Assembly (NCBI GenBank): GCA_947454235.1
Contig: CANGIY010000027.1
Coordinates: 1 to 42,167, forward strand
Length of the DNA: 42,167 nucleotides
Direction: 5' to 3'
DNA from: Chitinophagaceae bacterium
Lineage (GTDB): Bacteria > Bacteroidota > Bacteroidia > Chitinophagales > Chitinophagaceae
Part shown: piece after piece, positions 1 through 42,167 of the stretch
Layout: the number at the start of each line of letters is the position of its first letter
Position numbering within the stretch: position 1 is the first letter of the stretch
Program-made: the position numbers and the translations under genes
Notes under the pieces: generated by a model
Told to the model about the DNA's origin: nothing
Databases searched by the model: none
What the model saw: only the letters and a program-made list of their open reading frames with translations

Positions 1-289
1 CTGTTGCACTCCCTTTAAAACTCCATTCTTTTTCGTTATTCCCGAATTGCAGTAAAAGCACTTTTTTTATTCAAAACCTTTCATTTGACCTAAAGCTAAG
101 CCAGTAAAGGATTTCAGCGGTTCTTAGCCTGAATTTTGTCCATTAACCCGCAAAATGAATGTATCTGTATGACTTGGAGTCTATCTTCAATTTCAGTCTT
201 GCCATGTTTTGTTTTAATTTGGTGCCCGAAACGTTTTACACTCATTCATAAAAACTTATTCATACTTTATGTACAGTTTCAACAACTGC
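1..289. other. Leading non-coding stretch
   Basis: I see no convincing gene in the first 289 bases. Short reading frames here have no recognisable protein character. The only possible signal is a weak promoter-like TACTTTAT just upstream of the first gene. Confidence 0.5.
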
Positions 290-1435
290 ATGGTAGGCAT
301 TATCGGCTCGGGAGCAATGGGCTCGGGAATTGGGCAAATCGCAGCAACAGCCGGGCACCAGGTTGTTTATTACGACACTAATATTCCTTCACTTGATAAA
401 GCTAAAACCAACCTTACGACCACCCTTCAGAAACTGGAAGAAAAAGGAAAAATAAAATCGGCGAGTGATGTTCTTTCTTTGATGTCATTCACCAATGATT
501 TGAATGCACTCAAAGATTGCGGACTAGTAATTGAAGCGATCGTTGAAAAACTCGAGATTAAGAAAGAGGTATTTTCAGGTGTTGAAAAAATCGTAAGCGA
601 GTCGTGCGTATTGGCGACCAACACTTCTTCCCTCTCTGTAACTTCGATTGCTTCAGCATGTAAAAAAGCAGAACGTGTTGTGGGATTGCACTTTTTCAAC
701 CCTGCCCCATTAATGGCATTGGTCGAAGTTATTCCTGCTATACAAACTGATACTGCACTTACTCAGGCTGCTTATGAACTTATGAAAACATGGGGCAAAG
801 TGCCTGTAGTTGCTAAAGACACGCCCGGCTTTATCGTTAACCGCCTGGCACGACCATTTTATGGAGAAGCACTGCGTATTTTTGAAGAGGGCATTGCCGA
901 TATGGCCACCATAGACTGGGCAATGACCGAACTGGGAGGCTTTAAAATGGGACCATTTACATTAATGGACTTTATTGGGCATGATGTAAACTATGTAGTA
1001 ACTGAAACTGTATTCCAATCGTTTTTCTATGACCCACGCTACAAACCTGCATTTGCGCAAAAACGTTTGTTGGAAGCTGGGTGGCTGGGGCGTAAAACTG
1101 GTCGTGGGTTCTACAATTATAACAGCACCGAAATGCCACAACCTAACAAAAATGAAACCCTGGGATTGTATATCGTGGAACGTGTTGTTGCAATGCTCAT
1201 TAATGAAGCTGCTGAAGCCCTACATTTAAATATTGCTACCGCAAAAGATCTGGATTTATCGATGATAAAAGGTGTTAACTACCCAAAAGGTTTGCTATCC
1301 TGGTGTAACGAATGGGGACCTGCGAAATGCCTTGGAATGCTAGATTCATTGTACGAAGAATACCATGAAGACAGGTACAGGGCATCGGTGATATTGAGGA
1401 AATACGCCAAAAACAAAGAATTATTCAATGTTTAG
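290..1435 (+). CDS. 3-hydroxyacyl-CoA dehydrogenase (3-hydroxybutyryl-CoA dehydrogenase type)
   Basis: NAD-dependent oxidation of 3-hydroxyacyl-CoA to 3-oxoacyl-CoA in the cytoplasm, used in fatty-acid beta-oxidation or C4 metabolism. The N-terminus has the Rossmann motif IIGSGAMGSGIGQ (residues 4-16). It is followed by the family blocks NTSSLSVTSIA and GLHFFNPAPLMALVEV, which carry the catalytic His region. The C-terminal dimerisation domain begins at DTPGFIVNRLARPF and contains ELGGFKMGPFTLMDFIG. A second, partial C-terminal domain follows, as in longer PaaH/FadB-like forms. The start at 290 (MVGIIGSG) is chosen because the Rossmann strand should begin the protein; an in-frame ATG at 269 would add seven atypical residues. 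The length of 381 residues suits a 3HCDH protein with a doubled C-terminal domain. Substrate chain length cannot be read from the sequence. Confidence 0.93.
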   Translation: MVGIIGSGAMGSGIGQIAATAGHQVVYYDTNIPSLDKAKTNLTTTLQKLEEKGKIKSASDVLSLMSFTNDLNALKDCGLVIEAIVEKLEIKKEVFSGVEKIVSESCVLATNTSSLSVTSIASACKKAERVVGLHFFNPAPLMALVEVIPAIQTDTALTQAAYELMKTWGKVPVVAKDTPGFIVNRLARPFYGEALRIFEEGIADMATIDWAMTELGGFKMGPFTLMDFIGHDVNYVVTETVFQSFFYDPRYKPAFAQKRLLEAGWLGRKTGRGFYNYNSTEMPQPNKNETLGLYIVERVVAMLINEAAEALHLNIATAKDLDLSMIKGVNYPKGLLSWCNEWGPAKCLGMLDSLYEEYHEDRYRASVILRKYAKNKELFNV

Positions 1436-1467
1436 AAAGTACCATAAATGGGTATGGGAACACAAAA

Positions 1468-1475
1468 TAGGTTTG
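1468..1475 (+). promoter_or_regulatory. Promoter -7 element TAGGTTTG
   Basis: Exact match to the Bacteroidota consensus TAnnTTTG, 30 bp upstream of the ATG at 1505. It gives the barrel-protein pair its own promoter. No clear -33 TTTG box is seen. Confidence 0.5.
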
Positions 1476-1504
1476 AAAACCAAATTTTTTATTAATTTTC
1501 AGGC

Positions 1505-2200
1505 ATGAAACGTTTATTAACAGTTTTAATGTTGGTTACAGGTCTTTCGTCAGGCTATTCAAATACATTCATTTATTTGTACGGTGGCACTGGCGTTGCT
1601 GCTACTAGTAACTACAATATGGGGCTTTCAGGTGGTACTGGATTTCAATCGGCTATCTCCAATGGATTTGGTTTGGGTGCCAATGTATTTTTACAGCAGT
1701 ATAACGTCTATTATTCTAAACAAGTAGGCTCAGTATCTGGCAATTCATTCCATCATACAAGTAATTATGTATTTTTTGCGCCTACATTCAGCAAGCAGTT
1801 AAGTGCAAAAGCGGGTGTGATGAATTCATTTTTCGTATCGGCAGGTGTGGGTATGAAAATGGGCACTACCGACACTGTACGTAGCTGGGCGAATGGCAAT
1901 GGAGTGATTCATGGCTATGACAGCGTTTATGACGCTTCTACTACTGCGACATCAATGGTTATGAGAATTTCGGCAGGTTTAAGTCATCATTTTGGTGGCG
2001 TAAGCATCAAGAAACATAAGTATATTAAGTACAGCAGACTTGGTTTCTCCTTGCGCGAAGAGGTAGCATTTACCCCCACCAAGCTGAATACATTCAGTGT
2101 GCCAGGCAATACAGAACTTAACAATTCTGCAGAAAGATTCATGAGACCGCTTATGTTCAATATTACCTTCGGTATTTATATTAACGCAGGTAAAAACTAA
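1505..2200 (+). CDS. Predicted outer-membrane beta-barrel protein
   Basis: A 231-residue protein with a Sec signal peptide (MKRLLTVLMLVTGLSSGYS). The mature part is rich in Gly, Ser, Thr, Asn and aromatic residues, with short alternating amphipathic segments such as GVAATSNYNMGLSGGTGF. It ends in the strand-like MFNITFGIYINAG. This composition is typical of small Bacteroidota outer-membrane barrels of the OmpW/PorT-like size class. No named family could be assigned. It lies 40 bp upstream of a similar gene and probably shares its transcript. The two differ enough in sequence that a recent duplication is not evident. Confidence 0.7.
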   Translation: MKRLLTVLMLVTGLSSGYSNTFIYLYGGTGVAATSNYNMGLSGGTGFQSAISNGFGLGANVFLQQYNVYYSKQVGSVSGNSFHHTSNYVFFAPTFSKQLSAKAGVMNSFFVSAGVGMKMGTTDTVRSWANGNGVIHGYDSVYDASTTATSMVMRISAGLSHHFGGVSIKKHKYIKYSRLGFSLREEVAFTPTKLNTFSVPGNTELNNSAERFMRPLMFNITFGIYINAGKN

Positions 2201-2240
2201 ATAATCTTATACTCACAGTCACAACAAAACACAACAACGA

Positions 2241-2945
2241 ATGCGTAAATTCTTTACTTCTATTATACTACTGGGTGCTACCCTACCTGCGTTTTCACAA
2301 AACAGGTTCGGGTTCGATTTCGGAACAGGCGTAACATCATTTACCAATAAAACAAGCAGTCAATCTTTCACTACCGACACTAAAAACTATGCTGTTTTTA
2401 CAGGTCAGTTAACGTATTTAAGAAAGATATCGCGCCATATTTACTTAGGTGCAAAGGTGGGTTTTGAACAATATAACTTCAACTTCAAGAAGACTCAAAG
2501 TGACGGATATGGAGGCACAATGGGTACCGACATGTCTCAAACGAGCAATTACCTGCAAATAGGCCCATTGGCTGATGTAGGTATCGGTCGCCACCGTGAG
2601 TACTTACACGTATTTATGGCAGCTACAGGCGGTTTCCTTCTTTCGGGTGACCAAACTACTACAGACTACGATTTGAACTGGGTAAACCCTAATCTATCGA
2701 GGACCACAAGTGCCCCAACAGATTCAAATCTGGCAGGCGCGACGTTCCGTATTCAGATGGGTCTTAAACAACAATTACCAGTGTCAAAAACATGGGGTGC
2801 TGTTTTCACTGAAGCATTCAGCTTTATGCCATTTGGCACCCTGAGCGACAATAAAGCAACAGGCAACTACGACATTCACCCTGGCTATTTCACCTTTATG
2901 GTGGGCTTTACGCACAAGTTTAAAGATGTAAAGCACCTCGACTAG
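2241..2945 (+). CDS. Predicted outer-membrane beta-barrel protein
   Basis: A 234-residue protein with a signal peptide ending ATLPAFSQ (cleavage likely before NRFGFDFG). The mature part has a porin-like alternation of aromatic and polar residues: FGFDFGTGVTSF, YLRKISRHIYLGAKVGFEQYNF, and a terminal strand GYFTFMVGFTHKF. It is probably cotranscribed with the preceding barrel gene, since the gap is 40 bp without a promoter match. A strong intrinsic terminator follows 25 bp after its stop. Its ligand or role is unknown. Both proteins may be structural or sensing barrels of the outer membrane. Confidence 0.72.
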   Translation: MRKFFTSIILLGATLPAFSQNRFGFDFGTGVTSFTNKTSSQSFTTDTKNYAVFTGQLTYLRKISRHIYLGAKVGFEQYNFNFKKTQSDGYGGTMGTDMSQTSNYLQIGPLADVGIGRHREYLHVFMAATGGFLLSGDQTTTDYDLNWVNPNLSRTTSAPTDSNLAGATFRIQMGLKQQLPVSKTWGAVFTEAFSFMPFGTLSDNKATGNYDIHPGYFTFMVGFTHKFKDVKHLD

Positions 2946-2970
2946 TAACAACTAACGCTAACAATATTTG

Positions 2971-2995
2971 AGCCTCCCTTTTGGGAGGCTTTTTT
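2971..2995 (+). terminator. Intrinsic terminator
   Basis: Perfect hairpin AGCCTCCC/GGGAGGCT with a TTTT loop, then six T. It closes the barrel-gene operon. An almost identical terminator is at 4098-4123. Confidence 0.88.
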
Positions 2996-3176
2996 GTGTG
3001 GGAATATTAACCATTTTGCGGAAACGCCGGTAGCACTACCAACCTTTTTAAAACGACACGAGGGCGATTCAACGAAAACTAAAACTGGCAATAACCAACT
3101 AAACTTAATCAATACTTAGCTATATTTTTATTTCACTTTTTAATTTTAAATATTTTTAGTGAAATAAAAATAATTT

Positions 3177-3184
3177 TACCTTTG
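3177..3184 (+). promoter_or_regulatory. Promoter -7 element TACCTTTG
   Basis: Exact Bacteroidota TAnnTTTG in a very AT-rich upstream region. A start near 3191 is implied, so the upstream in-frame TTG at 3182 cannot be the translation start. The ATG at 3248 is used instead. Confidence 0.65.
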
Positions 3185-3247
3185 TTTAGACACTCAAAAA
3201 CAGGGTTAACGAAAAATCATTATTCAACTTTTAAACAAAAATCATTT

Positions 3248-4066
3248 ATGAGTCATCATCACCAACATTCTGATCATTCAAACAATAATTCAGGAGGCCA
3301 TCAAGAACAAGGTTCAGGCGGTAGTCAATCTACGCGCCCTCAGAATGTTTATAGTATGATTAAGGGCACGTTGAAATTTGCTGCACCCTATGAAGATGAA
3401 TATCATTCAAATCCGCACTATATTATCACGGTTGCTGATGATGCCAACAATTTATATAATATTGTTGTAAACTCTTCCTCTTCAGCGCCAGCTCCTGATG
3501 GCAGCAAGGAAGTTTACTTCCTGATAGACCAGCATTTTGTAGACCCCATCAATGACAAACTGAAAGCACTTAGCACCGGAGCACACACAACTGACTTTCC
3601 TAAACTTGATTACTGGAGAGACTCCAGTTTACTGAATATTCGCAGAATGAGTGCTGTACCGTACGAATCGGAAGATGGAAGCAGATTTGATATCAATGAC
3701 GATATCAATGAAGTATTGACAATCGACGAAAGCCAATCTTCAGTAAGCAGACCTTTCTTCAATGGTAAAACCACCCAACAAAGGAAATTCTGGGTACCTA
3801 CAAATCCTAATGTGACAGTTTATGGATTCGGTTTCCTATTCCCTACTAAAGATGGCTTGCATGAAACACACATGAATCAGGGCAACCCTGTAAGTGGCGG
3901 ACACGCTGGTGAGAACGGCACTTACCAAGACGGCGCGGTAATTGTGCAAATTGGCGACAATTTCTCAGCACTATTCACAGCCTTCCAAACGCAATATTTA
4001 CCAACTGACGCAACCGGCACACCTGTTAAAAATGCAAAATCGATACCAGAATACGTTGCCGGTTAA
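3248..4066 (+). CDS. DUF2278 (YukJ-like) family protein
   Basis: A 272-residue protein without a signal peptide. Residues 1-40 are low complexity and His/Ser/Asn/Gly rich, beginning MSHHHQHSDHSNN, a possible metal-binding tail. The rest matches the DUF2278 pattern as I remember it. A start block MIKGTLKFAAPYEDEY is followed by a small-beta central part with DSSLLNIRRMSAVP. Near the end are the family hallmark HETHMNQGN and ENGTYQDGAVIVQIGDNFSALFTAFQTQ split over two blocks. The molecular function of the family is not established. The gene is monocistronic, with its own promoter and terminator. The start at 3248 is chosen because upstream in-frame codons overlap the promoter. Confidence 0.85.
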   Translation: MSHHHQHSDHSNNNSGGHQEQGSGGSQSTRPQNVYSMIKGTLKFAAPYEDEYHSNPHYIITVADDANNLYNIVVNSSSSAPAPDGSKEVYFLIDQHFVDPINDKLKALSTGAHTTDFPKLDYWRDSSLLNIRRMSAVPYESEDGSRFDINDDINEVLTIDESQSSVSRPFFNGKTTQQRKFWVPTNPNVTVYGFGFLFPTKDGLHETHMNQGNPVSGGHAGENGTYQDGAVIVQIGDNFSALFTAFQTQYLPTDATGTPVKNAKSIPEYVAG

Positions 4067-4097
4067 TTGATTGCAAAGTACTTATTACCAATATATG

Positions 4098-4123
4098 AGT
4101 CTCCCTTTTGGGAGGCTTTTTTT
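4098..4123 (+). terminator. Intrinsic terminator
   Basis: Hairpin AGTCTCCC/GGGAGGCT (one G-T pair) with a TTTT loop and a T7 tail, downstream of the DUF2278 gene. It differs from the terminator at 2971 by only one or two bases. Confidence 0.87.
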
Positions 4124-4213
4124 GTTAAGGTGGAGTTGGGTAGGCTCGAAAAATTAAGGAATCTCGTCTGTACTGGAGCAACTATAAATCTTTAAAAAAT
4201 TCAGAGAAGATTT

Positions 4214-4564
4214 TTATAAAGGCGCATCATCTACATGCGCCCTTGTCTTTCTTCTATCGAGCTTGATTCTAATTTTTGTAACTGCAATGGCGTAAATAAG
4301 CGAGTGAATAGCCAATGAAACAAAAAGTACTATAGGACCTGAATCAATTTTTAAGAACTCCATTGCAGCAACCAAAATGCTGGCTATAGCATAGTAGGAA
4401 ACGAATAGAATTGCAAAAATTACCTTACACCATATGTTCGGATTTGGGCTTTCATCGCACCCAAATCCTATCAAAAGACCGCAAATAGTGATGGCAAACA
4501 AAATCGAATAAATAATACAAAACAACCTACCATCGAATTTAACCCAAAATTCCTTTAGTTTCAT
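4214..4564 (-). CDS. Small multi-pass membrane protein, unknown function
   Basis: A 116-residue protein with three hydrophobic segments (about residues 14-36, 46-66 and 76-97). It ends in a charged tail (KIRIKLDRRKTRAHVDD), giving a topology with a basic cytoplasmic C-terminus. I recognise no family. It is 47 bp downstream of the acetyltransferase gene on the same strand and may be cotranscribed with it. No terminator is visible after it. Confidence 0.6.
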   Translation of the reverse strand: MKLKEFWVKFDGRLFCIIYSILFAITICGLLIGFGCDESPNPNIWCKVIFAILFVSYYAIASILVAAMEFLKIDSGPIVLFVSLAIHSLIYAIAVTKIRIKLDRRKTRAHVDDAPL

Positions 4565-4611
4565 TTCAAAACCTTTTACTCACATTGGTTATTGCATATC
4601 TAGATGCTCCA

Positions 4612-5094
4612 TTAATTTCCCACCTTTTTATAGTAGATGATTTTATCCTCACCCTCTTTCCAAAAATCTTTGATAGTTGCAACATTTTGATAGCCAATTT
4701 TCGTGTAAAACCGGCGTGTCATTTCATAAGCCTCGTCACCCGAAGTCTCAACAATAAGTATTCTGTTACCTCCAATGCGCAAATAATATTCAATCCATTG
4801 CATCATTGCACTACCAATTCCAGTACCTTGTAGGTCTGCATCTACTGCAATTGCAAGTAAGTTGTATGTGCCATCAGTTAATTTTTCAGGTACACAATAA
4901 CCGAAAGCTACAGGAACATTTTTACTTAAACAACAAAACCATATTTCAGCTGTATTGATGTTGTTTAGATAGTCATCCATCATTGAGTCAAGTTCTAATG
5001 CAGGAAACAGACCAGTTGATTCTAAAACCTGTTTTATTGCTTCTTTATCTCCATGAATAGCTTTTCTAATTTCATACTTAATTTGACTTTCCAT
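4612..5094 (-). CDS. GNAT-family N-acetyltransferase
   Basis: A 160-residue cytoplasmic GNAT protein expected to move an acetyl group from acetyl-CoA to an amine. Motif A is visible as LLAIAVDADLQGTGIGSAMM (about residues 80-99). It contains the pyrophosphate-binding signature Q-G-T-G-I-G after the beta4 strand. Motif B follows with RFYTKIGYQ, the usual F-Y-x-K-x-G-Y. The acceptor cannot be predicted; the family includes small-molecule, antibiotic and protein acetylases. It sits next to a degraded gene region and on the opposite strand from it. Confidence 0.88.
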   Translation of the reverse strand: MESQIKYEIRKAIHGDKEAIKQVLESTGLFPALELDSMMDDYLNNINTAEIWFCCLSKNVPVAFGYCVPEKLTDGTYNLLAIAVDADLQGTGIGSAMMQWIEYYLRIGGNRILIVETSGDEAYEMTRRFYTKIGYQNVATIKDFWKEGEDKIIYYKKVGN

Positions 5095-5120
5095 TTATAT
5101 TTGAAATTAATTAGCGTTTG

Positions 5121-5300
5121 GTGAAGATACAATTGGATTTGTTTGAAACAATACGTAAAAAAAACAGAGCGAGTATAAGAACTTCAACCGGACAATATTT
5201 GAACCGCGAGTTTGAATTTTGTGCTATTTTTGAGAATAGCGAATACAACAACAAACGTAGAGGAACAAAAATTATAACCTACAACTTTAGTCAAACTTGA
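5121..5300 (+). CDS. Short hypothetical ORF, possibly a gene remnant
   Basis: About 59 codons from a GTG. The protein is basic and unrecognised. It lies directly upstream of a pseudogene in a stretch with duplications, so it may be debris of a former accessory gene rather than an active one. No promoter match or ribosome-binding site supports it. Confidence 0.2.
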   Translation: MKIQLDLFETIRKKNRASIRTSTGQYLNREFEFCAIFENSEYNNKRRGTKIITYNFSQT

Positions 5301-5305
5301 ATTTC

Positions 5306-5469
5306 ATGCAAACAAATGAACTTGTTACACTGTACAGACCTGTTGCCCACAAGAATTGGAACTTATTAGACAATCCGAATGGAAAAGGTTTCCTCCTAGG
5401 CTTCCCGATCAACCCATATTCTACCCGGTTATGAATGAAGAATGCATGACACTAATTTACAACAACTAA
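5306..5469 (+). pseudogene. Remnant of an ADP-ribosylation/crystallin-J1-type small protein gene
   Basis: Reading from the ATG gives MQTNELVTLYRPV, then nonsense and a stop. Shifting frame at about 5344 restores ELELIRQSEWKRFPP and RLPDQPIFYPVMNEE. These are the hallmark blocks of small proteins annotated as ADP-ribosylation/crystallin J1: LYRPVGxxELxLI followed by FPPRLPxQPIFYPVxNxxYA. Restoring one G in GTTGCCCAC (to GTTGGCCCA) gives a continuous V-G-P-Q-E-L-E-L, so a single-base deletion explains the break. The shifted frame ends at 5469 after about 55 codons. Active members are about 100 residues, so the 3' half is also lost, replaced by a duplicated segment. The family name is from memory; the frameshift and truncation are read directly. 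Confidence 0.7.
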
Positions 5470-5591
5470 ATGTACTTCCCCACAGGTTTTGTTCCTGATC
5501 CAATAATGTCTAATACAGTTGTGAAAGAAGAATGCATGACACTAATTTACAACAACTATTTGTTCTGACCCACAGGTTTTGTTCTTGATCC
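5437..5591. repeat. 65-bp direct repeat, two copies offset by 90 bp
   Basis: Bases 5437-5501 and 5527-5591 match closely (GAAGAATGCATGACACTAAT ... CACAGGTTTTGTT ... TGATCC), with only a few substitutions. The first copy begins inside the pseudogene at its frame-restored NEE codons. The second ends just upstream of the tRNA-Pro terminator. It looks like a local duplication that accompanied loss of the gene's 3' part. Confidence 0.8.
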
Positions 5592-5618
5592 GACCTTAGT
5601 CGGGATGCACTGCTGGGC

Positions 5619-5660
5619 GTAAAAGCAAGAAGCCCGACATTTCTGTCGAGCTTCTTGCTT
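5619..5660 (-). terminator. Intrinsic terminator of tRNA-Pro
   Basis: Long near-perfect hairpin AAGCAAGAAGC-C-CGACA / TGTCG-A-GCTTCTTGCTT. On the minus strand it is followed by TTTT. It lies directly downstream of the tRNA-Pro gene. Confidence 0.85.
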
Positions 5661-5664
5661 TGTT

Positions 5665-5739
<75 letters not shown>

Positions 5740-5811
5740 GGTGATTCAGGCTTACGCCGTCATCGGTATTTTACTTCTTTTTTTAATGCCTCAAACTTCC
5801 GGTGAAGTTTG

Positions 5812-5901
5812 CGGTGAGGGCGGGATTCGAACCCGCGGTACGATTTGACACCGCACGCCAGTTTAGCAAACTAGTGGATTCGGCCTCTCTCCCACCTCAC
5901 C
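5812..5901 (-). tRNA. tRNA-Ser (anticodon GCT)
   Basis: 90 nt on the minus strand with a long variable arm (class II). The acceptor stem is GGTGAGG/CCTCACC with discriminator G. The anticodon loop is TTGCTAA, giving GCT. The T-arm is CGGGTTCGAATCCCG. It lies 72 bp upstream of tRNA-Pro and may share its transcript. Confidence 0.96.
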
Positions 5902-6011
5902 TCGCATTACGCTTTCCCGTTTTCGGGAGTGCAAAGATAGAAATGTTTGTTTGTATTTCAAAGAAATTCGGGCAAAATTTTTGAGATATTTTTCACCCTA
6001 ATGCGTTACTA

Positions 6012-7478
6012 CTACGCGCTAGCCATTTGCACTTTCTGCATCAGCTCCATCAGGTTCTCTTTATACTCCTGATCAGTATCCATCAGGTTTTCAACCGTTT
6101 GACAAGAGTGAATTACAGTAGTGTGATCGAAGCCGCCAAAGTGGTCTCCAATTGTTTTTAACGACTGTTTAGTGAATTTTTTCGCGAAGTACATCGTAAT
6201 CTGACGAGCCAATACAACCTCACGCTTACGAGTCTTAGTCATCAGTTTCTCGTAAGGAACATGGTAGTAATCACACACCATTTTCTGGATATTCTCAATG
6301 GTCATTTCTCTGGCTGCTGTCTTCACAAAGTTTTTCATCACTTTCTTCGCCAAATCCATGTCAATTTCCTTCTTATTCAATGTAGCCTGAGCAAAAAGCG
6401 CAATCAATGCACCTTCAAGCTCTCTAACATTGGTTTGGATATTGTAAGCGATGTATTTCACAACATCTTCAGGAATCTCTAAACCTTCGTGGCGCATTTT
6501 AACGTGTAAAATAGCCTGGCGTGTTTCAAAATCGGGCGCCTGAATATCAGCATTCAATCCCCAACGGAAACGGCTCAATAAACGCTCCTGCATACCTTCC
6601 ATATCGCGTGGTGCGGTATCGGAAGTAAGTATGATTTGTTTTCCGCTTTGGTGCAGGTGATTGAAGATAGCAAAGAACACATCTTGTGTTTTCACTGCCG
6701 ACACGAACAAATGAATATCGTCCATAATCAACACATCAATCAACTGATAGAAGTGAATGAAGTCATTTACTTCATTGTTCTTAGCATGTTCAATGAACTG
6801 GTTGATGAATTTTTCAGCACTAACATATAATACAGTCTTGTTAGGGTGCTGCCTGCGCACTTCGTTACCTATTGCTTGTACAAGGTGCGTTTTACCCCAA
6901 CCTACTCCACCGAAGATTACCAACGGGTTGAAAGCAGTAGCCCCCGGCTTTTGCGCCACATGAAAACCAGCAGAACGAGCAACGCGGTTACAATCGCCTT
7001 CTACATAGTTATCGAACGTGTAGTTGGTGTTTAATTGCGGGTCAATCTGCATGCGCTTGAGACCCGGAATTGCGTAAGGAGTTTTGATGTTGTACGGGTC
7101 ATCCCATTTTAATGGCATGTCCACATAGTTATTTTCTTTTGTTGGCTTGGTTTGGGTGTTACCAGGCACATTAACAGCTGCTGGTTTGCGATTTGCAGCC
7201 GAGCTTTCCATTAATATACGGTACTCAAGCTTCGCAGGTTGACCCAAAACTCTTTTGATAGTTTTACCCAATAATTCCACATAGTGCTCTTCAAGCCACT
7301 CGTAAAAAAACTGGCTTGGCACCTGAAGGGTAATAACGTTTCCATTCAAGCCAACAGCCTTAATTGGTTCAAACCATGTCTGGTAGGTGCGCCAGTTCAC
7401 GTTATCCTTAATTATTATCAGGCATTTCTCCCAAAGCTGCTGTACGTCTGAACTTGTGTTATTGTTATTGAATTCCAT
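6012..7478 (-). CDS. dnaA: Chromosomal replication initiator protein DnaA
   Basis: Initiates chromosome replication by binding DnaA boxes and unwinding oriC. It is 488 residues, normal for the family. The N-terminal domain I (LWEKCLIIIKDNVNWRTYQT) binds the helicase loader or helicase. A variable linker rich in Asn, Lys and Pro follows. Domain III is the AAA+ core, with Walker A GGVGWGKTHL near residue 193, Walker B LIMDDIHLF and sensor block RLLSRFRWGL. Domain IV ends the protein with the DNA-binding signature GGFDHTTVIHSCQTV. The Trp in the P-loop (GVGWGKT), where many DnaA proteins have Leu, is read directly and should be tolerated. A 750-bp non-coding stretch lies upstream and may contain the origin. 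Confidence 0.98.
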   Translation of the reverse strand: MEFNNNNTSSDVQQLWEKCLIIIKDNVNWRTYQTWFEPIKAVGLNGNVITLQVPSQFFYEWLEEHYVELLGKTIKRVLGQPAKLEYRILMESSAANRKPAAVNVPGNTQTKPTKENNYVDMPLKWDDPYNIKTPYAIPGLKRMQIDPQLNTNYTFDNYVEGDCNRVARSAGFHVAQKPGATAFNPLVIFGGVGWGKTHLVQAIGNEVRRQHPNKTVLYVSAEKFINQFIEHAKNNEVNDFIHFYQLIDVLIMDDIHLFVSAVKTQDVFFAIFNHLHQSGKQIILTSDTAPRDMEGMQERLLSRFRWGLNADIQAPDFETRQAILHVKMRHEGLEIPEDVVKYIAYNIQTNVRELEGALIALFAQATLNKKEIDMDLAKKVMKNFVKTAAREMTIENIQKMVCDYYHVPYEKLMTKTRKREVVLARQITMYFAKKFTKQSLKTIGDHFGGFDHTTVIHSCQTVENLMDTDQEYKENLMELMQKVQMASA

Positions 7479-8180
7479 AATTTACCAAAAATCAACTTGT
7501 AATAGATAACCAAAAAAACAAATAAATATCAGAAGGGACAAAAATAATCCGGAAGCACTTTCGAAAACTCCCGATTTTTACTTAATTTTACTGCCTTCTG
7601 AAGGGGCTTTTTTTCCACTTTTCCTGCCGAAAGTAACAATGGTGAAATCACCTTTTTCTATCACTTTGACGACACGAAGTTGGTAACAATTCGTTGAAAA
7701 AAAAAATTCTTTTCCGCTTGTTTGTTTAGCAAATATTACAGAATGGGCTTTCAAAAAATCGCTTTTTTAACCCATGTGAATAACTCAAATTTCCGTTTCT
7801 GCGATTTCTACTTTGAGCATTTTTAGCAATTAATATTTTAAGTTATAAGAAAATAATAATTCAAACCTGAAACCCCTTTACTGTCTTAGTTTTACGCCTA
7901 TTAACATTCTGTTTATAATTGTTTAAACTAGAGTTAATGCACAAAAGCACCCCAAAAACGGAGCGATTTTTTTTGAAAAAAAATCAGTTACATTGAACTA
8001 AAAAATATTTGTCGCAACTTATTGTTAACAAATCGTTTGTAAATCGAAATACAACCGGAACATGTCATGAATAGGTGTTAAAAACACAGCAAAACCGGTT
8101 ATTAAGATGTTGAAAATCAGAACAGTAGAGTAAATAATTGTTCAAAAAAGGAAGAAAATGCACAAAAAACACGCTCAAAC
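7479..8180. other. AT-rich non-coding region upstream of dnaA; possible origin
   Basis: About 700 bp with no credible gene. It is AT-rich with long A and T runs. It holds one exact DnaA box in the form TGTGAATAA (complement TTATTCACA) at 7775-7783. A one-mismatch box TAATGCACA is at 7935-7943 and a two-mismatch copy AAATGCACA near 8157-8165. An origin beside dnaA is common in bacteria. One exact box is thin evidence, so this is a candidate only; the stretch may simply be the dnaA promoter region. Confidence 0.3.
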
Positions 8181-8187
8181 ACAAAAA

Positions 8188-8207
8188 ACTCCGTCAAAAA
8201 ACGGAGT
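8188..8207 (-). terminator. Intrinsic terminator of the 75-residue gene
   Basis: Stem ACTCCGT/ACGGAGT with a six-base loop, followed on the minus strand by TTTTTTG. It lies 19 bp after the stop of the small minus-strand gene and supports that gene being a real transcription unit. Confidence 0.8.
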
Positions 8208-8226
8208 ACATTGAATCAACAACTAC

Positions 8227-8454
8227 CTATGTAACCGCTGATTTCACATTATAATGTGGATTTCCATGCACCCACACATACTGTCGCTCAGTCGCATTTC
8301 GGGAATACACACTTCCCCTGCTGTAATTGCCTGACTTTCGTGACAAAGTAATATCCATTGAGCCGAAGTTTGGGATTTTAGAAAGCGATGCTTCCCAAAT
8401 ATTCATATTGTATGTTACCTGATTGTGGTTCCGTGCGCTGTTCTGAGTTTTCAT
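8227..8454 (-). CDS. Orphan 75-residue protein under an iteron-type promoter
   Basis: I recognise no family. The protein is polar, rich in Asn, Ser and Tyr, with no signal peptide or membrane segment. It begins MKTQNSARNHNQVTYNMNIW. Two things support it as real. A strong terminator lies 19 bp after its stop. A distinctive promoter region upstream (8518-8607) has three ACCG-type half-sites on a 20-bp pitch and a TAACTTGC element, giving a predicted leader of about 57 nt. The same promoter layout recurs at 27.1 kb. The role is unknown. Control by a transcription factor that binds direct repeats is inferred. Confidence 0.55.
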   Translation of the reverse strand: MKTQNSARNHNQVTYNMNIWEASLSKIPNFGSMDITLSRKSGNYSRGSVYSRNATERQYVWVHGNPHYNVKSAVT

Positions 8455-8517
8455 AAAAAAGCTATTTTGAGGTCCTGTAATACAATTTCGTGTTTTTCCC
8501 TGAAATCCTTTCTAGTA

Positions 8518-8607
8518 GCAAGTTACAGCTCATTGACAGGTGCTACCAAATTAACTTCATTAACGGTCGTAAAACTTCACTATCGGTGCTAATTAAGCAC
8601 CATCGGT
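8518..8607 (-). promoter_or_regulatory. Tandem half-site operator and promoter (copy 1)
   Basis: On the minus strand three half-sites start at 8607 (ACCGATGGTG), 8587 (ACCGATAGTGAAG) and 8567 (ACCGTTAATGAAG), each exactly 20 bp apart. The element TAACTTGC (8525 to 8518) starts 42 bp after the last half-site start. The region at 27102-27171 has the same layout. The half-sites resemble the published consensus for LytTR-domain regulators, which also bind direct repeats about two helical turns apart. The regulator itself is not identified. Confidence 0.6.
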
Positions 8608-8657
8608 TGCAAACAGGAACGAAAGGCACCCCGACTTTCGTTCAGCACTCAACCGAT
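8585..8657. promoter_or_regulatory. Palindrome and nested inverted repeat ahead of the LysE-type gene
   Basis: GGTGCT-AATTA-AGCACC (8585-8601) is a perfect 6-bp palindrome arm. It is followed by a nested inverted repeat: outer arms ATCGGTTG (8602-8609) and CAACCGAT (8650-8657), inner arms GAACGAAAG (8617-8625) and CTTTCGTTC (8635-8643). There is no T tail, so it is not a terminator. It could be an operator or a structured leader for the exporter gene at 8684. Confidence 0.45.
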
Positions 8658-8683
8658 AATCTCTAAAAAATGTAATTTGCGAT

Positions 8684-9319
8684 GTGAATACAACTGAAAT
8701 AATTGACGCGGTTAGCAAGGGAATAGGCATAGGGCTTTTTATGGCTGTTTCAGTAGGACCCACCCTGTTTGCTGTCATCAAGTACAGTATTGGAAATAGC
8801 TACAAAGCCGGTATCGCCTTCGTACTTGGAGTTTCAGTTTCAGACATATTATATGTATCGGTCGCTAACTTAGCTGCTTCAGTGCTAATTCGCTTGAATA
8901 GCTATGCAACTAATATTGCTTTTGCAGGTTCGGCAATCTTATTTCTGGTTGGGCTACTGGGATTGGTTAAAAAAATCAAACCCAAACGCCCAAAAACTGA
9001 TGTTCAAATTATATCAGGTGCTCAATACCTAAAAATTGGTGCGGGTGGCTTTATAATAAATACCATCAATCCCGGAGTTATAGTCAGTTGGCTTACAGCG
9101 GTGTCGGCTACAGCGGCGCACAGTGGCAGCTACAGGGCACTACTTTACACCGTTTGCCTTGTACTAATATTATCTATCGACTTTATGAAGGTCTTTTTGG
9201 CTGAACGAATCAGATTAATGCTCACACCCCGAAGAATCATCTACACTCAACGCTTTTCTTCGGCAGTAATCATGGTGCTGGGGCTGTTGCTGTTTTTCTC
9301 TACATTATATAAGCACTAG
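8684..9319 (+). CDS. LysE/RhtB-family amino-acid exporter
   Basis: A 211-residue inner-membrane protein of about six helices. It carries the family's first-helix signature GIGIGLFMAVSVGPTLFAVIK and the second block KAGIAFVLGVSVSDILY. A cytoplasmic basic loop (KKIKPKRPKTD) precedes the block GGFIINTINPGVIVSWL, which corresponds to the usual N-P-x-x-x-x-W motif. The family exports amino acids or related small amines by proton exchange; the substrate cannot be read. The start is GTG at 8684, since the overlapping ATG at 8682 is followed at once by a stop in its frame. The gene converges on the metallo-hydrolase gene with a 3-bp gap. An unusual inverted-repeat region lies upstream. Confidence 0.85.
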   Translation: MNTTEIIDAVSKGIGIGLFMAVSVGPTLFAVIKYSIGNSYKAGIAFVLGVSVSDILYVSVANLAASVLIRLNSYATNIAFAGSAILFLVGLLGLVKKIKPKRPKTDVQIISGAQYLKIGAGGFIINTINPGVIVSWLTAVSATAAHSGSYRALLYTVCLVLILSIDFMKVFLAERIRLMLTPRRIIYTQRFSSAVIMVLGLLLFFSTLYKH

Positions 9320-9322
9320 CCA

Positions 9323-10429
9323 TTACTTTTTCACTTGCTCCCACCAGTTAATCTGTTCACCCGGTTGGTTTAAATCGAGCAACTCCCCTATCATTGGGTG
9401 AACGATTTGTTGTTGCTTTTGTCTGGCTGCTGCAGTAACCCTTCTTATTGGTTCGTCCCAGTCGTGCAGTGAGAGTGCGAACTTACCCCAATGTAGCGGT
9501 AACAGCGTTTTTGCCTTTAAATCATTAGCTGCTTCGACTACTTCTTCCGGCATCATGTGAATGTGTTTCCAGTATTTATTGTACTGACCGCATTCAAGTA
9601 TCGCGAGGTCAAACGGGCCGTATTTGTCGCCGATGGTTTTAAAATGATGGTCATACCCCGAATCGCCACCAATGAAGATTTTCCTGTCACCTGTTTCTAG
9701 CACAATCGAAGTCCATACAGCGGCATTGCGTTTAAAGCTTCTGCCTGAAAAATGGCGTGCCGGAGTAAAATGAAATTTGGCATCGGGGAAAGTTATAGTA
9801 TCACCCCAGTTACCTTCGTGAATCTGACTTGCGGGATATCCCCAATGCTCGAGATGCGCACCCGTGCCTAAGCTGGTCACAATATTTTTTACGCCCCTTT
9901 TAATGAACTTTTTCACTGTATCATAATCCAAGTGATCCCAGTGATCGTGTGTGATAATTAGATAGTCTAGTTCAGGAATTTCATCGACTGTATATACATC
10001 GGTACCCTTGAAAGCAGGTACAGAATTCTTCAAAGGAGATACATTGCCGCTGAAAACTGGATCTACCAAAAGCTTCAATCCATTCACCTGCAAGTAATAG
10101 GAAGAATGGCCAAACCAAACGAGGCAGTCATTATTTGCATTGAGTGCCTTCAAATCTGTTTTTTTACTAGGCATGGGTGCCGGCGGAATCGTATTTTTCC
10201 TGCTAGTGAGGAAGAAATAGTACGATACCTTCAACATATTACCACCTTCGGTGAATGGTGGCGTGTGGCTTTGATTGTTGAATTCGCCCTTAGAGTAATT
10301 CACCGCTGCCTGAATTTTCGTCAATCTGACGCCCGCGGGCATTGCCCCAAACTTTTCTTGCGAAGTATATAATTTATATGCTATAACTACAGCAATTGCC
10401 AGAACTGCAGCTACTATAAGGTAAATCAT
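9323..10429 (-). CDS. Membrane-anchored metallo-beta-lactamase-fold hydrolase (UlaG/NAPE-PLD-like)
   Basis: A 368-residue protein with an N-terminal membrane anchor (IYLIVAAVLAIAVVIAYKLY). The MBL-fold core has the metal-binding signature THDHWDHLDYD (about residues 160-170). Further metal ligands are seen in FTPARHFSGR, GGDSGYDHHF and LLPLHWGKFAL. The block LVWFGHSSYYLQVNGLKLLVDPVFSG and the ARHFSGR region are typical of the branch that includes NAPE-hydrolysing phospholipase D and UlaG lactonases. The likely activity is hydrolysis of a phosphodiester or lactone at the membrane; the substrate is unknown. The gene begins 16 bp after dnaX on the same strand and is probably cotranscribed with it. 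Confidence 0.87.
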   Translation of the reverse strand: MIYLIVAAVLAIAVVIAYKLYTSQEKFGAMPAGVRLTKIQAAVNYSKGEFNNQSHTPPFTEGGNMLKVSYYFFLTSRKNTIPPAPMPSKKTDLKALNANNDCLVWFGHSSYYLQVNGLKLLVDPVFSGNVSPLKNSVPAFKGTDVYTVDEIPELDYLIITHDHWDHLDYDTVKKFIKRGVKNIVTSLGTGAHLEHWGYPASQIHEGNWGDTITFPDAKFHFTPARHFSGRSFKRNAAVWTSIVLETGDRKIFIGGDSGYDHHFKTIGDKYGPFDLAILECGQYNKYWKHIHMMPEEVVEAANDLKAKTLLPLHWGKFALSLHDWDEPIRRVTAAARQKQQQIVHPMIGELLDLNQPGEQINWWEQVKK

Positions 10430-10445
10430 GGAAAATGCTGTTGTT

Positions 10446-12257
10446 TTATAATTCTACTTGTAAATTCATGACTTCGCGCAATTTCGCGATCATTGGGTTT
10501 TTGCGCGCCATTACTTCATAAATTTCACTTTTACTCAACACTCTCACTTTATCGGCTTCACTATCGTCTTTATTCTCTACAATTTTCGTGGTAATACGAA
10601 TCGGATACCCCATTCTTTCGCGGTACAAATCGAGTAAGGCACTTCTGTGCTCACGCGCATAAGAATCGGTAAGTTCAGAAGGAGAAACAATACACACCAA
10701 ATCAGACTCTTCTACTTCCAGCTTCATGGAGAGCAACTGGGCATAAATACTCTGCTTGTTTTCATTAGATATGCGCTGCATGTAATCTTTGAAAATCACA
10801 GTAGCTTCATCGAATGTAAGTGCCTTGCGTTGAGTGTCTTCGTCAATTACAATTCTTTGATCGAGATCTGCCAACAAATTACGACTTAACCTTGCGCCCC
10901 CGCCCATGGAAATTGAAGCCCTGGCGGTTGCAACGGGTGTTGTAGCTTCGGGGTTTGGAAAAGTTGCCGGACTAGCCTGTTGAACAGGTGGTGTAGGTAC
11001 ATGAACCGGAGCAGGTGGAGGTGGTGCAGCAACTACAGGCATTGACGGTGCCTGCGTTTCAACCCTTTTTTGTTCTGCTTGTGGTACCGATGAAAGTGGT
11101 GGAGCTACCCTATCAGAGTTTTTTTTTTCATCGCCCTGTGCGGCGTCACCCAAACCAGTTACGGTTTGCTGTACGTAACACAGCCGAATCAAGCACATTT
11201 CAGTATGAAGGCGCTTGTTATTGGCATTTTTATATTCCAGCTCACATTGATTGATAACGTTGAGCGATGTAAGAATAAATGAAGGAGGACACTGATTGGC
11301 TTTTTCGAAATATACCGGCTTGTGGTCGTTCGGAACGTCAAGCAGTTTCACCATTCTTGAATCTTTACACAGCAACATGTTCCTCAAGTGCTCTGCCATC
11401 CCTTCAATAACCACATTGCCCTCAAAACCTTTTTCCAAAGCCTTATCAAGCATCAATAATGAACCTGCGACATCCTGTGACAACAATAAATCGGTGAGCC
11501 CGAAATAAAAATTAGCATCGAGCAAGTTCAAATGCTCCATTGTAGAGTCGTAGGTCAGCTTACCATCGGTAAAACTGGCAATACGATCGAGCATAGAAAG
11601 GGCATCACGCATACAACCTTCGCTCTTTTGAGCAATTACGTGCAATGCAGCTTCCTGGGCAATCATACTTTCTTTAACCGCAATTGAAGAAAGGTGCCCT
11701 ACGATATCGGCATTGGTAATACGCTTGAACTCAAAAATCTGACAACGCGATAAGATGGTAGGTAATATTTTATGCTTTTCAGTTGTCGCCAAAATAAAAA
11801 TAGCATAAGAAGGCGGCTCTTCAAGCATTTTCAAAAACGCATTGAACGCCGACGCACTTAGCATGTGCACCTCATCAATGATGTATACCTTGTACTTTCC
11901 GTGCTGTGGCGCGAAACGTACCTGGCTTGTGAGCTCTCTAATATCATCAACCGAGTTATTGCTGGCGGCATCCAGTTCAAAAACGTTGAAAGAAGTATTG
12001 TTTTTGAAACCTGTACAAATATCGCAAGTGCCACAAGCCTCCATATCTTCGGTAGGATGCAGGCAATTGATAGTTTTAGCCAAAATACGGGCACAGGTAG
12101 TTTTACCAACACCCCTTGGGCCGCAAAAAAGGAACGCATGTGCTAAATGCTGGTTCTTAATCGCATTCTTTAGTGTTGTGGTAATATGTGCCTGACCCAC
12201 GACTGTATCAAAAGTCTGGGGCCTGTACTTACGTGCTGAAACAATATACTCGCTCAT
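10446..12257 (-). CDS. dnaX: DNA polymerase III subunit gamma/tau
   Basis: ATPase of the sliding-clamp loader and organiser of the replicative polymerase. It is 603 residues. The AAA+ core has Walker A GPRGVGKTT (residues 45-53), a zinc-binding cluster CGTCDIC with an upstream Cys (about residues 64-82), Walker B-type IIDEVHMLS near residue 129 and LSRCQIFEFKRI. Domain III follows to about residue 370. A Pro/Ala-rich linker (PAPVHVPTPP) leads to the tau-specific C-terminal domain. Codons 377-380 (GAA AAA AAA AAC) form a run of ten A at 11119-11128, where a one-base slip of either sign ends translation within five codons. This may yield a gamma-length form of about 381-383 residues. A TACATTTG promoter lies about 60 bp upstream. 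Confidence 0.97.
   Translation of the reverse strand: MSEYIVSARKYRPQTFDTVVGQAHITTTLKNAIKNQHLAHAFLFCGPRGVGKTTCARILAKTINCLHPTEDMEACGTCDICTGFKNNTSFNVFELDAASNNSVDDIRELTSQVRFAPQHGKYKVYIIDEVHMLSASAFNAFLKMLEEPPSYAIFILATTEKHKILPTILSRCQIFEFKRITNADIVGHLSSIAVKESMIAQEAALHVIAQKSEGCMRDALSMLDRIASFTDGKLTYDSTMEHLNLLDANFYFGLTDLLLSQDVAGSLLMLDKALEKGFEGNVVIEGMAEHLRNMLLCKDSRMVKLLDVPNDHKPVYFEKANQCPPSFILTSLNVINQCELEYKNANNKRLHTEMCLIRLCYVQQTVTGLGDAAQGDEKKNSDRVAPPLSSVPQAEQKRVETQAPSMPVVAAPPPPAPVHVPTPPVQQASPATFPNPEATTPVATARASISMGGGARLSRNLLADLDQRIVIDEDTQRKALTFDEATVIFKDYMQRISNENKQSIYAQLLSMKLEVEESDLVCIVSPSELTDSYAREHRSALLDLYRERMGYPIRITTKIVENKDDSEADKVRVLSKSEIYEVMARKNPMIAKLREVMNLQVEL
11119..11128 (-). other. A10 slippage-type run inside dnaX
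   Basis: On the coding (minus) strand ten consecutive A lie within codons E377-N380. One A fewer gives E-K-K-T-L-I-G-stop (TAG at 11105-11107). One A more gives E-K-K-K-L-stop (TGA at 11113-11115). The run is at the junction between the clamp-loader core and the tau-specific part, the place where Thermus dnaX slips on A9. Confidence 0.6.
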
Positions 12258-12315
12258 CTTTGCCTCTATTTCACAGTTGACCGTTTTTTACAAACGGGAA
12301 AGTGGTAAAAACACC

Positions 12316-12323
12316 CAAATGTA
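12316..12323 (-). promoter_or_regulatory. Promoter -7 element TACATTTG for dnaX
   Basis: Exact TAnnTTTG on the minus strand, 58 bp upstream of the dnaX start codon. It would drive dnaX and the downstream hydrolase gene. Confidence 0.45.
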
Positions 12324-12483
12324 GGAAAAAACCAAACCTGAAAACATGGCGCATTCGTGATGTTGGTAAAATGAGGAAATAGTGTTTTCCTATACAAAGA
12401 AACCGGCGTGTCAAAATGAGGTCAAAACTTCAATAAAAGTTAATAATCAATGACTAATAGCATGTACATACATTAAACTCGTG

Positions 12484-12491
12484 TATTTTTG
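12484..12491 (+). promoter_or_regulatory. Promoter -7 element TATTTTTG
   Basis: Exact TAnnTTTG, 24 bp before the ATG at 12516. It overlaps an in-frame upstream TTG at 12489, which rules that TTG out as the start. Confidence 0.6.
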
Positions 12492-12515
12492 CGCCGTCTA
12501 AAACAGGTAATTCGA

Positions 12516-14846
12516 ATGAACATGAAAAAATTTCTTTTTTCATTCTGTAGCATCCTATCATTAACAGCCTCTTCAGGGGTTCATGCACAGAATATTTACA
12601 CTTACGCAGGTATTGCCAGCCCAATGGGTGGTTATACCGGTGATGGCAACTATGCAGTAATGGCACAACTTTCGGGTCCTGCAGGTATTGCAGTAGCACC
12701 TTCGGGGGTTGTTTACATTTGCGACGGCAGGAATGCTGTTGTTAGAAAAGTAAGTACATCAGGTATTATCTCAACTTTTGCAGGAAACGGAACCGCTGGT
12801 TATTCAGGCGATGGTGGTGCAGCGACCGATGCTTCGATCTCCCCTACTGCTGTTGCAGTTGACCGTTCGGGCAATGTGTATGTTGTTGATAACAGGAACA
12901 ATGTAGTAAGGAAAATAGATGGTTCAGGAACTATCAACACCATTGCTGGTGATGGCACAGGTGGTTATACAGGCGACGGTGCTGCTGCATCTGCCGCTGA
13001 ATTGAACCGTCCATCAGGCATAGCGATAGACACGGCAGGTAACATTTTCATTTCTGACAGTCGCAATTTTGTAGTTCGTAAAATCAATACATCAGGTGTC
13101 ATTTCAACATACGCTGGTTCAGGCACTGCAGGTTCAACTGGTGACGGTGGTGCAGCTTCAAGTGCAACATTCAACCGCCCGGGCGCATTGGCTGTAAAAA
13201 CCGACGGTACATTATATGTAGCTGACGGTCAAAGCAATGTTATTCGTGCAATCAGTGCTTCAGGTACTATCAATGCTTTTGCAGGTACTGGTACTGCGGG
13301 TTACAGTGGCGATGGTGCTGCGGCAACTGCTGCCACTCTTTCAAACCCTAACGGTCTGGCTGTCGATGGTTCAGGCAATGTATATGTAGCTGATGGAGTA
13401 AACAATGTTGTGAGAAAAATCAACGGTTCGGGTGTAATCTCAACTTATGCAGGCAACCACAACCCAGGTTATTATGGCGACGGTGGTGCAGCTACATTGG
13501 CGCGCCTTCAAGGTCCAAACTGGGTGGCAGTTGATGCTTCTGCTAACTTGTACATCACCGATGGCGGCAACAACGTTATTCGCAGAGTAGGTGAAGCAGT
13601 TCGTAGTATCACCATTACTACAGCTACCCACGATACTGTTTGTGCTGGTCGTGCTAATGCATTTACAGCAACAGCTTATGCCGACTCTACCCCACACTAT
13701 CAGTGGCAGGTAAATGGTACCAACGTAGGCAGAGATACTTTTTACTATAGCTCAACTTCATTGTTAAGAGGCGATCGCGTTGTTTGTTTCCTTTTAGATT
13801 CGGCTGGTGGTCACCAGTTGGCTATATCTAATGTAATGGCAGTCGATTCAGTTCCGTCGGCAGGTATTATCATTGGTCCAACTACCCTTTGTGTTGGTTC
13901 TATTGCTAATTACCGCGATAGTTCTACTACGGGTATTGCAGGCCCTCCACCTCCGGGTACATGGAGTGTATCAAACACTACTTTGGCTACATTATCAACA
14001 TTCCCTCCCGGACAAGTTACAGCACTTGCGGTAGGTACTGATACTGTTATTTTTACTACAACCAACAGGTGCGGTGTTGCAAGAGCGACTCAAGTAGTTA
14101 CCATTACAGCTAACCCGTATGGCGCTATTACTGGTCCTGACCACGTATGTGCAGGCGCAACAGTTACGTTTACTGATACTCCATCAACAGGTAACTGGGC
14201 TATCAATCCGGCTCGTGGAGGTAACAGTATAGATGCCTCTGGCAATTTCACTGCGGGCTTCCGTCCGGGTGTGGTTTATGTAATGTATGGCGCTCCGGGT
14301 TGTTTTGCGATGGATTCTATTATTGTTGACTCTGCTCCGCGCGTTGCTCCGGTTATGGGTGCTACAACAGTTTGGGTGGGCGCTTCTATAACGCTTACTG
14401 ACATGGCTCCGGGTGGTACTTGGACATCAAGTTCTACTGCAATTGCAACTGTTGACGCATCTGGTAATGTTTATGGTGTTGCAGCAGGTATTGTTACCAT
14501 CTCTTATACTATTACAGGCAGCAATGGTTGTTCAACTACGCGTACACTTGATGTTACTGTAGAAGACCATACGCTTGTAAATAATATTCAAGCTAACAGC
14601 AGTTATGCTGTTGTTCCTAACCCGGCTAGTTCAAATGCGCAAATTGTTTGGAATGGTGTTACTACTGGTACTTTGACTATTACTATCACTGAAGTAACAG
14701 GTAAAGTAGTTGCTACACAAACGGTTCAAACAAACAACCAAAATGGTGCAGCTATCCTCAATACTGATGTATTACACAGCGGTATTTACTTGGTTCAAAT
14801 CAACAATGGTTCATCAGTTGCTACAGTGAAACTGGTGAAAGAATAA
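12516..14846 (+). CDS. NHL-repeat surface protein with type IX sorting domain
   Basis: A 776-residue secreted protein. The signal peptide MNMKKFLFSFCSILSLTASSGVHAQ is followed by six NHL-type repeats of about 56 residues (to about residue 365). Each has a core like GIAVDxxGNVYVxDxxNNVVRKI and a linker such as GTAGYSGDGGAAT, which together form a beta-propeller. Next come Ig-like or bacterial-Ig-type segments (PTTLCVGSIANYRD, PDHVCAGATVTFTD, WTSSSTAIATVDASGNVYGV). The last about 75 residues are a type IX secretion sorting domain: VVPNPASSNAQIVWNG ... TEVTGKVV ... LHSGIYLVQINN ... VKLVKE. The likely role is a surface or extracellular binding protein; the ligand is unknown. Two related proteins lie at 29368 and 42007. 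The start could also be the ATG two codons later (12522). Confidence 0.9.
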   Translation: MNMKKFLFSFCSILSLTASSGVHAQNIYTYAGIASPMGGYTGDGNYAVMAQLSGPAGIAVAPSGVVYICDGRNAVVRKVSTSGIISTFAGNGTAGYSGDGGAATDASISPTAVAVDRSGNVYVVDNRNNVVRKIDGSGTINTIAGDGTGGYTGDGAAASAAELNRPSGIAIDTAGNIFISDSRNFVVRKINTSGVISTYAGSGTAGSTGDGGAASSATFNRPGALAVKTDGTLYVADGQSNVIRAISASGTINAFAGTGTAGYSGDGAAATAATLSNPNGLAVDGSGNVYVADGVNNVVRKINGSGVISTYAGNHNPGYYGDGGAATLARLQGPNWVAVDASANLYITDGGNNVIRRVGEAVRSITITTATHDTVCAGRANAFTATAYADSTPHYQWQVNGTNVGRDTFYYSSTSLLRGDRVVCFLLDSAGGHQLAISNVMAVDSVPSAGIIIGPTTLCVGSIANYRDSSTTGIAGPPPPGTWSVSNTTLATLSTFPPGQVTALAVGTDTVIFTTTNRCGVARATQVVTITANPYGAITGPDHVCAGATVTFTDTPSTGNWAINPARGGNSIDASGNFTAGFRPGVVYVMYGAPGCFAMDSIIVDSAPRVAPVMGATTVWVGASITLTDMAPGGTWTSSSTAIATVDASGNVYGVAAGIVTISYTITGSNGCSTTRTLDVTVEDHTLVNNIQANSSYAVVPNPASSNAQIVWNGVTTGTLTITITEVTGKVVATQTVQTNNQNGAAILNTDVLHSGIYLVQINNGSSVATVKLVKE

Positions 14847-14870
14847 AGGTTTTAAGTTTATAAATCTCCC

Positions 14871-14911
14871 AAAGGGTTCGGTTGCCGTTGCAACCGAACC
14901 CTTTGTTTTAG
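14871..14911 (+). terminator. Intrinsic terminator
   Basis: Perfect 15-bp stem AAAGGGTTCGGTTGC/GCAACCGAACCCTTT with a 4-base loop, then TGTTTTA, 24 bp after the NHL gene's stop. Confidence 0.9.
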
Positions 14912-14951
14912 GGGAAGATGAACGGTGGTAGTTACAACGACTAATGAAGCG

Positions 14952-15190
14952 ATATTATATGTTCGAGATACAGGGCGAAAGCCTTTCGCCCCTACTACTA
15001 TATACTTACACACTGGCGTGGGAGTTAGCGCAGCGCTCTCGTGTCTATAAAAGTGAACGGGACTCTGTCCCGGGCTCAACCATATAATGACACAAACACA
15101 TTGTGCAAAATAACTCGGATGCAATCCGATGAAACTGGTACTGGCAGGTCGCAGCACAAATGGCAACGCCCCAGACCTGCCAGAGGAAAG
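14952..15190 (+). repeat. Multi-hairpin repeat, unit 1
   Basis: A 239-bp unit starting ATATTATATGTTCGAGATAC. It contains five hairpins. H1 is GGGCGAAAGCCTTTCGCCC. H2 is a GGGAG...CTC(C/T)CG stem around TTAGCGCAGCG. H3 is CGGGAC...GTCCCG. H4 is TCGGATGCAATCCGA. H5 is formed by CTGGCAGGTC and GACCTGCCAG. The unit is followed directly by unit 2. Confidence 0.88.
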
Positions 15191-15430
15191 ATATTATATG
15201 TTCGAGATACAGGGCGAATGCCTTTCGCCCCTACTACTATATACTTACACACTGGCGCGGGAGTTAGCGCAGCGCTCCCGTGTCTATAAAGGTGAACGGG
15301 ACTCCTGTCCCGAACTCGACCATATTATGACACAAACACATTGTGCAAAATAACTCGGATGCAATCCGATGAAACTGAAACTGGCAGGTCGCTACGCTCA
15401 CGACAACGCCCCAGACCAGTCAGAGGAGAG
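15191..15430 (+). repeat. Multi-hairpin repeat, unit 2
   Basis: A 240-bp unit, highly similar to unit 1 across its whole length. One-base indels relative to its neighbours (for example GACTCTGTCC in unit 1 against GACTCCTGTCC here) break any common reading frame. H2 and H3 keep their pairing. Confidence 0.88.
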
Positions 15431-15567
15431 ATATTATATGTTCGAGACACAGGGCGAAAGCCTTTCGCCCCTACTACTATATACTTACACACTGGCGCGG
15501 GAGTTAGCGCAGCGCTCCCGTGTCTATAAAAGTGAACGGGACTCCTGTCCCGGGCTCAACCATATTA
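15431..15567 (+). repeat. Multi-hairpin repeat, unit 3 (5' part)
   Basis: Matches the first about 137 bp of the unit (H1 to H3) and then leaves it near CCATATTA. The next about 75 bp carry a different hairpin (CTCGTTTGAAACGAG, about 15587-15601). They end in a fragment CCCCAGACCTGCCAG that resembles the H5 arm of the unit. Confidence 0.85.
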
Positions 15568-15772
15568 AGTAACCACCACCCTGGAACTCGTTTGAAACGA
15601 GCTCCCTAAGGACGGGCGTTTGCAACTCCCCAGACCTGCCAGCGGTATTACCAATGGTTTGTTTTTTTGCATACCTTTATACATATAATCAACTCAAATC
15701 TTTCAAAACGAAACTGTCGCACTTAGCAATCAGCTCAATGTTTTGATACAAACAATGAAATTACACCTGACT

Positions 15773-16207
15773 ATGTCTTTTAGAAAGAAATGCACTTTAA
15801 TCCTCTTTATCCTGTTTGGCTTTATAGCGAATGCCCGCGCACAGGACAAAACGAGTCTGCTGGGGTATTACACCGGGAATGCTAAGGCATTTGGGAGTTT
15901 ATCTCAATACCAAAGTTTTATGGGGCTAGCTAAAGACAGCGTAATAATATCTGAAAACCTCTACGACAATGGCCAATATTATGGCACAATAAAACGTGGT
16001 ACCTGGACTTTGAAAGACAAAAAAATAACTATTGTATGCTCAAATGGAGAAACAATAACTGCAACAATTGAATATTACAAAAACGAAGAAACTGAAAACT
16101 ACGGAGATACGTCTCTTGGTCGACAAATGTTTAGTGCTGTTGACCGAAGATTCTTCGTTAAGATTGGAGACATATATTACACACCCATGGCCATTATAAA
16201 CCCTTAG
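15773..16207 (+). CDS. Small secreted protein, family A (copy 1)
   Basis: About 144 residues. A signal peptide MSFRKKCTLILFILFGFIANARAQ precedes a compact mature domain starting DKTSLLGYYTGN. Conserved blocks shared with copy 2 are LLGYYTGN, YxSFxxLAKDS, SENxYxxGQYY and KxGTW, then I(T)xxxSxGxxI. These suggest a small lipocalin- or META-like beta fold, but this is only an impression. I recognise no family. The start at 15773 is chosen because it aligns with the start of copy 2; an ATG six codons upstream (15755) is possible. It is the first gene of a four-gene operon A-B-A'-B'. A weak promoter-like TACCTTTA lies at 15672. Confidence 0.7.
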   Translation: MSFRKKCTLILFILFGFIANARAQDKTSLLGYYTGNAKAFGSLSQYQSFMGLAKDSVIISENLYDNGQYYGTIKRGTWTLKDKKITIVCSNGETITATIEYYKNEETENYGDTSLGRQMFSAVDRRFFVKIGDIYYTPMAIINP

Positions 16208-16211
16208 TACA

Positions 16212-16667
16212 ATGAAATACGTTATTTTAACTATTGCCTTACTGAATACTGTACACAGTTTTGCAAGAAAGAAAAGTGATTTGATTGGTCGCTACTCAAC
16301 CGGTGTTTATTCAGTAATGGAACTGAAAAGCGATACCATAGCGAGTGATATGGTACTACTTGGAAACGATTCTTTTTTCATCGTCGATTTCTTCAGGGTA
16401 AAAGGACAACCAAACGATTTAGCTTACAACATTCGCAAAGGAGTTTGGGAATACCACAAGGAAGCTATTACCATGAAATTTACCGATGGAAGTCAATTGG
16501 ATGCAGCCTTTGAATTTTTTGATGTGACCAATTTTCCGTCTGGAGAAAAATCACAGAGTATAAAAGTACAAGTTGGCGACATCCGTCTTGATAGAAGTAT
16601 CGAATATTTTTGTGACCCTGTACCCAAAAATCAACGTAAACTTGACGTTCACACAATTGGGTTTTAA
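16212..16667 (+). CDS. Small secreted protein, family B (copy 1)
   Basis: 151 residues with a signal peptide MKYVILTIALLNTVHSFA. The mature domain begins KKSDLIGRYSTG. Blocks shared with copy 2 are VLLGNDSFFIVDFFRVKGQPND, NIRKGVWEYHKEAITMKFTDG and EYFCDPVPKN, each quoted only in part. The layout (a D-L-x-G-x-Y start, a VLLGNDSF strand, then KGxWxYHK) parallels family A, so A and B are probably distant homologues. The gap after gene A is 4 bp. The function is unknown. The C-terminal 13 residues have no equivalent in copy 2. Confidence 0.7.
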   Translation: MKYVILTIALLNTVHSFARKKSDLIGRYSTGVYSVMELKSDTIASDMVLLGNDSFFIVDFFRVKGQPNDLAYNIRKGVWEYHKEAITMKFTDGSQLDAAFEFFDVTNFPSGEKSQSIKVQVGDIRLDRSIEYFCDPVPKNQRKLDVHTIGF

Positions 16668-16682
16668 TCATTGAACTACACT

Positions 16683-17126
16683 ATGGTTTTTAGAAAAAGA
16701 TACATAATTTTCGTGCTGACATTGCTCACATCTTTGCACCGCGTGTGCGCCCAAAATAAAACCAACCTATTGGGATATTACACTGGTAACATGCACACTT
16801 TTGGTAACGAACAGATTTATGAAAGTTTCATTGTGCTTGCAAAAGATTCTGCCTTACTTTCTGAAAACTACTATCAGGCAGGTCAATACTACGCTCATGT
16901 AAAAAAGGGCACGTGGAGCGTTGCTGAAAACAAAATCACTTTTTTCTTTTCTGATGGAACAATAGTAAAAGGCAAAATTAGGATTGACAAAAACCCTTTT
17001 CTCAACTTAGACACCAATGATTCTACAGTTGTAGAGTCAATTAAAGCGGCTAAAAAGTTGCCGAAAATGTTTATCAACGATATTACTTATTCAGCAGTGA
17101 AAATTGTAAACCCCGAAGAAATATGA
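16683..17126 (+). CDS. Small secreted protein, family A (copy 2)
   Basis: 147 residues with a signal peptide MVFRKRYIIFVLTLLTSLHRVCAQ and mature start NKTNLLGYYTGN. It is clearly paralogous to the gene at 15773: LLGYYTGN, ESFIVLAKDS, SENYYQAGQYY and KKGTW all align. The ATG at 16683 is preferred over an upstream TTG at 16671 because it begins the signal peptide. The gene starts 15 bp after family B copy 1, and its stop overlaps the start of the next gene by four bases (ATGA), a sign of translational coupling. Confidence 0.72.
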   Translation: MVFRKRYIIFVLTLLTSLHRVCAQNKTNLLGYYTGNMHTFGNEQIYESFIVLAKDSALLSENYYQAGQYYAHVKKGTWSVAENKITFFFSDGTIVKGKIRIDKNPFLNLDTNDSTVVESIKAAKKLPKMFINDITYSAVKIVNPEEI

Positions 17127-17557
17127 GGATTGTCATTTCAGTAGTGTTACTGCTTTGCAGCATTTACAGCTTCGGTGGTAAAAAAGACGATTTGGTAGGC
17201 AAATACCAAAGAACACGTAGTAATTTCCTTTTTCAGGATGGAGATACAATCACGAGTAATTTGGTGTTATTAGGCAACGATTCCTTTTACATTGTTGATA
17301 TTTTCAGGGTTATTGGGAAACCTAACGATGTGGCTTTAAATCTTAGAAAGGGCAAATGGACCTACCACAAAGACGAGCTGACTCTAAAATTTGACGATGG
17401 CAAGTTAGAAAAAGCAAGTTTCGACTTTTTTGATACTCAAGTCGTGGAAACTGGGCAAAAAGAGCCAACTGTCGATGTAGAGATTGGTAACACCACCTAC
17501 CGAAGAGACATTAAATATTATTGCGACCCTGTGCCTGATAAGCGATACCATAATTAA
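17123..17557 (+). CDS. Small secreted protein, family B (copy 2)
   Basis: 144 residues with a signal peptide MRIVISVVLLLCSIYSFG and mature start GKKDDLVGKY. It is paralogous to the gene at 16212: LVLLGNDSFYIVDIFRVIGKP, NLRKGKWTYHKDELTLKFDDG and KYYCDPVPD (quoted in part) align along the whole length. It overlaps the previous gene by 4 bp. It is the last gene of the A-B-A'-B' cassette, and the fourth hairpin-repeat unit follows its stop. Confidence 0.72.
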   Translation: MRIVISVVLLLCSIYSFGGKKDDLVGKYQRTRSNFLFQDGDTITSNLVLLGNDSFYIVDIFRVIGKPNDVALNLRKGKWTYHKDELTLKFDDGKLEKASFDFFDTQVVETGQKEPTVDVEIGNTTYRRDIKYYCDPVPDKRYHN

Positions 17558-17585
17558 AAAGGCAGAAATACCGGGGTAAAATTTA

Positions 17586-17665
17586 TTCGAGATACAGGGC
17601 GAAAGCCTTTCGCCCCTACTACTATAAACTTTCTCACTGGCGCGGGAGTTAGCGCAGCCTCCCCT
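17586..17665 (+). repeat. Multi-hairpin repeat, unit 4 (partial)
   Basis: About 80 bp matching the start of the 240-bp unit (TTCGAGATACAGGGCGAAAG, then the H1 and H2 regions) and ending near GCGCAGC. It lies between the last B gene and the stop codon of the synthetase at 17671. Repeat units therefore flank the four-gene cassette on both sides. Confidence 0.85.
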
Positions 17666-17670
17666 AAATT

Positions 17671-20600
17671 CTACACCGACTTTATCGGGCTGCCACCCCA
17701 GCTTGTTTCGTTGTCGAGTTTTTCGCCCTTCATGACGAGAGAGAGGGGTTCAAGGGTGACGCTGTCGCCAATTTCGCTGTCGTAGAGAATGATGGAACGG
17801 GCACCTATGTTGCAACGCTTGCCTATTTTGATGGCCCCCACCTTCATTACACGATCTTCAAATAGGTGTGTTTGTGGTCCGCAGTCTTCGTTCATGGCTG
17901 TGTCGTCGCCAATGTCTACCATGTCAAATTCGGTGACGTCGGTGGTGTTCATCCACACCCTTTTGCCTGTTTTTACTCCAAATAGTTTCAACAATATTGG
18001 CAGCCAAGGTGTACCACGCATAAAATCGAGCAGGAACGGAACAGTAAGTGCTTCGTAGGTCGAAGTTATAGCTTCACTCAACCATACATCTGATGTCCAC
18101 ATCGGGTGCTGGTTGGGCTTGTACCTGCCCACAAGAATCCACTTCATACATACAGTTACCAGAAATGCAGGTAGCCCCATGTAATATAGATAGTAGATTG
18201 GAAGAGCGAATGGAATCTGCCACCAACGGTCTTCAACCACGAGGTCGTGGGCATAAGCAATGAATAAAATAGAACAAATTAAGATGGTTGTTTCAGGTAG
18301 AATGATTCTGAAGAACTCTACTACCGACCTACCCCAAATGCGGTTTTTAGACGGGCGCAATGTTTGTTCAGCCGGGAAAGTTCTGCTCTCCTGGCGTTTT
18401 GGCAATGCAATAGCAGGCGACCCAAACCAGTCTTTTGCAGTGCTTGCCGCAAGCTGTTCTTTTTCTGGTGGCGTTGAAAGTACACCAATCAGCATACGTC
18501 CCGGCAAGTGATAACCCTGAGGAATAAGGGCACTGTTGCCCACGAATGAATTATTGCTGATTACGGTTTTATCTAAAATAAGTTGCTGCCCTCTTACGTC
18601 GGCTTCACCTAGTGTTACGGCATCAGCTACGAACGCATTTTTGCCTATTTCCAGCAATGGATGGGTAACACTGCTTGCAGTGGATATCTCGGTATTCTTA
18701 CCAATTTTAGCCCCCAACGACCTGAACCAGATAGACACATAAACAGTGGCATAAATGGGGTGTAATACAATCAATGACAATGTAATCAACTGATCGGCAA
18801 ACCATTTTTTAAGGTAAAACAAACTGTAAATGGGGTACGTGCCCGGTTTAATGCCTTTTTGCAGAATACGTGTTAGCCCTATAATTACCAATGCAAAAAT
18901 GAGGATGTAGCTCACCGATAGCAATGGCGTGAATATGAGATAACTAAAGTCGTAATCGGGTGTGGCATTGTCCAATTCGTTGAGCGCAATTACAGTTGGC
19001 AGCAATGGAATCAACACGACAAATGGGAACAATAATAACAAAGCGAGGAATAAAGCCCTGTACTTAGCCCTTGTGAAACTAGACACTTGTAACGGCTGCG
19101 GGAATTCTGATATTGGCTTGGTTTCTTTTAAGGCTGCCGGACTACCATTCCAAATCTCTCCGGTTTTAATCACTTTTCCTTCCTGCAAGTGACTTAAATC
19201 CTGCAATTCACCCCATGGCTCGATTGATGCACCACCGCTGATGATGGCACTTGAACCTACGTAAGCATGGTCGCCCAAGGTTATCTTCCTGAGCTTCAAC
19301 ATGCCGTCTTCCACCCATGCATTGTTCAACACTACCTGAGAACTGATACTCACATCACTGCCAATAGTCACCAAATCTTCAGCACCCACTGTGAATGCCG
19401 CCAATTGGGCGTCATCAGCCACTTTTATACCCATTCTTCGCAGGTAACCGCAGTACAAAGGAGTACCATTCAGGAAGCTCGATGGCAGTAGCCGTTGGAA
19501 AGTTTTTACAAACCACCACCTGAAATAATAGCCACCCCACAATGGGTAGTCGCCTTCTTTCATTCGTCCTATGACCAACCACTTAATGAGAATGGATACG
19601 CCAGCTAACAAAGGTGGAATGAGGAAGTACACACCAAGTGCTGTTGCAATACCCAGCCCGATGTCTTTCATTTCCTCCCGCACATAGTAGTAACCGAGGT
19701 ATGGGAAGAATATTTGAACAGAGAGCACACCGTAGAAAAACAGCAATGAAATTGTCTGCGCAATCCAGCAAAGAATGTACCTGCGCGTGGGTATTTCATT
19801 AAAAATCTTCTTGACCTTCGGTTTCTCCTCGGTTTTTTGTTCCCAGAACTCGACAAGGTTACTCAAAGGTCGTTTTAAGTAAATGTCTTTGAGCGACGCC
19901 TGTGGTAGGTTTGCTTCTTTCCTTAAACGCGAAACGAATGCAGCCGCCAACAGAGAATGCCCACCTAAATCGGTGAAGAAGTCCATCGACAATTCAATTT
20001 TCCTATTCGGAAAATTGCGCCGCAAAGTAGCTATCACCCTATCTCCTACCGACGCATCAATATCAATAATTTCTTCTGAAGCCGGAATGGAGTTTTCGAG
20101 CAGCATAGCAGGTATTGGCAATGCCTTCCTGTTTATCTTGCCGCTGGGGAGTCTTGGCAGCTCCGCCAATTGAACTATAACACTAGGCACCATGTAAGAG
20201 GGCAACACTTTTGCCAATTCTTCTCTGATGCTGTTTTGGTTCATATTCACTGGGTCATCACATACAATATACCCTGCGATATGATCTTGCCCATTGATGT
20301 CTTTTTTAACCGCGACAGCTGCGGCAGTAATATCAGTAAGCGAACTGAGTCTGTTTTCTATTTCGCCTAATTCAATTCGATAGCCTCTCAGCTTTATCTG
20401 GTCGTCGAGCCTGCCCTGAAAATCAATGCTTCCATCGGGGTTAATGATAGCAGCATCGCCCGTTTTATAAATGGTTGTACCCGGTAAAAAACTGAGGTTT
20501 TCTGGTACAGGCACAAATTTTTCAGCAGTTAAATCAGGGCGATTCACATATCCGTTTGAAACACCCGGTCCGGTAATAATTAACTCTCCCCTTTCACCAA

Positions 20601-21609
20601 ATGGCAAAATGTTAAGTTGTTCATCTACCACCGCCAAATTATAATTGGGCAATGGTTTACCAATGGTAATGGTATCGCCTGCATTCAACTGCGCTATTGT
20701 CGCAGTAACCGTAGTTTCAGTTGGTCCGTAACTATTGAAAAATTTGCGCGGTGATACAGCCCATCTATTGAGCACTTGTATAGTACATGCCTCACCGCCC
20801 GCGTTTACCAATCTTATTTTAGGTACATCGTCGTTCATTACCGCCAATAAACTTGGAACAGTATGAAAAACAGTTATATCGTTGGCGCGAAGCACCTCAT
20901 CTAATTCATCAATTGATTTTGTGGTAGTTGCATCAGCCACCCAAAGTGTTGCACCAACAAGGTAGCTAATCCACACTTCCTCACACCACATATCAAACGA
21001 CACCGAAAACCCTTGATAGACTTTATCAGTAGTTCTTACTTCCAGCACCGATTGCTCAGACCTAACGAAGTGGGTAATCATGCTGTGGCAAATAGGAATA
21101 CCCTTGGGCTTACCCGTACTGCCTGAAGTGTAAAGTACATAAGCCCAGTTTTCGGGATGTGGTGAATCGATTAAATCGAACAACTCACGAGGGCCCGGTT
21201 GCGGCACAACACTATAAACTGGACATGGCAGTTGGGGCAAAACATCAGAAATACATGCTTTTGCACCTACTTCTTCCATTACCGTCAGCACGCGCTCTTC
21301 CGGCATTTCACGGTCAAGCGGAACATAAGAAGCCCCCGCTTTTACAATACCCAGAACCGCGACATGCAACTCTAAGCCCCGTGGCCACCAAAGTCCAACT
21401 GGGTCGCCCCGTTTAATGCCCTGACAATTGAGATAATATGCCATAGCATCGCTCCATGCATCTAATTCACGATAGGTAACTGAGCGGTCGCCGAAAATGA
21501 GTGCGGTTTTATCGGGGTGTGATTTAACAGTTGCATGGAACATATCAACAAGCGTTTCTTCCCGTAGAAAGTCAGGCCGCTGCGCTCCAAGAACTATTCC
21601 TTTATTCAT
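17671..21609 (-). CDS. Pls/PosA-type non-ribosomal peptide synthetase (epsilon-poly-L-lysine synthetase-like)
   Basis: A 1,312-residue membrane-bound synthetase. Residues about 20-510 are an adenylation domain, with A3 LYTSGSTGKPKG near 160, A4 FSVSFDMWCEEVW, A5 NSYGPTETT, A7 YKTGDAA, A8 GRLDDQIKLRGYRIELGEIE and A10 LPSGKINRKALP with the catalytic Lys. Residues about 520-595 are a carrier domain with phosphopantetheine Ser in LGGHSLL. The rest alternates three pairs of membrane helices (about 612-690, 865-945, 1125-1190) with three soluble left-handed beta-helix-like domains, such as LVTIGSDVSISSQVVLNN and KRCNIGARSIILYDS. This is the architecture and length (about 1,320) of Streptomyces epsilon-polylysine synthetase, whose three C-terminal domains join monomers without a classical condensation or thioesterase domain. 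The monomer here is unknown. No carrier-modifying transferase gene is in the window. Confidence 0.92.
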   Translation of the reverse strand: MNKGIVLGAQRPDFLREETLVDMFHATVKSHPDKTALIFGDRSVTYRELDAWSDAMAYYLNCQGIKRGDPVGLWWPRGLELHVAVLGIVKAGASYVPLDREMPEERVLTVMEEVGAKACISDVLPQLPCPVYSVVPQPGPRELFDLIDSPHPENWAYVLYTSGSTGKPKGIPICHSMITHFVRSEQSVLEVRTTDKVYQGFSVSFDMWCEEVWISYLVGATLWVADATTTKSIDELDEVLRANDITVFHTVPSLLAVMNDDVPKIRLVNAGGEACTIQVLNRWAVSPRKFFNSYGPTETTVTATIAQLNAGDTITIGKPLPNYNLAVVDEQLNILPFGERGELIITGPGVSNGYVNRPDLTAEKFVPVPENLSFLPGTTIYKTGDAAIINPDGSIDFQGRLDDQIKLRGYRIELGEIENRLSSLTDITAAAVAVKKDINGQDHIAGYIVCDDPVNMNQNSIREELAKVLPSYMVPSVIVQLAELPRLPSGKINRKALPIPAMLLENSIPASEEIIDIDASVGDRVIATLRRNFPNRKIELSMDFFTDLGGHSLLAAAFVSRLRKEANLPQASLKDIYLKRPLSNLVEFWEQKTEEKPKVKKIFNEIPTRRYILCWIAQTISLLFFYGVLSVQIFFPYLGYYYVREEMKDIGLGIATALGVYFLIPPLLAGVSILIKWLVIGRMKEGDYPLWGGYYFRWWFVKTFQRLLPSSFLNGTPLYCGYLRRMGIKVADDAQLAAFTVGAEDLVTIGSDVSISSQVVLNNAWVEDGMLKLRKITLGDHAYVGSSAIISGGASIEPWGELQDLSHLQEGKVIKTGEIWNGSPAALKETKPISEFPQPLQVSSFTRAKYRALFLALLLLFPFVVLIPLLPTVIALNELDNATPDYDFSYLIFTPLLSVSYILIFALVIIGLTRILQKGIKPGTYPIYSLFYLKKWFADQLITLSLIVLHPIYATVYVSIWFRSLGAKIGKNTEISTASSVTHPLLEIGKNAFVADAVTLGEADVRGQQLILDKTVISNNSFVGNSALIPQGYHLPGRMLIGVLSTPPEKEQLAASTAKDWFGSPAIALPKRQESRTFPAEQTLRPSKNRIWGRSVVEFFRIILPETTILICSILFIAYAHDLVVEDRWWQIPFALPIYYLYYMGLPAFLVTVCMKWILVGRYKPNQHPMWTSDVWLSEAITSTYEALTVPFLLDFMRGTPWLPILLKLFGVKTGKRVWMNTTDVTEFDMVDIGDDTAMNEDCGPQTHLFEDRVMKVGAIKIGKRCNIGARSIILYDSEIGDSVTLEPLSLVMKGEKLDNETSWGGSPIKSV

Positions 21610-21644
21610 TTATTTATCCCCGATTGTCTTTTGTAAGATAGTTG

Positions 21645-21652
21645 CGAAAGTA
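21645..21652 (-). promoter_or_regulatory. Promoter-like TACTTTCG for the synthetase
   Basis: One mismatch to TAnnTTTG on the minus strand, 36 bp before the start codon. The 165-bp gap holds divergent starts for the synthetase and the polyphosphate kinase. Confidence 0.35.
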
Positions 21653-21774
21653 ATAACAAAAATCTTGCCGTTTTTTATACGAACATGTTGATTTATGCAC
21701 AACGCACAATGTGCCTAATTAAAACCCGAATAAATTGCTGGTTTTAGTAGCTTTATAGTAGGAAACTCATTGAA

Positions 21775-22521
21775 ATGAAATCAGTAAAACTGGAACACAC
21801 AAGTACCCGCGCACCGCAAGATTTAGATAAAGAACACACCAAGAATGAGTTGCACTCGATACTGACAGAGTTGGATGAGCTTCAAAACCTCCTTTACGCC
21901 GAAGGAAAACACAGTGTGCTTATCATCATTCAGGGCATGGATGCATCGGGTAAGGACGGACTGACGCGGGATGTATTCACCAGTATGAACCCACAGGGTG
22001 TAGATGTCACTTCTTTTAAAGTGCCCACTGCTGAAGAAGAATCACACGATTTCTTATGGCGCATACACAACCACGCACCTGCAAAAGGGATGATTGGCAT
22101 CTTTAACCGGTCGCAATACGAATCAGTGCTGGTAACGCGGGTACATGGGCTGATTGACGACGAAACAGCACTCAAAAGAATGGATGCCATCAACGATTTT
22201 GAACACCTTTTGGCAATGCACAACAACACGCACATTCTGAAGTTCTACCTACATGTTTCGCACGAAGAGCAACTCAAAAGACTTGAAGAACGCATAAAAG
22301 TGCCACACAAAATGTGGAAATACAATGCCGATGATTTTAAAGAAAGTCAGCTTTGGGACAAATACATGAAATACTACGGAGATGTATTTGAACACTGTAA
22401 TAAAATACCGTGGGAAATAGTACCCGCCGACCAAAACTGGTACAAATCGTACATTGTAGCCAAACGACTCCGCGACTTACTCAAAAGCCTGAATATGAAA
22501 TACCCCGGAATGAAAAAGTAA
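21775..22521 (+). CDS. Polyphosphate kinase 2 family protein
   Basis: A 248-residue cytoplasmic P-loop kinase of the PPK2 family. It moves phosphate between polyphosphate and nucleotides, usually regenerating NTP or NDP from polyphosphate. Walker A is GMDASGKDG (about residues 60-68). The family block HDFLWRIHNHAPAKGMIGIF leads to NRSQYESVLVTRVHG, which carries the Walker B and lid region. The end has KRLRDLLKSLNMKYP. The single-domain length is normal. Whether it prefers AMP, ADP or GDP cannot be read. It diverges from the Pls-like synthetase (165-bp gap, promoter-like TAGCTTTA at 21748) and abuts the convergent TPR glycosyltransferase gene with no spacer. Confidence 0.92.
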   Translation: MKSVKLEHTSTRAPQDLDKEHTKNELHSILTELDELQNLLYAEGKHSVLIIIQGMDASGKDGLTRDVFTSMNPQGVDVTSFKVPTAEEESHDFLWRIHNHAPAKGMIGIFNRSQYESVLVTRVHGLIDDETALKRMDAINDFEHLLAMHNNTHILKFYLHVSHEEQLKRLEERIKVPHKMWKYNADDFKESQLWDKYMKYYGDVFEHCNKIPWEIVPADQNWYKSYIVAKRLRDLLKSLNMKYPGMKK

Positions 22522-24576
22522 CTATTGCTGAACCGCCTGTACCGGCTGACCACCTGTTGCTGCCAGTTTTTCGCGTGCCTGCGCCAGAAAATTATTACAG
22601 CTACCCAGATACTTATTCTCTTTTGGTATTTTCAAGCACATCTCGAACGCCTTAATTGCAGCTTCGTAATGCCCCGCCGAAAAATTGGCAAAACCCAAAT
22701 TATACCAGGCGTCAGGCTTACTACCGTTGGCATGTGCCGACTTTTGGAAGTAAATGATTGCTTGCTCATGGTCGCCTGCGCGCCCCCACTTCATGCCCTC
22801 TTTGAAATAATAGTTAGAAAGCACAGTAGTAAGGTAATCTAATGAAGGATGATCAGGGTATAATTTCCTAAGCATATCCCAATCAGCCATCGCGCTATCA
22901 GGTAGCCCCAACTGATAATACGCCGTTCCCCTATTCTGGAATGCATTCGTATGTTTAGGGTTCACCTCCAAAGCACGATTAAAAAAGGTGATAGCCTTCC
23001 TGTACCACATTCTTTTATCTACAGAATCTTTTGCATCATCGCCATGGTCAACACAAGCCGACCCCGCATTGCTCAATATAAGCACACTGTTAGGTGAAAC
23101 GTTTACATCGTGTAAATAAAGAACTTTATCACTCTTCCAGTCAACATTGCGCTGAATAGTTACAAAACCCGAACCTGCAATCAACAGTACAATGAGTCCA
23201 CCCACTACAGGCACATTCATTTTTGAAGCTTGCAATTTCACCCAAAGCATGTTCAACAAGTAAGCTACTGCTATCGCAAAGCCAAACGATGAATGATATG
23301 CCAACCTCTCTCCCATTGGAGCGCCTATGTTGAAAAACACGTTACCAACAAGTAAGATATTGATTAGGTAAAACGCTGCAGCAAATGCCAATACACTACG
23401 CGCCTTGAACCATTTGAGCATTGCCCAAATCAACGTACCGTAAAATGCAATTGAAATCCAGAATTGATAGCTGGCAAAATCGGCGTAAGGAATTTGTTTG
23501 TACGAATAATCGGAAGACAACGGATAAGGCAAAACAAGCACTTGGAAATACCTGAACAACACAGCAACTACTGATGCAACATGCTGTACCGGAGTAGCAA
23601 AAAGATACGGATAAGTGATTACATCTTTGAGCCCGTCATCTAGTGCTTGCATATCGGTATGTGCACCCGCATTTACCGCATTAATACGCATGAGTGCATA
23701 AAGTACAAACGGCGCGAGGTAGATTAAAACGAATTTAGCTGATTGAACAAACGAGTGTTTCCTGAAAATATACAGCGATACAGGTATGATAATGAACAAT
23801 GTGGCACCATATTCTTTTGAGAATAATGCCAGCAAGAAATACACCAGGCTGGCTATGAGCTTTGGTCGTTGTTTAGTATCGCGGTATTCAAATGCCGACA
23901 ACAAAGTGAGCGTCATGAACAGCATTGACATAATTTCATCGCGGCTTTTTACGTTCGCAACTACCTCAGTATGCAAGGGGTGTATGACAAATATGAGTGC
24001 TGTAAGGAATGATATGAGTGGATTATCGGGGAATACAATTTTGCGCAAAAAGTAAAGCAAAACAATAACCGAGAATATATACAGCAGCACATTCACAACA
24101 TGCCTGAAATGCATGTCAGATGCAAACCGTGCAATTTCCTTTTCGGTCATGTATTCCGTGCTTCTAAACTCAACCGAATCCTTTTTTAAATCATCGCCAT
24201 GAATACCCAAAAGCTGTTGTTCTATGGCAAATGTAACAATAGACAATGGCCTGTAACGACCACCGGTAAGTGTGAGATTGGAATTTTGCTGCTTGATGTA
24301 ACTGGCAAACGCATCATGTGTCATGATATCACCGATACCCGAAATGCCGCGTTGCACAAATTCATTTTTGATGATCAACGGGCGGTCGTCAAGTGCGTAT
24401 TCGTTCGAAAAACTGTTGACATAAAAAATAAGTCCGAGTAAAGCAATCACAATAGACTGAAACCTAAAATCAAGGAACCACTCGCCCAACGTTTGAGGAT
24501 TCTTCTTTTCTACCTTGGTTGACTGCTGAGGTTCCGGATTAGTCACCTGAACATTTTCTTTCTTTTGCTTCGCCAT
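22522..24576 (-). CDS. TMTC-like integral-membrane glycosyltransferase with C-terminal TPRs
   Basis: A 684-residue protein. The N-terminal two thirds are a GT-C-type membrane enzyme with many helices and a first-loop acidic motif NEYALDDRPLII. The blocks GGRYRPLSIVTFAIEQQLLG and IHPLHTEVVANVKSRDEI, with H-P-x-H-T-E and R-D-E, are characteristic of TMTC/O-mannosyltransferase-like proteins. The last about 200 residues hold about three tetratricopeptide repeats (NAFQNRGTAYYQLGLPDSAM, PDAWYNLGFANFSAGHYEAA). It likely transfers a lipid-linked sugar to a protein or lipid on the outer face of the inner membrane; donor and acceptor are unknown. The start at 24576 (MAKQKK) is chosen over the one ten codons upstream because it fits a short charged cytoplasmic N-terminus. 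Confidence 0.82.
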   Translation of the reverse strand: MAKQKKENVQVTNPEPQQSTKVEKKNPQTLGEWFLDFRFQSIVIALLGLIFYVNSFSNEYALDDRPLIIKNEFVQRGISGIGDIMTHDAFASYIKQQNSNLTLTGGRYRPLSIVTFAIEQQLLGIHGDDLKKDSVEFRSTEYMTEKEIARFASDMHFRHVVNVLLYIFSVIVLLYFLRKIVFPDNPLISFLTALIFVIHPLHTEVVANVKSRDEIMSMLFMTLTLLSAFEYRDTKQRPKLIASLVYFLLALFSKEYGATLFIIIPVSLYIFRKHSFVQSAKFVLIYLAPFVLYALMRINAVNAGAHTDMQALDDGLKDVITYPYLFATPVQHVASVVAVLFRYFQVLVLPYPLSSDYSYKQIPYADFASYQFWISIAFYGTLIWAMLKWFKARSVLAFAAAFYLINILLVGNVFFNIGAPMGERLAYHSSFGFAIAVAYLLNMLWVKLQASKMNVPVVGGLIVLLIAGSGFVTIQRNVDWKSDKVLYLHDVNVSPNSVLILSNAGSACVDHGDDAKDSVDKRMWYRKAITFFNRALEVNPKHTNAFQNRGTAYYQLGLPDSAMADWDMLRKLYPDHPSLDYLTTVLSNYYFKEGMKWGRAGDHEQAIIYFQKSAHANGSKPDAWYNLGFANFSAGHYEAAIKAFEMCLKIPKENKYLGSCNNFLAQAREKLAATGGQPVQAVQQ

Positions 24577-24711
24577 AACTGAATTACAGTACGGATAAAA
24601 GTACACTATTTTTTGAAATCACACTTTTTGGGGAAGGTAACACCTAGCTTATTATTCAACCAATGTACAAGAGAAAAGCGCTCACTAAGATGGTGCTTTT
24701 TCATAATTTCA

Positions 24712-24719
24712 TACCTTTG
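24712..24719 (+). promoter_or_regulatory. Promoter -7 element TACCTTTG
   Basis: Exact TAnnTTTG, 19 bp before the ATG at 24738. It shows that the longer open frame starting at 24663 is not all translated. Confidence 0.6.
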
Positions 24720-24737
24720 TCAAACACTCACTCGCAC

Positions 24738-25664
24738 ATGCTGCTCCGGCAATTTCCAAATCTGGCGGAAGTTCAAAAACTGGGTAATCCGCACCTCGAC
24801 CGCACAAAAAGGCCGTGGCGCAATGTTATCCTTAATTTTAAGTGCACCGAAGCTGAACGGAAAAATATTGAAAGCCCCTACTCCATTTTCGCCAATTTGA
24901 AAGGCACTAGTTACGTTGGAGTAAACGGCAAAGAACATCGGGTTGAAAGTGATTCTTTCTTACTTACCTTGCCAGGCGACCGTTACGACTTGTGCATTGA
25001 TGCAATTGAACCCACAGAATTATTCAATATTCATATCAATACCGACTTCTTGGAACAATGCGCAAATGGCTTTCTCATTTCCTCGAACGACTTAATACAT
25101 CACAATGAAAAAGCTAAAGTTTCATCACTCCTGCTCAACAACGGGCACCACCCAAAAACAATACAATTTAACCAATTGGTTGAATCAATATTGCGTTTTT
25201 CACCGGAGGAGAAAATAGAAACAGAACACATGTACACCAACATTGTTCGTTTTCTACTTTTTCAAAATACTGCTAATGCTGAAAAAGTTGCTCAATTACC
25301 TATGGTTAAATGGGCTGTAAGGAAAGAAATAGCCCAACGTCTGGAATCTGCCCGGGATTTTATGTACGACAATTATTCTACTACTTTTGAGATTGATGAA
25401 TTATGCAGAGAAATCGGACTTTCAAAGTTTCACTTTATTCGATTGTTTGAAGCGTATTTCGATTGCTCTCCGTACAAATACCTTGTTCGCATCAGGATGC
25501 AAAAAGCATGTGAGCTACTCAAAAACACCCACCTTCAGGTGAATGATATCGCTGGGTTGGTGGGGTTTGAGTTTGCCAATTCATTTATTAAAACATTCAA
25601 AAAGCAGTTTGGTTCAACACCCCAACAATATCGAAACGACAAAATGATGTGTGCCGGAAAATAG
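24738..25664 (+). CDS. AraC-family transcriptional regulator
   Basis: 308 residues. The C-terminal about 100 residues are a double helix-turn-helix AraC/XylS domain: FEIDELCREIGLSKFHFIRLF, then the linker and RMQKACELLKNTHLQVNDIA, GFEFANSFIKTFKKQFGSTP and QQYR. The N-terminal 200 residues look like a cupin-type sensing domain (VESDSFLLTLPGDRYDL). The effector is unknown. The start at 24738 is fixed by the promoter at 24712. The gene immediately downstream (25724) has its own promoter and may be a target, since regulators of this type often act on neighbours; that is inference. Confidence 0.9.
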   Translation: MLLRQFPNLAEVQKLGNPHLDRTKRPWRNVILNFKCTEAERKNIESPYSIFANLKGTSYVGVNGKEHRVESDSFLLTLPGDRYDLCIDAIEPTELFNIHINTDFLEQCANGFLISSNDLIHHNEKAKVSSLLLNNGHHPKTIQFNQLVESILRFSPEEKIETEHMYTNIVRFLLFQNTANAEKVAQLPMVKWAVRKEIAQRLESARDFMYDNYSTTFEIDELCREIGLSKFHFIRLFEAYFDCSPYKYLVRIRMQKACELLKNTHLQVNDIAGLVGFEFANSFIKTFKKQFGSTPQQYRNDKMMCAGK

Positions 25665-25698
25665 CAATTTTGGCTCATCGAATGGTTTGAAGTGCTGG

Positions 25699-25706
25699 TA
25701 GCTTTG
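25699..25706 (+). promoter_or_regulatory. Promoter -7 element TAGCTTTG
   Basis: Exact TAnnTTTG, 18 bp before the ATG of the membrane protein at 25724. Confidence 0.5.
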
Positions 25707-25723
25707 TACTAAATTTAATTTTT

Positions 25724-26407
25724 ATGATCGCGATTGGCTTTTATTTATTGACTGCGTTGTGTGTCGTTTTGGTGTCGCTGCTGCTAGCCAGCAGTGAAAA
25801 TAAACCTTTTGAAACCAAACGATTTGGAATTGCCCTTACAGTACAACTGGGTTGGCTTGCCTATATTTTCTTTATTTCAAACGCCGGACTCACTGCCGTT
25901 CCCGGCATACCACCTCGCATTGTTGAATTCCTGGTTGCACCTGCTTTAATTGGCATCATTTTGTTCAATACACTGAAGTCAACCAGTCATATAATTGTTC
26001 AAACACCACTCAAAAACATTGTTTTACTTCAGTCATTTAGAATTGTAGTAGAAATATTGTTGTTCCTAAGTGCGAAAGCATTGATTGTTCCAAAGGAAGT
26101 AACATTTGAAGGGAATAACTACGATATTGTTATAGGCATTACTGCACCAATAATTTCAATATTGATAGTGCAAAACAAGATTTCACCAATGCTGTTTAGA
26201 ATCTGGAACTTTGCCGGCCTCGCTACGCTTGCAATTGTTGTGACAACATTCATGGCTAAATTGTTTTTACCAACTTTCAAGTTGCCCAATGCCGACGCTA
26301 TGATTGCGCAATTTGGAAATGCACCCTTTACTTTTTTACCGGGCTACCTGATGCCACTAGCTGTAGGGCTCACCATTATGGCACTTAAAAAGTCTAAATC
26401 AATTTGA
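25724..26407 (+). CDS. Multi-pass membrane protein, unknown function
   Basis: A 227-residue protein with about six or seven hydrophobic segments, starting at the N-terminus (IGFYLLTALCVVLVSLLLA). Short basic loops (NKPFETKR, KKSKSI at the end) suggest an inner-membrane protein. I recognise no family. It follows the AraC-family gene on the same strand, so it may be under its control. Its last 9 bases overlap the convergent lipoprotein gene. Confidence 0.65.
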   Translation: MIAIGFYLLTALCVVLVSLLLASSENKPFETKRFGIALTVQLGWLAYIFFISNAGLTAVPGIPPRIVEFLVAPALIGIILFNTLKSTSHIIVQTPLKNIVLLQSFRIVVEILLFLSAKALIVPKEVTFEGNNYDIVIGITAPIISILIVQNKISPMLFRIWNFAGLATLAIVVTTFMAKLFLPTFKLPNADAMIAQFGNAPFTFLPGYLMPLAVGLTIMALKKSKSI

Positions 26408-26944
26408 TTTTTCGCCTATCATCTCCTTTAGGCGACGAACATCGTTGAGGCACACACGTTTCTCAAAATCAAACTTCTTATTGTCAGGATCCATGTTCTT
26501 ACCATCAGGCATTGTCCATTGAATCATTCTTTCATGGTAAAAATAGTAATGACTGACTGTCACCTTTGTTTTAGTAGGGTCATAGGCAACGGTATCACTA
26601 AGCTGCTTCGCTATTTCCGGGGTTATCGTTGTAGGGCGATTGAATTTGTACACTGTTTTTCTGATGTATTCAACATCTTCACCATCGAAAAAGAACTCAT
26701 CCATTTTACGCTCTGACGGCGTTTGTGACTCAACCACGGCAAACTTGAGCACTCCGCCCTTGAAATAGCCGGTCAATACATTTGTAAAACCGTCACGAGG
26801 TGAAACATTGATGGTTTTAGGCTGATAAGTAGTGAGTTCGCTTAATGTTTTTTTACAATCGGCTTGAATTGGCTTGATATCATCTTCGGAACAAGAAGCC
26901 AGAAACAGTACTGCGGAAAGCATTAAAACGGAAAGACTGCGCAT
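26399..26944 (-). CDS. Predicted lipoprotein, unknown function
   Basis: 181 residues from MRSLSVLMLSAVLFLASCSEDD, a lipoprotein signal with lipobox LASC (Cys at residue 18). The acidic SEDD after the Cys resembles the export signal of surface-exposed Bacteroidota lipoproteins. The mature part has no recognised domain. An upstream in-frame ATG at 26992 would add 16 residues that spoil the signal peptide and is rejected. Its 3' end overlaps the convergent membrane-protein gene by 9 bp. Confidence 0.7.
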   Translation of the reverse strand: MRSLSVLMLSAVLFLASCSEDDIKPIQADCKKTLSELTTYQPKTINVSPRDGFTNVLTGYFKGGVLKFAVVESQTPSERKMDEFFFDGEDVEYIRKTVYKFNRPTTITPEIAKQLSDTVAYDPTKTKVTVSHYYFYHERMIQWTMPDGKNMDPDNKKFDFEKRVCLNDVRRLKEMIGEKSN

Positions 26945-27080
26945 AAAAAAGGTTGTTGATGCGAAATTAATCATTACAAAGTTTCTAAGCACTTTCTATT
27001 TTCAATTCGTTTACGCCTCAACGCAATAAATCAAACTTTAATATAACGACAAATAACACAACAATAAATTGTCAATATCT

Positions 27081-27171
27081 AACGTTTAATTCATGAAAAA
27101 TACCGTTAGTGAAAAAAAACGACCGTTAGTGAAGTTTTTCAGGTACTATCGGTAGCCTGTTTTTACCTTGC
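27081..27171 (+). promoter_or_regulatory. Tandem half-site operator and promoter (copy 2)
   Basis: Half-sites ACCGTTAGTGAA start at 27102 and 27122 (20-bp pitch). A degenerate one (AACGTTTAA) is at 27081 and an inverted one (ACTATCGGT) at 27145-27153. The element TACCTTGC starts at 27164, 42 bp after the last direct half-site start, exactly as in the copy at 8518-8607. It points towards the terminator at 27303-27332. Confidence 0.6.
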
Positions 27172-27177
27172 GGAGGC

Positions 27178-27332
27178 ATTTGCAACCTTGGAATACGAGC
27201 TGTTTTGTGGTGAGCATAAAAGCAAGTGCATTTCGTGTTTTGAGCCTTTAATAAATGTCGACTTATTTATACCTCATCACAGAAAATAATACCCCACAAA
27301 AAAGCGGTTTCGATTGAAACCGCTTTTTTGAT
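27178..27332 (+). ncRNA. Candidate structured RNA (about 150 nt)
   Basis: A unit bounded by the promoter at 27164-27171 and the terminator at 27303-27332, with no gene in it. A long-range 9-bp stem can form between TGTGGTGAG (27206-27214) and CTCATCACA (27273-27281), with one G-U pair. Near-palindromic AATAAATGTCGACTTATT lies inside it. The only open frame is a 23-codon one from a TTG after GGAGG, unlikely but not excluded. No known RNA family is recognised. Confidence 0.35.
27297..27332. terminator. Bidirectional intrinsic terminator
   Basis: Stem AAGCGGTTTC/GAAACCGCTT with loop GATT, flanked by A6 on the left and T6 on the right. It can stop transcription from both sides: the candidate RNA on the plus strand and the small lipoprotein gene on the minus strand. 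Confidence 0.85.
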
Positions 27333-27398
27333 TGAAAACACATAATAAAATACCCATCGCATTGAAACACGATGGGGTATAAATATGGAGTAAAAAAC

Positions 27399-27542
27399 TT
27401 AGAATTTAACGTTCAGCTTTGGAAGTGAAAGATGGTTAGGGCAACCATAATTGTGTTGCGGTGTGCAACCTGAACTCACAAGCAGGTAAGCAACAAACAC
27501 AACAACAGGAATGAATTTCAAATTACTTTTCAGAGCTTTCAT
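27399..27542 (-). CDS. Small predicted lipoprotein
   Basis: 47 residues from MKALKSNLKFIPVVVFVAYLLVSSGC. The lipobox VSSGC is at residues 22-26, leaving a mature peptide of about 22 residues (CTPQHNYGCPNHLSLPKLNV...). It has a second Cys and no recognised family. An upstream in-frame start at 27587 would give an untypically long N-region and is rejected. Downstream lie an inverted repeat (27353-27378) and the bidirectional terminator. Very small lipoproteins of this kind are common in the phylum. Confidence 0.5.
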   Translation of the reverse strand: MKALKSNLKFIPVVVFVAYLLVSSGCTPQHNYGCPNHLSLPKLNVKF

Positions 27543-27680
27543 ACTATCAAATAAAGATTTTTCGCTTGTCGAAATATTTGATTGCAATACTACGAAATTG
27601 ATATTGGATAAAAAAATTACCGTTCCTATATAGTCATACTATTTATTAACAGCGTTATTTTGTGAACGATTGTAAAAGCT

Positions 27681-29033
27681 ATGCAGAACATCCATTTTAT
27701 TGCCATCGGAGGTGCCATCATGCACCAATTAGCTATCGCGCTGAAAAAACAAGGTTTTGTTGTTACAGGTAGCGATGATGAAATTAACGACCCTGCCAAA
27801 TCAAACCTAAAAGAGCATGGTCTTTTACCCGACCAATTTGGATGGTTCCCGGAGAAAATAAAGAGCAACCTCAATGCGATAGTGCTGGGTATGCATGCCC
27901 GTGCCGATAATCCCGAACTTTTAGCAGCACAAAAAGCTGGCATTCCTATTTATTCGTTCCCACAATATGTGTACGAGGTAAGTAAAAATAAAAAACGCAT
28001 CGTGATTGCCGGCAGCCATGGTAAAACTACCATCACATCAATGGTGATGCACATCATGAAAGCATGTGGCTATGATTTCGATTACCTCGTTGGTGCTAAA
28101 GTGCCGGGGTTTGAACAATCGGTACGATTGAGTGATGCGCCCTATATAATTTTAGAAGGCGATGAATACCCGGCATCGGTGGTAGAGAAAAGACCAAAAA
28201 TATTCTTCTACAAACCACACATCAGCATTCTCAGCGGTGTTGCGTGGGACCACATCAATGTATTCCCGACTTATGAAAACTATTTCTCTCAGTTCAAACA
28301 ATACCTTGAAGGGCTTGACGCTTTAACCAAACTCATTTACAACAGCGAAGACCCCGAAGTATGCCGTGTTGTGGCAGAATCAGGGCAAAACTTAATAACA
28401 CAACCCTACGCTACCCCAGCCTTTAAATATGCCGATGGGCAGCCGATTGTAGCACATGGTGGTAAAGATTATGCACTTTCTATTTTCGGTAGGCACAACG
28501 TGCAAAATGTACAGGCGGCCATTAAGGTGTGTAAAGAAATCGGTATTACTGAAACGCAGGCACTGGAAGCCATCGCTTCATTTACGGGTGCTGCACGCCG
28601 ACTGGAGAAAGTTTTTGAAACACCCCAACTTTCGGTATTCCGCGATTTCGCACATGCGCCAAGTAAACTCAAAGCAACCTTAAATGCAGTGCGTGAAGCC
28701 TACGCCAACCACTACCTCGTGGCTTGTTTTGAGTTGCACACATTCAGTAGCCTGACTGCTGAATTTTTAAGCGAATATGCGCATAGCATGGACAGCGCCG
28801 ATACTTCAATTGTTTACTACAGTAACCATACTCTGGAGCTTAAAAAGCTACCCCCACTTGCTCCAGAAACAGTTGTAGCCCATTTCCAACGGAATGACTT
28901 ACTGGCCATCAATAACAAGGAAGCATTGTACGAAAAAGTACATGCTCTTTCCAAAAACAACGGTAAGCCTGTATTTCTATTGCTGATGTCATCAGGCACA
29001 TTTGACGGTATTGACTGGAATACTTTGAAGTAA
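27681..29033 (+). CDS. mpl: UDP-N-acetylmuramate--L-alanyl-gamma-D-glutamyl-meso-diaminopimelate ligase
   Basis: Recycles cell-wall peptide by joining the tripeptide Ala-gamma-Glu-Dap to UDP-MurNAc in the cytoplasm, using ATP. It is 450 residues, typical for Mpl. The N-terminal Rossmann-like domain starts IHFIAIGGAIMHQLAIALKK with G-G-A-x-M replacing MurC's G-I-G-G-x-G-M. The central Mur ligase domain has the P-loop AGSHGKTTITSMV, the Mg-binding ILEGDEYPAS and the VAWDHINVFPTYENY block. The C-terminal domain has the FRDFAHAPSKLKATLNAVRE signature. The MHQLA and DEYPAS details fit Mpl rather than MurC. The gene appears monocistronic, with a terminator 52 bp after its stop. Confidence 0.94.
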   Translation: MQNIHFIAIGGAIMHQLAIALKKQGFVVTGSDDEINDPAKSNLKEHGLLPDQFGWFPEKIKSNLNAIVLGMHARADNPELLAAQKAGIPIYSFPQYVYEVSKNKKRIVIAGSHGKTTITSMVMHIMKACGYDFDYLVGAKVPGFEQSVRLSDAPYIILEGDEYPASVVEKRPKIFFYKPHISILSGVAWDHINVFPTYENYFSQFKQYLEGLDALTKLIYNSEDPEVCRVVAESGQNLITQPYATPAFKYADGQPIVAHGGKDYALSIFGRHNVQNVQAAIKVCKEIGITETQALEAIASFTGAARRLEKVFETPQLSVFRDFAHAPSKLKATLNAVREAYANHYLVACFELHTFSSLTAEFLSEYAHSMDSADTSIVYYSNHTLELKKLPPLAPETVVAHFQRNDLLAINNKEALYEKVHALSKNNGKPVFLLLMSSGTFDGIDWNTLK

Positions 29034-29085
29034 GATTTTTCGTCCACCTCTACCCCAGCACTTTTCCGCCAGCGGCAAAGGGTGC

Positions 29086-29114
29086 AAAGATGCCGGTGGC
29101 ATCTTTGATTTTTT
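29086..29114 (+). terminator. Intrinsic terminator of mpl
   Basis: Perfect stem AAAGATGCC/GGCATCTTT with a GGT loop, then GATTTTTT. A smaller hairpin CTTTTCCGCC/GCGGCAAAG lies just upstream (29061-29080). Confidence 0.82.
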
Positions 29115-29171
29115 GGTGCTTTTTGTCAGAATCAAAATTTACAGAATTATAGAATTTACTGGATAGGGGTT

Positions 29172-29282
29172 GTCTGAACTATGATTCCAATGATTTTTTG
29201 ATGGACTATGATTTTTTTGGGCTGAGCAAAATCAAGTACAATCATAATATTCATTAAATCATGATTAATCAAAGTTCAAGAC
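29172..29282. repeat. Imperfect 111-bp palindromic element
   Basis: Ends GTCTGAACT and AGTTCAAGAC are inverted repeats with one extra base. The interior keeps pairing through ATGATT and GATTTT blocks against AATCAT and AAAATC blocks. It is AT-rich and non-coding, in the 334-bp gap between mpl and the NHL gene. It resembles small palindromic interspersed elements I know from Bacteroidota genomes; no other copy is seen in the window. Confidence 0.6.
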
Positions 29283-29367
29283 AAGACGGGCAGCTTTTTA
29301 TATGGCATGAGAGGTGCACCCAGTCGAATAAAACATTAACTTCGTTCTATATCCTAAATATCACCCT

Positions 29368-30768
29368 ATGCGTTCTTTTCTATTTTCCTTCCTTTTTTTG
29401 TTGAGTGCGCTGGCTGCGCACGCTGTAGTTGACTCTTCTCGTATCATATCGACGATAGCGGGCGGCGACACGAGTGGCTTTTGGGGCGATGGCAGACCAG
29501 CTAATAGTGCTGGAATTTGGAGTCCAATGTCTATTGTGCGAGATAGGTTTCAAAATATATACTTTGTGGATTGTTATAATTTTCGAATCCGAAAAATTGA
29601 CACCAACAACGTTATATCTACCGTAGTTGGTGGTGGTTCGTTTGACATAGCAGGAGATACTATTGCAGCGACACTTGCCCGTATTCACGGTGTAGAAGGG
29701 CTTTGTGTAGATAAAACCGGGAATTTATATTATACGGATATATATAGTACTCGTTCTGAAGATGGTGTATTCAAAGTAACTCCGTCAGGTTGGGTTTGTA
29801 GAATTGCAGGGGGCCTTGGTTGGGGGTATAACGGCGATAGTATCCCCGCAAGATTGGCGAAATTAGACTATCCGTGCGGTATTGATGTTGATACACTTGG
29901 GAATATATATATATCAGAGCGTGCAGGGCATCGAATAAGGAGGATTGATACATCTTTAATGATTGCCACCATAGCAGGGAATGGTTCAAGGACTGCATTC
30001 AGAGATAGTGTGCTTGGTACAACAACAGGTGTTCGACCTTGGGGGCTTTGCGTAGGGCCAAAAAATGAGATCTATTTTTCTGATTCTGTTTTTATACGAA
30101 AGATTGATACAAATGGCTATGTAAGAACGATTGCAGGGAATGGAAATGTTGGGTGTTTTTTAGGAGCCATAAGTACGTCTGCCGCGACATTAGAAGCTGA
30201 ATCTAGTTTTTTTGGCTCAGGGGTCATTGCGCAAATGACGATGGATGATTCCGGTAGTATATGGGCGGCAAATGGAGGATGCAACCAAATTTTATGTTTG
30301 CGAAATAATGATACAATTCAAACAATACCTTCCAATGATACCCTTTGCTCCTTGGATTTAGGCGACGGTGGTGACTGCATGGTAGCTCATTTCTGTGAGC
30401 CTTATGGTGTCGTTCGATTGAAAAACGGCCATATATATATATCTGATTATACAAACAACCGCATAAGGTGTATCGGATGTAAATATGTGCCAAATGGAGT
30501 TTTAAAATTTGAAAGTTTGCCTGATTTTTCTTTAACAGTATCTCCAAATCCCGTACAAGGTAGTAATCTAACTTTTTCAATTGCTTCAAGTAGCCATGAT
30601 ATTTTTCCGTATCGGGTTACAGACTTAAGTGGTAGTACCTTGATTTCCGGAGACACCCAGACTAATTTACGCACAACGATACCTTTAATACTTCCTGATG
30701 GTGCCTATCTTTTAAATGTTGGTCTGCCTCCTTACAACAAAACAACTATGTTTTTAAAATTTAAATAA
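29368..30768 (+). CDS. NHL-repeat protein with type IX sorting domain
   Basis: 466 residues. The signal peptide MRSFLFSFLFLLSALAAHA is followed by about five NHL-type repeats, such as STIAGGDTSGFWGDGRPANSA, GLCVDKTGNLYYTD and GIDVDTLGNIYISERAGHRI. These are more degenerate than in the protein at 12516. The C-terminal about 75 residues form a type IX sorting domain (LTVSPNPVQGSNLTFSI ... VTDLSGSTLISG ... LPDGAYLLNVG ... MFLKFK). It is predicted to be secreted or surface-attached; the ligand is unknown. The first 65 bp around its start are almost identical to those of the gene at 42007, although the mature proteins differ. Confidence 0.88.
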   Translation: MRSFLFSFLFLLSALAAHAVVDSSRIISTIAGGDTSGFWGDGRPANSAGIWSPMSIVRDRFQNIYFVDCYNFRIRKIDTNNVISTVVGGGSFDIAGDTIAATLARIHGVEGLCVDKTGNLYYTDIYSTRSEDGVFKVTPSGWVCRIAGGLGWGYNGDSIPARLAKLDYPCGIDVDTLGNIYISERAGHRIRRIDTSLMIATIAGNGSRTAFRDSVLGTTTGVRPWGLCVGPKNEIYFSDSVFIRKIDTNGYVRTIAGNGNVGCFLGAISTSAATLEAESSFFGSGVIAQMTMDDSGSIWAANGGCNQILCLRNNDTIQTIPSNDTLCSLDLGDGGDCMVAHFCEPYGVVRLKNGHIYISDYTNNRIRCIGCKYVPNGVLKFESLPDFSLTVSPNPVQGSNLTFSIASSSHDIFPYRVTDLSGSTLISGDTQTNLRTTIPLILPDGAYLLNVGLPPYNKTTMFLKFK

Positions 30769-30774
30769 ATATTT

Positions 30775-30888
30775 ATGAAAAAATTAGCTCACTTTAAACA
30801 AACAACCAACCGGAAGAACAAAAGACTTAGCAGGCGTAGAAGAACTTTTGCCGCTAAAAAAAGCAGAATAATATTTGATAACATTTAA
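30775..30888 (+). CDS. Very small basic ORF
   Basis: 37 codons from the ATG 7 bp after the NHL gene's stop, beginning MKKLAHFKQTTNRKNKRLSRR. It is strongly basic, with a ribosomal- or histone-like composition. No family is recognised and no ribosome-binding site is seen. It could be cotranscribed with the NHL gene or be chance. Confidence 0.25.
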   Translation: MKKLAHFKQTTNRKNKRLSRRRRTFAAKKSRIIFDNI

Positions 30889-30943
30889 ACAGCCAAATCA
30901 AAAACTTGCTCGTTGAACCAAAAAAATCCCGAGTCAGAATACA

Positions 30944-31301
30944 ATGAACGAGAAAGATATAAAAGTAATCGGAAACTCCATCGTGCTTCCCAATGGCAGG
31001 TCGCAGGTATTCCCCTATTCAGTCTGGGAATTTAAAGTACATCGGGATATGATTTTTGTGCTTTTGGACTATCCATTGAAAACGGTGTTAAATGAAAATG
31101 TCTACGCACTAAACGACCAAGGTGATTTAGTATGGCAGATAAAAATGGATCAATACCCCCGATGGTAACCAAAATTGTTTTTTTACTGGACTTAAAATAG
31201 AACCCAAAACAGGAAACCTGTTGTTATATAACTGGACGGGCTTTTTATATACTGTCGTCCCCGAAACAGGCGAGATACTTGATAGAATATTCACGAAATA
31301 A
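30944..31301 (+). pseudogene. Frameshifted small gene, unknown function
   Basis: The first frame gives 74 residues (MNEKDIKVIGNSIVLPNGRS to QYPRW-stop). Dropping one C from the CCCCC run at 31156-31160 gives a smooth continuation: DQYPDGNQNCFFTGLKIEP, then KTGNLLLYNWTGFLYTVVPE and TGEILDRIFTK-stop. The total is about 118 residues. The second half has clear protein character, matching the first in style (beta-rich, aromatic), so this is one gene broken by a one-base insertion, a sequencing error, or, less likely, a programmed shift. No family is recognised. Confidence 0.7.
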
Positions 31302-31449
31302 CATCTCGACCAAGCATGGGACGCAACCTCTTCAAATGAAATAAATCCCTATTTCTCGTCGTAAAAAAACAGATTCGCTACACTGTTTTACATTCCCTAT
31401 GTCCATTATTTTGAGTAGGTTTGCTGAGATTTTAATTAGGTAGATTTCC

Positions 31450-32988
31450 ATGGATAAAGTAGCTATACTGAAGCATAAAACCGAAGAAGCCAAACTGGGT
31501 GGCGGACAAAAAAGAATTGATTCGCAACATAAAAAAGGCAAGCTGACAGCGCGTGAGCGTTTACAGCTTTTGCTTGATGAAGGCTCTTTTGAAGAAATTG
31601 GAATGATGGTGACCCACAGGAGCCGTGATTTCGATATGGAAAAAGAAGTCTACCTTGGCGATGGTGTTGTTACTGGTTATGGTACTATCAATGGCCGCCT
31701 GGTATATGTATTCTCTCAAGACTTTACCGTATTTGGTGGTAGTCTTTCTGAAACTCATGCCGAAAAAATTGTAAAAATCATGGACCTCGCCATGAAAAAC
31801 GGTGCTCCGCTCATTGGCTTAAATGACAGTGGTGGTGCTCGTATTCAGGAAGGCGTAGTCTCGCTGGGTGGATATGCTGATATTTTCTACAGAAATGTTC
31901 AGGCATCAGGCGTTATCCCTCAAATCTCTGCTATCATGGGCCCTTGCGCCGGTGGTGCGGTTTACAGCCCTGCAATTACCGATTTCATTCTGATGGTGGA
32001 AAACACATCATACATGTTTGTAACCGGTCCTAACGTAGTAAAAACCGTTACCCACGAAAACGTTACCAGCGAAGAACTGGGTGGTGCGATGACACATGCG
32101 TCAAAATCGGGTGTGACGCATTTTGCCTGTGCCAACGAACTTGAGTGTATTGAAAACATCAAACGCCTGTTGTCTTACATGCCACAAAACTGTGAAGATG
32201 ATGCTCCAGTATACGATTACGAAATGGGCGATGAGTCGAGGGCTGAACTGGATAGCATTATCCCTGCCAACCCTAACCAACCTTATGACATGAAAGAAGT
32301 AATAGACCATGTGGTTGATTCAGGTTCTTTCACTGAGGTACATAAAGACTTTGCAGAAAATATCATCGTAGGCTTCGCGCGCATTGCGGGCAGAAGCATT
32401 GGTATAGTTGCCAATCAACCAGCCTTCCTTGCAGGTGTATTAGATATAAATTCAAGCCGCAAAGGTGGTCGCTTCGTTCGTTTCTGCGATGCATTCAATA
32501 TTCCATTGCTTGTATTGGTTGATGTACCTGGTTTCTTGCCGGGCACCGACCAAGAGTGGCATGGCATTATTATCAATGGAGCAAAATTGCTTTATGCATT
32601 GAGCGAGGCGACTGTTCCTAAAATCACAGTAATTACTCGCAAAGCTTACGGTGGTGCATACGATGTAATGAACTCAAAACACATTGGTGCCGACCTCAAC
32701 TTTGCATGGCCGAGTGCTGAAATTGCTGTAATGGGCGCTAAGGGTGCGACAGAAATCATCTTCAAAAAAGAAATTTCAGAAGCTGCTGACCAGTATTCTA
32801 AAATCGCTGAAAAAGAAGCAGAGTACATTGACAAATTTGCCAACCCATATGGTGCAGCAGGTCGTGGTTTTATTGACGAGGTAATAATGCCTGCCGATAC
32901 CCGCAAGAAACTCATTAAAGGTTTTAAAATGCTCGAAAATAAAGTAGCCTCAATGCCGAAAAGGAAACACGGAAATATTCCGTTGTAA
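31450..32988 (+). CDS. Acyl-CoA carboxylase beta (carboxyltransferase) subunit
   Basis: 512 residues, the usual size of PccB/MmdA. It transfers CO2 between carboxybiotin and an acyl-CoA, most often propionyl-CoA/methylmalonyl-CoA in this family. The N-terminal half has [55 protein letters not shown] and the oxyanion block [12 protein letters not shown]. The C-terminal half has [18 protein letters not shown] and [15 protein letters not shown]. No biotin carboxylase or biotin carrier gene is next to it, so its partners lie outside the window or elsewhere. Substrate choice (propionyl versus other acyl) is inferred from the family. Confidence 0.93.
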
Positions 32989-33010
32989 AAAATACGATTC
33001 AACTTCTTTG

Positions 33011-33042
33011 AAAATCCGCTCTTGAAAAGGGGCGGATTTTTT
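33011..33042 (+). terminator. Intrinsic terminator of the carboxylase gene
   Basis: Stem AAAATCCGC/GCGGATTTT with T6 tail, 23 bp after the stop codon. Confidence 0.8.
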
Positions 33043-33082
33043 GTTGCTAGTAAGTTGGTAACGGCGGCAATAGAACCCCCCC

Positions 33083-33119
33083 AAAAAATAGCCGATGTTT
33101 TCGAAGACATCGGCTATTT
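33083..33119 (-). terminator. Intrinsic terminator of infB
   Basis: Perfect 13-bp stem AAATAGCCGATGT/ACATCGGCTATTT, followed on the minus strand by a T-rich run. It lies 20 bp after the infB stop and closes the rimP-nusA-infB operon. Confidence 0.88.
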
Positions 33120-33138
33120 CAATTCAGTATTTTAATTT

Positions 33139-36100
33139 TTAGAGTGTGCGTTTTACTTCCACTTCTTCGTAACCTTCAATCACGTCGCCTACCCTAACAT
33201 CGTTGTAATTCTTAACAGTCAAACCGCACTCGTAGCCGTAGTTCACTTCTTTCACGTCGTCTTTGAAACGTTTCAACGATCCAAGTTCGCCAGTGAATAC
33301 TACAATACCATCGCGTACAAGGTTGATCTTCGAACCTCTGAACACCTTGCCTTCGAGCACATAACAACCTGCAATTGTACCTACGCCGCTGATTTTGTAC
33401 ACTTCGCGCACTTCGATGTTGCAAGTAGTTTTCTTTTCCATTTTTGGTTCAAGAAGACCTTCCATGGCGCTCTTGATTTCTTCAATGGCATCGTAAATGA
33501 TGGAGTATGTTCTGATTTCGATATTCTCTTGGTCGGCAAGACGAGCAGCCTGCATTGAAGGACGTACCTGGAAGCCGAGGATGATGGCATCAGATGCATT
33601 AGCGAGTGTAACGTCGCTTTCTGTGATCTGACCAACACCTTTGTGTACCACTTTAACTGCCACTTCTTCTGTTGCAAGTTTTTGCAATGAGTCAGAAAGG
33701 GCTTCAACCGAACCGTCAAAGTCACCTTTGATGATGATGTTGAGTTCTTTAAAGCTACCGAGTGCCAAACGACGACCGATTTCATCGAGCGTGATGTGCT
33801 TCCTCGCTCTCCTGCCCTGCTCACGCAAGATTTGAGAACGATGGTTTGCTACTTCTTTTGCTTCGTTTTCATCTTCGAATACTTTGAGTTTCTCACCCGC
33901 TTGCGGCGCACCATTCAAACCAAGTACAAGCACCGGAGTCGAAGGACCTACCGATTTAACGCGTTGCATCCTTTCGTTGAACATCGCTTTTACCTTACCA
34001 TAGTATTGTCCGCACACCATCATGTCACCTTGGTTCAATGTACCATTTTGAATGAGGAGTTTAGCCTGGTTACCACGTCCTTTATCGAGTGAAGCTTCAA
34101 GCACTGAGCCCAAACCACTTCTGTCAGGATTAGCTTTAAGGTCAAGCATTTCTGATTCGAGTACTATTTTCTCAAGTAATACGTCGATGTTGATACCTTT
34201 TTTCGCTGAAATCTCCTCACTCTGGAATTTACCACCCCAGCTTTCAACGAGGATATTCATATTCGCCAACTGCTGCTTGATTCTCTCAGGATCAGCACCC
34301 GGCTTATCAATTTTATTGATTGCAAAAATCATAGGTAGGCTGGCAGCCTGAGCGTGCGAAATAGCTTCTTTTGTTTGAGGCATTATCGCATCGTCGGCAG
34401 CTACTACGATAACTGCTATATCGGCTACTTTAGCACCACGTGCACGCATGGCAGTGAACGCTTCGTGACCCGGAGTATCGAGGAACGTAATTTTCTTACC
34501 GAAAGACGTTGTTACCTGATATGCACCAATGTGCTGTGTGATACCACCGGCCTCACCGGCAACCACATTCGCATTCCTGATGTAGTCAAGCAACGATGTT
34601 TTACCGTGGTCAACGTGACCCATGATAGCCACAATTGGAGGACGACCTACCAATGAATCTTCATCATCAATCTCTTCTTCATCCTCATCGGAATCTTGTT
34701 CCAGATTGATAAATTCTACTACATATCCGAATTCACTTGCTACAAGTTCAATTACTTCAGCATCAAGGCGCTGGTTAATAGACACCATGATACCCAGGCT
34801 CATACACTTGCTGATAACATCGGCGAAGCCAACATTCAACAAACTAGCTAATTCGCTTACAGAAATGAACTCAGTTACCTGAATTACATTACCTGATGCA
34901 GAATTTTCTTCCGCTGCTCTTCTTTCTGCCATTTCATCGCGCTTGTTACGGCGATATTTAGCTTTGAGATTTTTGCCTCTGGTAGAGCCCGAAAGTTTAG
35001 CTTGTGTTTCCCTGATTTTATCTTGAATTGCTTTAGCGTCAATTTCCTGATTTGGATCGGCAGGTGTCTCGTATGGACGACGGTTGTCGCGACCTCCCTG
35101 GAACGGACGGTTGCCTCCCTGACCCGGACGACCTTGCTGACCGCCACGGTTGTTTTGTCCACCCGGACCACCACCCGGACGATTGCCGCCTGGACCACCA
35201 CCCGGACGAGTACCTTGTTGGTTGCCACCAGGACCACCACCTGGGCGATTCCTGAAGTTGTTGTCTCCCGGACGACCCTGAGGATTGCCTCCGCGACCTT
35301 GTTGTGGACCACCGACATTTTGACCGCCTTGTTGACCACCACCGGTTTTTGATTCCGGCTTCTTCTCTATTGGAATTCGCTTTCGCTTTTTCTTGTCTTT
35401 ATCACTTAAACGAGCACCACCCGGCTGGCTAACCGGTAATTCGATTCTACCGATAATTTTCGGACCTTCCAGTTTCGGAGCTTTCATTTCAATGTGCTCA
35501 GGCTTGTGGTCTTCTTCAGAAGTAACTTCAGGTTCAACTGGCTTTGATTCCACCTGAACTACCGGAACTTCTATCGGTTTCTCTACTTTAGGGGCTGGTT
35601 TCGGCGCTTCCTGAACAGGTTCTTCCGATTTAGGAGCAACAGGTGCAGGTTTTTCTTTCTTAACAGGAAGACCTTTTTTAGGCCTTGATGAAAGATTCAT
35701 TTCCTCCAAATTGATTTTTCCTAACACGTTAGGACCTTCAATCTTGGCACCTCTAAAATCTATATGCTGCGCTTCATCTGAAGCATCAGTATTTGAATAT
35801 GATTCGTGCGATTCTGTAGGCACATCAACTGTGTGATGTTCTGCAACCACCGGCTCAACAGCCTTCGGCTTTTCTTCAACTGCCACAGGTGCAGGTGCTT
35901 CAACAACCGGAGGAGCTGGTGCTGGCGCCGGAGCCGGAACTGGTTTTTGTTCAGCAACCGGTGCTGGCGCAGGCGGCGGAGCAACTGGTTCCGGAGCTAC
36001 CTCCGCAACAGGCTCAGCCTTAGGCTTCTCAGCGTCTTTTGGCTTGATCGCATCCTTAATTTTCGACAAATCGGGCAATGAAACTGCGCCATCTTTCTTG

Positions 36101-36378
36101 TCTTTGTCGAGGTTCAAAGCATCTTTAGCCTTTTTGAGGCTATCAAGCAACGATCCCTTCGGCAGCGAAATGTTATCACTCTTGAGTTTTTCCTTTTTGT
36201 CCTGAGCGAATTCTACCGTCAGGGCGGTGTACATTTTCTCGTCGAGCTTTAAGTTCGGGTTATTTCTGGGCACGTCAAATCCCTTTTCGACAAGGAAATC
36301 CAAAAGGGTATCCTTACCGATGTTAAATTCTCTGGCCGCTTCAAGTAACCTGGGCATTTTCTTTGTTGTTGTCGTCAT
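33139..36378 (-). CDS. infB: Translation initiation factor IF-2
   Basis: A GTPase that brings initiator tRNA to the ribosome. It is 1,079 residues, long because of a large N-terminal region. Residues 1-50 hold an IF2-N helical module. Residues about 100-340 are Pro/Ala/Val/Glu-rich ([17 protein letters not shown]). Residues about 345-450 are a Gly/Arg/Asn/Gln-rich segment ([20 protein letters not shown]). A second IF2-N module follows ([20 protein letters not shown]). The GTPase domain has G1 [10 protein letters not shown] near residue 590, G3 DTPGHEAF and G4 NKID. Domains II-IV end the protein. It is the last gene of the operon; a possible internal promoter TAGGTTTG lies at 36433-36440. Confidence 0.98.
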
Positions 36379-36569
36379 TAATTTTACTTATCAAATTTTT
36401 GTCGGAAGCCCTCCGACCCACTCTCACAAACACAAACCTACACTTTTTATTCCAAATTTTCCTTTTACATAGGCACTACGCTACCTTTTTATATGATTTT
36501 GCTTCAAATTCCTTAAAAAACGTCAATTGATTAATGAATAAGTGCAATTCATTTTGGCAACCATAAAAT
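36379..36569 (-). promoter_or_regulatory. nusA-infB spacer with possible internal promoter
   Basis: A 191-bp non-coding spacer inside the operon. On the minus strand TAGGTTTG (36440 to 36433) matches TAnnTTTG and would give infB a second start with a leader of about 50 nt. Nothing else is seen. Confidence 0.35.
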
Positions 36570-37814
36570 CTATCCTTCTCTGAATTCTTCTTCCAGAATA
36601 CTTCTAACCTCTTTGACAGTTACTTCTTCAAGGTCGGTTCTTCTAACAAGTTCTTCGATTGACAAATCCAGTACACTCAACGCAGTATCGCAACCAACTC
36701 GCTTAAGCTCGTCGATAATCCATGGTTCAATTTCATCAGAAAATTCATCAAGATCGATATCAAATTCAACATCATCTTTAACGTCTCTGAACACATCAAT
36801 TGAATAGCCGGTAAGTTCTTGCGCAAGCTTGATGTTCACACCTTTTTTACCAATAGCCAGTGACACCTGATCAGGATCGAGGTACACATCAGCCGACATT
36901 TTTTCATTGTCAAGCACAATCTTATTGATTTTAGCCGGAGTCAATGAACGTTGTAAGAACAACTGAGCATTATTGGTGAAGTTAATGATGTCGATGTTTT
37001 CGTTTTTCAACTCTCTTACGATACCGTGAATACGACTACCCTTCATACCAACGCAAGCACCAACCGGATCGATACGATCGTCGTAGCTTTCAACAGCCAC
37101 TTTCGCCCTTTCACCTGGTTCACGTACAATTTTCTTTATAACAATGAGGCCGTCCATAATTTCAGGCACCTCAATTTCTAATAATTTCTCAAGGAAAGAA
37201 GGATGGGTGCGGCTGAGGATAATTACAGGGGTATTGTTCCTCATTTCTACTTTCTTAACTACCGAACGAACAGTTTCACCTTTCTTGAAAAAGTCAGATG
37301 GTATTTGTTCTGTTTTCGGCATAATCAGTTCATTGCCTTCATCGTCAAGCAACAACATTTCTTTCTTCCAAATCTGATAAACCTCACCGCTAATAATATC
37401 GCCAACTCTGTCAGCGTATTTCTTCAGCAAGTTATTTTTCTTAAGGTCGCCAATACGAGCTGCCAAAGTTTGTTTTGCTGCGAGAATAGCCCTACGGCCA
37501 AACTCAACAACGTCAACTTCTTCATATACCTCTTCGCCAACATTATAATCTTCGTCAATCAATATTGCTTCAGAAAATGGAATCTGTGCGTTTTCGTCTT
37601 CCAACATATCATCCTCAACAATTTCCCTTCTGCGGAAAATCTCAAGGTCACCTGTTTGGTCGTTTACGATTACGTCAAAATTATCGTCACTTCCATATTT
37701 TTTACGGAGCAAAGTTTTGAAAACATCTTCCAAAACTTTCATGAGCGTGGGCCTGTCAATATTTTCGGCCTCTTTAAACTCCTGGAACGAGTCAATCAGA
37801 TTAATACTTGGCAT
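36570..37814 (-). CDS. nusA: Transcription termination/antitermination factor NusA
   Basis: 414 residues. It binds RNA polymerase and nascent RNA and controls pausing, termination and antitermination. The N-terminal polymerase-binding domain runs MPSINLIDSFQEFKEAENID to about residue 130. The S1 domain contains VGDIISGEVYQIWKKEMLLL. Two KH domains follow, with VGACVGMKGSRIHGIVREL and VSLAIGKKGVNIKLAQELTG. A short helical tail (SVLDLSIEELVRRTDLEEVT) resembles one acidic repeat, as is usual in species with a shorter NusA than E. coli. It is the middle gene of the conserved rimP-nusA-infB operon, with a 45-bp gap from rimP. Confidence 0.97.
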   Translation of the reverse strand: MPSINLIDSFQEFKEAENIDRPTLMKVLEDVFKTLLRKKYGSDDNFDVIVNDQTGDLEIFRRREIVEDDMLEDENAQIPFSEAILIDEDYNVGEEVYEEVDVVEFGRRAILAAKQTLAARIGDLKKNNLLKKYADRVGDIISGEVYQIWKKEMLLLDDEGNELIMPKTEQIPSDFFKKGETVRSVVKKVEMRNNTPVIILSRTHPSFLEKLLEIEVPEIMDGLIVIKKIVREPGERAKVAVESYDDRIDPVGACVGMKGSRIHGIVRELKNENIDIINFTNNAQLFLQRSLTPAKINKIVLDNEKMSADVYLDPDQVSLAIGKKGVNIKLAQELTGYSIDVFRDVKDDVEFDIDLDEFSDEIEPWIIDELKRVGCDTALSVLDLSIEELVRRTDLEEVTVKEVRSILEEEFREG

Positions 37815-37859
37815 ATCATTAAATTTGTTTTTAAACTTTAGCCAACCCTCGGGTTGTTA

Positions 37860-38315
37860 TTAAAAAATTACCTGAACAACGGTTTTTTTGATTTGTGAAT
37901 GTGGTATTTGAACGTTTTTTGTTTCTTTCTTTTTAGGCACTTTTACTTCGAGCGTAATTTCTTCCTCGTTAGCTGCAGTCATCATACCGGTTGTTTCTTT
38001 TCCCTCAATATCGGTTACTGTAACTTTGCGACCAATATTTTTGATGAATTGCCTTTTTTGTAGCAACGGCTCATCAACACCCGGACTAGAAATTTCCAGT
38101 GAAAAATCGCCATCATTGAAAAGTGCGTTTTTTTCAATTTCGGCATACAAAGCGCGGTTGATGTGAATACTCTTTTCAATTGAGAAACCCGAATCGGCAT
38201 CTATGAACACCTTAATATTGTTCGTTGGCTTGATTTTAATGTTCACGATAAACATATCAGTACCATCGAGCATTGGCTCAAGCAACGTGTAGATTTTTTG
38301 TATAACTTCAGACAT
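37860..38315 (-). CDS. rimP: Ribosome maturation factor RimP
   Basis: 151 residues. Assists maturation of the small ribosomal subunit. The N-terminal alpha/beta domain includes MFIVNIKIKPTNNIKVFIDA, then EKNALFNDGDFSLEISSPGV with the family hallmark LEISSPG(V/L). The C-terminal SH3-like domain has GRKVTVTDIEGKETTGMM. The start is the ATG at 38315; a TTG two codons upstream (38321) is less likely. It heads the rimP-nusA-infB operon. A perfect 8-bp hairpin lies 12 bp upstream of the start codon, and an exact TAATTTTG promoter lies about 50 bp upstream. Confidence 0.94.
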   Translation of the reverse strand: MSEVIQKIYTLLEPMLDGTDMFIVNIKIKPTNNIKVFIDADSGFSIEKSIHINRALYAEIEKNALFNDGDFSLEISSPGVDEPLLQKRQFIKNIGRKVTVTDIEGKETTGMMTAANEEEITLEVKVPKKKETKNVQIPHSQIKKTVVQVIF

Positions 38316-38327
38316 GGGCAAAAATTA

Positions 38328-38348
38328 AGGGGACAAATTCTGTCCCCT
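38328..38348 (-). promoter_or_regulatory. Hairpin in the rimP leader
   Basis: Perfect stem AGGGGACA/TGTCCCCT with a five-base loop in the predicted leader of the rimP-nusA-infB mRNA. It lies between the promoter (38370 to 38363) and the start codon. There is no T tail, so it is not an obvious terminator. A regulatory role is inference. Confidence 0.5.
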
Positions 38349-38362
38349 CATTAATTCTGTTG

Positions 38363-38370
38363 CAAAATTA
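38363..38370 (-). promoter_or_regulatory. Promoter -7 element TAATTTTG for rimP-nusA-infB
   Basis: Exact TAnnTTTG on the minus strand. A start near 38356 is implied, giving a leader of about 40 nt that holds the hairpin at 38328-38348. Confidence 0.6.
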
Positions 38371-38551
38371 ATATACATATCTTAAAAACCAAAAAAATAT
38401 TGTAGCAACCATCGCGAAATGAACACTATTGCCAAAGAAAATGTTGAAAACACAGTGATTTAACTAAAAATTAAAGTATTGATTTTCCTTTTTGTGTGGC
38501 GAATAGTGTCTTTCTGATTTGTGAAGCTGATGCATTTTTTATCGAAAAATG

Positions 38552-38559
38552 TATCTTTG
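38552..38559 (+). promoter_or_regulatory. Promoter -7 element TATCTTTG
   Basis: Exact TAnnTTTG, 25 bp before the ATG of the O-acyltransferase gene at 38585. Confidence 0.65.
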
Positions 38560-38584
38560 CGCACACACGTAACGATTTTTTGTC

Positions 38585-40042
38585 ATGCTATTTAACTCTT
38601 ACCAGTTTTTACTGTTCTTTCCTGTAGTTACTGTGCTTTACTTTTTACTACCACATAAATTTAGGTGGGCATTGCTTTTAGGAGCCAGTTGCTACTTTTA
38701 TATGGTATTTAAACCAATCTACATTTTAATACTTGCGCTCACAATAGTTGTCGATTATTATGCGGGTATTTGGATTGAGAATGCCGAAGGATCACGACGG
38801 AAACTATTTTTAAGCCTGAGTATAATAGCCAACGTGGGGGTATTGGTGTTTTTCAAATACTACAACTTCTTTGTTGGTAACATCAATGAAGTCTTTAAGC
38901 TTGCAAATTCTACCACTTCTATTCCGCTGCTTGATATTATTCTTCCCATAGGTTTGTCGTTTCATACATTTCAGGCCATGAGTTATACCATTGAAGTGTA
39001 TCGAGGCAATCAAAAAGCTGAAAAGCATTTTGGCATATACTCGCTTTATGTGATGTTTTACCCACAGTTGGTTGCCGGCCCTATTGAGCGCCCGCAAAAC
39101 ATGCTGCACCAATTTCATGAAAAACATGAATTTAATTATGACGATGTTGTGGTTGGTTTGCGCATGGCATTGTGGGGGTTGTTCAAGAAAGCAGTTATTG
39201 CCGACAGGCTTGCAGTAGTTACCGATCCAATTTTCAATCACCCAAACCAATACCCGGCCATATCAATATTGATAGGTGTTACTTTCTTCATGTTCCAGAT
39301 TTTCTGTGACTTCTCAGGCTATTCAAATATAGCTTTAGGTACTGCCAGAGTTATGGGATATCATTTAATGGTTAACTTCAACTGGCCTTACTCAGCAAAA
39401 AGTGTATCTGAGTTCTGGCGTAGGTGGCATATTTCACTCTCTACGTGGTTCAACGACTATTTATTTACACCAATGTCAATTGCTTACAGAAATATTGGGA
39501 TTTATGCCGTTGTAGTTGCGTCTATTCTAACGTTTTTGACCAGCGGCTTATGGCACGGTGCTGCCTGGACTTATATTGTATGGGGAGGTTTGCACGGTTT
39601 GGCTCTTGCCTACGAAGTGTTGACCAAGAAATGGAGGAAGAAAATGTACAAAAAAATGCCTGACTGGTTGGTATCAACAATTGGTATCAGTTTTACATGT
39701 TCGTGGGTTTGGCTTTCCTACATTTTCTTTAGAGCAAATACGTTAAAAGACGCATTTTACATTGTAAGCCGCATACCGGAAGGCATAAAAGAGATATTTA
39801 TGCTACCTAAAACCGGGCTATCTGCCATTCAGTTGCCATCGTCTCCGTCAAAAATCGGACTTTGTGTGCTGTCGGTTGTTATATTACAGAGTGTGTATTT
39901 AATACAGAAAAAACAGTCGTTGAGTACGTTATTAGATAAGCAATCAAGGCCTGTACGTTGGGGCATCTACTATGCATTTGCATTGCTGATTATTTACATG
40001 GGGGTTTTCCAAAACCGTCAATTTATTTACTTTCAATTTTAA
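38585..40042 (+). CDS. MBOAT-family O-acyltransferase (AlgI-like)
   Basis: 485 residues, an integral-membrane enzyme with about 11 helices. MBOAT proteins move acyl (often acetyl) groups across the inner membrane for attachment to exported polysaccharide. Family blocks are MLFNSYQFLLFFPVVTVLYF at the start, then FFKYYNFF, LPIGLSFHTFQAMSYTIEVY, YPQLVAGPIERPQNML and FCDFSGYSNIALGTARVMGY. Next come the first conserved His region EFWRRWHISLSTWFNDYLF and the second, SGLWHGAAWTYIVWGGLHG, with catalytic His near residue 323. Its stop overlaps the start of the next gene (TAATG), so the pair is coupled. The acceptor is probably a cell-surface glycan; no glycan-synthesis genes are in the window. Confidence 0.93.
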   Translation: MLFNSYQFLLFFPVVTVLYFLLPHKFRWALLLGASCYFYMVFKPIYILILALTIVVDYYAGIWIENAEGSRRKLFLSLSIIANVGVLVFFKYYNFFVGNINEVFKLANSTTSIPLLDIILPIGLSFHTFQAMSYTIEVYRGNQKAEKHFGIYSLYVMFYPQLVAGPIERPQNMLHQFHEKHEFNYDDVVVGLRMALWGLFKKAVIADRLAVVTDPIFNHPNQYPAISILIGVTFFMFQIFCDFSGYSNIALGTARVMGYHLMVNFNWPYSAKSVSEFWRRWHISLSTWFNDYLFTPMSIAYRNIGIYAVVVASILTFLTSGLWHGAAWTYIVWGGLHGLALAYEVLTKKWRKKMYKKMPDWLVSTIGISFTCSWVWLSYIFFRANTLKDAFYIVSRIPEGIKEIFMLPKTGLSAIQLPSSPSKIGLCVLSVVILQSVYLIQKKQSLSTLLDKQSRPVRWGIYYAFALLIIYMGVFQNRQFIYFQF

Positions 40043-41001
40043 TGGGCACTGGGATGAAGAAGTTTATTATTCGTTTATTGATTTTTTGTTGCCTTCCCCT
40101 GCCTGTGTTGTATCTCATCAACTATATGGTTGATGCGGGATTAAAAAAATCGCACTATGGCGCGTATGCTGAATGGAATGATATTTTGACCGGAAATGCG
40201 AAAGCAGATATGGTTATTATGGGGTCATCGAGAGCATGGGTGCACTTTTCACCTAAAATTCTAGATTCAGCTTTACATGTTAATTCTTACAACCTGGGGT
40301 ATGATGGTTCAGGTTTTGGTTTACAATTCAAAAAACTGAAAATTTATCTCCAACACAACCCCAAACCAAAGTATATAGTTCAGGAAGTCGGGTACATTGG
40401 CACTTTGCGTACAATCACATATTTACCCGGAGTGCAGGCTTTTTTACCCTATCTTGATGATACTGCAATGTTGTCTGTAGTTCAGAATAGCGATAGTAAA
40501 ATGAATTTCTTCGACATTCATTTTCCACTCTATAAATACAATAACGAGCTTGTAATTGTAAAAGAAGGCTTAAAAAACTACTTCGGGCACATTACTCAAA
40601 CAACCAAGTACAAAGGTTACGAGGGTAGAAATCAAATGTGGGATAGTTCCTTTGCCGAATTCAAAAAAGCCAACCCTGATGGCTGGAAATGCTTTATTGA
40701 TAGCGCCGGAGTACATTTATTTAAAGACTACCTACAGTTTTGCAAAGCAAACGGCATTAAAGTAATATTGGTTTTTCCACCTGTTTATAATGAGTCGCTT
40801 CAAATTTTGGTTAATCTCAAAGACTCCCGTAAATATTACGAAGATTTCTCAAAAGAATTCGGTGTGCCTTTTTACAATTACGAAAACGACACACTGAATA
40901 AAGACCGAAAATATTTCTATAACTCTGAACACCTAAACAAGCTGGGTTCAGAAATATTCAGTAGAGAGTTTGCGAACGATGTACGTAAGGAGATTCAATA
41001 A
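40042..41001 (+). CDS. SGNH-hydrolase-like partner of the O-acyltransferase
   Basis: 319 residues (or 315 from the ATG at 40054). One N-terminal membrane segment (FIIRLLIFCCLPLPVLYLINY) places the soluble domain in the periplasm. The SGNH block I appears as MVIMGSSRAWVHFSP with the candidate nucleophile Ser near residue 61. The following NLGYDGSGFGLQF supplies the Gly block. The C-terminal block FYNSEHLNKLGSEIF corresponds to the D-x-x-H block and keeps His, but has Asn where the acid is usually Asp. Proteins of this type sit next to MBOAT genes and are thought to complete acyl transfer to the glycan. The start overlaps the preceding stop. Confidence 0.78.
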   Translation: MGTGMKKFIIRLLIFCCLPLPVLYLINYMVDAGLKKSHYGAYAEWNDILTGNAKADMVIMGSSRAWVHFSPKILDSALHVNSYNLGYDGSGFGLQFKKLKIYLQHNPKPKYIVQEVGYIGTLRTITYLPGVQAFLPYLDDTAMLSVVQNSDSKMNFFDIHFPLYKYNNELVIVKEGLKNYFGHITQTTKYKGYEGRNQMWDSSFAEFKKANPDGWKCFIDSAGVHLFKDYLQFCKANGIKVILVFPPVYNESLQILVNLKDSRKYYEDFSKEFGVPFYNYENDTLNKDRKYFYNSEHLNKLGSEIFSREFANDVRKEIQ

Positions 41002-41127
41002 CTCGTGGATATGTTGGGGGAGATTTTATATTTCTTACAACAAATACTTTGGCGAAAAAAATGTTTAGTATATCTTTAGCCCCTTATAGACCATTAAATT
41101 TCAACAAAGACTAAAATTCAAATTTTT

Positions 41128-41697
41128 ATGACGCTAAAAAGGTTATACTTATTTTGTTTACTCGTTGCGCTCCTTGGTGCTGCACCTTCAACCTACGCTC
41201 AAAAAGGTAAAAGCGAAGTAACTGTAGGCTATGGCTTCTGGAGTGCTTATAACCTCATAAACGGAAGACCTTACCGCAACTCACCAGGTATAGGAATGCT
41301 CACTTACAGGCACTACGTTTCTAACAAAGTAACTATTGGTATGGGTTTCAGCTACGAAAATATCGACAACCACGGTAGCTACCTTTCAATAGTACCTGAG
41401 TTTACTTATTGCTACATGGATAACAAAGACGACCGCGTTAGGGTTCGTTTGTACAGTGGTGCTGCTGTAGGTTTAAGTGTATTTGACGACCAATACAGGT
41501 ATGCTGCTTATTATACACACCACATTGATGAGTCAGGTGTAAAATTTGCCGGACAAGCTAATCTTTTGGGTGTAAGAGTTGGTAGAAGGCTTGCTTTCAC
41601 TACTGAACTTGGTTTCGGCTACAGAGGTTTAGTGAACCTCGGTCTTTCATACCGTTTTAAAACGCATTGCTGCAGCCACTCAGTTGACCAAAACTAA
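41128..41697 (+). CDS. Predicted outer-membrane beta-barrel protein
   Basis: 189 residues with a signal peptide ending APSTYAQ (cleavage before KGKSEVTVGYG). The mature chain alternates short amphipathic strands (SEVTVGYGFWSAYNLI, NKVTIGMGFSYENIDN, RRLAFTTELGFGYRGL, VNLGLSYRFK). It has the form of an 8-strand barrel of OmpA/OmpW size. The C-terminus HCCSHSVDQ, with two adjacent Cys and two His after the last strand, is unusual. The gene is monocistronic, with a near-match promoter TATCTTTA at 41071 and a terminator 25 bp after its stop. The role is unknown. Confidence 0.75.
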   Translation: MTLKRLYLFCLLVALLGAAPSTYAQKGKSEVTVGYGFWSAYNLINGRPYRNSPGIGMLTYRHYVSNKVTIGMGFSYENIDNHGSYLSIVPEFTYCYMDNKDDRVRVRLYSGAAVGLSVFDDQYRYAAYYTHHIDESGVKFAGQANLLGVRVGRRLAFTTELGFGYRGLVNLGLSYRFKTHCCSHSVDQN

Positions 41698-41721
41698 GCT
41701 GTACTTTATAAAAATATCAAA

Positions 41722-41749
41722 GGCTGTTTCGAAAGAAGCAGCTTTTTTG
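41722..41749 (+). terminator. Intrinsic terminator
   Basis: Stem GCTGTTTC/GAAGCAGC with one G-U pair, a GAAA tetraloop and a T6 tail, downstream of the barrel-protein gene. The remaining about 255 bp to the next gene show no further feature. Confidence 0.82.
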
Positions 41750-42006
41750 TTTTGGCGAAAGGAATACGACTATTTGTAGATTTCTTTACTTACCAGGTGC
41801 GAGATTCCAGCGGAGATTGCTGACACAATCAGGTGGTAATACCTTACTCCCGATTCAAAGCGTTGAGCCATTCTTTTTGTCGAATTATTTCTACACAGTA
41901 GCACTGATAGGTATGTGGATTTTGAGAATTTATGAAAAAAGTTAAAAAAAATTTGGAATTGCCTAAAAGGATTGTTAACATTGGTTAAACGTAAAAATAT
42001 CACCCC

Positions 42007-42167
42007 ATGCGTTCTTTTATATTTTCCTTTCTTTTTTTGTTGAGTGCGCTGGCTGCGCAAAGCCAGGTGATAACCACTATTGCGGGTACCGGTGTACGAG
42101 GGGAAAGTGCCTCGGGTACCCCAGCCACGGCTGCTATGTTATACGACCCCGTTTCTGTAACGGTAGA
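42007..42167 (+). CDS. NHL-repeat protein, 5' end only (runs off the window)
   Basis: 53 codons are visible: signal peptide MRSFIFSFLFLLSALAAQSQ, then VITTIAGTGVRGESASGTP and an NHL-type start (AAMLYDPVSVTV). This matches the opening of the NHL proteins at 12516 and 29368. The DNA from 41995 to 42059 is nearly identical to 29356-29420 (three mismatches in 65), covering the leader and signal peptide only. The rest of the gene lies beyond the window. Confidence 0.8.
   Translation, partial: MRSFIFSFLFLLSALAAQSQVITTIAGTGVRGESASGTPATAAMLYDPVSVTV

Follow-up and report, generated by a model that had tools for sequence, protein, structure and literature searches.

A candidate LytTR-type regulon in a genus of Chitinophagaceae: paired repeats in fixed register with housekeeping-like promoters

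Two unrelated intergenic regions on one contig of a Chitinophagaceae bacterium carry short direct repeats at the same pitch, each followed at the same distance by a promoter-like element. Do both regions answer to a single transcription factor, and if so, which factor would read them and what would it control? The stretch of DNA analysed (the window) comprises 42,167 nucleotides. A first-pass annotation of its sequence had noticed the shared geometry, considered it unlikely to be chance and suggested one activator, tentatively of LytTR type, together with a variant -7 element. We examined the two sites, their relatives in the genome and genus, the promoters behind them, the possible regulators and the products downstream.

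Paired boxes in the window, the genome and the genus

Copy 1 lies on the minus strand. Its core units, located as in copy 2 by pattern scans of the window and the genome, are ACCGATAGTG (8578..8587) and ACCGTTAATG (8558..8567), and a third, outer half-site, ACCGATGGTG, precedes them (8598..8607). The three starts are 20 bp apart and the -7 element TAACTTGC (8518..8525), whose register is conserved, follows 42 bp after the last of them. Between the last unit and the -7 element lies a -33-like TTTGG (8546..8550), at a position conserved in the alignment of sites. Copy 2, on the plus strand, has ACCGTTAGTG twice at a distance of 20 bp (27102..27111 and 27122..27131), with TACCTTGC (27164..27171) in the same conserved register, again 42 bp after the second unit. 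The positions in both regions thus agree with the first-pass annotation. The outer half-site of copy 1 is real but unusual: a unit at that phase occurs in three of 75 aligned sites, and we discarded it as a general feature on that count.

The arrangement was compared with chance expectation. The half-site ACCGNTARTG occurs four times in the window against a shuffle mean of 0.49, and none of 100 shuffles reached four. Allowing up to three mismatches, the paired pattern matched the window four times where 0.03 matches were expected; two of these are the sites, and the other two arise at the same places from a reading shifted by 20 bp. Across the 4.17-Mb genome, the strict pair was found at exactly the two window places and nowhere in the reversed control. 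The view that identical spacing would hardly arise by accident is upheld by the window shuffles, the genome scan and the empty controls. For a chance likeness of two intergenic regions we found nothing in favour after the genome scan, and with reversed controls at zero in the strict-pair, three-mismatch and genus scans we give it negligible weight.

Further copies, which the first-pass annotation had proposed to look for, are indeed present. The paired site with up to three mismatches has 14 copies in the same genome (reversed control 0), and none of the 14, in the loci fetched, overlaps an ATG-initiated ORF of at least 100 aa. A wider search of this genome returned 25 matches against six in its reversed control. 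Alignment of 69 sites gave the consensus ACCGTTCGTGAAGTTTTnCG-ACCGTTCGTGAAGTTTwTTTGG, from which the window copies differ in having A as the seventh base of each core unit. The wider search also brought out variant boxes at four loci of the same genome (L173, L174, L185 and L194), with a first unit that ends in TTCC, not TGAA. A TAnnTT stands at +61 or +62 in three of these and at +67 in L173. They possibly form a second class of site.

The boxes are a feature of the genus. With at most one mismatch, ACCGTTNGTGAA-N8-ACCGTTNGTG was found in all 11 genus genomes (99 sites, 1 to 20 in each; control 0) and in none of 48 genomes from 47 other genera. The predicted conservation in relatives is thus confirmed inside the genus and fails outside it. 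A looser pattern matched 3-23 times per genus genome, with 0-1 matches in the reversed control except in G005 (6 versus 8 matches) and G007 (3 versus 4), and 0-2 times elsewhere, where the reversed control was of the same order. The 20-bp pitch was fixed beforehand in every site search except a scan of pitches from 19 to 22 bp, in which nearly all genus matches fell at 20. One genome for each of 84,980 species was also scanned, yielding 48 stretches from Taibaiella, Flavipsychrobacter and Chitinophagaceae or Bacteroidetes metagenome genomes, with one match in Hymenobacter. This last (L069, Hymenobacter duratus) is a GC-rich tandem repeat and was left out of all site counts.

Such a distribution might also be produced by copies of a dispersed repeat or mobile element, and two loci of the window's genome (L004 and L012) do have long flanks in common, while seven pairs of sites have look-alike spacers. 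Against this, little is conserved outside the units, TTTGG and TAnnTT, and the spacers of 75 sites fall into 68 clusters, which argues for binding sites rather than copied repeats. We consider a repeat origin very improbable. The 20-bp unit is itself informative, with only A or T at positions 13-16 and CG at 18-19 before unit 2; with its spacer conserved in this way, the site shows more conservation than a bare pair of half-sites would need. The site family is real and genus-wide and, judged by its conservation, appears functional. Both window sites very probably belong to the regulon of a single factor.

Promoter register and candidate regulators

The distance from the box to the promoter is nearly constant. 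Of 75 aligned sites, 71 have a TAnnTT that starts 41-43 bp past the second unit, against a background of 0.44 sites per offset; counted from the start of the first unit, the distance is 62 bp in 55 sites, 61 bp in 14 and 63 bp in two. The count was made on 75 distinct sites with 100 bp downstream, none counted twice; some of these loci had been fetched for other purposes, and some come from genomes that were not ranked in the genus. TAnnTT was absent from every search pattern used. In 43 of the 75 sites a TTTGG is found 17 bp downstream of the second unit's start, and TTTG occupies the -33 place in 45. The fixed register suggests that a single factor, presumably activating, is placed upstream of a promoter of Bacteroidota type. 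In line with this, the proposal of a single shared factor with fixed geometry is borne out by 14 sites in the window's genome, 99 in the genus and a promoter in register in nearly all of those aligned.

The housekeeping (sigma-ABfr) consensus of Bacteroidota is described as TAnnTTTG at -7 with TTTG near -33 (PMC7366714). Measured against it, the sites keep TAnnTT in register in the same 71 cases and deviate in the last two bases. The first-pass annotation had proposed a special -7 element, TAmCTTGC. This does not stand as a distinct element: in the 69-site alignment TAnnTT alone is strong, the base after it is mixed, and the next is only mildly C-preferring (31 of 68). We read the -7 element as a relaxed Bacteroidota TAnnTTTG, from a housekeeping promoter that would have been made activator-dependent. 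On the assumption that it spans -11 to -4, the two ACCG motifs would have their G near -50 and -70.

The nature of the factor was then considered. LytTR sites are described as pairs of 9-bp direct repeats with 10-13 bp between them, which in most cases lie upstream of -35 and serve activation (PMC11347149), and the 20-bp pitch seen here corresponds to 9-mers 11 bp apart. For AlgR, a LytTR regulator of Pseudomonas aeruginosa, the binding consensus is given as CCGTTCGTC, which CCGTTCGTG matches in 8 of 9 positions with one base different; AlgR sites as described there differ in that they need not be direct repeats with a constant spacing, and some are a long way from the promoter (PMC4064291). 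LytTR sites are reported to share no common consensus (PMC4847170), so the AlgR-like half-site adds little weight. The LytTR assignment of the first-pass annotation thus holds as a similarity, in that half-site and layout fit the LytTR literature (PMC4064291, PMC11347149). By both features the boxes would belong to the LytTR-site family, and the regulator is probably of LytTR type. A search of open-access literature for ACCGTTCGTC returned no AlgR paper, by title, among the matches listed.

Four LytTR genes are present in the window's genome. One, at C4:41183-41914, lies behind a PF06580 histidine kinase and has orthologues in all ten other genus genomes (69-79% identity). The C1:543044 type, with its gene at 543044-543850, likewise has orthologues in all ten (68-74% identity). 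Orthology was assigned by best hit, and some of the genomes are incomplete. Both types therefore occur wherever the box occurs (11 of 11 genus genomes each), and the presence profile alone does not choose between them. The remaining two were rejected: the C2:323773 type has a close orthologue in only three of the ten other genus genomes, and nothing in them exceeds 51% identity to the C12:16708 type.

The two remaining types differ in gene neighbourhood. In 7 of the 11 genus genomes, the C4-type gene has a box with 0-2 substitutions on its 3' side. In all seven, a gene for an RRM protein stands between the LytTR gene and the box, and the box heads a transcript convergent with the LytTR gene. 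Pfam confirmed the RRM in four of four neighbours tested and the kinase in three of three. This linkage of LytTR operon, RRM gene and box may represent one inherited event. No box was seen before the LytTR operon in the little upstream sequence covered. Outside the genus, C4-type orthologues reach 66% identity with a similar DNA-binding region, and in their genomes the box was absent under the patterns tried. At the C4-type locus of the window's own genome, no box was seen where the seven sister genomes have the RRM gene and box-led transcript; an NHL-repeat gene (L042:1798-3213, minus) converges on the LytTR gene there.

The box could instead be read by the C1:543044-type regulator, whose presence in every genus genome fits equally well. 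However, no box with up to two substitutions was found in its fetched neighbourhoods in the 11 genomes, several of which end at contig ends, whereas the C4 type has a box nearby in seven. We think the C1:543044 type unlikely to be the reader. The LytS/LytTR pair on contig C4 is the best candidate, and we put the chances that the C4-type protein is the regulator at about even.

A different class of protein was also weighed. The same regulon might be driven by an activator outside the LytTR class that likewise uses direct repeats spaced by about two turns; an AraC/XylS-type protein that reads the entire 20-bp unit would be an example. AraC-type sites have a similar pitch, near 21 bp. The informative A/T-only and CG positions between the half-sites would suit a protein that reads the whole unit, and the C4-type orthologues without a box outside the genus also speak for this possibility. 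The information is nevertheless concentrated in ACCGTTnGTGAA, resembling the AlgR site and the LytTR layout, and the box is linked to a LytTR operon in most of the genus. On balance a non-LytTR activator seems improbable, and we retain a LytTR protein as the preferred reading.

Products behind the boxes

Copy 1 precedes the gene for a 75-aa protein (8227..8454, minus), identified from its ORF, homologues and alignment and marked by W-x2-S-x-S-K-x3-F ... T-E-x2-Y-x-W. An intrinsic terminator, an 8-pair stem followed by TTTTT, comes after the gene (8188..8207, minus). Among 59 genomes, the best non-self matches to the protein were in G003 (E 3e-8), G001 (9e-7) and G009 (0.0075), with a further match in G008 (0.115). 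At these four loci the first unit of a box lies 153-174 bp before the start codon, compared with 133 bp in the window. They are the four examined out of 27 non-self matches with E<=1. A box was already known on three of their contigs, and this knowledge is why two of the matches (E 0.0075 and 0.115) were picked. The best homologue (G003 C232) has a box upstream on a contig not previously known to carry one, and its site is one of the four in 75 without TAnnTT in register. Several of the other 23 matches lie inside long ORFs.

Alignment of the five proteins gave eleven invariant columns. Neither the 75-aa protein nor its G001 homologue belongs to a Pfam family, NCBIfam gave nothing above cut-off for the 75-aa protein, and structure prediction for it returned no usable fold (mean pLDDT 46.5). 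We regard these proteins as a putative small-protein family, known to date from five genus genomes. The small gene and copy 1 are flanked on one side by dnaA (6012-7478, minus) and on the other by a gene for a LysE-type transporter (8684-9319, plus; assigned by Pfam). With dnaA as a neighbour, the replication origin may lie in the stretch that precedes it.

Copy 2 precedes a predicted structured small RNA that is apparently undescribed. The predicted RNA is about 155 nt long (27175..27329, plus); a covariance model matches 27204-27336, and the start is placed from the -7 element. Within it lies CTTATTTA (27262..27269, plus), a block conserved in 12 of 12 transcripts compared. Sequence and fold place the probable 3' end at a terminator-like hairpin ending in TTTTTT (27298..27329, plus), which was not listed by a pattern-based terminator scan. 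A divergent lipoprotein-like gene (SCSEDDI; 26399..26992, minus), recognised from its ORF and relatives, serves as a synteny marker. Relatives with 32-38% identity stand divergently beside the RNA gene in G001, G003, G004 and G006, making copy 2 the syntenic counterpart of the RNA locus in those four genomes. A 33-aa ORF (27188-27289) was tentatively rejected as the product of copy 2: it belongs to no family, and related transcripts keep the blocks and pairing and differ in length.

The RNA recurs behind boxes across the genus. The 12 box-led transcripts with CTTATTTA come from 10 of 11 genus genomes, only eight of them having TACCC shortly after the block; no box-led RNA transcript was found in G010 (74% complete). 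A covariance model built from five of the box-led transcripts found matches outside its training set in G001 (E 3e-19), G009 C51 (1e-9), G002 C31 (8e-5) and G002 C17 (0.024). The window RNA matched at E 0.00292 in the genome search and was the sole match, at 27.8 bits, in a search of the window only. Each of these five non-training matches, the window included, lies just downstream of a box, so that nine box-led transcripts match one model. The transcripts of G008 and G009 C15 gave no match and were assigned by position and CTTATTTA only. Among the nine sequences, both partners changed in 22 of 48 pairs, 7 of these being terminator pairs, compared with a shuffle mean of 7.2 and 3-7 in slid controls; the result is favoured by an alignment made to fit the model, which had been trained on five of the nine rows. 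A possible pseudoknot, UACAAGGG/CCCUUGUA, is present in closely related RNAs without variation, and covariation therefore cannot test its pairing.

The model also matched where no box was known, in G011 C32 (E 5e-5, no box) and G006 C11 (1.3e-4), and a second match in the window's genome (C5:11732, E 0.00375) came close to that of the window. Position, synteny and the shared block therefore weigh as much as score in the case for the window RNA. With a cut-off of E<=1, the model had matches in 25 of the 59 genomes, 15 of them outside the genus. Rfam 15 found only two tRNAs in the window, and at E<=5 gave six matches on the nine RNA loci, all below gathering score. As a phrase in open-access literature, ACCGTTCGTGAA matched, by title, another organism's RNAs.

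Other boxes in this genome and the genus precede genes for NHL-repeat and Ig-like (Big_2) proteins, lipoproteins and a 151-aa family without a Pfam match. With Pfam run on few representatives, this gives only an outline of what the regulon contains. Of 76 listed sites, 30 lack an ATG-initiated ORF of 45 aa within 330 bp; at some of them the contig stops too soon, and some others are those that head the RNA. The family of about 151 aa (M-x-NELIKTPKQVK...) follows a box in five genomes including that of the window (L048, L054, L063, L092 and L174), and the one member tested had no Pfam or NCBIfam match. At L007, L062, L070 and L071, box-led lipoprotein-like proteins of about 190 aa have a common start (SC-x-KL ... 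YDL-x2-QTA); the one tested belongs to no Pfam family.

Proposed circuit and known systems

We propose that a response-regulator dimer, most likely of LytTR type, would bind the two ACCGTTnGTGAA direct repeats 20 bp apart, a pitch of two helical turns that would place both on the same face of the DNA. The dimer would sit directly upstream of a housekeeping-type promoter (TTTGG near -33, TAnnTT near -7) and activate transcription through contact with RNA polymerase in the fixed register. It is from this geometry that we infer activation and use of the promoters. In the window the dimer would switch on the small protein (copy 1) and the predicted structured RNA (copy 2). Its outputs at other places in the genome would include a lipoprotein as well as secreted proteins of the NHL-repeat and Ig-like kinds. 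The proposal as a whole, a LytTR-type regulon with the C4 LytS/LytTR pair as best candidate activating both window promoters, seems to us rather likely to be right.

A wider reading is tentative, and we think it rather unlikely. The LytS/LytTR system, the adjacent RRM protein and the adjacent box-led RNA could form one module of the genus, with the RRM protein as partner of the RNA, should the RNA act, and with the same activator controlling surface proteins and the new small-protein family. Such a module would be the Bacteroidota equivalent of AgrA/RNAIII and of RgaR/SpoZ. The RNA model does not match two of the seven LytTR-linked transcripts (G008 and G009), and our confidence in both this module and the main proposal is slightly lower for that reason.

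In open-access literature, to which the search was confined with subscription papers outside its scope, neither a defined LytTR site nor a defined LytTR regulon turned up for Bacteroidota. The regulon is new, of a known general kind and with an unusual set of outputs. Box, promoter register, candidate regulator, RNA and small-protein family can all be read from sequence. Few such circuits have been worked out in the phylum, and this one offers a directly testable activator-promoter pair together with a small-RNA candidate.

Besides AlgR, three systems invite comparison. The output RNA of the AgrA system is RNAIII, and we know of no RRM-protein neighbour in that system; RbpB is an RNA-binding protein of RRM type; RgaR carries a LytTR domain, although the paper on its regulon does not use that term. 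In Staphylococcus aureus, the AgrA repeats are described as lying directly upstream of the promoter, with the promoter-proximal pair centred near -60 (PMC4227749). The boxes resemble them as direct repeats directly before a promoter, and differ in half-site (PMC4227749). A regulatory RNA is among the outputs of AgrA, and a predicted small RNA among those proposed here. RbpB of Bacteroides thetaiotaomicron is reported to bind the small-RNA family FopS/GibS (PMC11697453). It likewise ties an RNA-binding protein to small RNAs in Bacteroidota, the resemblance here being adjacency of RNA and RRM gene alone; the RNA described here differs in having no Rfam match above cut-off and in that its gene often adjoins the RRM gene (PMC11697453).

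RgaR, a VirR-like regulator of Clostridioides difficile, is described as requiring a critical G at -51 and -72, compared with the G of ACCG near -50 and -70 here, the span of the -7 element being assumed (PMC10602386). It belongs to another phylum and reads another half-site; the present family has more sites, several of them before genes for secreted proteins, and here a gene for an RRM protein is often found beside the RNA gene (PMC10602386). Like the regulator proposed here, RgaR has a small regulon and repeats about two turns apart, drives a small RNA (SpoZ) and has a site before a small ORF (PMC10602386). By analogy, the box system appears to be laid out like RgaR/SpoZ.
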